The notes beneath the pieces are model-generated. The model saw only the letters and a list, made by a program, of their open reading frames with translations, was not told the DNA's origin and did no database searches. This document shows, one piece after another, positions 1 to 64,000 of a DNA stretch of 64,000 nt (positions are counted from its first letter, which is position 1; each line of letters starts with the position of its first letter). Source of the DNA: Alphaproteobacteria bacterium LSUCC0684 (GTDB taxonomy: Bacteria > Pseudomonadota > Alphaproteobacteria > Puniceispirillales > UBA1172); contig CP166130.1 in NCBI GenBank assembly GCA_041228335.1, forward strand, positions 2,389,001 to 2,453,000, read 5' to 3'. A program made the translations under genes and the position numbers.

Positions 1-629
1 TTCTGGCCCTTGCGGCATCGGTATCGCTGTTGATCACCTGGCAGTTGATGAGTGCCATCTCCTATCCGCTTGATGATGCCCTGCGGCTGGCCGTGTTCAA
101 CACTGTCTCCATCATGACCGGCACCGGCTACGGCAGCGCGGATTTCGGATCCTGGGGAGGAAGCGCCACGGTGCTGCTGCTGATCTGCATGTTCATTGGC
201 GGCTGCGCCGGTTCCACCACCTGCGGGATCAAGATGTTCCGGCTTCAGGTGCTGGCGGCAAATGCCCGTATTCAACTGTCCCGGCTGATGCGCCCGCATG
301 CCGTGGTGGTCGCCTATTACAACAAGAAACCTGTACCCGAGCCGGTGATCGATTCGGTGATGGGATTCTTCTATCTCTATATTCTCTGTTTTGTCACTGT
401 CGCAAGCCTGCTCGGCCTTACCGGGCTTGATCTGGAGACCGCCATTTCAGGCGCGGCAACCTCCATCAGCAATGTCGGCCCGGGTCTCGGGGAGATCATC
501 GGTCCGGCAGGAAATTTTGATGGCCTGCCGATACCGGCAAAATGGGTGATGTGCGCCGCCATGATCGTGGGGCGGCTCGAACTCTTCACCGTGCTCGTGA
601 TGCTGGCACCGGGTTTCTGGCGCCGCTAG
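1..629 (+). CDS. trkH: Trk-type potassium uptake protein TrkH, C-terminal part
   Basis: The reading frame is open from the left edge of the window, so the gene begins upstream and only about 208 C-terminal residues are present. It is a multi-spanning inner-membrane protein. The motif TGTGYGSADFG matches a TrkH/KtrB selectivity-filter loop, and it is followed by GGCAGSTTCGIK, the conserved hairpin after the third filter. A further loop, TSISNVGPGLGEI, resembles the fourth filter. TrkH forms the K+-translocating channel of the Trk system, which works with the NAD-binding subunit TrkA; trkA is not in this window. It ends 3 nt from the end of a convergent lipoprotein gene. Confidence 0.93.
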   Translation, partial: LALAASVSLLITWQLMSAISYPLDDALRLAVFNTVSIMTGTGYGSADFGSWGGSATVLLLICMFIGGCAGSTTCGIKMFRLQVLAANARIQLSRLMRPHAVVVAYYNKKPVPEPVIDSVMGFFYLYILCFVTVASLLGLTGLDLETAISGAATSISNVGPGLGEIIGPAGNFDGLPIPAKWVMCAAMIVGRLELFTVLVMLAPGFWRR

Positions 630-632
630 AGC

Positions 633-1265
633 CTAGCCTTTCGGCCAGCCGTTATGGCCTGCGACATTGTCAAGCTGCTTGCGGAATTCCCTCTCGAAGA
701 GATTAACGGTATTACGGGCAATCTTCAGCCTTAGCTGATCTGCTTCGGCGGGAGTCGTGTCATCGGCAATCGAGGATTCGTATTCCGCGCGTACCACCAG
801 CGTGGCGGACCGGTTGGCCGACGGATGGCTGAACGAAAAAATCCCCTCAAGTTCAACCCGGACAAGGCGACTCTGCTCATTGGTGATGAGCGCCTTCAGG
901 CTTTCTTCACTTTCGAGATTGATCTCGGTCATGGCCGCGCAGGTGATGGTGAAGAGCAGATTGCCGGATCCATCACTCGGGGTGAGACGGCTTCCTGCCC
1001 ATTCCACCAGGAGATCCGATGGCGACGGGGTGAAGAGATGATCGATATAGGGTTTCTCTCCGGGGCCTGAATACTCCGAGATGATATCGATAGCGGCAAC
1101 GGCAAGTGGCACAGGGCCACCTTCAGGACTGGTAAAGACCACCTGGGGTGGGGCGGTGTTCTGGCAGGCGGCCAGCAGGAACGAGCCGGTCAGCCCTGCG
1201 GCCAGGAGATGAAGTGCACGGCGGCGGTTCTGGCCGGTGGCCAGATCGGCATTGGACGTTTTCAT
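633..1265 (-). CDS. Conserved lipoprotein of unknown function
   Basis: A 210-residue protein whose first 35 residues form an export signal: an arginine-rich n-region (QNRRRALHLLAA), a hydrophobic core and the lipobox LLAAC. The RRR-x-hydrophobic pattern resembles a twin-arginine signal, so Tat export followed by lipidation is possible. I chose the ATG at 1265 because AAGAG sits about 7 nt upstream; an in-frame ATG at 1280 has no such site. The mature part has alternating polar/hydrophobic stretches and no motif I recognise. It follows hslO by 76 nt on the same strand and converges on trkH. The function is unknown. Confidence 0.75.
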   Translation of the reverse strand: MKTSNADLATGQNRRRALHLLAAGLTGSFLLAACQNTAPPQVVFTSPEGGPVPLAVAAIDIISEYSGPGEKPYIDHLFTPSPSDLLVEWAGSRLTPSDGSGNLLFTITCAAMTEINLESEESLKALITNEQSRLVRVELEGIFSFSHPSANRSATLVVRAEYESSIADDTTPAEADQLRLKIARNTVNLFEREFRKQLDNVAGHNGWPKG

Positions 1266-1352
1266 GATAAATCTCTTCATCAGCGCGTGGTGTTCCGTTT
1301 CTGATTGATCACCCGGCCTCCGGTATGTCGGCGGGTGATCTGTTGACCCAAA

Positions 1353-2276
1353 TTATATTGCCTGACGATGCTCGATTTTACAGAACTCGCAGGCCACGGT
1401 AATCATATCATCATCATCGGCCAACTCGCGCCTTTCTTCAACCGAAAGTGTCGCGAGCATCCGGTCGACTCGTTCGGGCGAGCACCGGCATTCATCACGG
1501 AGCGGCCGAAACGGCAGCACGGTGACACCCATTTCATGAAACAGCCGGTGCAGGAGAACATCCGGCAACAGGGCCGGATCAGTCAGCTCATCGCGGCTGC
1601 AGGTTGCCATCAACGTACAGGCCGTATGCCAGTGATCATCGCCGATATCATCGGCTATCCTGATGCCTTCTCTTCCGCCAGTCTCTGGTATGCGCTGGAG
1701 AAGCAATGCCGCCGCATGCCAGCCGCCGGACCCTGCTTGTGCGGCATGAGCCGGGCGTGCCGCCAGGATGATGGCGGTGTCGATCTGTTCGGAATCCCTG
1801 AAATATCGGAGCGATACCGCCCCGAGATCCGGAGCTTCAATCGGAACGATCCCCTGATATCGTCCCCCTTCCCCCTGATCCACGGTAAAGGCCAGATATC
1901 CGGCGCCCATCAGATCAAGAACAGGGGCAGGATAACCTCTTTGATCCAGCCCGGAGGCGTCATCGGCCACGCTGGCATATCCACGGACCGCGCCGCCGGA
2001 GGTCACATCGGAAAAAAGAGTCCGGATCAGTCCATCGCCGCTGGCCTGCAGGGTGAAAACGCCATCATAGTCCATGGTACTGGCAAGGGCGGCGCCCAGC
2101 GCCATCGCTTCCGCGGTGAGTTCGGCCACGCCCGGAGGATAGCCATGCCGTTCCAGAATGGAGCTTGCCACCGCATCAATGCGGACAAGGCGGCCACGCA
2201 TCGCGGCCCGGGCAGGCCCGGCATCAAGAAGAAAGGGCAGAACACCGCTGGCTTCGTTGGAAGGTATCATTGTCAT
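1353..2276 (-). CDS. hslO: Hsp33 redox-regulated chaperone
   Basis: A 307-residue cytosolic holdase chaperone activated by oxidative unfolding. The Hsp33 zinc centre is visible near the C-terminus: ECRCS supplies one cysteine pair and CEFC the second, the C-x-C ... C-x-x-C arrangement whose oxidation releases zinc and switches the chaperone on. The N-terminal part matches the Hsp33 substrate-binding domain (for example EAMALGAALAS and GDGLIRTLF). A longer open frame runs into argF, but the ATG at 2276 overlaps the argF stop as ATGA, which indicates translational coupling and gives the usual family length. It is the fifth gene of a leftward run headed by an ABC-2 permease. Confidence 0.95.
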   Translation of the reverse strand: MTMIPSNEASGVLPFLLDAGPARAAMRGRLVRIDAVASSILERHGYPPGVAELTAEAMALGAALASTMDYDGVFTLQASGDGLIRTLFSDVTSGGAVRGYASVADDASGLDQRGYPAPVLDLMGAGYLAFTVDQGEGGRYQGIVPIEAPDLGAVSLRYFRDSEQIDTAIILAARPAHAAQAGSGGWHAAALLLQRIPETGGREGIRIADDIGDDHWHTACTLMATCSRDELTDPALLPDVLLHRLFHEMGVTVLPFRPLRDECRCSPERVDRMLATLSVEERRELADDDDMITVACEFCKIEHRQAI

Positions 2277-3205
2277 GAGCTGAAACCTGCCCCAAAGCAA
2301 TAGGTCAGGATTGCCTTCTGGACATGGAGCCGGTTTTCCGCCTCCTGCCAGATCACTGATTGCGGCCCGTCCACCACGTCGGCGGTGGCTTCCTGACCCC
2401 TGTATACGGGCAGGCAATGCATGAAGATCGCATCTGGCTTTGCCAATTTCATCATCCTTGCATCCACCTGAAACGGCCGCAGCAGCGCCTGACGGTCTCC
2501 GGAATTGCTGTACCCGCCCGGCATGCCCATGGATGACCAGGTATCGGTAACCACGACATCCGCATCTCTTGCGGCATCTTCGGGCCGATCAGTTATGCGG
2601 ATCTGTGCCCCTTCATCCATCGCCCGGCGGACAACCGATGGATCCGGGTTGAGTGCTGGCGGCACCGCAAGATCGAGCGAGAACCCGAACCTGGAGGCGG
2701 CCTCAATCCAGCTGTTGGCCACGTTGTTTCCATCACCAAGCCAGGCGACTTTCAATGCTGAAAAATCATGATCCGGGGCTTTCTGCTCTGCCAGGGTCAT
2801 CACATCGGCCATGACCTGGCAGGGATGGCTCCGGTCGGTCAGGCCGTTGATCACCGGAATAGTGGCGTAATCGGCAAGTTCGATCAGGGTTTCGTGGCGC
2901 GAGGTCCGGATCATGATGGCATCGACATAGCCCGAAAGTACCCGCGCCGTATCCGCCACCGTCTCCCCCCGCCCGAGCTGCATCTCGCCAGCCTGAAGGA
3001 TCAGCGGTGCTGCCCCAAGCTGGGTGATGCCAACTTCAAAGGAAACACGCGTCCGGGTAGAGGGTTTTTCAAAGATCATGGCCACGGTCTTGCCGGCAAG
3101 GACCTGATCATGTGGCCGGGCGTCGCCTTTCATGGTATCGGCATCCGCAAGAATGGCTTTGAGACTAGCCGTATCAAGATCAGCAATATCAAGAAAATCA
3201 GGCAT
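2273..3205 (-). CDS. argF: Ornithine carbamoyltransferase
   Basis: A 310-residue enzyme that condenses carbamoyl phosphate with ornithine to give citrulline in arginine synthesis. The carbamoyl-phosphate binding motif STRTR, the HPCQ motif and the ornithine-side FMHCLPVYRG motif are all present in order. The length is typical. The start codon shares one base with the argD stop (TGATG) and the stop overlaps hslO as ATGA, so argD-argF-hslO look translationally coupled. Arginine genes sharing a transcript with hslO is a common alphaproteobacterial arrangement. Confidence 0.97.
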   Translation of the reverse strand: MPDFLDIADLDTASLKAILADADTMKGDARPHDQVLAGKTVAMIFEKPSTRTRVSFEVGITQLGAAPLILQAGEMQLGRGETVADTARVLSGYVDAIMIRTSRHETLIELADYATIPVINGLTDRSHPCQVMADVMTLAEQKAPDHDFSALKVAWLGDGNNVANSWIEAASRFGFSLDLAVPPALNPDPSVVRRAMDEGAQIRITDRPEDAARDADVVVTDTWSSMGMPGGYSNSGDRQALLRPFQVDARMMKLAKPDAIFMHCLPVYRGQEATADVVDGPQSVIWQEAENRLHVQKAILTYCFGAGFSS

Positions 3206-4410
3206 CAGGCAGACGCTTTCTCAAGGGTATCAAGGCAGTTTCCCAGGCAGGTCAGCAGCAGGGTGATTTCATCTTCGGTCACCGTAAGCGGCGGCAAGAG
3301 GCGAACCGTGTTTTCCGAGGCCGGAACGCTCAACACATGATGGCGGCGGAGCATGGCCACCACATCACCCGCCGGGACCTCCTTGGCAAAGACAAGGCCA
3401 AGCAAGAAACCATTGCCCCGGACCTGAAAAAGACCTTGCCGGCCATTGGCAAGATCATCGAGGCCATCCCGAAGCTGCTTTGCCCGGAGACGAACGCCTT
3501 CCATGAACCCTTTTTCCGAGAGTACCTTCAGCACCGCCCGCGCCGATGCCATGGCCAGCGGATTGCCGCCAAAGGTTGAGCCGTGGCTGCCAGGCGTCAT
3601 GGCCTTGGCAATTTCTTCGGTGGTCAGCACCGCGCCAACCGGAAAGCCGCCCGCAAGCCCCTTTGCCATGGCGACAATATCGGGCCTGATCCCGCTCGGC
3701 TCAAAAGAGAAGATATGCCCGGAACGGCCAACCCCGATCTGGACTTCATCGGCAATGAGGAAACATCCAACCTCATCGCAGAGCGCCCGCAGATCCTTGA
3801 GGAACCCCGGCGGCAGAGGCTTGGCCCCGCCTTCACCCTGAACCGATTCGACCATCACCGCGGCAATCGAAGGCTTGCCTCCCTCGGCATCCGTGATCAG
3901 GCGATCTCGCAGCGCGTTCATATTCCCGAAGGGGAAGTGATCGAACCCGTCCGGCATGGGGCCAAAACCTTCACGAAACGCCGGCCGGTCCGTCGCCGCC
4001 AGCATCGCAATGGTCCGGCCATGGAACGCACCCTCCGCGCAAAGGATGGTGAAACGCTCGGCCTCACCCCGATGATGCATGGCACGCCGCGCCATCTTGA
4101 CGGCGGCTTCGGTGGCCTCGGCCCCTGAATTGCAGAAAAACGCTCGGTCAAGTCCGGCAAGTGAGGTCAGCATGGAGGCCACCTCTTCCTGCTCCGGTAT
4201 CCGGTAAAGATTGGAGACATGCCAGAGCTTGCCGGCCTGATCACGCAAGGCGTTGACCAGCGCCGGATGATTGTGACCAAGGCTGTTGACCGCAATGCCC
4301 GAGGCGCAGTCAAGATACCGCTCTCCCGTCGCCGTCACCAGCCAGGAGCCCTCACCGTGATCGAAGGCCAGATCAATCCGGCCATAATTTCCCATGACTG
4401 CATCAGCCAT
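3205..4410 (-). CDS. argD: Acetylornithine aminotransferase
   Basis: A 401-residue class-III PLP aminotransferase that transfers an amino group from glutamate to N-acetylglutamate semialdehyde, the step before argF-dependent steps of arginine synthesis; the family often also serves lysine synthesis. Visible features are NSGAEATEAAVK, ESVQGEGG, LIADEVQIGVGRSG and the PLP lysine in AMAKGLAGGFP. I chose the ATG at 4410, preceded by GGAGG at suitable spacing, over an open frame that extends back into the dcd-like gene. It overlaps the end of the dcd-like gene by 8 nt. Confidence 0.96.
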   Translation of the reverse strand: MADAVMGNYGRIDLAFDHGEGSWLVTATGERYLDCASGIAVNSLGHNHPALVNALRDQAGKLWHVSNLYRIPEQEEVASMLTSLAGLDRAFFCNSGAEATEAAVKMARRAMHHRGEAERFTILCAEGAFHGRTIAMLAATDRPAFREGFGPMPDGFDHFPFGNMNALRDRLITDAEGGKPSIAAVMVESVQGEGGAKPLPPGFLKDLRALCDEVGCFLIADEVQIGVGRSGHIFSFEPSGIRPDIVAMAKGLAGGFPVGAVLTTEEIAKAMTPGSHGSTFGGNPLAMASARAVLKVLSEKGFMEGVRLRAKQLRDGLDDLANGRQGLFQVRGNGFLLGLVFAKEVPAGDVVAMLRRHHVLSVPASENTVRLLPPLTVTEDEITLLLTCLGNCLDTLEKASA

Positions 4411-5572
4411 GATGTGTTTCCTCCGGTGGCTGAAAGTGTTTCGCGAGCTGCAACCCCTGGGCCTGATAATGTGATCCGGACCCGGCCGCACCATAAAGCG
4501 TTTCCGGCACCGCTGAAAGAGGCTCATAGACAAGTCGGCATACGGTCTGGCCTTCCTCGATCAGGAACGGCACGTCATGGGAGCGCACTTCCAGCACGGC
4601 GCGGGTCCGGGGAGCGCCAAGCTCGGCCATGCCGAAGCCAGGGTCGAAAAACCCGGCATAATGAGCACGAAACTCACCCACCCTTGTGTCATAGGCACTC
4701 ATCTCGGCGGCGTAGGCCGGGGGTACGGTCACGCATTCACGGCTGACCAGAATATAGAATTCATCGGGATTGAGCACCAGCCCGCCACCGCTGAGATCCT
4801 GGGTTGTCACCTTTTCCCAATAGGCCGCCACCGGATAGGCACCTGGCCGGTCAACATCGATCAGGCCGGCATGTTTGCGTGCCCGCCATCCCACCAGCCC
4901 CGGAATAGACGGGTTGGCACGGCCGGAAAGATCCACGCTGAGCGGCACACCATCCCGGATATCGCGGCCATTGAGGCCACCACCATGAACAAGGCCGATC
5001 TCTTCCTGCAGGCGCTGCATTTCAGCATCGCTGATACGGGATTCCCCCTGCCGCAGGCGAAGCTGGGACAGACGCGATCCCTGCCGCGCGAGTATGGAAA
5101 ATGTTCGGGGGGAGATTTCGGCGTAAAGCGGGCCGCTATACCCTTGGGGGGCGGTTTCAAATTCGGTTGCGCCATCGGCAATCATGCGGGTGAACACATC
5201 GAGCCTGCCGGTGGAGCTTTTCGGGTTGGCAAAGGCGGAAAGACCTGCGGGAAGATCAAGGCTTTCTTCAAGCCGGGCGATATAGACACAACCTTTTTCC
5301 AGCACCGCGCCGTCGGAAAGATCAATTTCATGCATCGCCATGGCATCGAGTTTCGCGGCAACCGAAACGCCTTCGCCGGGCAGAAACGACGCCTTGATCC
5401 GCCAGGCCCTGGCCCCCAGCCTTAAATCGATGGAGGCAGGCTGGATCTGACCCGTCGTGATCGGGCGTCCGGGCCGGATAATCCCTGCCGCAACCGCTTC
5501 TTCGAGCTGTGATGCAGCGAGAATACCGGCAGGAAAGGACGGATGAGATGGCGAGGTTCCTGGCATGATCAT
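4403..5572 (-). CDS. dcd: Long-form dCTP deaminase-like protein
   Basis: A 389-residue protein of the dUTPase/dCTP deaminase fold, roughly twice the length of E. coli Dcd and matching the long alphaproteobacterial form with two related halves. The motif NPKSSTGRLDVFTRMIADG matches the Dcd active-site region containing the catalytic arginine and the segment ahead of the conserved acid. Near the C-terminus, GQTVCRLVYE resembles the nucleotide-sealing strand. It probably converts dCTP to dUTP, feeding dUMP to thymidylate synthesis; dut, which would act on the product, lies at 30700. The chosen start overlaps the permease stop as ATGA; an ATG 6 nt downstream is also possible. Confidence 0.85.
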   Translation of the reverse strand: MIMPGTSPSHPSFPAGILAASQLEEAVAAGIIRPGRPITTGQIQPASIDLRLGARAWRIKASFLPGEGVSVAAKLDAMAMHEIDLSDGAVLEKGCVYIARLEESLDLPAGLSAFANPKSSTGRLDVFTRMIADGATEFETAPQGYSGPLYAEISPRTFSILARQGSRLSQLRLRQGESRISDAEMQRLQEEIGLVHGGGLNGRDIRDGVPLSVDLSGRANPSIPGLVGWRARKHAGLIDVDRPGAYPVAAYWEKVTTQDLSGGGLVLNPDEFYILVSRECVTVPPAYAAEMSAYDTRVGEFRAHYAGFFDPGFGMAELGAPRTRAVLEVRSHDVPFLIEEGQTVCRLVYEPLSAVPETLYGAAGSGSHYQAQGLQLAKHFQPPEETHHG

Positions 5573-6393
5573 GCTTTCAATTTGTAGCCTGTTGCCAGCA
5601 TACGCCAGCAGATACACCCCAGAATGAGCGTAACCAAGAGCAAAATCAACGCTCCTGTCAGCGGCGGAAAGGATGCCTGCCCGATGATGCCATAACGAAA
5701 GCCGTCAATCATGTGAAAGACCGGATTGGCGGCAGCCATCGCATCAAAAGGGGCGGGAAGTTGATCAACCGAATAGAACGTGCCGGAAAGAAAAACCATC
5801 GGCTGGACAACAAAGTTCGTTACCGCCGCGAGGCTGTCGAATTTATCAGCCCAGATCCCGGCCATGACACCTGCGAGCGCCATCACTGCTGACCCGAGAA
5901 AGAGAAAAAGAAATGCCGTCAGCGGATGGGCCGGCCAGCCCGAAGACCCCAGCATCCAGAGCGCAAGCGCGGTGGCGGCCCCGACGATTACACCCCGGGT
6001 GATCCCTGCGGCGGTCATGGCGATTAGAATTTCAAGCGCCCCTAGCGGCGGCATCAAGAGGTCCACAATATTCCCCTGAACCTTGGCGACAACTATCGAC
6101 GAGGAGGTATTGGCAAAGGCGTTTTGCAGCGCCGCCATCATGACCAGCCCGGGGCCGAGAAACACAACATAGGGAACATCGCCGTTGCTGTTAATGCGAT
6201 CCCCGACCGCCACGGCAAATACCGCCATGAAGAGAATCGCCGTGGTCATGGGTGCGCCCACGGTCTGGATGAAAATCTTCATGAAGCGCATGACTTCACG
6301 CCGGTAGAGCATGAAAAGACCGATGGTGTTTATTCGGCCGATCCGCACCGGGCGCTGATATGAAGACATGTTGTTTTCAGTATGTGGATTCAT
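5569..6393 (-). CDS. ABC-2 type transporter permease
   Basis: About 274 residues with six hydrophobic spans, matching the YadH-like ABC-2 permease family: a conserved NPVFHMIDGFRYG motif near the C-terminus and the loop FLSGTFYSVDQLP before it. The partner ATPase is not next to it and must be encoded elsewhere, so the substrate cannot be named; relatives export drugs, lipids or polysaccharides. The N-terminus is uncertain: in-frame starts lie at 6429, 6393 and 6369, none with a strong ribosome site, and family similarity begins only after the last. Its stop overlaps the dcd-like start. The divergent recX lies about 70 nt away, so the promoters share this gap. Confidence 0.85.
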   Translation of the reverse strand: MNPHTENNMSSYQRPVRIGRINTIGLFMLYRREVMRFMKIFIQTVGAPMTTAILFMAVFAVAVGDRINSNGDVPYVVFLGPGLVMMAALQNAFANTSSSIVVAKVQGNIVDLLMPPLGALEILIAMTAAGITRGVIVGAATALALWMLGSSGWPAHPLTAFLFLFLGSAVMALAGVMAGIWADKFDSLAAVTNFVVQPMVFLSGTFYSVDQLPAPFDAMAAANPVFHMIDGFRYGIIGQASFPPLTGALILLLVTLILGCICWRMLATGYKLKA

Positions 6394-6466
6394 GAGCCGC
6401 AACATAGGCCCTAAGGGCCAGGCTTGCAAGGTCGCCGATCACTTCAGCTTATGCTAGGATCGCAGG

Positions 6467-7045
6467 ATGAGATATTCGGATGAAAAACTTCATCACCGGC
6501 TGACCGGTAAGGCCGTTCACTATCTGGGCCGATATGCCTCAACCACCGCGCGGCTGGAGGTTGTGCTGAAGCGTTTTGCCGAAAGAAAACTATCCGATGC
6601 CGAACCCGGCCAAGTGAGCAAGGCCATCGATCACGTTATCAAGGATTGCGTCAGCAAGGGATATGTCAACGATCAGCTTTATGCTGAGCAGAAAACCACC
6701 TCGCTTCGCCGTCAGGGGAGGTCCCGGCGCATGATCGAAAAAACCCTGGCCGCCAGAGGTCTTGACCGGTCCGTAATCGGAGCGGCCCTCATGGTTGATG
6801 CGGAAGCAGATGATATGGCGCATGAATGGGCCGCCGCCCTCATCCATGCCCGGCGGCGTCGGCTTGGGCCTTTTGCTTCGGAACGAGACAAGCAAGGTGA
6901 TCTCGACAAGATCCGCCAGCGCCATCTGGCAAGCTTTGCTCGGGCCGGATTCAACCTTGCCCTTGCCGGAAAAATCCTCGCGCTGAAGTCACCGGAAGAC
7001 GCCGAAGAGATGCTGGCTGAAATGCAACCTTTCCTGAACGGTTGA
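6467..7045 (+). CDS. recX: Regulatory protein RecX
   Basis: A 192-residue, highly charged helical protein of the RecX family, which binds RecA filaments and limits their extension. The N-terminal YLGRYASTTARLEVVLKRF segment is the usual first helix-repeat, followed by GYVNDQLYAEQ and the second repeat (RRMIEKTLAARGLDR). In many bacteria recX follows recA, but no recA is nearby; the next gene is acs, 112 nt downstream. It stands alone and divergent from the ABC permease. Confidence 0.9.
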   Translation: MRYSDEKLHHRLTGKAVHYLGRYASTTARLEVVLKRFAERKLSDAEPGQVSKAIDHVIKDCVSKGYVNDQLYAEQKTTSLRRQGRSRRMIEKTLAARGLDRSVIGAALMVDAEADDMAHEWAAALIHARRRRLGPFASERDKQGDLDKIRQRHLASFARAGFNLALAGKILALKSPEDAEEMLAEMQPFLNG

Positions 7046-7157
7046 AAATGTTCCCCCCAAAGGCATTGCGGGAACGAACAGGTAGGGTGTAGGATTGTGG
7101 CTTAATATTTCAACACGGATACGTGAATAGTGCTGATCAAGAATTGAGGGGAGAACC

Positions 7158-9101
7158 ATGTCTGACGAAATCACTTTTCCACCCAGCGATGAGGCCGCCC
7201 GGCGCGCCCATGTTGACAACAGCGCATATCAGAAACTTTACGACGCATCGATCGCCGATAATGAGGCTTTCTGGGCGGAACATGGCCGGAGAATTGACTG
7301 GATCAAACCCTACTCGAAAATTGAAAACGTCTCCTACGATGCCAGCAACCTGAGCATCCGGTGGTTTGAGGACGGTACCCTCAATGCCGCCGCCAACTGT
7401 CTTGACCGGCATCTGGAAAGCCGCGGCGACCAGACCGCCATCATTTTTGAAGGCGACGAGCCTACGGACAGCCGTCATATCACTTATCGCGAGTTGCATC
7501 AGGAAGTTTCCAAATTCGCCAATGTTCTCAAAACCCGCGGCGTCAGAAAAGGCGACCGGGTGACCATCTACATGCCGATGATTCCCGAAGCGGCCGTGGC
7601 CATGCTGGCCTGTGCCCGGATTGGTGCCGTTCATTCGGTGGTCTTTGGCGGGTTTTCCCCCGACGCGCTGGCTGGCCGGATTACCGACTGCGACAGTTCC
7701 ACGATCATCACCGCCGATGAGGGCGTCCGTGGCGGCAAGACCATTCCGCTCAAAGCCAATACCGATGCGGCGCTTGAAAACTGCCCGATGTGCAAAACCT
7801 GTATTGTCGTCCGTCGTACCGGCGGAGATATCGGCTGGGTAGATGGCCGCGATTTCTGGTATCACGAAGACATGGCATCGGCATCGGCGGACTGCCCGCC
7901 CGAAGAGATGAACGCCGAAGACCCGCTCTTCATCCTCTATACCTCCGGGTCTACCGGCAAGCCCAAGGGCGTATTGCACACCACCGGCGGCTATATGGTC
8001 TATGCCTCAATGACCCATCAATATGTCTTTGACTATCATGATGACGATGTCTACTGGTGCACTGCCGATGTCGGCTGGGTCACCGGACATTCCTATATTC
8101 TCTACGGGCCGCTGGCCAATGGCGCCATCACGCTGATGTTTGAGGGTGTGCCGACCTATCCGGATTCAAGCCGCTTCTGGCAGGTTGTTGAAAAACACAA
8201 GGTCAATATATTCTACACCGCACCAACCGCCATCCGGGCCCTGATGCGGGAAGGCAACGCTCCGGTGGAAAAAACAGATCGCTCATCCCTGCGCCTGCTT
8301 GGATCGGTCGGGGAGCCGATCAACCCCGAAGCCTGGATGTGGTATCACAAGGTGGTGGGCGATGAACGATGCCCGATCGTGGATACCTGGTGGCAGACGG
8401 AAACCGGCGGGATCATGATCACGCCTCTGCCCGGGGCGACGACGACGAAACCTGGCTCCGCAACCCGTCCGTTCTTTGGCATCAAGCCCGTGCTGGTTGA
8501 TGGTGAAAATAACGTGATCGATGGGGCGGCGGATGGAAATCTCTGCATCGATCGATCCTGGCCCGGCCAGATGCGCACGGTCTACGGAGATCACCAGCGT
8601 TTTGTTGAGACATATTTCACCATGTTCCCGGGACGTTATTTCACCGGCGACGGATGCCGACGCGATCAAGATGGTTATTACTGGATCACGGGCCGCGTTG
8701 ACGACGTGATTAATGTATCCGGTCATCGGATGGGCACCGCCGAAGTCGAATCAGCGCTGGTGTCACATCCGAAAGTGGCTGAAGCGGCCGTGGTCGGCTA
8801 CCCGCATGATATCAAGGGGCAGGGGATTTATGCCTATGTCACGCTGGTTGCGGGCGAGGAGCCGGATGACGCGCTGCATGCCGAGCTCAGGCAATGGGTC
8901 AGGAAGGAAATCGGTCCGATCGCAACCCCGGATCTGCTGCAATGGGCGCCTGGCCTTCCCAAGACACGGTCCGGCAAGATCATGCGGCGGATTCTGCGCA
9001 AAGTTGCGGCGGATGATTTTGCCGAGCTTGGCGATACGTCAACCCTGGCTGATCCGGCGGTGGTGGATGATCTTATCGCCAATCGCCAGAACAGAGGTTG
9101 A
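7158..9101 (+). CDS. acs: Acetyl-CoA synthetase
   Basis: A 647-residue AMP-forming enzyme that activates acetate to acetyl-CoA through acetyl-AMP. The adenylation P-loop [12 protein letters not shown], the WWQTETGG motif, [10 protein letters not shown] and the C-terminal [11 protein letters not shown] carrying the acetylatable lysine are all visible. The ribosome site GAGGGGAGAACC directly precedes the ATG. The 112-nt upstream gap contains a short inverted repeat, GTTCCC/GGGAAC (7050-7075), of unknown meaning. Isocitrate lyase lies 25 kb away in the same window, so the cell has at least part of a route for growth on acetate. Confidence 0.97.
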
Positions 9102-9137
9102 GGACAAGCCGGAATTCAACGCTGCCCCAAGGTTCAG

Positions 9138-9767
9138 TCAGGTTGCCTCAGGCACGATGCCAAGTTCAATCGCCCGGCATACTGCATGGGTCCGGTTGCG
9201 TGCCCCAAGTTTGCCGCGCAGACTTTTGAGGTGATGTTTCACCGTCACTTCCGAAAGACCGTGAATTCGGGCGATTTCCTTGTTTGACTTTCCCGCCAGC
9301 AATCCGGCGAGCATATCCTGCTCTCTGCCGGTAAGCCAGTTATTGGGCAGAAAACTGTTTTCCCCATGATGGGTTGAAACTTCAGCGGGTAGAAAAATCT
9401 CCCCCTCGGCCATCAGCGATATGGCGCTGAAAAACGCCTTGATGCCGATATTCTTGGGCACATACCCCGAAGCTCCTGCCTCAAGGACAAGGCGCATCTC
9501 CGACTGGCTGGTCGGGGCACCCATAATGGCTACCGGAATATTCCGCTGGGTGGCGTCAAGAATACGGGTCAGGCCGCTAAGCCCCTTCATATCCACAAGA
9601 CCTGTATCCAGCAAAATCAGGTCCGGCAGCATGCCACGATGCAGCATGTCCACCGTTTCCATGATCCGGGTTGCGGGAATGATCGTCATCTCGCTGTTCA
9701 TATGACCAGCCTGTTCGATAATCAGATCCCGAGAAAAAATATTTGCATAAGTCAAAATGACTTTCAT
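9138..9767 (-). CDS. LuxR-type response regulator with atypical receiver
   Basis: A 209-residue two-domain regulator: a receiver (about 1-120) and a LuxR/NarL winged-helix DNA-binding domain (about 145-205) with LTGREQDMLAGLL, NKEIAR and VKHHLKSLRGKL. The phospho-acceptor D54 (ILLDTGL) and the conserved lysine K105 (YVPK) are present, but the acidic pair that normally follows the first strand is replaced by YAN (residues 7-9), so Mg2+-dependent phosphorylation may be weak or absent. The ATG at 9767 has GGGAGG upstream and is preferred to an upstream in-frame start. No kinase adjoins it. It sits downstream of the Slam-like/protease pair on the same strand, which makes that pair a possible target. 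Confidence 0.85.
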   Translation of the reverse strand: MKVILTYANIFSRDLIIEQAGHMNSEMTIIPATRIMETVDMLHRGMLPDLILLDTGLVDMKGLSGLTRILDATQRNIPVAIMGAPTSQSEMRLVLEAGASGYVPKNIGIKAFFSAISLMAEGEIFLPAEVSTHHGENSFLPNNWLTGREQDMLAGLLAGKSNKEIARIHGLSEVTVKHHLKSLRGKLGARNRTHAVCRAIELGIVPEAT

Positions 9768-9939
9768 GGTTTGTCCTCCCAATCTAAGCGAATGCGTATG
9801 GGGGAACAGGAAAGCCCAAAGATAAAATACACATCGAATTTGCAATATTGAGTATTATTATACTCAAAATCATTTATCCGAAACTGGCCATAAGGATAGC
9901 GGCAGGCTTGATCCTTTGGAGACCATGGACAAAAGAAGT

Positions 9940-11337
9940 CTAATGCCGGAAGCGTAACGTAAATTTCAGCCCTTCCTCCTGATCCAGCGGGTCCCGGGAC
10001 CTGCTTTTGTAGCGTTCGAACTCGAAGGTCACGGGGTAATCCTGAACAAAAGCATAACTCGACGTCAGCATAAGGGTATCGCGCTTGCGATCATGATGAT
10101 CACGAAGCCAGGGCCGGATATGGGCAAAGCTCTTATGATCTCGTCGTGCCTCGATCAGGAAAGGCATCCGGCCAATCATGAACGGGCCAAGCGCCAGGGC
10201 GATACGATGGTGCTGACCGGTATTCCACCGCGGGATTGCCCGCTCCTGCCCTCTTGTTGCAATCAGCCTGAAGCCAAGTTCGGCCGGGTGCCGTGGCCGC
10301 GGCCTGCCTTGATGTGCAATCCCGATATCAACACCAACATAGCGGGAGGAAAAGGGCGAATCCCCCATCCCCTTCAGTTTTCGGGCGGTGATACCTGAAA
10401 GAACATAAAAGGGCTGATCCAGCCTGCTGGCTGAAGACAACCTGAAAACGCGGTTTTTATATCGCCTGTGCCCTGCCTCCGGGCCAAGGGATTCCGTATC
10501 ATGCCGCAATTGAGCGGAGGCGGAGAGGGTGTGGCGCCCCGCTCGATGGTGATACAATGCCGCAACATGATGCCCCTGACCATGATATTCCCGGTGACTG
10601 GTCGCCCGCGCCATGCTGCCAAGCCGCAAGGTCAACCCCCCCTGAACGAGGGGATATCGCCATTCAAGACGAGGCTGAACTTCTGTCCAGAACCCTTTGC
10701 GGGCAGGTGTCCCGATCACGAAAGTGTGGCGGGGGCTGCCATCAGGCTGGTTCAGATGAAGATGGCCCAGCATGGCATCAACAACCGAACCGGTTTCAGG
10801 CATCACCCGTCTTGCCGGAACAGTCTGACCAAGATTTGCATCATAACCGATGCCTGTTTCCAGATGGAAAAAAGAACCTGATCTTGTGGTGCAATCTAAC
10901 AGAAACCGGGCACTGTCTTCGCTCATCCAGTCGGCCGGGTCCTGCTGTGTTTGACGGAGTTTGCGAAAAAGTGGCACGGCACGCCTGCAGGAGCCATTCT
11001 GCCAGTAGCTGACGGCGATTTCATAATCAAGCCTCCTGCTACCGCCAAGACCTCTTGACTGCGCCTCTTCTGCGAGCGTCGCGGCAGCGGCTACATCACC
11101 CAGACGCCGCCACAAGATCAGGGCGAGAACAACCTTTTCCCCATCCTCAAGAATTTCCGCCCGGTTGGCGCTTAGATAATGGCGAATAGCTGATACATCC
11201 TCACTATCCAGAAGGATCATCAGCGATGCGATCCCTGCCGGGGCCGAAGGTAACGGCAACTCCGCCCGCCCCGCCGTAAAATTAAAATTGGCGGCAACTG
11301 CAAGGGCGCACAAGAACAGGAAAGACCGGCAATGCAT
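9940..11337 (-). CDS. Slam-like outer-membrane protein (TPR plus beta-barrel)
   Basis: A 465-residue protein with a signal peptide (cleavage plausible after GRA), an alpha-helical N-terminal part (about 35-150) with TPR-like pairs such as LALILWRRLGDVAAAATLAEEA, then about 300 residues of alternating hydrophobic strands ending in KFTLRFRH. The junction motif HLETGIGYDANLGQT resembles the start of the barrel in surface lipoprotein assembly modifiers (Slam, DUF560, type XI secretion). Slam proteins move lipoproteins across the outer membrane. The gene lies 74 nt downstream of a lipoprotein protease on the same strand, as a Slam and its cargo often do. A generic barrel protein with a TPR domain is the alternative. 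Confidence 0.6.
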   Translation of the reverse strand: MHCRSFLFLCALAVAANFNFTAGRAELPLPSAPAGIASLMILLDSEDVSAIRHYLSANRAEILEDGEKVVLALILWRRLGDVAAAATLAEEAQSRGLGGSRRLDYEIAVSYWQNGSCRRAVPLFRKLRQTQQDPADWMSEDSARFLLDCTTRSGSFFHLETGIGYDANLGQTVPARRVMPETGSVVDAMLGHLHLNQPDGSPRHTFVIGTPARKGFWTEVQPRLEWRYPLVQGGLTLRLGSMARATSHREYHGQGHHVAALYHHRAGRHTLSASAQLRHDTESLGPEAGHRRYKNRVFRLSSASRLDQPFYVLSGITARKLKGMGDSPFSSRYVGVDIGIAHQGRPRPRHPAELGFRLIATRGQERAIPRWNTGQHHRIALALGPFMIGRMPFLIEARRDHKSFAHIRPWLRDHHDRKRDTLMLTSSYAFVQDYPVTFEFERYKSRSRDPLDQEEGLKFTLRFRH

Positions 11338-11411
11338 CCCACCTTGATGCCACAGTCATGGTTAAAAAAGATTTAACCGATGGAAAATATCTGCGTCGGG
11401 CAACTTACCGC

Positions 11412-13538
11412 CTAGAAATCAATATCGAGGGTGAGGCGAAATTCCCCGTCTTCCGCGCCAGGCTGATGGCTTCTGTTCTGGATATATGTCACCGCTGCCG
11501 TCAATTTCATGCTGTCTTGACCAGCGAGAGGCATATCCAGCCCCGCCATCAGGCGTCTTTCCCGTGACCGGAGAGAGAGATCAAGTTCCACTGGATGAAA
11601 AACTGCAGCCTTGCCTGAACCCGTCACCGGTGCCATCAGCGTCAGTTTCCCATCACGAAGCGCCGGGGGCTGGCTGAGATCAAGCCGCCAGCGCTGCTGC
11701 CCCGGGGTGGTATGCGTTACGCCGATTCGCCAGGAATCGTACCAGATCCCGCCACCATGAATGAGGCTTGGAGAGGCCCCTTCAAGCCTGGTATATCCGG
11801 CGAGGACTTCAGCCGTTGCGGTAACCGGCCCGAGATTCTTCTCCCGGCCCATCGCTACCCAGCCTGAACGATGCCCGCCCAGTTTCAGCGCGCCATATCC
11901 CCCGCCATCAAGCCAGCGGGCGCTGCGATCAAAGCCAAGGCTGATCCATTTTGCCTCTTCTCCCTGCCATTCCTTGAGAAGATGGATGGCCTGCCGTTCA
12001 TTTCCCAGCCCGACAAGATAGCGTGTTATCTCCCCCGATGAAGTGAAAGCGTATCCCGCCCAACGGTCAAGCGGCATGGCTGGAATATCGAGCATCCGCC
12101 GGTCCTCCGCCGTCTGGCCAGGAACCTGCCCGGCGCCGGCAATAAGAAACCGCTGACCTTCCGGAAGCTCCTGCATCACCGCAACCACCGGTGAGGGTTG
12201 ATCGAAAGGCGCAGGCTCCGCCCCCGCCGCAAGTGCCCCAAGGGGGAATTGATACAGCGTGCCATCGAAATCATCTTCAATCACCGCGGCGATTCCATCC
12301 AGCCGGTCAAGAAGCGGCATGGCCATCATCGACGGGAGAGTAAGGCCGCTTCCGGCAAGATCCGCACGCTCGCCATTGCCAAGCAGAACCGCGTTAGGGG
12401 AGATCGGCTGTATCGCCTCATCAATCTGGATGAGTCCATGGCCGAAGACGCTGCGCATCGCCGCCTCACCGCAACTGTCGAGGGTGCATCCGGCCGCGGT
12501 GGTCAACCCGTCATATGTTGCCGTTACCTTCAGTCGTGCCACCGCCATCCGCGGGGTCAACCCCGGGATCTGATCGATCAGCAACCCGATGGCAGCCGAG
12601 ACAACCGGGGCGGCCATGGATGTGCCGGATTTTCGGGTATAGCCACCTTCATGGTCGGCGCCGAGAATACCATTGTCACCCTGGTTGTCACCGCCTCCCG
12701 GTGCCGCCAGACACCAGGCCGCCGCGATACCGCATCGATTGGTATAGGAAGGCTCCACCCCTTCCGTGTCCACCGCAACCACCGCCAGCCAGTTCGGCTC
12801 AAGCTCAGGCAGATGATAGGGAAGACCACTGCGGATAGAGACCTGATTGTCGCTGCCATTGCCTGCCGCCCAGACCATGATCGGCCCGTTCTCGGTGGCA
12901 ACCTGCCGATAGGCCGTGATCTCATCACGCAGGAGATCCTCGATTCGGGACCTGCTCATATCGTCAATCTCGTAATATGATGACCAGGAATGGTTGACCA
13001 CCGGCAGATCACGAGCCAGCGCATCCCCCAGAAGACCGGGAACCATGACGTTGCCGCTTCTGCCCTGAAACGTGCCGGTGCTGCCAAGAATCCGGTAGGA
13101 AACAATCCGGCTGAGCGGCGCCACGCCCTGAATACCGATACCGTCACTTCCAGCCGCTACAAGACTGGCCACATGCGTGCCATGGCCATGTTCATCAAGG
13201 AGGCCATCTGCCGTGCCATGCCAGTCGCCACCACCCAGGACACGGCCGCTGAATTCCTCATGCCCGGCAGCAACTCCACTATCCGCAACGCCAATGGTAA
13301 CGGACTGCCCCGTCCCGCCGGACAAAAACACCTGACTCGCCCCAACCTGGAAAAGCCCCGGGCTGTTCTGCTTTTCGACCACATTAATCGATCCGGTATC
13401 TGCCGGGGGCTGGCGGATCTCCGGCCGGGGCTGGGCGCCGCCACCCCCGCCGCCACCGCCACCGCCGCATCCCGTTAACAAACCGGATATAACAATAAGA
13501 TGATATCCTTTGATCTTCCGTCTATTATCCCTGTTCAT
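11412..13538 (-). CDS. Poly-glycine-tethered S8 serine protease lipoprotein
   Basis: A 708-residue predicted surface protease. Residues 1-24 are a lipoprotein signal with lipobox LLTGC (C24), followed by ten consecutive glycines, a flexible tether typical of surface-displayed lipoproteins. The subtilisin domain (about 65-330) has an intact triad: D86 (VADSG), H119 (HGHGTH) and S307 (SGTSMAAP), with oxyanion N227 (WAAGNG). Cysteine pairs in NRCGIAAAWC and GCTLDSC resemble NalP/SphB1-type proteases. The last 230 or so residues are beta-rich and end in DIDF, like a short barrel. I chose the ATG at 13538 because AGGAG lies 8 nt upstream; a GTG at 13547 is too close to it. The substrate is unknown. 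Confidence 0.85.
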   Translation of the reverse strand: MNRDNRRKIKGYHLIVISGLLTGCGGGGGGGGGGAQPRPEIRQPPADTGSINVVEKQNSPGLFQVGASQVFLSGGTGQSVTIGVADSGVAAGHEEFSGRVLGGGDWHGTADGLLDEHGHGTHVASLVAAGSDGIGIQGVAPLSRIVSYRILGSTGTFQGRSGNVMVPGLLGDALARDLPVVNHSWSSYYEIDDMSRSRIEDLLRDEITAYRQVATENGPIMVWAAGNGSDNQVSIRSGLPYHLPELEPNWLAVVAVDTEGVEPSYTNRCGIAAAWCLAAPGGGDNQGDNGILGADHEGGYTRKSGTSMAAPVVSAAIGLLIDQIPGLTPRMAVARLKVTATYDGLTTAAGCTLDSCGEAAMRSVFGHGLIQIDEAIQPISPNAVLLGNGERADLAGSGLTLPSMMAMPLLDRLDGIAAVIEDDFDGTLYQFPLGALAAGAEPAPFDQPSPVVAVMQELPEGQRFLIAGAGQVPGQTAEDRRMLDIPAMPLDRWAGYAFTSSGEITRYLVGLGNERQAIHLLKEWQGEEAKWISLGFDRSARWLDGGGYGALKLGGHRSGWVAMGREKNLGPVTATAEVLAGYTRLEGASPSLIHGGGIWYDSWRIGVTHTTPGQQRWRLDLSQPPALRDGKLTLMAPVTGSGKAAVFHPVELDLSLRSRERRLMAGLDMPLAGQDSMKLTAAVTYIQNRSHQPGAEDGEFRLTLDIDF

Positions 13539-13655
13539 TTTCGTCACTCCTGACTTCGAACAGGGTATTTGTTAACGAAAGGTTAACGTTAGGGAACTAT
13601 CCCGATGGGGATATGATCCCGACTAATCGTTCCATTCATGACCATTAAGTCCAGT
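13539..13655 (-). promoter_or_regulatory. Upstream region of the surface-protease gene with repeat motifs
   Basis: These 117 nt precede the protease gene and contain two structures. GTTAAC occurs at 13571-13576 and 13582-13587, an 11-nt period that would place both copies on one face of the helix. A perfect dyad, GGGAT-N3-ATCCC, lies at 13608-13620, with a further CGGGAT-like element beside it. These are candidate binding sites for a regulator, possibly the LuxR-type protein at 9138. No clear -35/-10 pair was identified. Assignment as operators is inference. Confidence 0.35.
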
Positions 13656-14237
13656 TCAGATGAAAACAATAAAGAGGACGAGGGCGACTGTCACCACGGC
13701 GAGGATCACCCCGGCCAGATCACGGCTGCGTTCCGAAGGCAGCAACATCATCAGGCGCGCGCCGGCATAGCACCAGAGACTGTGAAAAATCACCTGAACA
13801 CCCATGAAGGTGCCGGCAATACTCAGAAATCTCAGCCAGGGATCATCGAAACCCGGCCCGTAGCTGGACCAGGAGATCGTCAGCATCGCCCAGGCCTTGG
13901 GATTCATGGGATGCACCATCAACCCCTTGATGAAGCCGGGAGGTTGGTGGAGTGTACCCGTTTCCCGGAAGGGCCGAATCATGGAAAAACTCAGCCAGAT
14001 CATGAAGGCCGCCGAACCATAGGTGAGCAGATCAAGCAGCACCGGCATTGCACGGAGCATTTCATAAAATCCAAGCGCGATGACAGCGTTGAGAAGAAAT
14101 TTCCCGGTGATTATCCCGATGAGAAAACGCAACGATGCCCTGAGGCCGAATCGGGCGCCAGCGGCCATCAGCACCATATTGGCAGGTCCTGGCGAGCCCA
14201 CCATGAAAGCAACAAAAAGAAACAGCGCCCAGAACAT
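13656..14237 (-). CDS. LysE/RhtB family exporter
   Basis: A 193-residue inner-membrane protein with about six spans. The N-terminal GSPGPANMVLMAAGARFGLRA segment is the hallmark of the LysE/RhtB family, which exports amino acids or related small metabolites; the substrate here is not predictable. The ATG at 14237 gives the usual family length and starts 10 nt after the stop of the EamA gene, so the two are probably co-transcribed. A longer frame into the EamA gene is unlikely to be used. Confidence 0.88.
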   Translation of the reverse strand: MFWALFLFVAFMVGSPGPANMVLMAAGARFGLRASLRFLIGIITGKFLLNAVIALGFYEMLRAMPVLLDLLTYGSAAFMIWLSFSMIRPFRETGTLHQPPGFIKGLMVHPMNPKAWAMLTISWSSYGPGFDDPWLRFLSIAGTFMGVQVIFHSLWCYAGARLMMLLPSERSRDLAGVILAVVTVALVLFIVFI

Positions 14238-14247
14238 CAGCCCGGGC

Positions 14248-15141
14248 CTATAACAGCAGGGCTGAACATAAAACCACCAGCGCCGCCCCAATCCAGGCAC
14301 CGAGAGGCGGGATGAGACGTGTCTTCGCCCAGACAAAGGGCAGCAGCATCAGTGGCGCGGTCGAGGACAGGATGGACACCATGCCAACCGGGCCCGTTTC
14401 CAGCGCCTTGAGAAGAAGCGCCATCCCGAATGCCATGCCGAAAAACCCGTTGCCGAGAATATGCGGGATGAGATCACGATCCGGCAGGATCTTTGCCGGT
14501 CCCCGCCCGCGCCCGCGCTCAACCGGCAGAATCAGCCAGAAGACCAGCATGGCAACGGTGACCCGCCAAAGCCCGGCAGTGGCCGGATCAAGCCCGCCTT
14601 CCATGACCGGCCGCATCATCAGAACACCGATTGCCTGCCCGAGCGCGGCCAGAAGACCGAAGACAATTCCAAGCCAGAGCGGCGGCGTCAGTTCTTCCCA
14701 CACATGGATAAGATCGCGCCGCTTGCCATAGATTACCGCCAGCACAATCCCGGCAAAGCCGAGCGAGATAGCGAGCAGCATCCGCAGGGTCAGCACCTCA
14801 CCAAGAAACAGCCAGCCAAGAAAAGCCGCAATCGGGGCATTGGCGGCAAAAAGAATGCCTGTGCGCCGGGGGCCCATGCGCCGCATGGTCTGGAAAAGAA
14901 AATAATCCCCTCCGGCCGCGCCGATCAAGCCGCTGAGGACAATCAGCAACATATCGCTTCGGGCAACCGTAAACCCGGTGCCGGTGGCAAGCACATACAC
15001 CAATAGCATCAGGAAACTTGTCAGCATCCGGAGACGATTGAAATGCATTGAGCCGAGACGTTTTGCCGGAAGATGGCCGAAAACACCAGCGAGGCACCAG
15101 CTCAGCGCTGCCCCGAGGGCAAGAAATGATGCAATGGCCAT
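14248..15141 (-). CDS. EamA/DMT family transporter
   Basis: A 297-residue protein with ten predicted transmembrane segments arranged as two EamA repeats (about 5-135 and 155-295), the drug/metabolite transporter architecture. The second repeat ends the first-half pattern with FLGEVLTLRMLLAISLGFAGIVL, a typical EamA signature, and the second half has STAPLMLLPFVW. The substrate is unknown. It lies 9 nt after metZ and just before the LysE-type exporter, so a metZ-EamA-LysE transcript is plausible and might link sulfur amino-acid metabolism to export. Confidence 0.88.
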   Translation of the reverse strand: MAIASFLALGAALSWCLAGVFGHLPAKRLGSMHFNRLRMLTSFLMLLVYVLATGTGFTVARSDMLLIVLSGLIGAAGGDYFLFQTMRRMGPRRTGILFAANAPIAAFLGWLFLGEVLTLRMLLAISLGFAGIVLAVIYGKRRDLIHVWEELTPPLWLGIVFGLLAALGQAIGVLMMRPVMEGGLDPATAGLWRVTVAMLVFWLILPVERGRGRGPAKILPDRDLIPHILGNGFFGMAFGMALLLKALETGPVGMVSILSSTAPLMLLPFVWAKTRLIPPLGAWIGAALVVLCSALLL

Positions 15142-15150
15142 ATGTCAGCC

Positions 15151-16335
15151 TCAGCCCAGGGAATCGAGGGCCTGGCGCAAATCCGAAATCAGGTCATCGG
15201 CGTGTTCAAGCCCGACGGAAAGGCGGATCAACCCGTCGCCGATGCCCATGGCCAGCCGATCCTCTTCCGCAACACTGGAATGTGTGGTCGTGGCCGGATG
15301 GCAGGCGAGCGATTTGGCGTCGCCCAGGTTATTTGAAATATCGATGAGCTCAAGGGCATCGAGCATCTGCCAGGCCGCTTTTCTGCCGCCGCGCAGATCA
15401 AACGAGACCAGCGTGCCGCCATGGGACATCTGGCGGCAGGCAAGTTCATATTGCGGATGGGACGGATGATGCGGGTAGCGCAGCCATGCCACCGCCGGGT
15501 GATCGGCCAGGGCTTCGGCAATCCGATGCGCATTCGCCGCCATGCGATCAACCCTGAGCGAGAGAGTTTCAAGAGACTTGAGCACCACCCAGGCATTGAA
15601 TGCACTGATAGCCGGCCCGGTCTGGCGATAGAATTTAAGCAAATCCCCGCAAATCAACTCTTCCGAGCCAAGCAGAGCACCGCCAAGCACTCTTCCATGG
15701 CCATCGTGATGCTTGGTGATCGAATACATCACCATATCCGCGCCGAGTTCCAGCGGCTTCTGTCCTGTCTGGGTGCCGAAGACATTATCCACCACCACCA
15801 GCGCCCCGGCACGATGCGCAAGCTCGGCGACAGTGCGAATATCCACAAGATCAAGCATCGGATTGGACGGGCTTTCAAGGAAGACCATTTTCACCGGATG
15901 ACGCAGCGCCTCTTCCCATTCCTCAAGCCGGGTGCCATCAACAAACTGACGTTCAATTCCCCAACGTGGCAGGATTTCATCGATCACCGAATAACAGGCC
16001 CCAAAGAGTGCCCGACTCGCGACAATGCGATCTCCCTGGCTGAGCATGGATGCAACACCGCTGAACATCGCCGCCATGCCCGTCCCCATGGCAAGACAGG
16101 CCTCTGCCCCTTCGAGAAGAGCAAGCCTTTCCTGAAGCATGGTCGCCGTCGGATTACCAAAACGGGAATAGAGAAACCGGTCGATATCGCCGTCAAACGC
16201 GCAGGCTGCTTCCTCGGCGCTTGAATACACAAAGCCGGAATTCAGGTACAAGGCCTCTGCCGTTTCCATATTTCCACTGCGATGGAGGCCACCACGCACG
16301 CTCAGCGTGTCTTTATGCCAGTTCTTCTTGGTCAT
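15151..16335 (-). CDS. metZ: O-succinylhomoserine sulfhydrylase
   Basis: A 394-residue Cys/Met-metabolism PLP enzyme. The PLP lysine is K208 in YSITKHHDGHGRVLGG, and VVDNVFGTQTGQKPLELGAD is the preceding cofactor aspartate motif. Among this fold the sequence matches the MetZ subgroup, which makes homocysteine directly from O-succinylhomoserine and sulfide. I chose the ATG at 16335, preceded by GGAAAACG, because upstream sequence belongs to regA. The gap to regA is only 32 nt. I looked for a SAM-II riboswitch ahead of it and did not recognise one. A cystathionine gamma-synthase or MetY-type role cannot be wholly excluded. Confidence 0.88.
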   Translation of the reverse strand: MTKKNWHKDTLSVRGGLHRSGNMETAEALYLNSGFVYSSAEEAACAFDGDIDRFLYSRFGNPTATMLQERLALLEGAEACLAMGTGMAAMFSGVASMLSQGDRIVASRALFGACYSVIDEILPRWGIERQFVDGTRLEEWEEALRHPVKMVFLESPSNPMLDLVDIRTVAELAHRAGALVVVDNVFGTQTGQKPLELGADMVMYSITKHHDGHGRVLGGALLGSEELICGDLLKFYRQTGPAISAFNAWVVLKSLETLSLRVDRMAANAHRIAEALADHPAVAWLRYPHHPSHPQYELACRQMSHGGTLVSFDLRGGRKAAWQMLDALELIDISNNLGDAKSLACHPATTTHSSVAEEDRLAMGIGDGLIRLSVGLEHADDLISDLRQALDSLG

Positions 16336-16367
16336 CGTTTTCCAGTGAATTAGCTCAAAGCTCGGTC

Positions 16368-16904
16368 TTAGGGCCTTGGCGCGTGCTTGGCAAGAATTCT
16401 TTGCAAGGTGCGGCGATGGAGCTTGAGCCGCCGGGCTGTTTCCGAGACATTGCGGCCACATTGTTCATAAACCCGCTGGATATGCTCCCAGCGCACCCGA
16501 TCAGCGGACATCGGGTCTTCCGGCGGCGGCGGTAGCTCATCCCCCTGCTGAAGCAGGGTGGCTGCAATGATATCAGGATCGGCGGGCTTTGGCAGGTAGT
16601 CTACCGCTCCGGCTTTGACGGCGGCGACCGCGGTTGCGATATTACCAAACCCGGTCAGCATGATCACCCGGCAGTCCGGATGCCTTTCCTGAATGAGGGG
16701 TACGATTTCAAGACCGTTGCCATCCCCGAGTTTCATGTCAAGTACTGCATGGGTAAGCATATGTTCATTGATGATTTTTGTTGCGTCCGCCACACCATCG
16801 GCATCGAAAACCGTGAAGCCACGGCGTTCCATCACCCGTGCCAGCCGTCCGCGAAGTGGCGCATCATCATCGACAATCAGCAATCTCCGCGTTTCGGTTG
16901 TCAT
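16368..16904 (-). CDS. regA: Global redox response regulator RegA/ActR/PrrA
   Basis: A 178-residue response regulator with the acidic pocket at 12-14 (VDDDAP), phospho-acceptor D56 (VLDMKLGDGNG) and K106, followed by a proline linker (LPPPPED) and a Fis-type helix-turn-helix ending in HRRTLQRILAK, the strongly conserved DNA-binding helix of RegA, ActR and PrrA. In alphaproteobacteria this protein controls respiration, carbon and nitrogen metabolism in response to redox state. It lies 81 nt downstream of regB on the same strand. The senC gene often found with regBA is absent here. Confidence 0.93.
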   Translation of the reverse strand: MTTETRRLLIVDDDAPLRGRLARVMERRGFTVFDADGVADATKIINEHMLTHAVLDMKLGDGNGLEIVPLIQERHPDCRVIMLTGFGNIATAVAAVKAGAVDYLPKPADPDIIAATLLQQGDELPPPPEDPMSADRVRWEHIQRVYEQCGRNVSETARRLKLHRRTLQRILAKHAPRP

Positions 16905-16985
16905 TTTCTGAGCCCTTTTCTCATTTTCTTTTTATGTCTCAACCCACTATATATTCCTTTTGTGCTCAAGGGCAAATCTCCTTGG

Positions 16986-18293
16986 TTATTCCGGCAGGGC
17001 CATATCCACATCAATGCCCTGGCGAGGGAATGTCAGCATGACCCGTGCGCCACCTTCCTTCCTGTTCATCAGCCGGATCTGGCCGTTGATATGTTCGACC
17101 ATCGTATAGGCAATGAAGATGCCCAGACCCATATGCCCGCTTGCCCCGCCTCTGGTGCTGATATAGGGATCGCCCAGCCGGGCCAGCACCGAAGACTGAA
17201 ACCCCGGGCCGTCATCGTCAATGGTCAGGCGGAACTGCCGGTCATCCCAGGAAAGGTCAATCCGCACCACCTGCCGGGCAAACTGGACGGCGTTATCGAT
17301 AAGGGTTTCAAGCGAATGCAGAATTTCAGGCCGCCGGGTTACCCGCGGCTCGGGGGATGCGTCCGATCCGGTGACGTTGAGCCGGATCATCTGCCGCGAA
17401 TCTTCAAACCTTTCGTCAACAAGCCCCTGGATGAGTGCCGATATCGTCATCGGATCCCAGCTTTCCTGCCCGAGGTTGATGGCATCCTGATTGAGTTCAG
17501 CGAGAATCTGGCGGCAGCGTTCGGTTTCCTGTTTCAGCAGCAGGATATCCTCCCGGTAACTTTCCGGGTCAACGGGCTTTTCCAGGTCCCGCCCAAGGTC
17601 ATGCGCCACCAGCGTGATGGTGTTGAGCGGTGAGCCCAGCTTATGTGCCGCCGCCGTTGCCAGCGAACCCAGGGAGACCATCTGCTGCTCGCGTTCAAGC
17701 GTAAGTCTCGCTTCGGCAAGACCTCGTGCCAGCCGCCGCGCCTGGCTTGCCACCATGCCGGCGTAGATTGCGATGAAGACGGTTGTCAGCACCAGCGCCG
17801 CCCACAGTCCTGCCATGTAAAGTGGCGGCAAGACCAGCTCCCCCGAAAGCCAGGGAAGCGGGCGGTGATACATCGCAAGCGCGCTCACCAGCCCGGCCAC
17901 GAGCAGCACCAGCGCGGCGGTCTCCCGCTGGCTCAGGATCGTTGCCGAAATCGTTATCGGCGCCAGAAACATGATGGCAAACGGGTTGGCCAGCCCGCCC
18001 GTCAGGTAGATCAGCACGGCAAGCTGCACTGTATCAAAACCAAGCAGCGTGAAGATCCATTTCCTGCTGATCTGTCCGCCCTGATACGTTGTCAGGGTCT
18101 GCCACAAACCAACCAGCGCCGAAATGGCAATGACCACAAGGCACGCCACCAGAGGCAAGGGAAAGCCAAGGCCGAAATGCACAATCAGGATCGCGCTAAT
18201 CTGCCCGGTCAGGGCAATCCACCTGACATTCGCCAGCACACTGGTGGTAATTGCCGTTGTCACGCCAGTGGTATGAAAAGCCTGTTCGGGCAT
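16986..18293 (-). CDS. regB: Redox sensor histidine kinase RegB/PrrB
   Basis: A 435-residue inner-membrane kinase. Six hydrophobic spans occupy about 25-180. The ubiquinone-sensing motif of RegB, GGxxNPF, is present as GGLANPF (99-105). The H-box has H217 in AAAHKLGSPLNTI, and the redox-active cysteine known from Rhodobacter RegB corresponds to C260 in ETERCRQIL. The catalytic ATPase domain shows DDDGPGF and GHMGLGIFI. All three sensing elements are therefore retained. It partners regA immediately downstream and ends 25 nt upstream of gyrB in the same direction. Confidence 0.93.
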   Translation of the reverse strand: MPEQAFHTTGVTTAITTSVLANVRWIALTGQISAILIVHFGLGFPLPLVACLVVIAISALVGLWQTLTTYQGGQISRKWIFTLLGFDTVQLAVLIYLTGGLANPFAIMFLAPITISATILSQRETAALVLLVAGLVSALAMYHRPLPWLSGELVLPPLYMAGLWAALVLTTVFIAIYAGMVASQARRLARGLAEARLTLEREQQMVSLGSLATAAAHKLGSPLNTITLVAHDLGRDLEKPVDPESYREDILLLKQETERCRQILAELNQDAINLGQESWDPMTISALIQGLVDERFEDSRQMIRLNVTGSDASPEPRVTRRPEILHSLETLIDNAVQFARQVVRIDLSWDDRQFRLTIDDDGPGFQSSVLARLGDPYISTRGGASGHMGLGIFIAYTMVEHINGQIRLMNRKEGGARVMLTFPRQGIDVDMALPE

Positions 18294-18318
18294 CGCTCAT
18301 CCCTTCGGGTTGGCGTGT

Positions 18319-21977
<3,659 letters not shown>

Positions 21978-21986
21978 CTCCCCTCA

Positions 21987-23093
21987 TCAAACCCGCATAG
22001 GCATCAGCACAAAGAGATTGGCATCATCTCCGGGTGACCGGATCAGGGTCGGCGCCGACGCATCGGATAGCGCGAATTCCATCACCTCGCCTTCAACCTG
22101 GTTGGCGATATCCATCAGATAACGTGCGTTAAACCCGATCTCGATATCATCACCCTGATACTGGACTTCGAGGGTTTCCGTCGCGCTGGCCGCATCCGGG
22201 CTTGACGCCGAAAGTACCAGAACGGATGAGCTGATCGCCAGTTTCACCGAGCGTGATTTTTCCGCCGAGATCGTCGAGACCCGGTCCACCGCCTCTTTGA
22301 AAACGGCAACAGGCACCTGCATGATATGGGCGTTTTCCGTCGGGATGACGCGCTGATAATCCGGGAAGGTGCCGTCAATCAGTTTGGTGCTGAGCTGGAT
22401 GCTGCCAAAACTGAGCCGGGCCCTGGTATCGGTCAGCCCGATGCGCACGTCACCTTCAAATTCATCGATGAGTTTGCTCATCTCTCCCACGGCCTTGCGC
22501 GGGATAATGACCGAAGGCATGGTCTCTGCCCCTGCCGGCAGGTCCATCTGGGACCGCGCCAGGCGATGCCCGTCGGTGGAAACAGCCCGTAGCACATGAC
22601 CATCCGCGTGATGCAGATAGATGCCGTTGAGATAGTAGCGGGTTTCTTCGGTCGAAACGGCAAAGCGCGTGTTTTCGATCAAGGCCTTGAGCTCTGCGGC
22701 CGCCAGCACAAACTCGGTGGACATGGCCTGATCGGAAAGCGCCGGAAAATCCTCAACCGGCAGCGTGGGGAGGGCAAAACTTGAACGCCCCGCACTGATC
22801 GTGATCTGACCTGTTCCGGTGGCGGTGATATCGATCTCGGATCCATCGGGGAGTTTGCGAACGATATCATAGAGAAGCTGGGCCGGAGTAGTGACCACGC
22901 CGGGCTCGGCAACCGCTGCTGCGACCGTTTCCACGATATCCATATCCATATCGGTCGCCGTCAGCATCAGCTGGCTGTTTTCCGCCCGCAATACGACATT
23001 GGAGAGAATAGGGATGGTGTTGCGCCGCTCGACAACACTCTGGACATGGCCGAGAGGTTTCAGGAGGGCCGTACGGTCAATGGTCAGCTTCAT
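21987..23093 (-). CDS. dnaN: DNA polymerase III sliding clamp (beta subunit)
   Basis: A 368-residue protein that dimerises into the ring that tethers polymerase III to DNA. The sequence has the three repeated clamp folds and begins MKLTIDRTALLKPLGHVQSV, a typical DnaN N-terminus; it ends in VLMPMRV, matching the usual C-terminal MPMR. I chose the ATG at 23093 because GAGGAAACC precedes it; upstream in-frame codons show no family similarity. It follows dnaA by 131 nt, with a likely promoter in between. Confidence 0.97.
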   Translation of the reverse strand: MKLTIDRTALLKPLGHVQSVVERRNTIPILSNVVLRAENSQLMLTATDMDMDIVETVAAAVAEPGVVTTPAQLLYDIVRKLPDGSEIDITATGTGQITISAGRSSFALPTLPVEDFPALSDQAMSTEFVLAAAELKALIENTRFAVSTEETRYYLNGIYLHHADGHVLRAVSTDGHRLARSQMDLPAGAETMPSVIIPRKAVGEMSKLIDEFEGDVRIGLTDTRARLSFGSIQLSTKLIDGTFPDYQRVIPTENAHIMQVPVAVFKEAVDRVSTISAEKSRSVKLAISSSVLVLSASSPDAASATETLEVQYQGDDIEIGFNARYLMDIANQVEGEVMEFALSDASAPTLIRSPGDDANLFVLMPMRV

Positions 23094-23157
23094 GGTTTCC
23101 TCATTGCTGTGCGGTGGATCATGGGAGAACAGATTTCCCGAGCACATGGTCAATACA

Positions 23158-23189
23158 CAAAATATAGCATATTTTGTTCTTAAATAACC
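23158..23189 (-). promoter_or_regulatory. Probable dnaN promoter with overlapping dyad
   Basis: In the dnaA-dnaN gap, read leftward, there is an extended -10 element TGCTATATT (plus-strand 23161-23169) with a weak -35 (GGTTAT) 17 nt upstream. A perfect dyad, CAAAATA-N5-TATTTTG (23158-23176), overlaps the -10 and could be an operator. The surrounding sequence is clearly AT-richer than the genes. The assignment rests on pattern alone. Confidence 0.4.
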
Positions 23190-23224
23190 AGAATATTGTG
23201 TAATTTAAGGGGCGAAATGCTCCC

Positions 23225-24667
23225 TTAACCGCCCACATTCAGAAGCGATTTCAACATCGCCATATCTTCCGCCATGACCGGGTCTTCGGCCAGCATCTTT
23301 TCCACCTTGCCAACCGCGTGCATCACCGTCGTGTGATCCCGGCCACCAAAATGATGCCCGATTTCAGGATAGGAACTGGTGGTCAGGGTCTTCGATAGAT
23401 ACATCGCAACCTGGCGCGGCTGTACAATGTTACGGGACCGCCGCTTGGAGTGCATTTCATCAAGCCTGATATTGTAATGGCGGGCTACTTCACGCTGAAT
23501 TTCGCCAACCGATACCTGCCTGTTGCTGGCCCGCAGCACATCGGCGAGGACTTCATGCACCGTGTCGATGGTGATGGGAGCGTTGATGAGCATGCCATAG
23601 GCGGCAAGACGATTGATCGCCCCTTCAAGCTCCCGGACATTGGACGTGATCTTATGGGCGAGAAACTCCATCACCTTATCGGGCAGATGAAGCCCTTCCA
23701 TTTCAGCTTTAGACTGAATTATCCCCATTCTGAGCTCGAAGGTGGTCGGATGGATATCGGCCACCATCCCCCAGTTAAGCCGGGAGCGCAGGCGTTCTTC
23801 CATGCCGGAAAGATCCGTCGGCGATTTATCGGCGGAAATGATGATCTGCTTGTTCTGGTCGATAAGCGCGTTGAAAGTGTGAAAAAACTCTTCCTGGGTT
23901 GAATCCTTGCCGCCGATGAACTGCACGTCATCAACCATCAGCACATCCACGGAGCGGAATTCCTCCTTGAACTGCATGGTGTTCTTGTGGCGCAACGCCT
24001 TGATGAACCGGTGCATGAAGACTTCGGCGGAAAGATACACCACCCGGCGCCGTGAAAAACGCTTCTTGATATCCCAGGCGATGGCATGCATCAGGTGAGT
24101 CTTGCCAAGGCCAACCCCGCCATGGATGAAGAACGGATTGAAGACCGGGCTTTCGCTTTCCGCCGTCCGCATGGCAGCGGCATAGGCAAGCTGATTGGAT
24201 TTGCCGACAATGAAATTTTCAAACGTCATGCGCGGATCAAGCCGGCCGCCAAATTCATCATACCCGTCCATCGTTGCCGAAACTTCGGCACGCACCGGTT
24301 GCTCCGAGGCCCGGCGGGGTGATTCCGGCAGGCTGGCAACCCCGCGGCTCAATACGATCTCGACATGATCTACCTCTGGCCATTCGAGCTTGAAATTCGC
24401 CCGCAGCCGATCCGCAAACTGGCTTGAGACACGGGTGCGAACAAGTTTTGTTTCAGCACCAAGGATGATTTTGCTGCCTGTTTTTTCAATGAATTTCAGG
24501 TTGCGGATCCAGGATTTCCATACCGTATCACCCAGATTGTTTTTCATCCGTTGCTGAACACGTCCCCAGGCATCCTGAAGGGCGGCTGTGGTCAATTCCT
24601 CGGATCTCTTGTCGCTGGTCGGAATTTCTCGGGGAGGATGGATTGGTGATGTATCTGTCAATGCCAT
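23225..24667 (-). CDS. dnaA: Chromosomal replication initiator DnaA
   Basis: A 480-residue AAA+ initiator that melts the origin. Domain I covers about 20-90, the AAA+ core has Walker A GGVGLGKTHLMHA and Walker B VLMVDDVQFIGGKDSTQEEFF, and domain IV ends with the DnaA-box recognition signature GGRDHTTVMHAVGKVE. The start is not certain: an ATG at 24667 has AGGGAG only 0-3 nt ahead, while an in-frame GTG at 24697 has no visible ribosome site; I prefer the ATG. It heads dnaA-dnaN-recF-gyrB. Confidence 0.96.
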   Translation of the reverse strand: MALTDTSPIHPPREIPTSDKRSEELTTAALQDAWGRVQQRMKNNLGDTVWKSWIRNLKFIEKTGSKIILGAETKLVRTRVSSQFADRLRANFKLEWPEVDHVEIVLSRGVASLPESPRRASEQPVRAEVSATMDGYDEFGGRLDPRMTFENFIVGKSNQLAYAAAMRTAESESPVFNPFFIHGGVGLGKTHLMHAIAWDIKKRFSRRRVVYLSAEVFMHRFIKALRHKNTMQFKEEFRSVDVLMVDDVQFIGGKDSTQEEFFHTFNALIDQNKQIIISADKSPTDLSGMEERLRSRLNWGMVADIHPTTFELRMGIIQSKAEMEGLHLPDKVMEFLAHKITSNVRELEGAINRLAAYGMLINAPITIDTVHEVLADVLRASNRQVSVGEIQREVARHYNIRLDEMHSKRRSRNIVQPRQVAMYLSKTLTTSSYPEIGHHFGGRDHTTVMHAVGKVEKMLAEDPVMAEDMAMLKSLLNVGG

Positions 24668-24697
24668 CTCCCTGGCTGGATTAAAAACTAAACTCAC

Positions 24698-25153
24698 GCA
24701 TCAACGGTCATGGAGACCATGCCGCAACAAAGCGAAAGACAAAATGATCAGCCCTTATCAGGCCACGCATAATGGAAATCTGTTCAAGGAATGCCACCAG
24801 AGCCATGGCATGAACCGAGATATTAAGTCCGTAGCGTTACTTCATACTTCACCGACCCGCTTTAATATTTCAAGGTTGAAATGCAGTCCATTTCCTTTTT
24901 TTTTCATGTCAAGCACGAATTCCACATCCAGTGACCGATATTTCCACGTTTTCCTGAAAAAATTTCATCATTATTTTCCGGTCAGGATGAGGACAGGCAT
25001 TCCCTCCCTTCTGCCGGAGCAGCTCCCAAACACTATGTTGATTGCCCTTATTCTGAAAAACGAAATGTTTTCAGTATGTGAATCGCCCACCTTCGCCTGA
25101 CACACAAACTCTGGCCTCTAACATTGCGGGTAGGCGGGCGTGATCCGATTCGC
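24698..25153 (-). other. Gene-free stretch between rpsT and dnaA
   Basis: About 450 nt without a convincing gene, AT-richer than its surroundings. It holds two perfect dyads, ATTTCAA-N2-TTGAAAT (24867-24882) and CTGAAAA-N8-TTTTCAG (25053-25074), and a run of eight T near 24896-24903. Position upstream of dnaA suggests dnaA promoter and regulatory sites, or an origin of replication. I found no good match to the TTATCCACA DnaA box, only partial ones such as ATTCACA on the minus strand near 25075, so I do not call an origin. Confidence 0.4.
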
Positions 25154-25182
25154 AAAAAAAACGCCCGCAGATGATGCGGGCG
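25154..25182 (-). terminator. Intrinsic terminator after rpsT
   Basis: Read leftward, CGCCCGCA (stem), five loop bases and TGCGGGCG are followed by eight T residues. The stem spans 25162-25182 with a perfect 8-bp arm, and the T tract corresponds to the A run at 25154-25161. It lies about 25 nt beyond the rpsT stop codon, so rpsT is not expected to read into dnaA. Confidence 0.9.
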
Positions 25183-25206
25183 TATCCGGTCAGGCGCGGC
25201 GCAAGT

Positions 25207-25473
25207 TTATGCGGCAAGGGCCTTGATACGTGCCGAAAGGCGTGAAAGCTTGCGGGCAACGGTGTTCTTGTGCATCACCCCGCGGGTAACACCGCGATGC
25301 ATTTCAGGCTGGGCTTCCTTGAGGGCAGCGCGGGCTTCTTCTGCATTACCTGCACTGATGGCGGCTTCGACCTTTTTGATGAAGGTACGGATGCGGCTAC
25401 GCCTGTTGCTGTTGATCAGGTTGAACGCGTCGTTGCGGCGGATGCGCTTTTTCGCAGACTTATGATTTGCCAT
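25207..25473 (-). CDS. rpsT: 30S ribosomal protein S20
   Basis: An 88-residue, lysine- and arginine-rich helical protein beginning [14 protein letters not shown], the standard S20 N-terminus, and ending with [13 protein letters not shown]20 binds 16S rRNA early in 30S assembly. It is a single-gene unit with its own promoter region upstream and a strong terminator downstream. Its position next to dnaA is common in alphaproteobacteria. Confidence 0.97.
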
Positions 25474-25507
25474 CTGGCGGACTCATCTGTTGTTTAGAAA
25501 CGGATAA

Positions 25508-25567
25508 GACAGCCCCTCAGGCTGTCAATTAGTTGGTCTTATGCCTTATATGGAGGGCATGTGTCAA
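25508..25567 (-). promoter_or_regulatory. rpsT promoter candidate and leader hairpin
   Basis: Read leftward, a perfect -35 TTGACA (plus-strand 25562-25567) is followed after 18 nt by CATAAG (25538-25543), a fair -10. Downstream lies a perfect hairpin, GACAGCC-N5-GGCTGTC (25508-25526), in what would be the rpsT leader. The hairpin is followed by TTAT, so it might instead end transcripts from the small gene at 25604, or contribute to S20 control. Role not established. Confidence 0.45.
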
Positions 25568-25603
25568 GGCCTTTGGGCAGAGATGCCTTCAGGCGATTTT
25601 ACG

Positions 25604-25966
25604 TCATTCGGGTTGCAGCATGATTTTCCAGAGCCGACCTGCTGCGGTTGCCACCTCTTCCAGCCGCAGCCTCTCACCCTGACGCGCCCAGGACATTGCC
25701 CCTGTCGGTGTCCATCCAAGAGGCGGCAGGGCCTGATCGTAATATGCGCTGATTTCGCCTCCGGTCATTGTTCCGCTCAGATAAATCATGACGATGCGCC
25801 CGGTGGGGCTTTCAAAAGCAAAGCCAAGCCCTGGCTCGACATCAAGCTCAGGCGAGATGGGAAGATCCCCGACCCATTTTGTCTGTGGCAGATCAGTCGC
25901 CCTGACTTCACCTGGCAGAGTGGTCAGCGCCATGAGGATCATCAGGCATGCAAGCAATGTTTTCAT
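25604..25966 (-). CDS. Small secreted protein of unknown function
   Basis: A 120-residue protein with a cleavable signal peptide (hydrophobic core LLACLMILMALTTL, cleavage plausible after VRA). The mature part of about 97 residues contains FAFESPTGRIVMIYLSG, then SAYYDQALPPLGWT, a pattern reminiscent of small periplasmic proteins in which a residual is computed from tyrosine-rich repeats, but I cannot name a family. It starts 14 nt after mutM on the same strand and is probably co-transcribed. The function is unknown. Confidence 0.7.
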   Translation of the reverse strand: MKTLLACLMILMALTTLPGEVRATDLPQTKWVGDLPISPELDVEPGLGFAFESPTGRIVMIYLSGTMTGGEISAYYDQALPPLGWTPTGAMSWARQGERLRLEEVATAAGRLWKIMLQPE

Positions 25967-25980
25967 ATCTGAAACCTACT

Positions 25981-26853
25981 CTACCTCTGGCAGGATGAGC
26001 AATAAAAACTCGCACGTCCAGCTTGGCGGATCATCCGTATTGAACCCGTGCAGCGGTGGCAGTCTTCACCCTCTCTGCCATAGACATCAAGACGCTGGAC
26101 AAAATACCCGATCTCTCCGCCGGGCTGAACATGATCCCGTAAGGACGTCCCTCCATCGGCGATGGCATCTTTGAGCACGTCGATAATGGCATGCGCCAGT
26201 TTTTCAGCCCGTACAGCGCTGATATTTCTCGCCTGCCGGCGTGGGGATATCCCTGCCCTGAACAGCGCTTCACTTGCATAGATATTGCCAATTCCGGCGA
26301 TGATCCGCTGATCAAGAAGCGCCGTCTTGATCGAGGTTTTCTTCCCCGCCATTGCCTTGAGCAGAAAGGGCCCGTTCATGGCGTTGCCAAGGGGTTCGAT
26401 CCCCATATTCCGCAACAGAGGGTGTTTGCCCTCATCTCCCGCCCGGCAGATCGCGATACCGCCAAAACGGCGCGGGTCATTGAGCACGATATGATGCCGG
26501 GTTGGGCCTGATGCTTTTCCCCGGGTGATCAGGACAAGATGATCATGCGCCTTCTCGCCCCCGGCATCTCCTTTATCGGAGCTCAAGAGCGGGGTGATTC
26601 GGACCGATCCCGACATGCCGAGATGGATCAGCATCGTCACCGGCATCCTGCCGTGGTTCACGATATCCATCAGGATGTATTTGCCGCGTCGCCGGATACC
26701 CGTGATCGTCCCGCCGTTGATCTTTTGCTCAAGATCAGCAGGGATTGGCCATCGCATCACCTTGCCCGATGTCCAGACAGACGTGATTTCCTGCCCACTT
26801 GCGGCATCGGCAAGAGCCTGGCATACGGTTTCGACCTCCGGTAATTCGGGCAT
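25981..26853 (-). CDS. mutM: Formamidopyrimidine-DNA glycosylase
   Basis: A 290-residue bifunctional glycosylase/AP lyase that removes 8-oxoguanine and formamidopyrimidines. After the initiator methionine comes PELPEVETV, containing the catalytic N-terminal proline and glutamate, which fixes the start at 26853. The helix-two-turn-helix region has GIGNIYASEALF and the C-terminal zinc finger shows CHRC ... CSSC. It is divergent from ubiE with 40 nt between their starts. Confidence 0.97.
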   Translation of the reverse strand: MPELPEVETVCQALADAASGQEITSVWTSGKVMRWPIPADLEQKINGGTITGIRRRGKYILMDIVNHGRMPVTMLIHLGMSGSVRITPLLSSDKGDAGGEKAHDHLVLITRGKASGPTRHHIVLNDPRRFGGIAICRAGDEGKHPLLRNMGIEPLGNAMNGPFLLKAMAGKKTSIKTALLDQRIIAGIGNIYASEALFRAGISPRRQARNISAVRAEKLAHAIIDVLKDAIADGGTSLRDHVQPGGEIGYFVQRLDVYGREGEDCHRCTGSIRMIRQAGRASFYCSSCQR

Positions 26854-26893
26854 GATGCTTTCCCCTTTCCTTCGCCCCTGATATAAGACCTCT

Positions 26894-27661
26894 ATGAGCA
26901 AAAAATCCAGACCTGTCCTTACCGCTGATGATCCGATTGATTTCGGGGATGAGATTATTCCCGCAAGCGAAAAGGCGGGCCGTGTCCGGGCTGTTTTTGA
27001 CAGTGTTGCCTCTTCTTATGATGTGATGAATGATGTCATGAGTCTCGGCATCCATCGCCGATGGAAAGATATTCTCATCCGGCATATTGCGCCCCGCGCA
27101 GACCAGCACCTTGTTGACCTTGCTGGCGGTACTGGCGATATCTCCGCCCGCTTCCTCAAGGCTGGTGGTGGCGCCGCGACCATTGTCGATATCAATACCG
27201 AAATGATGGCCGCCGGCCGCAAGCGTCCCGATCTTGCGCGTTTTGATCATCTTTCCTGGGTTGCCGGCGATGCCCAGGCGATCCCGCTTGCTGATGCTAC
27301 AGCTGATGTTGTCACGATTGCGTTTGGCCTCCGAAATGTGACGGATCGTGACGCGGCGGTTGGTGAGGCATTCCGTATCCTCAAGCCCGGTGGGCGATTC
27401 TTCTGTCTTGAATTTTCCCGGGTGAGGTCACGCCCGCTTTCCTCTCTTTATGATCTCTGGTCAAGGTTTTTGCCCGGCATGGGTCAGCTGATCGCCAATG
27501 ATTCCGAAAGCTACCGGTATCTGGTTGAATCCATCCGCCGTTTTCCCCCGCAGGAAGAAGTGTCCGCCATGTTCGCCGCCGCCGGTTTCTCCCGGGTCAA
27601 ATGCCGCGACCTCACCGGGGGAATTGCCGCCATTCACTGCGGCTGGAAACTTGACCTATGA
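26894..27661 (+). CDS. ubiE: Ubiquinone/menaquinone C-methyltransferase UbiE
   Basis: A 255-residue SAM-dependent methyltransferase that adds the C-methyl group in ubiquinone (and menaquinone) synthesis. The SAM-binding motif DLAGGTGDIS, the post-I acidic residue (VDINTEMM), FGLRNVTD and LKPGGRFFCLEFSRV are the UbiE signatures. Its stop overlaps the ubiB start as ATGA. The mutM | ubiE-ubiB-coaBC-dut order is conserved across many alphaproteobacteria. Confidence 0.97.
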   Translation: MSKKSRPVLTADDPIDFGDEIIPASEKAGRVRAVFDSVASSYDVMNDVMSLGIHRRWKDILIRHIAPRADQHLVDLAGGTGDISARFLKAGGGAATIVDINTEMMAAGRKRPDLARFDHLSWVAGDAQAIPLADATADVVTIAFGLRNVTDRDAAVGEAFRILKPGGRFFCLEFSRVRSRPLSSLYDLWSRFLPGMGQLIANDSESYRYLVESIRRFPPQEEVSAMFAAAGFSRVKCRDLTGGIAAIHCGWKLDL

Positions 27662-29172
27662 TGATCATCTTCCGCCTTCCTGTTGTTCTTCTGGTGCTGG
27701 CGCGGGGGGGGATTCTCGGCCATCTGGTCCGTACCGGGATGCTGCCGGGCTGGCTTGGTGGTCTTTTTCGCAGTCTTGATGGCGTCTTCAGCTGGGGACG
27801 CAAGGATCGCCCGGGGATCGCCCTTGCCAGCGCCCTTTCACGGCTTGGCCCGGGGTTTATCAAATTTGGCCAGGCGCTCTCGACCCGCGCTGACCTGATC
27901 GGGGCGGACACCGCCGCCGACCTTGCCACCCTGCAGGATCGATTGCCGCCCTTTTCCTCTCTTCTGGCACGAAAAACCATTGAGCAGGAACTTGGCCAGC
28001 CGCTGAGCGATGTGTTCAATGATTTCGATGATATGCCGGTGGCGGCGGCTTCCATCGCCCAGGTGCATTTTGCGACTTTAGCCGACGGGCGGGATGTGGC
28101 CGTCAAAATCCTGCGGCCGGGTATCCGGCGCCGGGTTGAAAAGGATATCCGCTTTTTCCGCGCCATGGCCCGGCTTGTGGAGACTCTTGCCCCTGCCACC
28201 CGGCGTCTTAAACTGGTTCACGCCGTCGATCAGTTTGCCTATTTATCCGATGTTGAACTTGATTTGCGGCTCGAAGGGGCAGCCGCCGGCAAACTTGCGG
28301 ATAACCATCATGCGGATGAGGGTATCCATATCCCCTGGATCGAATGGAAACTGACGACCGAGCGGATGCTTGTAATGGAGCGGATCGAAGGCACACGCAT
28401 TGATGACCGCGAAGCACTGATCGCGGCGGGACATGATATCGATGCGATCACCCGGGCCGCCGCACGTTGCTTTTTTGTTCAGGTTTTCCGTGATGGATAT
28501 TTTCACGCTGATATGCACCCGGGCAATATTTTCATTCGTGATGATGGCGTGCTTGTTCCCATTGATTTCGGGATCATGGGAGATTTGAGCCTGACAGACC
28601 GGCTTTTCCTTGCCCGGCTTCTCAACGCCATGCTGGATCGGAACTATTCCACCGTGGCAAGCCTGCATGCCGAGGCCGGGATGATCAGCCCCGCTGTCTC
28701 GCGCGAAGGCTTTGCCCAGGCGGTGCGCGCCGTCACCGAGCCGGTGATGGACAAACCCATGGGTGAGGTGTCGCTCGGCACGGTACTCGGCCAGATTTTC
28801 GGGCTGGCGCGCCGGTTTGATATCTCCGTCCAGCCGCAGTTCACCCTCCTTCAGAAAACCATGGTCATGGCCGAAGGGGTGGGGCGGCAGCTCAATCCGG
28901 ATGCGAATATGTGGCCGCTGGCCCGCGATCTGGCCGAAGACTGGGCCCGCAACCAGCAAAGCCTCACCAGTCAGTTGAGCGAAATTGCCGACAAGGCGCT
29001 GTTGCTTGGCCTGCGGCTGCCCGACCTCCTTGATAAGGCGGAAAAGGCACTTGATCAATTTGCCGCAACCCTGCCTGAAGCGCCTGATGCACGCCCGCCA
29101 TCGAATTCATCGGTTCCATGGGGCTGGATCGGGATCATTGCAGGAATTGTGATATTATTTCACATTTTATGA
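27658..29172 (+). CDS. ubiB: Atypical kinase/ATPase UbiB for ubiquinone synthesis
   Basis: A 504-residue member of the ABC1/ADCK/UbiB family. The family-specific KFGQALSTRADLIG motif, the alanine-rich nucleotide loop PVAAASIAQVHFA, the HADMHPGNIF catalytic loop and PIDFGIMGDL metal-binding motif are present. One hydrophobic segment at the extreme C-terminus (GWIGIIAGIVILFHIL) would anchor it in the inner membrane. UbiB supports the aerobic ubiquinone pathway, probably by making precursors accessible. The last codons contain half-sites of a repeat discussed under coaBC. Confidence 0.96.
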   Translation: MMIIFRLPVVLLVLARGGILGHLVRTGMLPGWLGGLFRSLDGVFSWGRKDRPGIALASALSRLGPGFIKFGQALSTRADLIGADTAADLATLQDRLPPFSSLLARKTIEQELGQPLSDVFNDFDDMPVAAASIAQVHFATLADGRDVAVKILRPGIRRRVEKDIRFFRAMARLVETLAPATRRLKLVHAVDQFAYLSDVELDLRLEGAAAGKLADNHHADEGIHIPWIEWKLTTERMLVMERIEGTRIDDREALIAAGHDIDAITRAAARCFFVQVFRDGYFHADMHPGNIFIRDDGVLVPIDFGIMGDLSLTDRLFLARLLNAMLDRNYSTVASLHAEAGMISPAVSREGFAQAVRAVTEPVMDKPMGEVSLGTVLGQIFGLARRFDISVQPQFTLLQKTMVMAEGVGRQLNPDANMWPLARDLAEDWARNQQSLTSQLSEIADKALLLGLRLPDLLDKAEKALDQFAATLPEAPDARPPSNSSVPWGWIGIIAGIVILFHIL

Positions 29173-29205
29173 ATAATGTTGTAAATTAATTTCACAAATT
29201 GTGAA
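29148..29205 (+). promoter_or_regulatory. Palindromic half-site cluster upstream of coaBC
   Basis: Four related half-sites lie in this AT-rich stretch. TGTGA-N7-TCACA occupies 29148-29164, overlapping the end of ubiB. A perfect 15-nt palindrome, TTCACAAATTGTGAA, lies at 29191-29205. The arrangement suggests a dimeric repressor site about 50 nt before the coaBC start. Since coaBC here encodes an N-terminal helix-turn-helix, autoregulation is a reasonable guess, not a demonstrated fact. Confidence 0.5.
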
Positions 29206-29227
29206 TATTATTTTAAGAGAACTGTAA

Positions 29228-29269
29228 ATGGCGGATTGCCAGAGGATTCCGGACGGCCATGGATATTGA
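29228..29269 (+). CDS. Possible 13-codon upstream ORF overlapping the coaBC start
   Basis: An ATG at 29228 with AAGAGA about 8 nt upstream begins a 13-codon frame ([13 protein letters not shown]) that ends in TGA at 29267-29269, overlapping the coaBC ATG at 29259 in another frame. The best Shine-Dalgarno in the leader serves this short frame, while the sites in front of the coaBC ATG are poorly spaced. Translational coupling is therefore possible. It may also be fortuitous. Confidence 0.35.
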   Translation: MADCQRIPDGHGY

Positions 29270-30707
29270 CCGCATTATTGATGCCCTTGGCGGCGCCTCG
29301 CAGGTGCAGATCCTGCTTGGGGTCGGGCCCAGCGCGGTCAGCAATTACCGGGTCCGGGGCAGTTTTCCCGAATACGCCCGGGTCAAGATCTGGCAGGCGC
29401 TCAAGGCCAAGGGGATCCATGTTGACCCCGAAACCCTGAATATGACCGATACGCTGCCGGAAACCCGGGGGGCGGGCAATTCTCCTCTAGGCAATATTTC
29501 ATCCGGGCAAATGCCTTCGCAACCTTCGATCCTGCTGATCATCAGCGGCGGCATCGCCGCCTATAAGGCACTTGAACTCATCCGCCGTATGCGAGACCGC
29601 AACTGGCAGGTCCGATGTATTCTTACCCGTGGAGGCGCTGAGTTCATCACGCCGCTTTCCGTCAGCGCGCTTTCGGGCGAGAAAACCTATACCGATCTCT
29701 TCTCTCTCACCGATGAGGCGGAGATGGGGCATATCCGGCTTGCCCGGGATGCCGATGTCGTCATTGTTGCACCCGCCACCGCCCATTTTCTGAGCCGGAT
29801 TGCCCATGGCATGGCCGATGACCTGGCAACCACCGCCGTATTGGCCACCGGCGCACCGATCTTGCTGGCACCGGCGATGAACCCGTTCATGTGGGCCAAC
29901 CCGGCAACCCAGGCGAATTGCTCGATCCTCCGTGCCCGCGGCATGCGTTTCAGCGGCCCGGACAGTGGCGATATGGCTTGCGGAGAAGAAGGCGCGGGGC
30001 GACTTGCGGAGCCGGATGTGATCCTAAAGGCGGCCGAAAACATGCTGCCGGGGCGCGGTCGCCTCGCAGGTCGCCGTGCGATTGTCACCTCTGGCCCCAC
30101 CCATGAGCCGATTGACGGCGTGCGGTACATTGCCAATCATTCTTCGGGCAAGCAGGGCCATGCGATCGCTGCGGCGCTGGCCCGTGAGGGGGCCCGGGTC
30201 ACGCTTGTCACCGGCCCGGTTACAGAGCCGCCACCCTACGGCGTCCAGACTGTCGCCATCACCACCGCCGAAGACATGCTCACCGCAGCGCTGGCGGCGT
30301 TGCCCTGTGATATAGCGGTCTGTGCCGCCGCGGTGGCGGACTGGGCTGTTGACGGCGCTAGCGCCAATAAGATCAAAAAGGTCGATGGCAAGCCGCCAAC
30401 CCTTACCTTCAGGGAGAACCCGGATATTCTCGCCACGATCAGCCAGCATGCATCGAGGCCACGGCTTGTTATCGGGTTTGCGGCTGAAACCGATCAGGTG
30501 GTGGATTACGCCACCGCCAAACGTGCTCGCAAGGGCTGTGACTGGATTCTGGCCAATGATGTCGGCGCGGCCCCTGTCTTCGGTGCCGATGAAAACGAAA
30601 TTCATTTCATTACCGCCGAAGGCTCAACCCACTGGCCGCGGATGAGCAAATCCGATGTCGCAGCACAACTGACCGAAGCCATCATCGAGGAGTTCGCCCA
30701 TGGCTGA
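29259..30707 (+). CDS. coaBC: CoaBC bifunctional enzyme with N-terminal helix-turn-helix
   Basis: A 482-residue protein, about 80 residues longer at the N-terminus than usual. Residues 1-60 resemble a Cro/YdaS-like DNA-binding domain ([20 protein letters not shown], then [16 protein letters not shown]). From about 89 comes the CoaC flavoprotein decarboxylase ([38 protein letters not shown] with the active cysteine), then the CoaB synthetase from about 270 ([26 protein letters not shown]). Together they convert 4'-phosphopantothenate and cysteine to 4'-phosphopantetheine for CoA. Internal methionines at 62 and 84 could start a conventional CoaBC but lack ribosome sites. Its end overlaps dut by 8 nt. 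Confidence 0.93.
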
Positions 30708-31149
30708 CCTTTCCCTTCCCGTTCAGCGTCTTCCCCATGGTGAGGGGCTTGATCTGCCGCGCTACGAAACCGAAGGGGCGGCAGGGATGGACCTGATGGC
30801 AGCCATCTCTCAGCCTCTTTCTCTTGCCCCATTTGAGCGGGCGGCGATACCAACCGGCCTCGCCGTTGCCATCCCCCGTGGATATGAAGCCCAGATCCGG
30901 CCCAGATCCGGCCTGGCTTTCCGCTACGGGCTTACCATCGTCAACGCCCCCGGGACCATCGACAGCGATTACCGGGGAGAGATCAAGGTGCTGCTGATCA
31001 ATCTCGGCAATGAAACCGTTGTCATTGAACGCGGCATGCGTATCGCCCAGATGGTGCTTGCGCCATGTCTTCAGGCCTCGCTAGACTTGGTTGATCTGCT
31101 GGATGAAACCGGACGCGGCGAAGGCGGCTTCGGTTCAACCGGCCAGTAA
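30700..31149 (+). CDS. dut: dUTP diphosphatase
   Basis: A 149-residue trimeric dUTPase that hydrolyses dUTP to dUMP, keeping uracil out of DNA and feeding thymidylate synthesis. All five family motifs are present, including [37 protein letters not shown] and the C-terminal [11 protein letters not shown] flap. It overlaps coaBC by 8 nt and is part of the ubiE-ubiB-coaBC-dut run. Confidence 0.97.
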
Positions 31150-31175
31150 AAATCAGATCCCGGACAGAGAGACCC

Positions 31176-31946
31176 ATGCTTGATGATGACCAGCTCACCC
31201 GTTACGCCCGCCAGGTTATTCTGCCGGAATTCGGGGAGGAAAATCAGGAAAGGCTGCTTACCGCGACCGTGCTTGTCATCGGGGCAGGCGGGCTGGGCGC
31301 GCCTCTCATCCAGTATCTTGCCGCCGCTGGCATCGGCCGGCTGAGGATCGTGGATGACGACGAGGTGGAACTGACCAATCTCAACCGTCAGGTGGTGCAC
31401 AGCACCGCCCGCATTGCTACGCCTAAAGCTCAATCCGCTGCCGCTGCCGTTGCGCAGCTCAACCCCGGATGTGTGGTTGAGCCTGTCGTCGCGCGGTTTT
31501 CAGCTGATACGGCCGCCGACCTTCTTTCAGGTGTTGAGGTGATTGCAGATTGCAGCGACACGCCGGATACGCGCTATCTTGTCAATGCCGCCGCCCATGA
31601 GATGGGCCTGCCCGTGGTGTTCGGCGGTGCGGTTCGCATGGAGGGGCAGATCACCACTTTCGCCAGCGGCCGTGATCCTGAATCGCCCTGTTTCCGCTGT
31701 ATCTTTCCGGAAACCGCGGGCCATGACCTTGCCCCGAGATGCAGTGAAGCTGGCATTTTTGGCCCCGTCACCGGAGTGATAGGCACGCTTATGGCCATGG
31801 AAGTGCTGAAACAGTGCCTCCTGCCTGCGACTCCCCTTGGGGAGGGGCTGGTGGGCCGGTTGATGCTCTATGATGCCCGTGAGCAATCCTTCATGCCGAT
31901 ACGGGTTCGCCCGAGATCGGACTGCCCGGTCTGCAGCGGCCGATAG
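31176..31946 (+). CDS. ThiF/MoeB/HesA family adenylyltransferase
   Basis: A 256-residue E1-like enzyme that adenylates the C-terminal glycine of a small sulfur-carrier protein (ThiS or MoaD type). It begins with the family signature RYARQVILPEFG, has the nucleotide loop VIGAGGLGAPLIQYLAAAGIG, the LTNLNRQVVH motif, and two zinc cysteine pairs, CFRC and CPVC. No rhodanese domain is attached. No thiS or moaD is adjacent, so thiamine versus molybdopterin cannot be decided. It follows dut by 26 nt and converges on the dehydrogenase at 31953 with only 6 nt between. Confidence 0.9.
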   Translation: MLDDDQLTRYARQVILPEFGEENQERLLTATVLVIGAGGLGAPLIQYLAAAGIGRLRIVDDDEVELTNLNRQVVHSTARIATPKAQSAAAAVAQLNPGCVVEPVVARFSADTAADLLSGVEVIADCSDTPDTRYLVNAAAHEMGLPVVFGGAVRMEGQITTFASGRDPESPCFRCIFPETAGHDLAPRCSEAGIFGPVTGVIGTLMAMEVLKQCLLPATPLGEGLVGRLMLYDAREQSFMPIRVRPRSDCPVCSGR

Positions 31947-31952
31947 CCGCGA

Positions 31953-32936
31953 CTAGATCATCACTTCAATGACCCGGTCCGGCGGGGTATGGCCATCGAT
32001 AAAGGTCTGGACATTGATGATGACCTTCTCCCCCATGCTGAGCCGTCCCTCTATGGTGGCTGAGCCGATATGCGGCAGCAGCACGACGTTCTTCAACTCA
32101 AGCAGCGTCGGGTGGATATGAGGTTCATTTTCATACACATCAAGGCCGGCCCCGGCGATGCGGCGCACCTTCAGCAACTCCGCCAGCGCCGCCTCATCGA
32201 TCACCTCGCCACGCGATGTATTCACCAGATAGGCATGTGGCTGCATCAGTTCGAGCTTTTCCCGATTGAGCAGATGATGGGTGGATTCGGTATGCGGGCA
32301 GTTGACGGAAATGATATCCATCCGTGCGAGCATCTGGCCCAGATCCTCCCAATGCGTTGCCTCAAGTTCCTGCTCTATCTCAGCATGAACCGGGCGGCGA
32401 TTGTGATAATGGATCGACATGCCGAAGCCACGTGCCCGGCGTGCAATGGCCTGGCCAATCCGGCCCATCCCGATAATCCCGAGTCTTTTGCCGTTGATCC
32501 GGTGGCCGAGCATGCCGGTGGGCGCCCAGCCTGTCCAGTTTCCTTCCCTGAGGATTGCGTTGCCTTCGGCAATCCGCCTCGGCACCGAAAGTATCAGCGC
32601 AAGCGCCACATCGGCGGTATCTTCGGTCAGGACGCCCGGCGTATTGGTCACCGTAATGCCAGCTTCCCGCGCTGCCTTCAGATCAATATGGTCAACGCCC
32701 GTGCCGAATGAAGCAATCAGTTTGAGCCCCGGCCCGGCGGCCTTGATGATCTCCTGATCTATCCGATCGGTAACCGTTGGCACCAGCACATCCGCCCGTC
32801 CAACCGCTTCTTTCAGCTGCTCGCGGCTGAATGGCGTGTCGCTGCTGTTAAGCTCGGCGCTGAACAACTCCCGCATCCGTGTCTCTACCGAGTCGGGAAG
32901 TTTCCGCGTCAGAATTACATGAGGTTTGGTTGCCAT
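31953..32936 (-). CDS. D-2-hydroxyacid dehydrogenase (glyoxylate/hydroxypyruvate reductase type)
   Basis: A 327-residue NAD(P)-dependent dehydrogenase. The nucleotide-binding GMGRIGQAIARRARGFGM, the substrate/cofactor motif VNTSRGEVIDEAAL, the catalytic arginine region VNCPHTESTHHLL, the glutamate in GLDVYENEP and the catalytic histidine in LLPHIGSAT are all visible. It most resembles the glyoxylate reductase/D-glycerate dehydrogenase branch; 2-ketogluconate reductase-like roles remain possible. The ATG at 32936 is chosen because similarity starts there; the longer open frame upstream is intergenic. With aceA nearby it could act on glyoxylate. Confidence 0.85.
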   Translation of the reverse strand: MATKPHVILTRKLPDSVETRMRELFSAELNSSDTPFSREQLKEAVGRADVLVPTVTDRIDQEIIKAAGPGLKLIASFGTGVDHIDLKAAREAGITVTNTPGVLTEDTADVALALILSVPRRIAEGNAILREGNWTGWAPTGMLGHRINGKRLGIIGMGRIGQAIARRARGFGMSIHYHNRRPVHAEIEQELEATHWEDLGQMLARMDIISVNCPHTESTHHLLNREKLELMQPHAYLVNTSRGEVIDEAALAELLKVRRIAGAGLDVYENEPHIHPTLLELKNVVLLPHIGSATIEGRLSMGEKVIINVQTFIDGHTPPDRVIEVMI

Positions 32937-33131
32937 GATTGCACCGCTCTCTTGACTGTTTATCAGGAACCCGAATTTTTCTGCATTGAGTGATACGGCT
33001 ACCACCACCATGCGAAAATGTCCACTGAAACCATGCGCCCTTTCCCTGCCCTCTTTTTCCATGTGAGACGCATGCGCCCGATGTTTCACCAAGACTAGGC
33101 TTATGGATCCGTTCTATGCTAGATTTCTCTC

Positions 33132-33638
33132 ATGATGATGTATCGGCCGTTCCTTTTGCTCCTGATCTTGATGGTGCCGTTTTCCCTGTCTTTTGCGCAG
33201 GAAAACCGGATTTCCGTTCGTGGCTCCAATCTTGAGATTCCACGTTTCGTCACCCTCAAGTCCAACAAGGTCAACATGAGGTCTGGGCCCGGCAGGGAAT
33301 ATCCCATTCTTTGGGAATACAAGCGGCGCGGATTGCCGCTCAAGGTGATCGCCGAATTTGACACCTGGCGCAAAGTTACCGATCACGAAGGGGCTACCGG
33401 CTGGATGCATGTCGGCACCCTCTCCATCAAAAGGATTGCGCTGGTCGAGGACACAACCGCAAAGATCCATGCCAGTGCCGAAGACAGCGCTCAGGTAATG
33501 GCCGTCGCCGAGCGGGGCGTGTTGCTGGAAATAGAACAGTGCCAGCCAAACTGGTGCAAGGTAGCGTCTAGGGATGTCAAAGGATGGATCTCGCGCACAT
33601 CCATCTGGGGCGTGCTTGAAAACGAAATTCTTGATTAA
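33132..33638 (+). CDS. Exported protein with tandem SH3-type domains
   Basis: A 168-residue protein with a signal peptide (FLLLLILMVPFSLSFA, cleavage after it). Two bacterial SH3 repeats follow: the first around 38-95 (NKVNMRSGPGREYPILWEYK ending in GWMHVGTL) and the second around 100-160 (ending in KGWISRTSIWGV). Such domains usually bind peptidoglycan or mediate protein contact in the periplasm. Several ATG codons lie together at 33132, 33135 and 33138; the first is used here. It is divergent from the 2-hydroxyacid dehydrogenase. The specific role is unknown. Confidence 0.85.
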   Translation: MMMYRPFLLLLILMVPFSLSFAQENRISVRGSNLEIPRFVTLKSNKVNMRSGPGREYPILWEYKRRGLPLKVIAEFDTWRKVTDHEGATGWMHVGTLSIKRIALVEDTTAKIHASAEDSAQVMAVAERGVLLEIEQCQPNWCKVASRDVKGWISRTSIWGVLENEILD

Positions 33639-33798
33639 ACCTCATCTGGCCAAAGAACATCCAAATTTACGCATGCGCCGAGACAGGCCCTGTCTTCCCG
33701 CAGTACGGATCCATTCTTGAGCAGGTCCCGCCCAGCCATCTTCCTAAAAATTCCATCCCCCTCTCTCGTGATGTGACATTTTCGGGGACAAGAAACAT

Positions 33799-33810
33799 GT
33801 AAATATTTAC
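33799..33810. promoter_or_regulatory. Perfect palindrome upstream of aceA
   Basis: GTAAATATTTAC is a perfect 12-nt palindrome, 14 nt if the flanking T and A are included (33798-33811). It sits about 108 nt ahead of the aceA start codon in an AT-rich stretch. A TGT...ACA palindrome is the usual shape of sites for dimeric repressors such as GntR-family proteins. It is a candidate operator for the glyoxylate-shunt gene. The rest of the 280-nt gap shows nothing else I can name. Confidence 0.4.
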
Positions 33811-33918
33811 AATTTATTTTGTTACACAAATTTTCATGCGTTCCCTCGTTTTATGACCTATAGATCGGGTATCGCCAATGGCAGGCCTGCCGCCTGCATA
33901 GAGTAAGGAGACCCGATC

Positions 33919-35223
33919 ATGACACAGGAATTTGAAATCCACACGCGCGCAATCAAGGGCCGATTCGCGGGCGTCACCCGCGATTATACACTCGAAGACG
34001 TGGTGAAGCTTTCCGGCTCCGTCACCCCGGAACATAGCCTGGCGCGACTTGGTGCGGACAAGCTCTGGAAGCTTCTTTGCGAGGAGGATTATGTTCATAC
34101 CCTCGGGGCCATGACCGCCAATCAGGCCATGCAGCAGGTTCGTGCCGGGCTGAAAGCGATTTATCTTTCCGGCTGGCAGGTTGCCGCCGACAGCAACACG
34201 GCCGGCTCCATGTATCCTGATCAGTCGATTTATCCGGCCAATTCCGGCCCTGATCTGGCGCGCCGGATCAACAAGGCGCTGGCCCGGGCTGACCAGATTG
34301 AAACACTGGAAGACGGCCAGCCTTCACGGAACTGGTTTGCCCCTATCGTTGCGGATTGCGAAGCCGGGTTCGGCGGTGCGCTGAACGCCTTTGAACTCAC
34401 CCGCGCCTATATCGAAGCCGGGGCCGCGGGCGTGCATTTTGAAGATCAGCTGGCCAGCGAAAAGAAATGCGGGCATATGGGCGGCAAGGTGCTTATCCCC
34501 GTCCAGCAGGCTGTAACCAATCTTAATGCCGCCCGGCTGGCAGCGGATATTTCAGCCGTGTCCACGATCATCATGGCCCGGACCGATGCGGAAAGCGCCC
34601 GCCTCATCACCTCTGATATCGACCCGCGGGACAAGCCCTTCATCAGCTCAGAACGGACAAGTGAAGGGTTTTACGTTCTCAATGATGAAGGTGCGTTTGA
34701 TCGATGCGTTGCGCGGGGGCTGGCCTTTGTACCTTATGCTGACCTCCTCTGGATGGAGACCTCGACGCCTGATCTTGATCAGGCAGAAGCTTTTGCCGCG
34801 GCCATCCGCGCGGAATTTCCAGATCAGATGCTGGCCTATAACTGCAGCCCGTCCTTTAACTGGTCGGCCAACCTGAACCCTGAGGATATCGCCCGCTTCC
34901 AGAAGGAAATTGGCCGGATGGGGTATAAGTTCCAGTTCATTACACTGGCCGGTTTCCATTCGCTCAATTACAGCATGTACGATCTCGCAGATGGATATCG
35001 TGATCGCGGCATGGCGGCCTATGCCGAACTGCAGAATGCCGAATTTGATGCCGAAGATCGCGGCTACACAGCCCATCGTCACCAGCGTGAAGTCGGGGCC
35101 GGATGGTTTGATGCGATTTCCGTTGCGGTAAAGGGCGGGACCTCGTCCACCACGGCACTGAAGGACAGCACCGAAGATGCACAGTTTGTCAATGCAACCA
35201 AAAACAGGCCCGCGGCTGAATAG
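33919..35223 (+). CDS. aceA: Isocitrate lyase
   Basis: A 434-residue enzyme that splits isocitrate into glyoxylate and succinate, the first step of the glyoxylate shunt. The active-site hexapeptide is present as KKCGHMGG with the catalytic cysteine at C184, and Mg2+-binding acids lie in [10 protein letters not shown] and VHFEDQLAS. The segment YNCSPSFNW is a further isocitrate lyase signature. The ribosome site AAGGAG precedes the ATG. The partner malate synthase is not in this window. A small gene of unknown function follows 32 nt downstream. Confidence 0.97.
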
Positions 35224-35255
35224 CTTCCGACCGGGCAATATCTCAACGGAGAAAC

Positions 35256-35534
35256 ATGATGAACATATCAGATCAGGACCAGATAACGAAATCACCATGC
35301 CTGATGATGCAGGGTGAAACTGATGCGGCCGCAGACCGGGTGACGATCATCGCCCCCAGCTATTATCAGGCGGCGCTGGAATTCCATCGGCGGCGGATGG
35401 CTGAAAAAGGCTACCGTCTGGCCTACCGCATTGAAAAGCAGCAGCTCTTTGTCACCGATGGTACGGCGCTGACCCCGCTTTTTGATGGCAGGACAATGTA
35501 TCTGGCAAATTTTATCCGCCATGAGGAGGCCTGA
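35256..35534 (+). CDS. Small protein of unknown function encoded after aceA
   Basis: A 92-residue protein with no signal peptide, with GGAGAAAC directly ahead of the ATG. The central part, IIAPSYYQAALEFHRRRMAEKGYRLAY, looks helical, and the C-terminal part, LFDGRTMYLANFIRHEE, is beta/helical. It is followed by a strong terminator, so aceA and this gene form a two-gene unit. I cannot assign a family. A role linked to isocitrate lyase or acetate growth is a guess from position. Confidence 0.75.
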   Translation: MMNISDQDQITKSPCLMMQGETDAAADRVTIIAPSYYQAALEFHRRRMAEKGYRLAYRIEKQQLFVTDGTALTPLFDGRTMYLANFIRHEEA

Positions 35535-35594
35535 CAGATTAGCCATGCCGGGTCCATGACCAGGTGGATCGATCCGATCAGCAGTATCTGATGC

Positions 35595-35628
35595 GGGGCA
35601 GCGACTTCATCGCTGCCTCGTTTTATTT
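35595..35628 (+). terminator. Intrinsic terminator of the aceA unit
   Basis: A perfect 8-bp hairpin, GGCAGCGA-N5-TCGCTGCC (35597-35617), extends by two more pairs and is followed by CGTTTTATTT. It lies about 60 nt after the small gene downstream of aceA and ends the rightward transcript before the leftward irr gene. Confidence 0.88.
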
Positions 35629-35669
35629 ACGGTCAGGAGTGATTACTGCCTTTCGGCAAATGGAAAAGT

Positions 35670-36068
35670 CTATTTGAGGCGGATGATCACGTCGACCCGC
35701 TCAATCTGCTGGCCGACAGGAGCACCGGGGATTTTCTTGAACGAGATTGCATCGCCGGGAATATCGATGAGGGTATTGGCTTCCGGATCAAAGAAATGAT
35801 GGTGATGATCACGGTTGCTGTCAAAATAGGTGACGCCGTCATCCAGTTTGATATCCCGCAAGAGGCCGACTTCAGCAAACTGATTGAGGGTGTTGTAGAT
35901 AGTGGCAAGAGACATGTTTTCTCCCTTTGCCGCCACTTCACACCTGAGCTGTTCCGCCGTCACATGGCGATGCCCGTTGTCAAAAAGAAGTTCGGAAAGA
36001 ACCACACGCTGTCGTGTTGGCCTCAAATTATGCGCACGAAGCAGATCGGTGTAAAACTGTATGTTCAT
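35670..36068 (-). CDS. irr: Iron response regulator Irr (Fur family)
   Basis: A 132-residue Fur-family repressor of the Irr branch. The winged-helix half has LRPTRQRVVLSELLF and MSLATIYNTLNQFAEVGLL, and the metal/heme-binding half has NRDHHHHFFDPEA followed by LIDIPGDAISF and VDVIIRLK, all characteristic of Irr. The N-terminal Cys-Pro heme-regulatory motif of Bradyrhizobium Irr is absent, as in many other Irr proteins. Irr generally represses heme synthesis and controls iron genes under low iron. It is divergent from fabA; irr beside fabA-fabB-fabI is a recurrent alphaproteobacterial arrangement. Confidence 0.9.
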   Translation of the reverse strand: MNIQFYTDLLRAHNLRPTRQRVVLSELLFDNGHRHVTAEQLRCEVAAKGENMSLATIYNTLNQFAEVGLLRDIKLDDGVTYFDSNRDHHHHFFDPEANTLIDIPGDAISFKKIPGAPVGQQIERVDVIIRLK

Positions 36069-36085
36069 GCAATATCTCTATTCCA

Positions 36086-36101
36086 TATATTTATAAATAT
36101 A
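36086..36101. promoter_or_regulatory. Perfect AT palindrome between irr and fabA
   Basis: TATATTTATAAATATA is a perfect 16-nt palindrome, 17 nt upstream of the irr start and 110 nt upstream of the fabA start. Irr and other Fur-family proteins bind AT-rich dyads, so this may be an autoregulatory or shared site. AT-rich palindromes also occur by chance near promoters. Confidence 0.35.
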
Positions 36102-36210
36102 CGTTGAAGTAACCACGTTGTAAAGCCGCAAGCCATTGCTGGCCGTGCAAAGTAATAGCAATTCCTTGTCAGTCTGCTATGGTCAGATGAAACAGTAATC
36201 GGACAGATAC

Positions 36211-36729
36211 ATGACAGGTTTCACAAAAAAGAACAGCTACAGTTACGATGATCTGATTTCCTGCGCCAAAGGGGAGATGTTCGGCCCGGGAAATCCGCAA
36301 TTGCCGATGCCGCCGATGCTGATGATGGATCGTATCACCACCATCAACGATACCGGCGGCAGCGACGGCAAGGGCGAGATTATTGCCGAATTCGATATCA
36401 CCCCCGATAAATGGTTTTTTGACTGTCACTTCATCGGCGATCCGGTCATGCCGGGATGCCTTGGCATGGATGGTCTTTGGCAACTGGTCGGGTTTTATCT
36501 TGGCTGGGCTGGCGGCACAGGGCGTGGCCGTGCCCTTTCGGTCGGCGGGGTTAAATTCACCGGCCAGGTCCAGCCTTCAGCCTCGCTGGTTACGTTCAAG
36601 ATTGATATCAAGCGGCTGATCATGCGCAAACTGATCATGGGCATTGCCGATGGCTCGGTGCTTTGCGATGGTGAAACCGTCTTCGAGGCAACAGACATCA
36701 GGGTAGGCCTTTTCAAGGACGACGCCTGA
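36211..36729 (+). CDS. fabA: 3-hydroxydecanoyl-ACP dehydratase/isomerase
   Basis: A 172-residue hot-dog-fold enzyme that dehydrates 3-hydroxydecanoyl-ACP and isomerises the product to cis-3-decenoyl-ACP, the branch point to unsaturated fatty acids. The catalytic histidine lies in [21 protein letters not shown], a motif almost unchanged in the family, and [12 protein letters not shown] follows. It heads the fabA-fabB-fabI unit, 48 nt before fabB. Confidence 0.97.
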
Positions 36730-36777
36730 ACAATCTTTGGGGTCAATCATATCTACCCATTTCAGAGGGAGGCAAAC

Positions 36778-38013
36778 ATGCGACGCGTCGCCATTACCGG
36801 AATAGGGATCACGTCATCTATCGGCAATTCCGCAGCTGAAGTCACAGCATCACTGCGTACGGGCAAATCAGGGATTGTCTTTGCCCCGGATTACGCCGAA
36901 CTGGGTTTCCGCTCCCAGGTCCATGGCACCGTCAAGATGGATGTGGCGGACCATGTTGATCGCAAGAGGCTTCGCTTCATGGGGGAGGGCGCGGCCTATG
37001 CCGTGATCGCCATGGAACAGGCGATTGCCGATTCCGGCCTCACCCCGGCGGAAGTCTCAAACCCGAGGACAGGGCTGATCGCCGGCTCCGGCGGCCCGTC
37101 CACCGCCAATATGCTCACCGCCTTTGATACAACGCGGGAAAAGGGCCCGAAACGGGTTGGCCCATACATGGTGCCACGCTGCATGTCATCAACCGTATCC
37201 GCCTGCATCGCCACTTTCTTTGAAATCAAGGGGATGAATTTTTCCATTTCATCGGCCTGTTCAACCAGCGCGCATTGTATTTCGAGCGGCGCGGATGCCA
37301 TCCGCTTTGGCCAGCAGGATATTGTCTTTGCCGGGGGCGGCGAAGAATTGCACTGGACTCTTTCCGTCCTCTTTGATGCCATGGGGGCCATGTCCTCGCA
37401 ATATAATGACACACCGGAAAAAGCCTCCCGGCCCTATGATGCCAATCGCGACGGGTTCGTGATTGCCGGCGGCGGCGGCATGGTGGTGCTTGAAGATATG
37501 GAGCGTGCCAAGGCCCGAGGTGCCAAGATCTACGCTGAAATCGTCGGCTATGGCGCCAATTCGGATGGTCATGACATGGTCGCCCCTTCCGGGGAGGGCG
37601 CGGTGCGTTGCATGGAACTGGCGCTGGCCGGTTTCAATGGCAATGGCCTTGATGCACCGGTGGATTACATCAACGCCCACGGAACCTCGACTCCGGTTGG
37701 CGATATAAAGGAGCTTGAAGCTGTCCGGGAAGTGTTCGGCAAGCGCGGATATCTGCCGCATGTTGCCTCAACCAAATCCCTGACCGGCCACTCCCTCGGC
37801 GCGACCGGGGTGCAGGAGGCGATCTATACCCTGCTGATGATGCAGGAGGGCTTCATTGCAGGCAGCGCCAATATCGACAATCCTGATCCGGGTATTGGCG
37901 ATATCCCCATCCCTTCCAAAAGCATGGATAAGGATATCACCCTCGCGCTGAGCAACTCGTTCGGCTTCGGGGGCACCAACGCAACTCTTGCCCTGATGAA
38001 GGTGGCGGAATGA
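36778..38013 (+). CDS. fabB: Beta-ketoacyl-ACP synthase I
   Basis: A 411-residue condensing enzyme that elongates acyl chains and is needed for the unsaturated branch opened by FabA. The Cys-His-His triad is visible: C161 in [10 protein letters not shown], His in [12 protein letters not shown] and His in [11 protein letters not shown]. Length and the FabA neighbour point to FabB rather than FabF. Its stop overlaps the fabI start as ATGA. The ribosome site GAGGGAGG precedes the start. Confidence 0.97.
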
Positions 38014-38792
38014 GCGGGATTCTTGCCGGAAAGAAAGGCCTTATCATGGGCGTGGCCAACGACCGGTCCATCGCCTGGGGAATTGCCAAAGCCGCCGCCG
38101 CTCAAGGCGCGGAACTTGCCTTCACCTATCAGAACGAGACGCTGGCAAAACGCGTGCTTCCGCTGGCGGAAAGTGTCGGCAGCAACCGGACAATCATCTG
38201 CGATGTAGCCGAAGACGGGGCCGCGGCGGCGGCCATTGACACGCTGAAGGAACACTGGAGCGAGATTGATTTTGTCGTCCATGCGCTGGCTTTTGCTGAC
38301 AAGGCCGCGCTTCAGGGCGCGTATATGGAGGTTGAGCGTGAGGCCTTTATTTCCTCGATGCTGATATCCGCCTTTTCCTTCACGGAGATTGCCAAGGCCG
38401 TGCGTCCGATGATGAAAAATGGCGGGGCACTGGTGACGCTGACCTATCTCGGCGCCCAGCGCATCACCCCGAATTACAATGTCATGGGCGTGGCCAAAGC
38501 CGCCCTTGAAGCATCGGTACGATATCTTGCCGTGGATCTTGGCGGCGAAAATATCCGTGTCAACGCGCTGTCGGCAGGGCCGGTCAAGACACTGGCCGGG
38601 GCTGCCATCGGCGGGGCCCGCCACGTCTTCCGTCATGCCGAGCATCACGCCCCGCTTGGCCGCAACCCGGATATGGATGAGGTTGGCCGCGCCGGTGTCT
38701 ATCTTGTCTCGCCTCTTTCATCCGGAGTGACCGGGGAAATCCACTACGTTGATGGCGGCTATCACCATATCGGCGTGCCGAGGGACGAATAG
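38010..38792 (+). CDS. fabI: Enoyl-ACP reductase
   Basis: A 260-residue atypical short-chain dehydrogenase that reduces enoyl-ACP with NADH. The variant nucleotide motif [17 protein letters not shown] and the catalytic Tyr-x6-Lys as [12 protein letters not shown] are FabI signatures. [10 protein letters not shown] is also conserved. It is the last gene of the fabA-fabB-fabI unit and is followed immediately by a terminator. FabI is the triclosan target family. Confidence 0.96.
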
Positions 38793-38794
38793 AA

Positions 38795-38826
38795 CAAAAA
38801 ACGGGGCCTCAAGGACCCCGTTTTTC
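38795..38826. terminator. Bidirectional terminator between fabI and pnp
   Basis: A hairpin with arms ACGGGGCC and GGACCCCGT (one bulge) around a TCAA loop is flanked by six A on the left and five T on the right, so it can end transcription in both directions. It separates the rightward fabI from the leftward pnp. Confidence 0.9.
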
Positions 38827-38862
38827 TTGTCATGTTATCGATAATCGAGCTGATAGCCGGGC

Positions 38863-40962
38863 TCAGGCCTCAAGGTCAGCGCCGGTCTCCTGATCAACAC
38901 GCTTCATGGAAAGCTTGATCTTGCCACGATCGTCAAAGCCGATCACCTTGACCTTGACCTCATCGCCTTCCTTGACGATATCGGTGGTCTTTTCGGTCCG
39001 GCCTTCCTGCAACTCGGAAATATGGACCAGCCCGTCGCGTGCACCCATGAAATTCACGAACGCACCAAAATCGACGGTCTTGACGACCTTGCCGGTATAG
39101 ATGTGGTGAAGTTCAGGCTCAGCGATAATATCATGGATCCGCTTATAGGCAGCTTCGCCGGAAGCTGTGTCGGATGCCGCGATCTTGACGGTGCCGTCAT
39201 CCTCGATATCAATCTTTGCCCCGGTGGTCTCGCAAATTTCACGAATGATCTTGCCGCCCGGGCCGATGATGTCGCGGATCTTGTCCACCGGAACCGTCAT
39301 GGTGGTGATCTTCGGGGCGGTATCCGCCAGCACTTCGCGTGCCGTGGAAAGCGCCTTTTCCATCTCACCAAGGATGTGGATGCGGCCGTGTTTGGCCTGC
39401 TCCAGCGCCTGATCCATGATTTCACGGGTGATGGACGTGATCTTGATATCCATCTGCAGGGACGTGATCCCCTCCGCTGTTCCGGCCACCTTGAAATCCA
39501 TATCCCCGAGATGATCTTCATCGCCAAGAATATCGGAAAGAACGGCGAAATCATCGCCTTCCTTGATCAGACCCATGGCAATACCGGCAACAGGCCGTGC
39601 CAGCGGTACCCCGGCATCCATCATCGCAAGAGACGTTCCGCAGACGGTTGCCATTGAAGATGAGCCGTTGGACTCGGTGATTTCAGAAACCACCCGAACC
39701 GTGTAGGGGAATTCTTCCTTGGACGGACGGATCGGGTTGATTGCCCTCCAGGCCAGTTTGCCATGGCCGATTTCCCGGCGCCCGGGTGAACCGACACGTC
39801 CGGCTTCCCCCACCGAATAGGGCGGGAAGTTGTAATGCAGCATGAACGGGTTGCGATATTCGCCCTCAAGCGCATCGATAATCTGCTCATCCTGACCCGT
39901 ACCGAGAGTAGCGACAACAAGTGCCTGGGTTTCGCCGCGGGTGAAAAGGGCTGAGCCATGGGTGCGGGGCAGCACGCCGACTTCGGCCACAATCGGCCGC
40001 ACGGTTTTGGTATCGCGCCCATCGATGCGGGTACCTGTCTTCAGAATCGCACCGCGAACGATATCAGCTTCAAGGGACTTGAAAAGACCGCCGGCAAGCA
40101 CCGGATCCGTCTCTTCATCAAGTTCTGCCATGGCCGCTGTCTTGACTTCAGCAACCGCCGCCTGACGGCTGGTCTTGTCAGCGATGCTGTAGGCTTTTTC
40201 AAGATCAGCGCTGAACCCGGCAAGTGTCTTGCTGATGGTCTCGGCTTCAGCTGGTTCTTCGGGCAGGGGCCGCGGGTCCTTGGCGGCAACCTCGGCCAGT
40301 TCGATAATGCCGTTGATGACAGCCTGCATTTGCTCATGACCGTAATTGACAGCACCAAGCATGTCGGCTTCAGTCAGTTCCTGGGCTTCGGATTCCACCA
40401 TCAGCACGCCTTCGCGTGTGCCGGCAACAACCAGATCAAGGGTGCTTTCCTTCATTTCCTCAAAAGTCGGGTTCAGCACATAAGCACCGTCGATCATGCC
40501 GACGCGCGCCGCCCCGATCGGACCAAAGAAAGGAATACCGGAAATGGTCAGCGCGGCTGATGCACCAACCAAGGCAACGATGCCGGGATCATTCTGCATG
40601 TCATGCGACAGCACCGTGCAGATCACCTGGGTTTCGCATTTGAAGGATTTCGGGAAAAGCGGACGGATAGGCCGGTCGATCAGCCGGGAAACCAGCGTTT
40701 CGTTTTCGCTCGGACGACCTTCACGCTTGAAAAATCCACCGGGGATCTTGCCCGCGGCGAATGTTTTTTCCTGATAATTGACGGTCAGTGGAAAGAAATC
40801 CTGACCAGGCTTTGCCGTGGCGGCAGCCACAGCCGTACACAGAACAGTGGTTTCACCCATGGTGGCCAGAATGGCGCCATCGGCCTGGCGGGCAATACGC
40901 CCGGTTTCAAGGGTCAGTTTCTTGCCGCACCAGTCGATTTCTTTTTTGTATATTTGAAACAT
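38863..40962 (-). CDS. pnp: Polyribonucleotide nucleotidyltransferase
   Basis: A 699-residue phosphorolytic 3'-5' exoribonuclease of the degradosome. Two RNase PH-like domains (the second contains [14 protein letters not shown] and the [11 protein letters not shown] region), a KH domain with [15 protein letters not shown] (about 555-575) and a C-terminal S1 domain ([22 protein letters not shown]) are present. The ATG at 40962 gives the family-typical N-terminus [15 protein letters not shown] lies 11 nt upstream. Another in-frame ATG lies 9 nt upstream. It is the last gene of the rimP operon, after rpsO. Confidence 0.97.
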
Positions 40963-41242
40963 ATGTCTCATTTCTCCTACATACCGCCGCAGCACCATTG
41001 CCGAAGCGGTGGCCCGTATCTGCGGGCGTTTGCATCATCTTGTGGGGAGAGATTGGCCTCAGGCCGTACTGGAGTAACACAAACCCCGGGTCATTCCCGG
41101 GTCAATACCGGCATATCCGGCATCCCTTCACATTTTCCCATCAAGATTGGTTCAACTCATAGGAGTGATACGGCCAATTGTCAAGAACGTTCCGCCATTG
41201 ACAGCAATAGCACCTTGAGATGGAAGCCGGAAAGATGGGAAA
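40963..41242 (-). other. rpsO-pnp intergenic region
   Basis: About 280 nt between the rpsO terminator and pnp, with no gene. It holds a tight dyad, GGCCT-N1-AGGCC (41055-41065), and a direct repeat CCCGGGTCAT/CCCGGGTCAA with an 11-nt period (41085-41105); the two self-complementary CCCGGG cores can also pair into a hairpin. In E. coli the pnp leader forms a stem that PNPase itself regulates through RNase III, and a similar role is conceivable. No clear promoter elements were identified. Confidence 0.35.
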
Positions 41243-41268
41243 GAAAAGCCAGCCTGCCGGCTGGCTTT
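41243..41268 (-). terminator. Intrinsic terminator after rpsO
   Basis: Read leftward, arms AAAGCCAGCC and GGCTGGCTTT pair perfectly around a 4-nt loop (41245-41268), followed by TCTT. It lies about 18 nt beyond the rpsO stop codon. It may be leaky, since pnp usually shares transcription with rpsO. Confidence 0.8.
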
Positions 41269-41286
41269 CCGGAAATATCGCAACAC

Positions 41287-41556
41287 TCAGCGGCGGAGGC
41301 CGAGTTTGCTGATCAGGTCCTTATACGCCGCTTCGTTGCCACGCTTGATGTAGTCAAGCAGATGGCGACGCTTGCCGACCATGGTCAAGAGGCCGCGGCG
41401 TGATCCGAAATCCTTCTTGTGTGTCTTCATATGTTCGGTCAGATTGACAATCCGTTCGGTCAGGATCGCAACCTGCACGGCGGCACTGCCGCTGTCTTTG
41501 TCGTTGGCGCCAAACTCGGCAATCAGTTCGGCCTTACGCTCGTTGGTAATCGACAT
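41287..41556 (-). CDS. rpsO: 30S ribosomal protein S15
   Basis: An 89-residue primary 16S rRNA-binding protein. The motifs [19 protein letters not shown] and [12 protein letters not shown] are the S15 signature. AAAGGAGACCAAG precedes the ATG. It follows truB by 19 nt, in the truB-rpsO-pnp order typical of proteobacteria. Confidence 0.98.
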
Positions 41557-41575
41557 CTTGGTCTCCTTTCACATA

Positions 41576-42523
41576 TCAGGGAAGATTGAAGACCCGAGAA
41601 GGTGATGCCGTGCCGCCCGATATGCTGATGATGGCGACAAGTGTACCATCGCAAAGGGCAAGAGCCGTGACATCGTCCTCAAGAGGACCGGTTTCCGTCA
41701 TTGAGGTGCCGGAGACCGCAATCTTCTGGCCGCAACGCAGCCGGTGGGCATCATTTTCGGAAATGGCAAACGCCGGGATGTCGGCCAGCGCTGTCAAAAC
41801 CGGATGCAAAGCTTCAAAAGCATCGGCACTATTGTCGATTTGATCAAAAAAATCCAGTGAAATCGACCTGGCTTCGGAAAAAGGTCCAACCCGGGTACGT
41901 CTGAGCGCTATCACATGGCCTTCGGTGCCAAGGTCCCGGGCAAGATCCCGGGCCAGCGCACGGATATATGCCCCTTTTCCCGTAGTGACACGAAAACTGG
42001 CTTCATCCTTGGTGGCCTCAATCATTACCAGCTCATGGATATCTACCTTGCGCGGGCTGAGATTGACCTCAATATCGGCGCGGGCCAGATCATACGCCCT
42101 CCGGCCATCTTTCTTGATCGCCGAATACCGCGGCGGCACCTGATCGATCCGGCCGGAGAAGCGCGGCAGGGCTTCCCGGATAGCCACTTCATCCGGGCGT
42201 GTCTCCGAACGTGCAATCACCTCACCTTCGCGATCATCGGTATCCGTCGCTTCGCCCCATTTTACCGTGAAGAGATAATCCTTGGTGGCGTCCATGACAT
42301 AGGGGATCGTCTTGGTGGCCTCACCAAGAGCAATGGGCAGAATGCCTGTTGCCAGCGGATCAAGCGTGCCAGCATGGCCGGCCTTGGCGGCGTTGAAGGC
42401 CCGGCGAATGATATTGACCGCTTTTGTCGAGGGAACCGTCAACCCCTTGTCGAGAATGACCCAGCCATTTACAGCCTCTCTTGTGGAAGCGCGGCGGGGG
42501 TTAGGATTCGCGGTCGAGGGCAT
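41576..42523 (-). CDS. truB: tRNA pseudouridine-55 synthase
   Basis: A 315-residue enzyme that makes pseudouridine 55 in the T-loop of tRNAs. The N-terminal GWVILDKGLTVPSTKAV motif and the catalytic aspartate in AGHAGTLDPLATGILP are present, with the KDYLFTVKWGEATDTDD thumb region after. The ATG at 42523 overlaps the end of rbfA by 23 nt; a TTG at 42538 is also in frame but less likely. The C-terminal part contains a PUA-like RNA-binding segment. Confidence 0.96.
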   Translation of the reverse strand: MPSTANPNPRRASTREAVNGWVILDKGLTVPSTKAVNIIRRAFNAAKAGHAGTLDPLATGILPIALGEATKTIPYVMDATKDYLFTVKWGEATDTDDREGEVIARSETRPDEVAIREALPRFSGRIDQVPPRYSAIKKDGRRAYDLARADIEVNLSPRKVDIHELVMIEATKDEASFRVTTGKGAYIRALARDLARDLGTEGHVIALRRTRVGPFSEARSISLDFFDQIDNSADAFEALHPVLTALADIPAFAISENDAHRLRCGQKIAVSGTSMTETGPLEDDVTALALCDGTLVAIISISGGTASPSRVFNLP

Positions 42524-42905
42524 TGCTGTTCTCGCCAATCAGCGCACTGATCCGGCTTGCCGTATCAAAACTGCTATCGAGGATGAAGCGAAGCTTCGGC
42601 GTGCGGCGGATGGTCAGGCGACGGGACAGTTCATGCTGGATCGTTTTCGAAATCCGGCCAAGGGCGTCGATAACGCCATCGGGATCAACCCCGCCGAGCG
42701 GCATCACATACACCCTTGCATTGGCAAAATCCGGGCTGATCGAGACCTCCGATACGGTCACCGAAACACCTTCGAGCTCCGGCTCATAAAAGGGATGGCG
42801 AAGAAGAATATCCGAAATGAGATGCCGGATTTCTTCCCCCACCTTGAGCTGGCGCTGTGATTTATCACCGCCCTGGCGGTCGTTTCTGCTGTTTCGGTCA
42901 CCCAT
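42501..42905 (-). CDS. rbfA: Ribosome-binding factor A
   Basis: A 134-residue KH-fold protein that helps 16S rRNA processing and 30S maturation. QLKVGEEIRHLISDILLR, the VSEVSISPDFANARVYVMPLG strand region and LRFILDSSFD are typical RbfA features. It starts 32 nt after infB and overlaps truB. Confidence 0.95.
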   Translation of the reverse strand: MGDRNSRNDRQGGDKSQRQLKVGEEIRHLISDILLRHPFYEPELEGVSVTVSEVSISPDFANARVYVMPLGGVDPDGVIDALGRISKTIQHELSRRLTIRRTPKLRFILDSSFDTASRISALIGENSNALDRES

Positions 42906-42937
42906 GACACTATCCGAAAGCGGATTACCCCCTGGCT

Positions 42938-45439
42938 TTAATCCAGGCTCCGCGCAACTTCGTGAACTTCAAAGCATTCGACCATGTCGCCTTGCTGCAA
43001 ATCACCGTAATTTTCAAAGGCCATGCCACATTCCTGACCTTCGCGCACTTCCTTGACCTCATCCTTGAACCGCTTGAGTGTCTTGAGCGAACCTTCATGG
43101 ATCACGACATTATCTCGCAGAAGGCGAACACTGCACCCACGCTTGATGACGCCTTCGGTGACAAAACAGCCCCCGATCTTGCCAACTTTGGTGATATTGA
43201 ACACCTCGCGGATTTCAGCATAGCCGATGAATTCTTCCTTGGTATCAGGCTCCAGAAGGCCTGTCATCGCGACCTTGATCTCATCGATCAATTCATAAAT
43301 GATCGAATGATAGCGAATTTCGACCCCGTCTCGACGGGCCTGATCCCGTGCCTGCGGATTAGCCCGGACATTAAAGGCGATAATCAGCGCCGACGAAGCC
43401 GCTGCCAGGCTGACATCCGATTCGCTGATGGCACCGACACCGGTGGACAGCATACGGACCTTGACCTGTTCCGTCGCCAGTTTTTCAATGGCAACACGGA
43501 TCGCTTCAAGAGAGCCATGCACATCGGTCTTGATGACAACCGGCAGTTCCTGCGCTTCGCCTGCAGCAATGGCGGAAAGCATCTGTTCCACCGATCCGCG
43601 GGCGCCGATGGCGGCATCCTTGGTGCGAATTACACGCTGGCGATATTCCGCAACTTCACGGGCCCGGGCCTCACTTTCAACAACGGTGAGGATATCACCG
43701 GCCATGGGCGTGCCATTAAGGCCGAGCACTTCAACCGCATCTCCGGGGCGGGCTTCCCTGACCTGACGGCCGCGGTCATCATTAAGGGCACGCACACGGC
43801 CTGTTTCCGCACCAACCACGAAAATGTCGCCGACCTTGAGCATGCCGCGTGTCACCAGAAGCGATGCCACCGAACCCCGGCCGCGCTCCACCTTGGCTTC
43901 GATCACGGCCCCTTCGGCGGCGCGATCAGGATTGGCCTTAAGCTCAAGCAGTTCCGCCTGAAGCATAATCGCTTCTTCCAGTTTGTCGAGGCCCATTCTG
44001 GTATGGGCAGAAACCTCAACACTCAGCACATCACCGCCGAATTCCTCGGTAATGATCTCATGGCTGAGGAGTTCGTTGCGCACACGCTGCGGGTCCGCTT
44101 CGGGTTTGTCGCATTTGTTGATTGCGATGATCACCGGACATTCGGCTGCCCGCGCGTGATTGATGGCCTCGATGGTCTGCTGCATGACGCCGTCATCCGC
44201 CGCCACGACCAGCACCACGATATCGGTGATATTGGCCCCCCGCATCCGCATTTCGGTGAACGCTTCATGGCCGGGTGTATCGATGAACGTGATCGTGTTG
44301 CCGCTTGCGGTGCTGACCTGATAGGCGCCAATATGCTGGGTGATCCCGCCGGATTCGCCAGCTGCCACATCGGTCTGCCGGATCGCGTCGAGAATGGACG
44401 TCTTGCCATGATCAACATGCCCCATGACCGTGACAACCGGCGGCCGTGGCTTCAGGGTTGCCGGATCATCTTCCTCGCCATCGCTGGTAATGTCGACATC
44501 GGCTTCCGAAACACGGTTTGGTTTGTGGCCAAGTTCAACGACGATGAGTTCAGCCGTCTCGGCATCGATTGTCTGGGTCACGGTTGCCATGATCCCGAGT
44601 TTCATCAACTCCTTGATCACATCGGCGGCGCGTTCCGCCATCCGGTTGGACAACTCCTGCACCGTGATGGCTTCCGGAATGGTAACATCACGGACCTGTT
44701 TGACCTTTGGCTGTGCTTCCATTGAGCGCATCCGGGCCTTTTCGCGCTCACGCGCCCGCCGCACCGAGGCAAGTGAACGCTGACGCGTGCTCTCCCCGCC
44801 ATCCAGTGCTTCGGTGATGGTGATCTTGCCGCGACGTCGCTGATCCTGCTCGCCGCGCCGCACATTGGTCTTCTTCGGCTGATCCGGCACCTCACGTTTG
44901 CGGCTGCCTGGACGTCCGGGCGATGAAACCACCTCCGGGAAGGAAGAGGGTTGATCTGATTGCAATGCGGCCTTCTCACGCCGGGCCTGCTCTTCGGCAT
45001 GACGGCGGGAGGTTTCCTCACGGCGGGATTCTTCCTCTGCTGCAACGCGGCGCATTTCCGCAAGTTCGCGCTCACGGCGGGACTCGGCTGATACCGGTGC
45101 CTTGTCTTCAGGGGCTGTGTCTTCCTGCTTTACCGATGGGGCGGGCGGAACCTCGGCCTGCCGCTTCATCCCTTCCTGCAAGGCGCGATTGCGCGCCGCG
45201 CGCTCGGCTTCGGTGAGATTGTCGGCAGCATCTGCACCTCCCACAGGTGACTTGCGGGATGGCGCCGGGCGAACCCCGGGCTGCCGCTTGCGCACGACTT
45301 CCACCTGAACGGGCCTTGATGATGCCCGGCCCGGCTGGCCTCGTGGCGCCACCGGAGCGCCGCCATCGGTGACCCCGCCAAGGGTGAGCTTGCCGCTTCC
45401 CAGGCTCAGCGTTTTCTTTTTGTCAGCCTCTTTGCTCAT
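42938..45439 (-). CDS. infB: Translation initiation factor IF-2
   Basis: An 833-residue GTPase that places initiator tRNA on the ribosome. The N-terminal third is low-complexity and very rich in Arg, Glu, Ala and Pro, as usual for IF-2, preceded by [14 protein letters not shown]. The G domain has G1 [10 protein letters not shown]3 DTPGHEAF and G4 NKCD, followed by the two beta-barrel domains. The ATG at 45439 is preferred to an upstream frame because the family N-terminus [13 protein letters not shown] starts there. It follows ylxR by 119 nt. Confidence 0.97.
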
Positions 45440-45558
45440 CCTGTACCCTTTCGGCCACACCCTTTGGCTCAGCACGACGATCAATTGCGATCATCATATT
45501 CAAGCCATGGTTTACAATGCCCAGGCATGTAAATGCAACCCATTGCACCATTATGCCC

Positions 45559-46137
45559 TCAATCTTCGTTCATATTCTGCCGGAATCCGGCAAGTTGACG
45601 GCATGCCGCCGCAATACGTTCCGCCTGCCCATGGGGCTGATTCCCCACCGCAACAAAAGCGATCGAATCCCGCCCGAATATTGACCCCAGCTCTTCGCCG
45701 GAAAAAAAATCAACCTGCCAGTCATGCGGCACATCTCCCGCAAGCGCCCTCGCTTCACGGCCGGAAGCATCGGTTGCAACAAGAAGGCCCCTCACCGCAC
45801 CTGCCGCCCTGATCTTGCCGCCGCCGCCAACAACAAGGCCGCTGCGCCGTCCTATGGACAAAAGCTCAAGGCAACGCTGCAAGAGAAGCTTTTCAACCAG
45901 ATCCGAAAGATCCGCAACCTCTGCTTTCGTATCCAGCGCCCGCGCCAGCAGCCCCTTTGTCTGGGCCTGCTTGATACACGATGCCGAGGCAGTCACCCAG
46001 GCCCCGCGCCCGGGCAGTTTTGCCGCCACGTCAGGAATGGCCCTGCCATCAGGCCCGGACACGAAGCGGATCATCTGATCCGGTTCTAGTCGTGCGCCGG
46101 TAACGACGCATTTCCTTTCTTGGGCATGTCTCTTCAG
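45559..46137 (-). CDS. ylxR: YlxR-type RNA-binding protein with L7Ae-like domain, apparent CTG start
   Basis: An approximately 192-residue protein. The YlxR (DUF448) domain has ERKCVVTG, MIRFVSGPDGRAIPD and KLPGRGAWV; the C-terminal half resembles an L7Ae/L30e-like RNA-binding domain (LLLQRCLELLSIGRRSGLVVGG). The first ATG in frame, at 46074, would cut off the conserved ERKCVVTG. Upstream there is no ATG, GTG or TTG, but a CTG at 46137 has AGGAG exactly 8 nt before it and lies 3 nt after the nusA stop. I therefore propose a CTG start. The protein sits in the nusA-infB operon and probably acts in transcription or ribosome-linked RNA binding. Confidence 0.8.
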   Translation of the reverse strand: MKRHAQERKCVVTGARLEPDQMIRFVSGPDGRAIPDVAAKLPGRGAWVTASASCIKQAQTKGLLARALDTKAEVADLSDLVEKLLLQRCLELLSIGRRSGLVVGGGGKIRAAGAVRGLLVATDASGREARALAGDVPHDWQVDFFSGEELGSIFGRDSIAFVAVGNQPHGQAERIAAACRQLAGFRQNMNED

Positions 46138-46140
46138 GGT

Positions 46141-47700
46141 TTATTCTCCTGTTTCGTCTCCGGCATCCGCCGCACCATCTTCAGAAGCCTCGTCTTCATC
46201 CTCAAACCAGTGCGCCCGCGCGGCCATGATGATATCCCCGGCAAGCTCGCCGCTGGTCAGCCCGAAACTGCTGAGATGTTCAACCAGTTCATCGGAGTCA
46301 AGATCAGCCAGATCATCCAGGGTCAGAATACCGGCATTGGCCAGCGCAAGGATCATCACCGGCGACAAATGCTCAAAATTCCGCAGATCGTCCGTGACGT
46401 TCAATCCCTGAAGCTCCTTGTCAATCCGGATGGTTTCGCGTTCGACAAAATCGATCGCCCGCTGGGAAAGCTCGGTTGCAATCGCTTCATCAAAGCCCTG
46501 AATGGTCATGAGCTCTTCCACCGGGGTTTCGGCGATATCCTCGACCATCACAAACCCTTCGGCAATCAGCAGATGTGCGATCACATCATCGATATCAAGG
46601 CTTTCCATGAACCGCTCGGAGCGATTCCGGGTCTCTTCCTGGCGACGCTCTGATTCCTGGGCTTCGGTCAGGATGTCGATATACCAGCCGGTGAGTTGAG
46701 AGGCGAGACGGACATTCTGCCCCCGCCGGCCAATGGCAAGGCTGAGCTGATCATCGGGCACAACCACTTCCATGCGGCCGGCATCTTCATCCATCACCAC
46801 CTTGGACACCACCGCCGGGGCCAGGGAATTGACAGCAAAGGTCACGGTATCTTCGGACCAGGGGATAATCTCAATCTTTTCACCCTGAAGTTCGTTGACA
46901 ACAGCCTGGACGCGACTGCCCCTCATACCAACACAGGCGCCGACCGGATCAATGCTCGGGTCATTGGAAAAGACCGCGATCTTGGCCCGGCTGCCAGCTT
47001 CACGGACAACATTCTTGATCTCGATGATGCCATCATAGATTTCCGGCACTTCCTGGGTGAAGAGCTGGGCCATGAACTGGTTGTCGGCCCGGGACAGGAA
47101 AATCTGCGGGCCGCGCACTTCTTCACGCACATCCTTGATATAGGCACGAACGCGGTCACCCTGACGAAGAAGTTCCCGCGGGATCATTTCCTCGCGCCGG
47201 ATGACGCCTTCGGCACGCCCGAGATCAACCGAGATCGAATAGCTTTCCGCGCGCTTGATCGTGCCGACAACAATCTCACCGACCCTGTCTTTATATTCTT
47301 CATACTGGCGGGCACGTTCAGCATCACGAACACGCTGGGAGATGACCTGCTTTGCTGTCTGGGCAGCGATACGGCCGAATTCCAGCGGCGGCAGGGGCTC
47401 ACGAATCAAATCACCGATATTCAGGCTCGCATCATGCTTCTGCGCTTCAGCCAGCAGAATCTGGCAGGCTTCGTCTTCAACCTCTTCCACCACTTCGGTG
47501 ACGCGCTCAAGGCTGATGGCCCCGGATTTGCGGTCGATATGCGCCCGGATATCCCGATCCTGCCCATAACGGGAGCGGCCAGCCTTCTGGATCGCCTGTT
47601 CCATGGCAATGATAACTTCTTCGCGATCAATCGATTTTTCGCGCGCAACAATGTCCGCAACCTGAATGAGTTCAGCGCCAGGTACCGTTGACGTGTCCAT
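46141..47700 (-). CDS. nusA: Transcription termination/antitermination factor NusA
   Basis: A 519-residue RNA polymerase-associated factor that modulates pausing, termination and antitermination. The N-terminal domain (about 1-130), S1 domain (IVVGTIKRAESYSISVDLGRAEGVI), two KH domains (DPSIDPVGACVGMRGSRVQAV, and LSLAIGRRGQNVRLASQLTGW) and a C-terminal tail of two helix-hairpin-helix repeats with an acidic end are visible. It starts 4 nt after rimP ends. Its stop lies directly before the ylxR CTG. Confidence 0.97.
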   Translation of the reverse strand: MDTSTVPGAELIQVADIVAREKSIDREEVIIAMEQAIQKAGRSRYGQDRDIRAHIDRKSGAISLERVTEVVEEVEDEACQILLAEAQKHDASLNIGDLIREPLPPLEFGRIAAQTAKQVISQRVRDAERARQYEEYKDRVGEIVVGTIKRAESYSISVDLGRAEGVIRREEMIPRELLRQGDRVRAYIKDVREEVRGPQIFLSRADNQFMAQLFTQEVPEIYDGIIEIKNVVREAGSRAKIAVFSNDPSIDPVGACVGMRGSRVQAVVNELQGEKIEIIPWSEDTVTFAVNSLAPAVVSKVVMDEDAGRMEVVVPDDQLSLAIGRRGQNVRLASQLTGWYIDILTEAQESERRQEETRNRSERFMESLDIDDVIAHLLIAEGFVMVEDIAETPVEELMTIQGFDEAIATELSQRAIDFVERETIRIDKELQGLNVTDDLRNFEHLSPVMILALANAGILTLDDLADLDSDELVEHLSSFGLTSGELAGDIIMAARAHWFEDEDEASEDGAADAGDETGE

Positions 47701-47704
47701 AATA

Positions 47705-48193
47705 CTAGCCTTTCTTTTTTGCTTTCACGGGTTTCAGAAACCATTCCGTTGGATCGAGTTTGGCGGTGTCGATCATCTCAAAGGGGAGACAGACCGGCCC
47801 ATATCCTGTTTCCAGTTCCACCTGCCCATCATCGGTCATGCCGTTGATGCGGCCATTGAATCGCCGCCGGCCATCGATCAGCGATTTCATCGAGATCTTG
47901 GCCAGTTCACCGGAGAAACGGGTGTAGTCTTCCGGGCGGACAAGCGGACGCGACAGGCCGGGCGACGAGACCTCAAGCTGGTAGCCCGCCTTGATCGGGT
48001 CTTCGACGTCAAGCACCGCCGAAACCCCGCGGGAAATCTTGGCGCAGTCTTCGACCGTCATCTCAAGGTTTTCATCCATCGGTTCCGCCATGATCTGCAA
48101 CGTCCCGCTGGAAAACATCACGCGTACCAGGCGGAAGGCCATCGCCTCCAGCACCGGTTCAATCATAACCGCGATTTTTTCTTCCAGCAGCAT
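47705..48193 (-). CDS. rimP: Ribosome maturation factor RimP
   Basis: A 162-residue protein for 30S maturation and the first gene of the rimP-nusA-ylxR-infB-rbfA-truB-rpsO-pnp operon. The motifs EDCAKISRGVSAVLDVEDPI and LEVSSPGLSRPLVRPEDYTRF are RimP signatures. The ribosome site is weak. The 5' leader contains a terminator-like hairpin ending about 13 nt before the ATG. Confidence 0.95.
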   Translation of the reverse strand: MLLEEKIAVMIEPVLEAMAFRLVRVMFSSGTLQIMAEPMDENLEMTVEDCAKISRGVSAVLDVEDPIKAGYQLEVSSPGLSRPLVRPEDYTRFSGELAKISMKSLIDGRRRFNGRINGMTDDGQVELETGYGPVCLPFEMIDTAKLDPTEWFLKPVKAKKKG

Positions 48194-48206
48194 TCATCAA
48201 CCCAAT

Positions 48207-48231
48207 AAAAAAGTGGGCCTTTTGAGCCCAC
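48207..48231 (-). terminator. Terminator-like hairpin between trmB and rimP
   Basis: Read leftward, GTGGGC-N7-GCCCAC (48213-48231) is followed by six T (A run 48207-48212). It could end the metK-trmB transcript. It also lies downstream of the promoter at 48257-48285, so it is within the rimP leader and could act as an attenuator for the whole operon. Confidence 0.75.
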
Positions 48232-48256
48232 CGCCGTTTGACAGTATGTAATTCGC

Positions 48257-48285
48257 GTTATACGGCGTTTTATCTGTTCTGGCAA
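48257..48285 (-). promoter_or_regulatory. Sigma-70 promoter of the rimP-nusA-infB operon
   Basis: Read leftward, -35 TTGCCA (plus-strand 48280-48285) is separated by exactly 17 nt from -10 TATAAC (48257-48262). It begins directly after the trmB stop codon and points at rimP, with a predicted start point near 48250. This is the best promoter match I found in the window. Confidence 0.7.
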
Positions 48286-48288
48286 GTG

Positions 48289-48999
48289 CTAAGCGTTCCG
48301 CCGATACCTGAACCAGGAAGACTTCCGCCCGGCCTTGTCCGCTTTCGCCATATATCGGGTACCGGGCCAGCCCTGGGGCGGTGTCCGCCAGTCTTCCGGT
48401 GCTTCGGCCAGCCAATCGAAATCCGGACTTCGGGTCATCTGCTCAAGCATCCAGCTCTTGGCTTTCGGCTCATCGCTGGCAAGGAGAAGAGATCCGCCCG
48501 GCCGGATCAGCCCGGCCAGCACCGCAAGCAGATCAGGCTGGACAATACGCCGGTCCTGGTGACGCCTCTTCGGCCACGGATCCGGAAAAAGGATAAACAC
48601 ACCTGCAAGTGATCGCGGGGTAAATGCCGGCAGCAACAGGCGGACATCCTCCGGCCAGATGCGAATATTCGCAATCCCTCTGGACGCGATATGTCCGGCC
48701 AGCGACGCCACCCCGTTAATGAAAGGTTCCGCACCAATATAGCCGGCGGCCGGATTTTCCTCGGCACGCGCCGCCAGATGCTCGCCGCCACCGAAGCCAA
48801 TTTCAAGAAATACATCAGCGAGAAATGGTTCAAAGAGGCGGCGCGGGTCAAGTTGCCCCGGGCTCCCGGCCAGATCCGGGTCAATCTGCCATTTTTCCAG
48901 ACCACGCCGCAGGTTTTCCATCTGGACCGGACGCAAGCGCCGTCCATGGCGACGTCCATAGAACATCAGCCGGTCCTTTGGTGGAACTGGACGTGTCAT
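48289..48999 (-). CDS. trmB: tRNA (guanine-N7-)-methyltransferase
   Basis: A 236-residue SAM-dependent enzyme that makes m7G46 in tRNA. FLEIGFGGGEHLAARA is the SAM-binding motif, FPDPWPKRRHQDRRIV is the highly conserved catalytic PDPWPKxRHxxRR motif, and the C-terminal part is rich in basic residues. It follows metK by 9 nt, and the leftward block ends after it with a terminator-like hairpin. Confidence 0.96.
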   Translation of the reverse strand: MTRPVPPKDRLMFYGRRHGRRLRPVQMENLRRGLEKWQIDPDLAGSPGQLDPRRLFEPFLADVFLEIGFGGGEHLAARAEENPAAGYIGAEPFINGVASLAGHIASRGIANIRIWPEDVRLLLPAFTPRSLAGVFILFPDPWPKRRHQDRRIVQPDLLAVLAGLIRPGGSLLLASDEPKAKSWMLEQMTRSPDFDWLAEAPEDWRTPPQGWPGTRYMAKADKAGRKSSWFRYRRNA

Positions 49000-49008
49000 C
49001 TTCCCTGA

Positions 49009-50172
49009 TCAGACCGCTTTCTTCAGCGCATCCACGAGATCAAGCGCCTCCCAGGAGAATGTTCCTGGTCCGGCTTCACCCGCGGTCCGGCCGAAATGCC
49101 CATAGGCCGCAGATGAAGCGTAGATCGGCGCATTAAGTCCAAGTGTCTCACGGATACCACGCGGGGTCAGGTCCATCACCTTTGGAATAATCTCGGCAAG
49201 GCGGGAATCTTCAACCTCACCTGTCCCGTCGGTATTGACATAGATCGACAACGGATACGCAACCCCGATCGCATAGGATACCTGGATCGTACAACGTTCA
49301 GCCAGCCCCGCGGCAACGATGTTCTTGGCCACATACCGGGCGGCATAGGCCGCCGACCGGTCAACCTTTGTCGGGTCCTTGCCGCTGAAAGCCCCGCCAC
49401 CATGCGGGGCGGCACCACCATAGGTATCAACAATGATCTTGCGCCCGGTCAACCCGGCATCCCCATCGGGGCCGCCAATAACAAAATTGCCGGTCGGGTT
49501 AACATAGAATTTATCTTCATCGCACATCCAGCCTTCCGGCAGGACAGCAAGCACATGTTCCCGCACCAGCTCCCGGACCTGATCCTGACTGGCATCTTCA
49601 ATATGCTGGGTGGAGACCACCACGCTTTCCGCCCGGACAGGTTTGCCGTTTTCATAGACGCAAGTGATCTGGGATTTGCTGTCGGGTCCTAGGATCACAG
49701 CGCTGCCGTTGTGACGCGCATCCGCCATGGATTTCAGGATCTGATGCGAAAGATGGATCGGGGCCGGCATCAGCACATCGGTTTCGCGGCAGGCAAACCC
49801 GAACATGATCCCCTGATCGCCGGCGCCTTCATCCTTGTTGCCGGAACTGTCTACCCCTTGGGCGATATCCGCCGATTGTTCATGCAGATGGCAGGACACA
49901 TCCATGTTCTTCCAGTGAAATCCATCCTGCTCGTAGCCGATGGATTTAACCGCCTGACGTGCCGTTTCGATGATTTCTTCAGGCGTGACGACTTCAGGGC
50001 AGCGAATCTCCCCCGCAAGAACCGTGCGGTTGGTGGTGGTGAGGGTCTCGCAAGCGACACGACTTTCGTTGAACTTGCCGAGAAGCAGATCAACCACTTC
50101 ATCCGAGATACGATCACATACCTTGTCGGGATGGCCTTCGGAAACAGACTCGCTGGTAAAGAGATAGCTCAT
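49009..50172 (-). CDS. metK: S-adenosylmethionine synthetase
   Basis: A 387-residue enzyme that makes SAM from methionine and ATP. The N-terminal [14 protein letters not shown], the [13 protein letters not shown] nonapeptide signature and [19 protein letters not shown] are present. The 39-nt gap after lnt has a small hairpin, GGTTG-N6-CAACC, but I did not recognise a SAM-II or SAM/SAH riboswitch. TrmB, a SAM consumer, follows it. Confidence 0.97.
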
Positions 50173-50211
50173 GGGAATACCTTGCTAATTGATCGGTTGA
50201 GACTACAACCT

Positions 50212-51750
50212 TCACTTCCGCAGCGTCAAGATTGATGATGCCATGGCCCAGAGCCCCATCCCCGCGAGCATCAGCCACCAGCACAGATCCCCATGGCGGC
50301 GGTAGAAGGTATCAAGCGATCCACTGACCACCACATCGCTGAACCCGGCCTGGCCAAACTCGATCCTGTCGGCGATCCGGCCATGACTGTCGATGCCGGC
50401 GCTGATCCCGGTATTTGCCACCCGGAGGACCGGCATGCCCAACTCGGCGGCACGCAATTGCGCCATCGCCAGATGCTGCCGCGGGCCGATGGTATCACCA
50501 AACCAGGCATCGTTGGTGATGGTCACCAGTATATCCGCACCTGTAGCCTTGACGGCCTGCCGCACCAGAGCCGGAAAGATGATCTCATAACAGATAAGTG
50601 GCGTCAGGATCACCTTGCCCTGACGGTCTTCTCGCGCGAGATCAAATCCCACCGGGCCTTTACCTGATGAAAAATCAACCGGGCCGGCAATGACCTCGAC
50701 AAAGGGCAGATATCCCCGGCCCGGGGCATATTCACCAAAGGGCACCAGATGGGTTTTATCATATCGTGCCAGCACATTCCCGCCGGGGGTGGTTAGCATG
50801 GTGGAATTGAAGAGTGTAACCTGATCACCTGCCATGAAGCTGAGCGCGCCGGTGATGATCGGCGTCACCCCGGCGGAAGATGCCGCAATGGCCCTTTGAA
50901 AGACATCTCCCTCACGTTCGATGATCCCGGCAAAGGCGGATTCCGGCCAGATGATCACGTCAGGCGTCGTGGAAGCCGCCTGCTGGGAGAGCATGGCAAG
51001 ACGGCCGAGATGTTCAGGCCTTCTGTCCTTAAGCCATTTCTCGTCCTGCGGAACATTTGGCTGAACAAGTCGCGCCACCATGCCGGAGGCATTGGTCTCG
51101 CTGGCCGGGGTTTCATGATGCATGATGCCAAGCCCGAGAAAGCCCAGCAGGATTGCCGCCGCCAGCCCTGCCGTCCATCTCCGTCGACACCAGATCAGGG
51201 CCGGGATCAGCGCGAAAAGAAACGCGAGAAGCGTTGCCCCCCATAATCCGGTGAAGGCAACAATACCCAGGATGCGCTCATCGACCAGCAGCACCATGCC
51301 CGGGGCATTCCAGGGAAACCCGCTCAGCACCGTGCCCCGCATGTATTCCATCAGGGAAAGGGTGGCGATAAGCGCGAGCAGGCGTGCAGGCTGATCCTGC
51401 TTGATTCGCCATGCCAGAAAAAACCCTGCGCCCCAGAACACCCCCAGCAGAAGCGGCAGACCCAGCGCGGCAAAGGGGATAAGAAACACATGCCCGCCGC
51501 CGGAAGTCACAAAAGCGACACTGACCCAGGAGAGCGAAAGCAGAAACCAGCCAAAGCCTGTCGCCCAGCCGATAAAAAACGCCTCACGCCCGCGCCGGGC
51601 CATCACCATGGCAAGAGCCGGGAGAGACAGGGCAAAGATCGCAAAGGTGAAATTCAGCGGCGGCAGGCTTGCGCTGGCCAGAATGCCCGAAAGCGTTGCC
51701 CAGAGAAGGCCCCAGCCAGGGGAGCGATCAGCCTTTGGCGGCCACGCCAT
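50212..51750 (-). CDS. lnt: Apolipoprotein N-acyltransferase
   Basis: A 512-residue inner-membrane enzyme that adds the third acyl chain to the N-terminal cysteine of lipoproteins. Several membrane spans lie in the first 200 residues, and the nitrilase-like periplasmic domain has the Glu-Lys-Cys triad elements WPESAFAG, KTHLVPFGEYAPGRGYLPF and PLICYEIIFP. I chose the ATG at 51750, overlapping corC by 23 nt; the longer frame upstream has no family similarity. The lipoprotein protease at 11412 would be among its substrates. Confidence 0.95.
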   Translation of the reverse strand: MAWPPKADRSPGWGLLWATLSGILASASLPPLNFTFAIFALSLPALAMVMARRGREAFFIGWATGFGWFLLSLSWVSVAFVTSGGGHVFLIPFAALGLPLLLGVFWGAGFFLAWRIKQDQPARLLALIATLSLMEYMRGTVLSGFPWNAPGMVLLVDERILGIVAFTGLWGATLLAFLFALIPALIWCRRRWTAGLAAAILLGFLGLGIMHHETPASETNASGMVARLVQPNVPQDEKWLKDRRPEHLGRLAMLSQQAASTTPDVIIWPESAFAGIIEREGDVFQRAIAASSAGVTPIITGALSFMAGDQVTLFNSTMLTTPGGNVLARYDKTHLVPFGEYAPGRGYLPFVEVIAGPVDFSSGKGPVGFDLAREDRQGKVILTPLICYEIIFPALVRQAVKATGADILVTITNDAWFGDTIGPRQHLAMAQLRAAELGMPVLRVANTGISAGIDSHGRIADRIEFGQAGFSDVVVSGSLDTFYRRHGDLCWWLMLAGMGLWAMASSILTLRK

Positions 51751-52612
51751 GCGTATCATCCGTTTCCGGCAAGGTGAACCGGTCCAGCCCGCAGATCCGC
51801 AACAGGCTGACATGGCGGGGGTTGCTTTCAAGGATTTCAAACTCGAGTCCGGCGGGATGGCGGATGATCTCCCCGCGCCCGGGCACCCGGCCAGCCAGAG
51901 AAATGACAAGCCCGCCAATCGTGTCGATTTCATCCCGGTCTTCATCGTCGAGAAGCGGGCCGGTGATCTCCTCAAGCGTGTCGATTTCAACCCGGGCTTC
52001 GGCCGTAGCCGACCCGTCGCCATTGATATCAAAGAGCGGTGTTGTGTCTTCATCATGCTCATCGTTGATTTCACCGACAATCTCTTCCACCAGATCCTCG
52101 ATAGTGATCAGCCCGTCGGTGCCGCCGTATTCATCAACAACCAGCGCCAGATGCAAGCGCTTGAGCCGCATTTCCTGCAAGAGATCAAGGGTGCGGATCG
52201 TTGGTGAGATATAGATCGGCTGGCGGAGCATGGAAGGAATATCCGGAGCCTTGTCTTCATGCATGCACCGCGCCACGTCCTTGATATGCAGGATCCCAAG
52301 CACGTTATCAAGGCTGCCCCGTGTCACCGGCACCCGGGAGTGATTGGCCTCGACAATCGTCTTGAAGATGTTTTCAATACCATCATCAATATCGACCGAG
52401 ACAATATCAGCCCGCGGCACCATAACATCAGTTGCCGTGATATCCCGCAAGCCGAGAATGTTCTTGAGCAGCATGCTTTCGTGGCTGTCAAAGGAAACCG
52501 TCTCACGGATCGATTCTTCCAGCAGTTCGGCAAGTTGTTCCCGTGCAAGCGCGGGCGGACTTCCAGGCAAGGATCTCAGCACCACGGATTTAAGTTTCTG
52601 GAACGTATTCAT
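51728..52612 (-). CDS. corC: CorC/HlyC-type CBS-domain protein
   Basis: A 294-residue cytosolic protein of the CorC branch, with no membrane domain. Two CBS domains (VMVPRADIVSVDIDDGI, then LRQPIYISPTIRTLDLLQEM and LVVDEYGGTDGLITIEDLVEEIVGEI) are followed by a C-terminal transporter-associated CorC/HlyC domain. It is probably involved in magnesium/cobalt efflux or nucleotide sensing. Its position between ybeY and lnt matches E. coli ybeX (corC). Its start overlaps the ybeY stop as ATGA. Confidence 0.9.
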   Translation of the reverse strand: MNTFQKLKSVVLRSLPGSPPALAREQLAELLEESIRETVSFDSHESMLLKNILGLRDITATDVMVPRADIVSVDIDDGIENIFKTIVEANHSRVPVTRGSLDNVLGILHIKDVARCMHEDKAPDIPSMLRQPIYISPTIRTLDLLQEMRLKRLHLALVVDEYGGTDGLITIEDLVEEIVGEINDEHDEDTTPLFDINGDGSATAEARVEIDTLEEITGPLLDDEDRDEIDTIGGLVISLAGRVPGRGEIIRHPAGLEFEILESNPRHVSLLRICGLDRFTLPETDDTHGVAAKG

Positions 52613-53157
52613 GCTTCGGTTTTCTCATCTTGGGAATAAGGATTGGGGATGCCCTGCCGGGCCAGGATGGCCACTTCATGCCCTTCCATGATGGCAGCTT
52701 CGCTTTCATCTTCATGATCATGGCCGATCAGATGCAGAACGCCATGAACGATGAGATGAAGGCAGTGATGTTCCATGGAAATGCCATAACTCATGGCTTC
52801 GCGTTCCATCACCCCCCAGGCCATGGCGATATCGCCGAGATAGATGTCGTCGTGATCAGGAAAAGACAGAACATTCGTCGGCCCGCTCTTGCCGCGATGA
52901 TCCGCGTTGAGCGTCGCCAGCATCGCATCATCCGTGAGCAGTATGGTCATTTCAGCCCGGGTAATCCCGGCGGTTGCCAGGGCATCTCGAATGGCCGTTG
53001 CCGCTGTCTTCTGAAAAGACGGGCTCAACAGATCCGTCCATGCAGGCTCCGCGCAGATGAACTCTGCCGCAAGCCCAAGCTCATCCTCGATCAGGTAAAC
53101 CGGACTCTCAGGTTCTTCCGGGGGGGTGTCCAGATCTGGTGAAGTGAAAGGTGTCAT
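52609..53157 (-). CDS. ybeY: Endoribonuclease YbeY
   Basis: A 182-residue zinc-dependent RNase involved in 16S rRNA 3' maturation and ribosome quality control. The metal motif H-x3-H-x5-H is present in HGVLHLIGHDHED, with VLSFPDHDDIYLGDIAM before it. It overlaps both corC and ybeZ as ATGA, forming the ybeZ-ybeY-corC-lnt cluster. An unusual N-terminal extension of about 40 acidic residues precedes the usual core. Confidence 0.93.
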   Translation of the reverse strand: MTPFTSPDLDTPPEEPESPVYLIEDELGLAAEFICAEPAWTDLLSPSFQKTAATAIRDALATAGITRAEMTILLTDDAMLATLNADHRGKSGPTNVLSFPDHDDIYLGDIAMAWGVMEREAMSYGISMEHHCLHLIVHGVLHLIGHDHEDESEAAIMEGHEVAILARQGIPNPYSQDEKTEA

Positions 53158-54137
53158 GCCTTGGTATCACGTGTTTCGTATGCGTTCAGGATGCGGGCGA
53201 CCACCGGATGACGCACCACATCAGTGCCTTTCAGGCGGATGATCCCGATCCCTTCAATATTGTCTAGGATTGAGACCGCATCTTCAAGTCCGGATTTCTG
53301 TCCGGATGGCAGATCCACCTGGCTGAGATCTCCCGTGATGACCATGCGCGAATCATCACCAAGGCGGGTAAGCACCATTTTCATCTGCACGGGAGTTGTG
53401 TTCTGCGCTTCATCGATAATTACATAGGACTGGGCGAGCGTACGTCCGCGCATGAAAGCCAGTGGCGCGATTTCGATCTGCCCTGAAGCCAGCATTCGAT
53501 CAATTTTTTCCGATGGGATCATATCGTAAAGCGCATCATAGAGAGGCCGGAGATACGGATCGACCTTCTCTTTCATGTCTCCGGGAAGGAAGCCCAGCCT
53601 CTCTCCTGCCTCGACCGCCGGACGAGACAGCACAATCCGCTCCACCTGCCGTGATTTAAGCGCCGCCACCGCCTTGGCTACGGCAAGATAGGTCTTGCCC
53701 GTCCCCGCCGGTCCGATGCCGAAGACAACATCATGCCGGGCCAGCGCATCCATATATGTCTTCTGGCCCGCGGATTTGGCCGTCACGGACTTGCGCCAGG
53801 TTTCGATTGCACCTGCGCCATTGGCAAAGGCCGCAATATCCGGCTTGCCGTCACCCTTGGCCCAGCGCAGGGCATCCTTCACGATAGCAGGCGACAGATC
53901 TCGCTGCGGGTCACGATCATTGGCAATGCGCTGATAGAGAGCCTCAATCGTATCCTTGGCCGTGACCGCGTTATCCTGGCTGCCGGTGATCTGGATGATA
54001 TTGCCGAAACTGTCGAGACTGACATCCAGCGCCTGTTCGATCTGCGCAAGATTGCTGTTGTGATGTCCATAGAGAAGAGGAAGGAATTCGTTGTTGTCGA
54101 ATTCGATTTTGATGCTGTGGCTTTTTTTCTGCCTCAC
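53154..54137 (-). CDS. ybeZ: PhoH-like ATPase YbeZ
   Basis: A 327-residue PhoH-family NTPase. An N-terminal KH-like segment (about 20-75) precedes the ATPase core with Walker [17 protein letters not shown], Walker [12 protein letters not shown] and the motif [18 protein letters not shown]. It is a functional partner of YbeY in RNA metabolism. ATGA overlaps join it to ybeY and miaB. Confidence 0.94.
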
Positions 54138-55498
54138 GCTGATTTCATCTCCGCTCGGGTTGTTGTCGCCGGCTCACCGGCAAGACTGTTCTGATGTGCA
54201 TCCACAATTCTAAAAGGGATTATAGCACCAATTTCACCAGATGTGGCAGGGAAATGCACCGCCTGCATCCAGGGGCTTCGTCCGGCTTTCTGTCCGTCGC
54301 GGCTCGCCGGACGTTCGATGAGCACATCCATCACTGTCCCCAGTTTGCCCATGTTGAAAGCCAGTTGCTGGGCAGAGAGCAACTGTTGCAGGCTCGCCAG
54401 CCGTTCGGTCTTGACGTTTTCTTCGATCTGGTTGCTATCCATCGACGCCGGCGTGCCCGGGCGCGGCGAGTATTTAAAAGAATATGCCGAAGCATAGCCA
54501 ATCTCTGCAATGAGGTTGATCGTATCGGCAAAATCGCGATCCGTCTCCCCCGGAAAGCCGACGATGAAATCACCGCTAAGGGCCATATCCGGGCAGACAT
54601 CCCTCAGGCGGTCAATGATCCGCCGGTAGTCATCACGGGTATGGTGGCGGTTCATCGCCGCCAGAATCCGGTCAGATCCCGACTGAACCGGAAGATGCAG
54701 ATACGGCATCAGTTGCGGGATTTCGGCATGGGCGTGGATCAGGTCATCATCCATGTCACGAGGGTGCGAGGTGGTATAGCGGAGTCTCTTCAACCCGTCG
54801 ATTTCCGCCAGTGCATGAAGCAGGCGGGCAAAGTTCCACTCACCGCCCTGGGGTGCCTGTCCTCGCCAGGCATTCACGTTCTGGCCGAGAAGGGTGAGTT
54901 CGACACTACCGCCTTCAACAAGGCGGCGGGCCTCTTCAAGGATGCTGGCAGCAGGCCGCGAATATTCCGCCCCCCGGGTATAGGGAACAACACAGAACGT
55001 ACAGAACTTGTCGCAACCTTCCTGAATTGAAAGAAATGCCGCCGGTCCACGCGGCGTATGTTCTTCGGGGAGAAAATCAAATTTGTCCTCAACCGGGAAA
55101 TCGGTGTCGATCAGGGCGTTGCGCGCCGCCGGATCAAGTGCCGTCACCAGCGCGGGCAGGCGATGATAGGCCTGTGGGCCGACCACCACGTCAACCCAGG
55201 GCGCCCGGCGGCTGATCTCCTGACCTTCGGCCTGGGCAACGCATCCCGCAACCGCGATCGTGGCCTCCTGGCCCTGATCACGCCTCATCTCTTTCCACTT
55301 CCGGAGGCGGCCAAGTTCGGAGAAGACTTTCTCCGACGCCTTCTCACGGATATGACAGGTGTTGAGGATCACCATGTCGGCATCCTCCGCATCCGTCGAT
55401 GGCCGGTAGCCAAGCGGCGCCAGCACATCCGCCATACGATCGGAATCGTACACATTCATCTGGCAGCCATATGTCTTGATGAAGAGTTTTTTGGTCAT
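54134..55498 (-). CDS. miaB: tRNA-2-methylthio-N6-isopentenyladenosine synthase MiaB
   Basis: A 454-residue radical-SAM methylthiotransferase that thiomethylates i6A37 of tRNA. The N-terminal auxiliary Fe-S cluster cysteines are C12, C48 and C86 (YGCQMN, LNTCHI, AGCVAQ); the radical-SAM CxxxCxxC is C162, C166, C169 (GCDKFCTFC). A C-terminal TRAM domain follows (about 380-440). It is upstream of ybeZ with an ATGA overlap. Confidence 0.97.
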
Positions 55499-55507
55499 GC
55501 CTATCCC

Positions 55508-55942
55508 TTAATCGTCGCCCCCGGGGGTGTCAAGCCGCATCAGGATTGCGTCAACTCTTTCACCCTGCCGCGCGTAATACCCCCGCCGTCTGCCGATTTC
55601 GTGAAATCCGGCCCGGTGGTAAAGCACCAGCGCCGCGGTATTGTCCGCCGCCACTTCAAGACTTGCGCCGCGGCGGCAGTAAAGATTGAGATACCGCTCA
55701 AGAAGGGCTCTGCCTACGCCCTGCCGCCTTTGCGCAGGGTCAACCGTGATCTGGATGACATCTCCTTCACCCTCAACCACCCATCCGATAATGAACCCGG
55801 CAGGGCCAGTGCCAACCTCGGCCATCACGCCTTTAAGATTAGGTTTTTCCAGCAGCGCCTGCGCCTGGGCAAAGGACATACCAGCATCAATCCCTGCAAT
55901 CAACACGGCGTCATCCGGAACAAGCGGCCGCAGAACCGTCAT
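55508..55942 (-). CDS. rimI: GNAT acetyltransferase RimI
   Basis: A 144-residue GNAT-fold N-acetyltransferase. The acetyl-CoA motif is RRQGVGRALLERYL, with LEVAADNTAALVLYHRAGF and the RRGYYARQGERVDAILM tail typical of RimI, which acetylates the N-terminus of ribosomal protein S18. Position next to tsaB, with an ATGA overlap, is the conserved tsaB-rimI pairing. Another GNAT substrate remains possible. Confidence 0.88.
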   Translation of the reverse strand: MTVLRPLVPDDAVLIAGIDAGMSFAQAQALLEKPNLKGVMAEVGTGPAGFIIGWVVEGEGDVIQITVDPAQRRQGVGRALLERYLNLYCRRGASLEVAADNTAALVLYHRAGFHEIGRRRGYYARQGERVDAILMRLDTPGGDD

Positions 55943-56673
55943 CCCTTTTTCTCTTCCTTCGCTGCCCCGGTCGACGGGCCAAGAATAGGCGGCGCAAGAT
56001 AGAGCGGCTCAAGCGGCAGATCACTCGGCAACACATCGGCCATGAGAGCAAAACTCTTCAGAAGATGGGTGGCATGGGCCTCGGAAGGAGGTGAGACCGA
56101 CGCCGCCACGCCAATCGCCTCAAGCCGTGATGCCAGTTCCGCCGCCCCATGCCCGATGATGATCCAGTCCTTGGCTGCAGCGGCCAGATGGGTTGTGGCG
56201 GCGTCGACCGAAAGATCGGCAATCGGCCCCAATGATGCACCATCCGGTGTGAACCCTGCCACGAACAGAGATCGGCGGCGGGTATCGCCGAGGGCGGCAA
56301 CATGCCTTCTGCCATCACGGCCAGATACGGCCAGTGAAGCAAGTGAACCAAGCCCGTAGCCGGGAATGCCGAGAGCAAGGGCAAGGCCTTTCGCCGCCGC
56401 GAGGGCAACGCGAATGCCTGTAAAGGACCCGGGGCCACGCCCCGCGAGCACGGCATCGAGTTCCCGCCGCTCAACCCCTGCCGCGCCGAGCGCCTCTGCT
56501 GCCAAGGGCAAAAGCCAGGCCACATGGCCGTGATCGGCGGCATGTTCCGCCATGGCCAGCACATCACCATCACGCATCACCGCCGCCGAAGCCAGACCGG
56601 CGCTGCATTCCAGTGCCAGAACGGTGGCTTCCTCCGGTGCCTTTTTCAGCCTGCGTGTTCTGATGCTGGACAT
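55939..56673 (-). CDS. tsaB: tRNA threonylcarbamoyladenosine complex subunit TsaB
   Basis: A 244-residue ASKHA-fold protein that scaffolds TsaD and TsaE in making t6A37. The N-terminal VLALECSAGLASAAVM, AVLAGRGPGSFTGIRVALAAAKGLALALGIP and LGSLASLA segments match TsaB. About 15 extra residues, rich in Arg and Lys, precede the usual N-terminus. It heads the leftward tsaB-rimI run and is divergent from the polysaccharide deacetylase gene. Confidence 0.92.
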   Translation of the reverse strand: MSSIRTRRLKKAPEEATVLALECSAGLASAAVMRDGDVLAMAEHAADHGHVAWLLPLAAEALGAAGVERRELDAVLAGRGPGSFTGIRVALAAAKGLALALGIPGYGLGSLASLAVSGRDGRRHVAALGDTRRRSLFVAGFTPDGASLGPIADLSVDAATTHLAAAAKDWIIIGHGAAELASRLEAIGVAASVSPPSEAHATHLLKSFALMADVLPSDLPLEPLYLAPPILGPSTGAAKEEKKG

Positions 56674-56744
56674 CTTTACCTAATGCTCAATTGCCTTGAT
56701 CCTCAGAGTACTGGTATAACCAACATTGTTGAACAGGGGAATGA

Positions 56745-57764
56745 GTGATGATGTTCTGCTGGAGAATTCTGTTATCGTTGGTTTTTCTTTCGGTCAGTGT
56801 GGCAAAGGCGGCGGATCACGCCTCGGTCATCATGTATCACCGTTTCGGCGAGACTGATCTGCCATCAACCAATACCACTCTGGACCAGCTGGACGCGCAT
56901 CTCGAAGAACTGGCTTCGGGCGGTTATACCGTTATGCCGCTGGTCGAAATCACCCAGCGCATCCTTGCCGGGGAATCTCTGCCGGATCGAGCCGTTGCCA
57001 TCACCGTCGATGATGCGTTCCTGTCCTTTTACAAGGAAGCCTTTCCGCGGCTTCAGCGCTATGGTTTTCCTGTCACTGTCTTTGTGGCGACAAATGCGAT
57101 CGATCGCGGGCTCAAAGGTTATGCCAGTTGGGACCAGCTCCGCGAAATGCAGGCCGCCGGTGTGCATTTTGGCAGCCAGTCACATACCCATCCACATATG
57201 CACATGATCGATCTTGAGGCCGCACGCCAGGAAATTGAAATTTCGAATTCAAGATTTCTCGAAGAACTGGGTCTTCGGCCGCAGCTCTTTGCCTATCCAT
57301 ATGGGGAATACACCCCCGAAGTCCGGGACCTGATCAAATCGATGGGTTTTCTGGCGGCGTTTGGCCAGCATTCCGGGATCATGCACATTACCAGCAACCC
57401 CTATGAATTTCCCCGCTTTGCATTTAACGAGGATTATGGCGATTTAAAGCGGCTCAAACTTGCGCTCAATGCCCTGCCTATCCCTGTATCGGACATGACC
57501 CCTTCCAGCATGGTGCTTGAGACAAATCCCCCGCTAAGCGGCTTTACGGTCGCAGAAGGAATTGAACCACTCAGTCGCTTGTCCTGTTTTGCATCCCTGA
57601 TGGGCAAGGTGAAGACCATTGTTCTTGGCCGGCGCATCGAAATACGCCTCAACGGGCCGATTACCGGCAATCGCGGCCGCATCAACTGCACCATGCCTTA
57701 TGTGGAAAACGGCAAGGACACCGGACGCTGGCGCTGGCTTGGCCGGCAGTTTCTGCCCAAGTAA
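56745..57764 (+). CDS. Exported polysaccharide deacetylase family protein
   Basis: A 339-residue protein with a signal peptide (cleavage plausible after AKA). The NodB-type domain (about 25-240) has VIMYHRFGE, AITVDDAFLSFY with the catalytic and metal aspartates, SQSHTHPHMH and the FAYPYGEY motif, an arrangement similar to PgaB-type deacetylases. A C-terminal region of about 100 residues has no motif I recognise. It probably removes acetyl groups from an extracellular polysaccharide or peptidoglycan. Its stop abuts the stop of the convergent Bax-like gene with no gap. Confidence 0.88.
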   Translation: MMMFCWRILLSLVFLSVSVAKAADHASVIMYHRFGETDLPSTNTTLDQLDAHLEELASGGYTVMPLVEITQRILAGESLPDRAVAITVDDAFLSFYKEAFPRLQRYGFPVTVFVATNAIDRGLKGYASWDQLREMQAAGVHFGSQSHTHPHMHMIDLEAARQEIEISNSRFLEELGLRPQLFAYPYGEYTPEVRDLIKSMGFLAAFGQHSGIMHITSNPYEFPRFAFNEDYGDLKRLKLALNALPIPVSDMTPSSMVLETNPPLSGFTVAEGIEPLSRLSCFASLMGKVKTIVLGRRIEIRLNGPITGNRGRINCTMPYVENGKDTGRWRWLGRQFLPK

Positions 57765-58781
57765 TCACTCTTCCTCAAGAACGGCGTGATCGTAAATCCA
57801 GAGATCATTGCTGGCGATAATCGTCCGCAGCATGTCGATATATTGATCCCCCTCCTCGGAATAGGGATGCAGGCTCGCTACAAGTTCGTTGATTTCCTCC
57901 GCCGTTGGCGGGGTGCTGAGCTCAAGGCGTTTGCGGCGGAAATCCACATAGGCATAATGGGTGTTCAGGTTGTGGATATAGGCACGAGTGGAATCAAAGA
58001 GACTGGAAAAAGACCTGACCACCGCATTTTCGTATCTTGGCTCCTGCGGCTGGATGCCGGCATCAAGCGACCAGGCCCACTGGCCAAAAAGCGCATTGCC
58101 TTCGGCAACAAACCGTGACGTGCCCCAGCCGGATTCCACCGCCGCCTGGGCAAGGGCAAGAGAAACCGGGACCGTATTCACCCGCACGGCAAGGGCACGG
58201 GAAATCGTTTCCATATCCTCACCGGATGTATCAATTCCGTAGAGCTCCGCCCATTGATAGAGCCGGTCCATGTCGTTTTCAGCAATTGTCTTGCGGATCA
58301 GTTTCTGCCTCTGCCTTATTTCTTCGTTTGCCCTTAGGAGCAGGGGCAGCATATAGGCGATGAACTGATCCTTACGCTGATCAGTCCCAAGCGACGTCAG
58401 ATCTGGCAGTGTCTGCAGATAAACCCGGGCAACTCGTATCCCGGGTTCGGGCATCGGTGCTATCTCCGTTGTCCCGGCGGATGGAGGTTTTGTCTGCGCC
58501 AGAGACGGATTTTTATCGGGAAGGTGAAAATCCTTGTTTGGACTGGCCCAGCGCAATTCCGGTATCGGGGCAAGCATGTCTTCAAGCTGCGCGCGGCGAT
58601 CCGCAGAAGACGTATTTTCCGATATCGATGGCAGATTGTTCAGCGCCAATTTGCTGGCGCCGCCATGAAATTCCGGCGGCTTGAGGCCAATGACGCCAAT
58701 CATCAGAAACTTGAGCGCGACAAGCCCAACGGAAGACAGGACAAGAATTCGCTGAAGATCAACATTTGGATGAGGTGCCAT
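57765..58781 (-). CDS. Membrane-anchored Bax/FlgJ-type glucosaminidase
   Basis: A 338-residue protein with one N-terminal membrane segment (about 12-32) and a glucosaminidase domain (about 190-330). The catalytic glutamate lies in ALAQAAVESGWGTSRF, with GNALFGQWAW and RSFSSLFDSTRAYIHNLNTHYAY following; this is the Bax-like branch. The linker of about 130 residues is proline-rich. It likely cuts peptidoglycan glycan strands or related bonds at the outer face of the inner membrane. It converges on the deacetylase gene and is followed upstream by an nfu-type gene 19 nt away. Confidence 0.87.
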   Translation of the reverse strand: MAPHPNVDLQRILVLSSVGLVALKFLMIGVIGLKPPEFHGGASKLALNNLPSISENTSSADRRAQLEDMLAPIPELRWASPNKDFHLPDKNPSLAQTKPPSAGTTEIAPMPEPGIRVARVYLQTLPDLTSLGTDQRKDQFIAYMLPLLLRANEEIRQRQKLIRKTIAENDMDRLYQWAELYGIDTSGEDMETISRALAVRVNTVPVSLALAQAAVESGWGTSRFVAEGNALFGQWAWSLDAGIQPQEPRYENAVVRSFSSLFDSTRAYIHNLNTHYAYVDFRRKRLELSTPPTAEEINELVASLHPYSEEGDQYIDMLRTIIASNDLWIYDHAVLEEE

Positions 58782-58800
58782 CTGAGATCAGATCCATCCT

Positions 58801-59349
58801 TCAGCCGTTGTCGGCGCGCACTTCCTGTACCTCGGGAATATAGTGACGAAGCATGTTTTCAATGCCCATCTTAAGCGTGGCGGTAGAACTGGGGCAGCCC
58901 TGGCAGGCTCCGCGCATATAGAGCGTAACGACACCTTCATCGAAGGATTTGAAAACGATATCTCCACCATCCATGGCCACGGCTGGACGCACCCGCGTAT
59001 CCAGAAGGTGCTTGATCTGCTTGACGGTTTCATCATCGTCGCTGTCGTCGTCCAGATCATCTTCGGCTTCGATCACCGGCAGACCGCTGGCGTAATGCTC
59101 CATGATCGCCGCCAGAACACCAGGCTTGATCGTAAACCATTCGCGGCTGTCATCTTTCGTGATGGAAACAAAATCACTGCCAAGAAAGACGCCCGTTACG
59201 CCGTCAACACCAAAGAGCCGGCGGCCAAGAGGCGAATTGGCGGCATCATCCACGGACTCAAAATGAGCCGTGCCCTTTTCCATCACATTCAGGCCCGGGA
59301 TGAATTTGAGTGTTGCTGGATTCGGGGTGTCTTCTGTCTGAATAAACAT
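58801..59349 (-). CDS. NifU-like Fe-S cluster scaffold (Nfu type)
   Basis: A 182-residue scaffold with an N-terminal Nfu domain (MFIQTEDTPNPATLKFIPG) and a C-terminal NifU domain containing the cluster-ligating CxxC in MRGACQGCPSST. It delivers Fe-S clusters to recipient proteins. I chose the ATG at 59349 because family similarity begins exactly there; a longer frame exists. It follows trpS by 84 nt. Confidence 0.94.
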   Translation of the reverse strand: MFIQTEDTPNPATLKFIPGLNVMEKGTAHFESVDDAANSPLGRRLFGVDGVTGVFLGSDFVSITKDDSREWFTIKPGVLAAIMEHYASGLPVIEAEDDLDDDSDDDETVKQIKHLLDTRVRPAVAMDGGDIVFKSFDEGVVTLYMRGACQGCPSSTATLKMGIENMLRHYIPEVQEVRADNG

Positions 59350-59433
59350 CTCGTAACTCCAGATTACCTTCAGCCTTAATATAAGGCCAGTCCCGGGTGA
59401 ATACAACTGCAGGAAGGGAGTTTTTGAACGATT

Positions 59434-60444
59434 CTAACCAAGACTTTTGCCAAGCAACCCTGTAAGACGGCGGATTTCTGCCATGATCGGCGCCGAAATT
59501 GCATGGGCACGTTCAGCCCCATCCGCAAGAATCCGGTCGATATGATCGGGATCATCCATAAGGGCCTGCATCCGGCTGGTAATTGGCGCAAGCTGACTGA
59601 TGGCAAGATCGGCAAGAGCTGGCTTGAACACGCCAAACCCCTGGCCGCCAAACTCGGCCAGCACATCCGCTTCATCCCGATTGGACAAGGCAGCATAAAT
59701 GGAAACGAGATTCTGGGCTTCCGGACGTGCCGCAAGCCCTTCGGCTTCTGATGGCAAAGGTTCAGGATCGGTCTTTGCCTTGCGGATCTTCGCCATGATC
59801 GCATCCGCATCGTCAAGCAGCGTGATCCGGGAATAATCCGAGGGATCCGACTTGCTCATTTTTGAGCTGCCATCCCTGAGACTCATCACCCGTGTAGCGG
59901 CGCCGAGAATCTGCGGCTCCGGAAGCGGGAAGAACTCCTCACCGAACATGGCATTGAAGGCCTGGGCGATATCCCGGGTCAGCTCGAGATGCTGTTTCTG
60001 GTCATCGCCAACCGGTACATGCGTTGCTCTATAGGCCAGAATATCCGCCGCCATCAGGGTCGGGTAGGCATAAAGTCCCACCGTGGCGTTTTCCCTGTTC
60101 TTGCCTGCCTTTTCCTTGAACTGTGTCATCCGGTTGAGCCAGCCGAGCCGCGCGACGCAATTGAAGATCCAGGCCAGTTCCGCATGCTGCGGCACGCAAG
60201 ACTGATTGAAGAGAACAGATTTTTCGGCATCGATGCCAGCCGCCAGCAGGGCAGCGGTAACTTCCCTTGTATTTGCCGTCAGGACAGCGGGATCCTGCGG
60301 AACGGTGATCGCATGCAGATCAACAACGCAGTAAATGCATTCCGAATCTTCCTGCAGGCTGACCCAGTTCCGGATCGCCCCGAGATAGTTGCCAAGATGC
60401 AGATTGCCTGTTGGCTGAACGCCGGAAAAAATTCTTCTCACCAT
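59434..60444 (-). CDS. trpS: Tryptophanyl-tRNA synthetase
   Basis: A 336-residue class-I aminoacyl-tRNA synthetase. The HIGH-equivalent motif lies in [16 protein letters not shown] and the KMSKS loop is present as [24 protein letters not shown] and [17 protein letters not shown] match the TrpS active site. It is 58 nt downstream of murJ on the same strand. Confidence 0.97.
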
Positions 60445-60502
60445 GGAATGATGCCACCCTCTTTTTCACGTCCTGTCTTTATTCCCTGCCCGGGGCGGCG
60501 GG

Positions 60503-62050
60503 TCAAGCCCTGCTTTCTGCCCTTTCGACTTCTCGAGGGAGGGCTCCGGCAAGGCCGGCGAGACCGAAATATACCGCCCCGCCAATCAGCACCAGCCCGG
60601 CAAGACCGAAGGTCCGTCCAAAAGGAATCCCGGCCACCGCATCCAGCACAAACCCCTTAGACATAATGATTACCGCCGCCATGGCAAGGCTGATCAATGC
60701 AATCCGGCCAAGACCTTTGAACGAGCTGAAATGAAGCCGTCCCCGCCGGTTCAGGATTGCCCCCATCACCAGCACCGAAACCCAGCTCGCCAGCGCGGTT
60801 GCCAGCGCCAGCCCGGCAGCACCAAGCACCCGCATCAGCAGAAGGCTGGCAACAAGATTGATGAGGATTGTTGCAAATGAGATCTTCAGGGGTGTTTTCG
60901 GATCATGCGCCGCATAGAAGGCGGGCTGCATGATCTTGGCCAGAATAAAAGCCGGTATCCCGACCCCATAGGCGATCAGCACCTCTGCAACGGGGGTGAT
61001 TCGGGCAGGATCAAACGCGCCATAGGCAAAAAGCCCGCCAATGATCTCTTCGGCAAGACAGATCGCCCCTGCCATCGCCGGCAAGGCAAAGAACATCCCG
61101 AGATATATTGCCTTCCCCATTGTCCGGATAACGGCCTCCCCATCACCGGAAGCTTCAAGGCGGGATAACTGCGGCAGCAGGGCTGTCCCAAGGGCAATCC
61201 CTATAATGCCGAGGGGAAGCTGGGCGATCCGATCAGCAAAATACAGCGCCGAAATTGCCCCGATCGGCAGAAGAGATGCAAGGATCGTATCGACCAGAAG
61301 GTTGATCTGCATCCCGCCCGCACCTATCGCGGCCGAAAAGAAGGATCGCCACATCCGGCGGCCTGCATCGCTGATCCGGGGCAGGATCATCCAGCGCGGC
61401 AGGCGATCAACCCGGACCAGCATGCGTTGAAGCAGCACCATCTGAAACAGGCCCGCAACCGGCACGGCAACAGCCACCGGAACGGCACCAACCCCGGCTA
61501 GAAGGCCCGCCATCACCGCCCCGGCCATAAGCACAAGATTAAGCAGCACCGGCGCCGCCGCGCCGCCAAAAAAGTGATTGCTGGCATTGGTGATTGCCGC
61601 CCATAACGCCACCAGTGATATCATGGGCAGATACGGCATGGTTATCCTGGCCAGCAGGACGGCGGTTTCAAACCGGCCTCCTTCATCGGTAAACCCCGGT
61701 GCCAGAAACGTGATGACCAGCGGCATGGCCAGTTCCATCACGATGGTGATCAGCACCAATGCCCAAAGGAGGGTGATCTGGACTTCTTCGGCAAGACGCC
61801 TTGCAGCGGCAGGGCTTTCTTTTTCGGCTTTGGCATAGGCTGGCAAAAACGCATTGGTCATCGCGCCTTCTGCAGTCATGCGGCGGAAGAGATTGGGAAG
61901 CTTGAAGGCGACGAAAAACGCATCCGCCACCGGGCCTCCGCCAAGCACCACCGCCAGCAGAATATCTCTCATGAAACCCAGTATCCGGCTCAGTGCCGTG
62001 AGCCCGCCAATCTGGCGAACAGCACCGAAAAGGCTTTTCCCGCTACTCAT
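60503..62050 (-). CDS. murJ: Lipid II flippase MurJ
   Basis: A 515-residue inner-membrane protein with about 14 spans, of the MOP superfamily, which flips lipid II for peptidoglycan synthesis. The N-terminal TALSRILGFMRDILLA and FRRMTAEGAMTNAFLPAY segments are MurJ signatures. The internal arginines of the substrate cavity lie in these first two spans. Its start overlaps the glnD stop as ATGA. Confidence 0.95.
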   Translation of the reverse strand: MSSGKSLFGAVRQIGGLTALSRILGFMRDILLAVVLGGGPVADAFFVAFKLPNLFRRMTAEGAMTNAFLPAYAKAEKESPAAARRLAEEVQITLLWALVLITIVMELAMPLVITFLAPGFTDEGGRFETAVLLARITMPYLPMISLVALWAAITNASNHFFGGAAAPVLLNLVLMAGAVMAGLLAGVGAVPVAVAVPVAGLFQMVLLQRMLVRVDRLPRWMILPRISDAGRRMWRSFFSAAIGAGGMQINLLVDTILASLLPIGAISALYFADRIAQLPLGIIGIALGTALLPQLSRLEASGDGEAVIRTMGKAIYLGMFFALPAMAGAICLAEEIIGGLFAYGAFDPARITPVAEVLIAYGVGIPAFILAKIMQPAFYAAHDPKTPLKISFATILINLVASLLLMRVLGAAGLALATALASWVSVLVMGAILNRRGRLHFSSFKGLGRIALISLAMAAVIIMSKGFVLDAVAGIPFGRTFGLAGLVLIGGAVYFGLAGLAGALPREVERAESRA

Positions 62051-64000
62051 GCGGCCACCTGATTGGCGGGATCGCTTGTCTTGAGGACTTCAAGCAACGC
62101 CTGCTGGATTGCCTTAAGCCTGGTCTCAGACGTGATTTTGAGCCCGAAACCATCCTTGACATAAAACACATCCACCACCCGATCACCATAGGTGGATACG
62201 CTGGCAGTCTGAATCTGCAGCCCCATTTCGGCGATCTTCCGCGTGACCTTGTAGAGAAGCCCCGGCGCATCCTTGCCGTTGATCTCAATCACCGTGTGGG
62301 TCTTGCTGGCGTTGTTATTGACCAAGACCCGGGCAGGGGCCGTTATCCGCCTGATCCGGGCAGGTGTCTGGCGGTTCCGGCGATCCGTGGCGGCGTTGAT
62401 GTCCAGCATACCGGTTAACGTCTTCTCGAGGCTTTGCCTGATCTTCATCTGTTCCTGCGGGTCGCTGATAGCCTCCTTGTCCTGATCCTGAATCCAGAAC
62501 GCATCAAGGGTCAGCCCGTCTTTGCGGGTGGTGATGCGGGCATCGACGATATTCGCTCCGGCGGCTGCCAGCCCTCCTGCAATGCGGGAAAAGAGTCCGG
62601 CATCATCGGCGGTGATAATGACGACTTCCGTGGCGTTTCGCTTCAGATCAGATGTCATGACAATTGTAAGAAGCTTGTTCTCGGCAAGATGGTTTCGGCA
62701 CATTTCCGCATGGCGGCCATGGCTTTCGGCATCGAACCCTGTCCAGTAGGCCGTGGTAAATATGTCAAGATGGTTGCTGATCTCGTCCTCGGTCCAACGT
62801 GAAGACAGCCGCTCTGCCAAAAGTGTCTTGGCTTCCCCTTCAAGATATCTCAGCGTGTCATCCGGGTTCTCGCCCCGAAGATGGGCCATGGTGCGGCTGT
62901 AGAGATCGCGCATCAAGGCCGCTTTCCAGCCGTTCCATACATTCGGTCCCACCGCCCGGATATCCGCCACCGTCAGCACCAGAAGCAGGTTGAGCCGTTC
63001 AGGGGACTGAACTTCAGCAGCAAAATTGGTGATGGTCATCGGATCGTTGAGATCATAACGGAAGGCGGTTTCGCTCATCAGCAGATGAAAACGCACCAGC
63101 CAGGCCACGGTTTCGGTTTCTTCCTCGCTGAGCCCGAGCCGAGGGCAGACATGGCGGGCAACCTCAGCCCCGAGGATGGAATGATCCCCGCCCCTGCCCT
63201 TGGCGATATCATGGAGAAGAAGCGCAACATAAAGCTCTTTGCGCAAGGTCACTTCCTTGACCGCCGCGGTTGCCACCGGCGCGATCTCGGCCAGTTCGCC
63301 ATGTTCGATCCCGCTGAGGATGCCCATGGCAAAGATCGTGTGCTCATCAACGGTGTAGCTGTGATACATATCAAACTGCATCATCGCAACAATACGGCCA
63401 AAATCCGGGATAAACTTGCCGATGAACCCGCTTTCGTTCATCAGGCGGAGGACCCGCTCCGGGCTTTCGCGACTGGTCAGAATATTAAGGAACATCGCGT
63501 TGGCGTCAGGATGATGACGAAAATCCGCATCGACAAGGTTGAGATGTCCGTGAAGCTTGCGCAGGGCATCGGGATGAATATCAAGCCCGCTCGCCTGCGC
63601 GGTTTCGAACATCCGCATCATCAGAAGCGCATCGTCACGAAAACTGTAACTGTCCGGAAGGGTCAGTCTTCCTGCGTCCACCTCAAAAGGTTTCGGGGCC
63701 TGTCGCGGCCGGAAACGAAGCAGAAAACTGCGGGGCTTGGTATCGAAATCAGCAGCAAAGGCAGCGCAGAAAATTCGTGTAAGATTGCCGACGGACTTGG
63801 CCGCCAGATAATATCGGCGCATGAACCGCTCAACCCCGCTCAACCCCGACCGGTCTGCGAAACCCAGCGCCGGCGCAATCTCAATCTGGGCATCAAAGGT
63901 CAGGCGATCGTCTTCGCGCCCGGCGCGCAAATGCAGATGGCAGCGCACCGCCCAGAGAAACCGCTGGGCATAGGAAAAGACCCGAACCTCATTCCGGCTC
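62047..64000 (-). CDS. glnD: PII uridylyltransferase/uridylyl-removing enzyme, C-terminal part
   Basis: The frame is open to the right edge of the window, so the N-terminal nucleotidyltransferase domain lies outside; about 650 residues are seen. Present are the linker after the nucleotidyltransferase (RCHLHLRAGREDDRLTFDAQ, GLSGVERFMRRYYLAAK), the HD domain for uridylyl removal (YVALLLHDIAKGRGGDHSILGAEVARHV) and two C-terminal ACT domains that sense glutamine (EVVIITADDAGLFSRIAGGL and VIEINGKDAPGLLYKVTRKIAEM). GlnD uridylylates PII according to nitrogen status. It overlaps murJ as ATGA. Confidence 0.95.
   Translation of the reverse strand, partial: SRNEVRVFSYAQRFLWAVRCHLHLRAGREDDRLTFDAQIEIAPALGFADRSGLSGVERFMRRYYLAAKSVGNLTRIFCAAFAADFDTKPRSFLLRFRPRQAPKPFEVDAGRLTLPDSYSFRDDALLMMRMFETAQASGLDIHPDALRKLHGHLNLVDADFRHHPDANAMFLNILTSRESPERVLRLMNESGFIGKFIPDFGRIVAMMQFDMYHSYTVDEHTIFAMGILSGIEHGELAEIAPVATAAVKEVTLRKELYVALLLHDIAKGRGGDHSILGAEVARHVCPRLGLSEEETETVAWLVRFHLLMSETAFRYDLNDPMTITNFAAEVQSPERLNLLLVLTVADIRAVGPNVWNGWKAALMRDLYSRTMAHLRGENPDDTLRYLEGEAKTLLAERLSSRWTEDEISNHLDIFTTAYWTGFDAESHGRHAEMCRNHLAENKLLTIVMTSDLKRNATEVVIITADDAGLFSRIAGGLAAAGANIVDARITTRKDGLTLDAFWIQDQDKEAISDPQEQMKIRQSLEKTLTGMLDINAATDRRNRQTPARIRRITAPARVLVNNNASKTHTVIEINGKDAPGLLYKVTRKIAEMGLQIQTASVSTYGDRVVDVFYVKDGFGLKITSETRLKAIQQALLEVLKTSDPANQVAA

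What the first reader, a model, noticed from the sequence alone, without database searches (positions are those of the whole stretch)
9138..13655. Candidate surface-protease delivery system: Slam-like barrel plus poly-Gly S8 lipoprotein
A lipoprotein protease with an intact D86/H119/S307 triad and a ten-glycine tether after its lipidated cysteine is followed 74 nt later by a TPR-plus-barrel protein resembling Slam (DUF560). Slam/type XI systems carry lipoproteins across the outer membrane, and cargo and Slam are usually adjacent. Seen directly: the motifs, gene order and shared strand. Known: Slam function and the NalP/SphB1 proteases. Inferred: that this barrel exports this protease. The pairing of Slam with a catalytically active protease, plus a local regulator, would be an unusual cargo class.
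Basis: partly seen in the sequence, partly recalled or inferred. Interest (0 to 1): 0.75.

Follow-up and report, generated by a model that had tools for sequence, protein, structure and literature searches.

The report
Surface protease beside a Slam-like barrel
In a marine alphaproteobacterium, a lipid-anchored protein-cutting enzyme that seems to carry its own outer-membrane domain sits beside a distant relative of Slam, a family that moves lipoproteins to the cell surface; the pairing recurs in related bacteria and could show how such enzymes get outside.

Summary
In detail: S8 lipoprotein (11412-13547, intact triad, ten Gly), 74-nt gap, TPR-plus-barrel protein (9940-11337), NarL/LuxR-type regulator (9138-9767), one strand. 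The barrel misses Pfam PF04575 but is a remote Slam homologue: profile comparison with 22 alphaproteobacterial PF04575 proteins gives 97-99% over TPR and barrel, decoys at most 2.3%; AlphaFold2 gives helices plus 14 strands. The export inference is only partly supported. The protease lacks the Slam-cargo C-terminal domain (0.1%); its C-terminus resembles those of other S8 proteases of the order (97%) and ends like an outer-membrane protein, so it may export itself. In all 10 protease loci with the downstream side visible the barrel follows; two protease remnants lack it. Barrel plus regulator also occur without the protease in 14 genomes (upstream visible in 12). This asymmetry suggests the protease uses the barrel, which has some other role too. 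Best reading: a lipidated, autotransporter-like subtilase assisted by a divergent Slam-family barrel (about 0.4); close rival: a self-exporting protease beside an unlinked barrel. New variant of a known kind. By-product: a conserved palindrome over the regulator's promoter-like site.

The parts
11412..13547 (-). S8 (subtilase) lipoprotein, 711 aa from GTG 13547 (probably starts at ATG 13538)
   Evidence: PF00082 E=2.1e-42; triad and lipobox; only PF00082 match in the genome
13437..13478 (-). Lipobox L-T-G-C plus ten-glycine tether (residues 24-37, GTG numbering)
   Evidence: the Gly run varies from 4 to 10 in the relatives listed
12486..13310 (-). Subtilase domain (residues 80-354)
   Evidence: structural match to subtilisin, Z 33.1, rmsd 2.2 over 270 residues
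11415..12065 (-). C-terminal beta-domain of the protease (residues 495-711), ends ...FRLTLDIDF
   Evidence: predicted strands between 495 and 710, residues 660-711 under pLDDT 50; family profile homologous to the C-termini of 11 other S8 proteases of the order, 97.3%, window sequence alone 10.5%; no PF03797 match
11338..11411 (-). 74-nt gap with a 7-bp perfect inverted repeat (11360-11378); no terminator-like site called in it
9940..11337 (-). Slam-like TPR plus 14-strand outer-membrane barrel protein, 465 aa
   Evidence: AlphaFold2 model; family profile match to PF04575 proteins 97-99%, window sequence alone 69.8%; no PF04575 match in Pfam
10894..11232 (-). TPR-like helical domain (residues 36-148) with invariant Cys117; invariant Cys149 follows directly
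   Evidence: both Cys in 21 of 21 aligned family members
9946..10878 (-). 14-strand barrel domain (residues 154-464)
   Evidence: best structural matches CymA Z 21.1 and OmpG Z 19.6
9138..9767 (-). Orphan NarL/LuxR-type regulator with an atypical receiver domain (no acidic pair near the N-terminus)
   Evidence: PF00196 E=5.1e-17, PF00072 E=8.5e-10; alignment of 9 orthologues
9849..9866 (-). 18-bp palindrome TGAGTATAATAATACTCA over a TATAAT, upstream of the regulator: candidate autoregulatory operator
7158..9101 (+). Acetyl-CoA synthetase-like gene that anchors the locus (name by eye), convergent with the cassette
   Evidence: same neighbour beside the regulator in related loci whose contigs reach that far

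Best explanation
This is a conserved outer-membrane cassette: a lipidated subtilase with its own C-terminal outer-membrane-like beta-domain, a divergent Slam-family TPR-barrel, and an orphan regulator that probably controls its own promoter. Proposed mechanism: the protease leaves the cytoplasm by Sec, is lipidated at Cys24 (ATG numbering) and held unfolded in the periplasm; the TPR domain of the Slam-like protein binds it at the inner face of the outer membrane, and that barrel helps move the lipid anchor and/or the passenger outward while the protease's own C-terminal beta-domain is folded into the membrane by BAM, leaving the catalytic domain tethered outside. Shown here: gene order, motifs, remote Slam homology, conservation of the pair, the asymmetric co-occurrence, and which known C-termini the protease does and does not resemble. 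Inferred: surface location, membrane insertion of the beta-domain, and any physical dependence of the protease on the barrel.
For: Slam homology: barrel family vs 22 alphaproteobacterial PF04575 proteins 97.2% (7 sequences, P 3e-11), 98.6% (10), 99.1% (21, P 1e-18, 393 columns); barrel part alone 96.8% over 282 columns with 21 sequences; decoys PelB, BcsC, BBP2_2, PF03797, S8 C-termini and reversed profiles at most 2.3%. Model: TPR-like helices plus 14 strands. Pairing: in 10 of 10 protease loci whose downstream side is on the contig the next gene on the strand is a barrel of this type, in two families of the order with different upstream neighbours; gaps of 55-99 nt in 6 of the 8 loci measured, 163 and 350 nt in the other two. 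Asymmetry: barrel plus regulator without protease in 14 genomes, 12 with the upstream side visible. Lipoproteins are the known substrate class of Slam (PMC5449769, PMC9090332, passages read).
Against: The protease has no Slam-cargo domain (0.1%) and its C-terminus matches S8 proteases without such a neighbour, two of which (L063_4, L064_5) are also lipidated with Gly runs; G039, the genome of L064, is not among the matches of the barrel search. The next closest S8 relatives (G085, G078; 34-37% identity) have no barrel beside them. Barrel and regulator persist without the protease, and three such genomes (G069, G081, G107; 81-94% complete) show no PF00082 match at all, so conserved adjacency may reflect a shared locus only. 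In G033 and G133 a protease N-terminal remnant stands next to the regulator with no barrel. PF04575 is not met. With fewer sequences the barrel part alone gives only 17.7% (7 sequences) and 72.7% (10); the window sequences alone give 69.8% (barrel) and 10.5% (protease C-terminus). Both structure models are of middling confidence.
Confidence: 0.4

Rival explanations
1. The protease is a self-sufficient lipidated autotransporter (NalP/SphB1 style): its own C-terminal beta-domain carries it through the membrane. The Slam-like barrel serves another, unlinked cargo or function and only shares the locus and perhaps the regulator.
For: C-terminus homologous to those of 11 other S8 proteases of the order (97.3%), with C-terminal Phe in 7 of the 9 cassette proteases listed; lipidated cousins L063_4 and L064_5 have no such neighbour; barrel kept without protease in 14 genomes. 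NalP is described as a type Va autotransporter (PMC5449769, passage).
Against: 10 of 10 conserved adjacency across two families with changed upstream neighbours; no PF03797 match in the cassette proteases or in the 8 other S8 proteases tested and no profile similarity to PF03797.
Confidence: 0.37
2. Simple Slam pair as first proposed: the barrel alone exports the protease as ordinary Slam cargo, and the C-terminal beta-domain is a soluble recognition domain rather than a membrane domain.
For: Remote Slam homology; lipidated partner on the same strand; Gly runs after the lipobox Cys also occur in cargo-like lipoproteins beside alphaproteobacterial PF04575 genes.
Against: No similarity of the C-terminus to 19 cargo-like C-termini (0.1%); more strands than the eight-stranded cargo barrel of the literature (PMC12282271 passages); C-terminal Phe pattern rather than the cargo ending.
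Confidence: 0.12
3. The barrel is another TPR-barrel exporter, for example for a polysaccharide (PelB/BcsC-like), not Slam-like.
For: Foldseek's best hit is BcsC (E=1.1e-9); one relative matches PelB_C weakly (E=1.4e-4, under cut-off); no cargo-like gene noticed beside the protease-less barrels.
Against: Profile probabilities to PelB and BcsC at most 2.3%, against 97-99% to PF04575 proteins; no polysaccharide genes noticed by eye beside the loci listed.
Confidence: 0.05

Closest known systems
Slam / type XI (T11SS) outer-membrane protein, Pfam PF04575 (SlipAM, DUF560)
   Same: N-terminal TPR domain plus predicted 14-strand barrel, colinear profile similarity over 393 columns; adjacent lipoprotein
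   Different: No Pfam match in the window protein; invariant Cys117/Cys149 pair in 21 of 21 family members, while 13 of the 22 PF04575 proteins aligned have no Cys at all; partner lacks the cargo barrel domain; often no adjacent cargo at all
Lipidated subtilase autotransporters NalP and SphB1 (type Va; features partly recalled, lipobox in PMC8151025 passages)
   Same: Lipobox, S8 passenger, C-terminal beta-rich domain ending in Phe
   Different: No detectable PF03797 domain; conserved Slam-like gene next door
Marine cluster 3 T11SS OMPs (Rhodobacteraceae and Roseobacteraceae; PMC12282271)
   Same: Marine alphaproteobacterial Slam-family barrels that mostly lack the canonical cargo gene beside them
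   Different: Those co-occur with DUF1194 genes; here the recurring neighbours are a NarL/LuxR-type regulator, an acetyl-CoA synthetase-like gene and, by family, SCO1/SenC or the S8 protease
CsgD/NarL-type regulators
   Same: LuxR-type HTH with a receiver-like domain; CsgD model E=6.8e-14
   Different: Below the curated cut-offs of the 25 models shown (of 75 matching); acidic pair of the receiver absent

Membership tests
Slam / T11SS OMP (PF04575) | PF04575 match over the curated cut-off | tested here: not met
   no match in the window protein, in 7 family members or in the window genome; best relative of 10 tested E=0.0053, under the cut-off
Slam / T11SS OMP (PF04575) | N-terminal TPR domain followed by a 14-strand barrel | tested here: met
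   AlphaFold2 model, pLDDT 68.8; the strand count is my reading of the listed elements, two 3-residue strands left out
Slam / T11SS OMP (PF04575) | Colinear sequence-profile similarity to known members | tested here: met
   97-99% for 7, 10 and 21 sequences, decoys at most 2.3%; window sequence alone 69.8%
Slam / T11SS OMP (PF04575) | Adjacent cargo with a C-terminal eight-stranded barrel (TbpBBD-like) | tested here: not met
   protease C-terminus vs 19 cargo-like C-termini 0.1%; the 19 were picked by an end pattern and not curated. The cited survey says this feature is rare beside cluster 3 OMPs (PMC12282271)
Slam / T11SS OMP (PF04575) | Translocates a lipoprotein across the outer membrane | not testable with these tools
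   needs an expression and surface-display assay
Classical autotransporter (type Va) | PF03797 beta-domain | tested here: not met
   no Pfam match; profile comparison 0.3-0.9%
Classical autotransporter (type Va) | C-terminal 12-strand membrane barrel | tested here: inconclusive
   about 12 strands from 495 to 710 in the model, residues 660-711 under pLDDT 50; my alternation score did not separate barrel from S8 domain
Classical autotransporter (type Va) | C-terminal aromatic residue of the last strand | tested here: met
   Phe in the window protein and in 7 of 9 cassette proteases listed; L012_7 is cut by an early stop, L053_3 ends in Leu
S8 subtilase | PF00082 over cut-off and D/H/S triad | tested here: met
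NarL/FixJ response regulator | GerE HTH plus phosphorylatable receiver with acidic pair, Asp and Lys (receiver residues recalled) | tested here: not met
   HTH and Asp54 conserved; acidic pair replaced by Y-x-N; Lys absent in the three f3 members of the alignment

The most novel reading that the evidence does not exclude
A Slam-assisted autotransporter: a hybrid of type V and type XI secretion in which a Slam-family barrel moves the lipid anchor or the passenger of a lipidated subtilase that brings its own beta-domain.
Probability: 0.33. Interest if true: 0.75.

Novelty: new variant of a known kind. Interest (0 to 1): 0.5.

Why it matters
A 2021 review (PMC8151025, passages read) states that for lipidated type 5 proteins the final leaflet of the lipid anchor has not been determined. 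A recurring genetic pair of a lipidated subtilase with a Slam-family barrel gives a natural two-gene test of that question. It also extends the Slam family to a branch that curated models miss, in what are probably abundant ocean bacteria, with loci that keep the barrel without the adjacent protease.

Tried and rejected
PF04575 in the own genome gave nothing, and its 14 control genomes gave nothing either, so absence was not concluded from it. The single-protein scan of genome contigs found no relative; the second, with a 69-residue protease alignment, found 8 loci; viral contigs none. No Rfam match over the gathering score in the window. Idea that the barrel is a PelB/BcsC-type exporter: rejected on profile comparison. 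Idea that the protease C-terminus is a Slam-cargo domain: rejected. Idea that it is a PF03797 domain: not supported (one search contained some antisense segments, repaired by using plus-strand matches only). An alternation score for membrane strands did not discriminate. The palindrome as a wider regulon: in G000 it occurs at one place only; further sites in G001, G004, G006, G008, G010, G011 lie in other places, often between convergent genes or in repeats, with no shared cargo-like gene noticed. Promoter and terminator scans were uninformative for operon structure. Fold searches with the protease model show S8 proteases only in the 50 rows listed, so its C-terminus stays untested by fold. 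Slam itself was not among the 50 PDB rows listed for the barrel. No paper in the listings was seen to describe a Slam/S8 pair; the library lacks most subscription journals, and one search returned unrelated uses of the word.

Limits of counts: the ORF caller was crude and mis-called strands in GC-rich loci; in L127 no ORF covered the PF04575 match. Profile sets used part of what was held: 22 of 37 PF04575 loci, 13 of 30 BBP2_2 loci (picked by an end pattern), 21 of 30 PF03797 loci, 9 of 11 PelB and 10 of 11 BcsC loci, 19 cargo-like ORFs of which some are probably not cargo (set sizes). hhalign E-values are for one comparison and are rough; the global option was on, and the same comparisons were repeated locally.
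Full report
What is there. On the minus strand lie an S8 lipoprotein, a TPR-plus-barrel protein and a NarL/LuxR-type regulator, followed convergently by an acetyl-CoA synthetase-like gene. The genome has 2,704,644 bases in one contig. A genome of the same order, G016, lies on a contig of 2,753,527 bases, which I recall as the size of Candidatus Puniceispirillum marinum, so the order is probably SAR116; no call names the organism. The eight related records are titled only Alphaproteobacteria bacterium. Family labels f1 (the window's family) and f3 below are those of the genome search.

Is the barrel Slam-like? Pfam, NCBIfam and a genome search with PF04575 give no match. I therefore took PF04575 proteins from 289 alphaproteobacterial genomes (31 with a match at E up to 0.001) and compared profiles. 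Seven f1 barrels against 22 PF04575 proteins: 97.2%; ten barrels: 98.6%; 21 barrels including protease-less ones: 99.1%, colinear over 393 columns. The barrel part alone gives 17.7% with seven sequences, 72.7% with ten and 96.8% over 282 columns with 21. Decoys (PelB, BcsC, BBP2_2, PF03797, S8 C-termini, reversed profiles) stay at or below 2.3%. The window sequence alone gives 69.8%. PF04575 itself resembles BBP2_2 (96.0%) and PF03797 (86%), so a high value between barrels is not by itself specific; the family here, however, shows it with PF04575 only among the sets tried. AlphaFold2 with seven sequences gives helices 36-148 and 14 strands; VIA-align 2 ranks CymA (Z 21.1, rmsd 3.7, 272 residues) and OmpG (Z 19.6, rmsd 3.7, 260) highest, and BcsC aligns from residue 33 or 34 to 465 (Z 13.9-14.2, rmsd 7.0). 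I conclude a remote Slam homologue that works on the Slam plan, but I do not file it as a PF04575 member because that test was not met.

Is the protease Slam cargo? In the alphaproteobacterial PF04575 loci, 19 ORFs in 13 of 37 loci end in a pattern typical of cargo barrels, about half of them with a lipobox and Gly run by eye. The protease C-terminus does not resemble them (0.1%). Only one of the 37 loci (L114) holds a relative of the window protease among its called ORFs. The C-terminus resembles those of 11 other S8 proteases of the order (97.3% over 171 columns to the very end, 96.9% in reverse; 10.5% for the window sequence alone). It ends in Phe with alternating hydrophobic residues in the window protein, and in Phe in 7 of 9 listed. 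These domains do not match PF03797. The model shows about 12 strands from residue 495, the last 50 residues at low confidence. The C-terminus and the barrel diverge at the same pace (25-33% and 23-31% identity in five genome pairs) while the catalytic part keeps 50-60% and the regulator 46-78%.

Are they a unit? In a search of 136 genomes of the order, the protease-specific segment matches at E of 1.1e-33 or better in 12 (27 at E up to 0.001, the other 15 being weaker S8 relatives). A thirteenth genome, G053, has a protease fragment at a contig end. Ten of these 13 show the downstream side, and in all ten the next gene on the strand is a barrel of this type (G000, G001, G002, G006, G009, G010, G037, G047, G057, G061); in G057 the barrel gene contains a run of N and reads in pieces. 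In G037 and G047 the protease reads as two ORFs, and in G009 it has an early stop. The four distant barrels of f3 were recognised by position and by profile (95.1% to the f1 set, 96.8% to PF04575 proteins, local mode). Two more genomes, G033 and G133, keep only an N-terminal protease remnant next to the regulator and have no barrel there; both lie at contig ends, so a joint deletion or an assembly fault is possible. The barrel model matches 28 of the 136 genomes. Thirteen loci of f3 and G004 have barrel plus regulator but no S8 gene beside them; the upstream side is held for at least 1,319 bases in 12 of these 14. There the upstream gene is SCO1/SenC in the five loci tested. G008 keeps the regulator with a 107-residue barrel remnant. 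Gene order in f3: yggT-like (by eye), SCO1, (protease), barrel, regulator, acetyl-CoA synthetase-like. So the intact protease goes with the barrel, while the barrel does not need the protease.

How it probably works. A protein that depends on a partner is rarely found without it, while the partner may have other clients. That is the pattern seen. With the substrate class of Slam (lipoproteins held by the periplasmic chaperone Skp, PMC9090332 passages) and a protease that is both lipidated and equipped with a beta-domain, I favour a Slam-assisted autotransporter, at about 0.4. Self-export beside an unlinked barrel stands at 0.37, and I cannot separate the two by sequence. A 2025 survey (PMC12282271, abstract and passages) found that marine cluster 3 T11SS barrels seldom sit beside recognisable cargo and raised novel targeting domains as one possibility; the present family fits that remark.

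Regulator. The receiver lacks the acidic pair. Directly upstream lies the palindrome TGAGTATAATAATACTCA covering a TATAAT. It occurs at one place in the 64-kb window (0.06 matches expected at up to three mismatches) and one place in the genome (up to two mismatches), and stands with at most one mismatch upstream of the regulator in all seven f1 relatives examined; in the f3 loci it is degenerate (2-7 mismatches in 18 loci). This suggests autoregulation; no test of binding was possible.

Comparison with the literature. Read in passages: PMC8406197, PMC12282271, PMC5449769, PMC9090332, PMC8151025. None of the passages describes a Slam with an S8 protease partner; the review PMC8151025 leaves the position of the lipid anchor in lipidated autotransporters open.

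Noticed in passing
window 9849-9866: 18-bp palindrome TGAGTATAATAATACTCA over a TATAAT upstream of the regulator, present with at most one mismatch in 7 of 7 f1 relatives; candidate operator.
   Followed up: partly
window 9940-11337, residues 117 and 149: Two cysteines in or just after the TPR domain are invariant in 21 of 21 aligned family barrels and may form a disulfide; SCO1/SenC, a thioredoxin-fold protein (fold recalled), is the neighbour in several related loci.
   Followed up: partly
window 18319-24697: gyrB-, recF- and dnaN-like genes and dnaA lie side by side (dnaA by Pfam; the others by eye), so the window probably covers the replication origin region.
   Followed up: no
window 29259-30707: CoaBC-like protein whose Flavoprotein domain starts only at residue 90; the first 89 residues look like a helix-turn-helix by eye.
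   Followed up: no
L050 1-1539: At a contig end of G013 the protease reading frame runs into a sequence like the TPR part of the barrel of G037, possibly an assembly artefact or a deletion fusion.
   Followed up: no
L327 1-1317 and L328 5700-6279: In G033 and G133 a protease N-terminal remnant is followed directly by the regulator, the rest of the protease and the barrel being absent, at contig ends.
   Followed up: partly
L317, L318: G004 carries about ten near-palindromes of the regulator-site type, most in two clusters with repeated small ORFs, perhaps a small repeat element.
   Followed up: partly
window 633-1280: Lipoprotein-like ORF (by eye) without a Pfam match at E 0.001.
   Followed up: no
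L114 5643-9473: The only one of 37 PF04575 loci with a relative of the window protease: an S8 protein of 784 aa with a lipobox-like start, convergent with the Slam gene, which has a separate lipoprotein-like ORF on its other side.
   Followed up: partly
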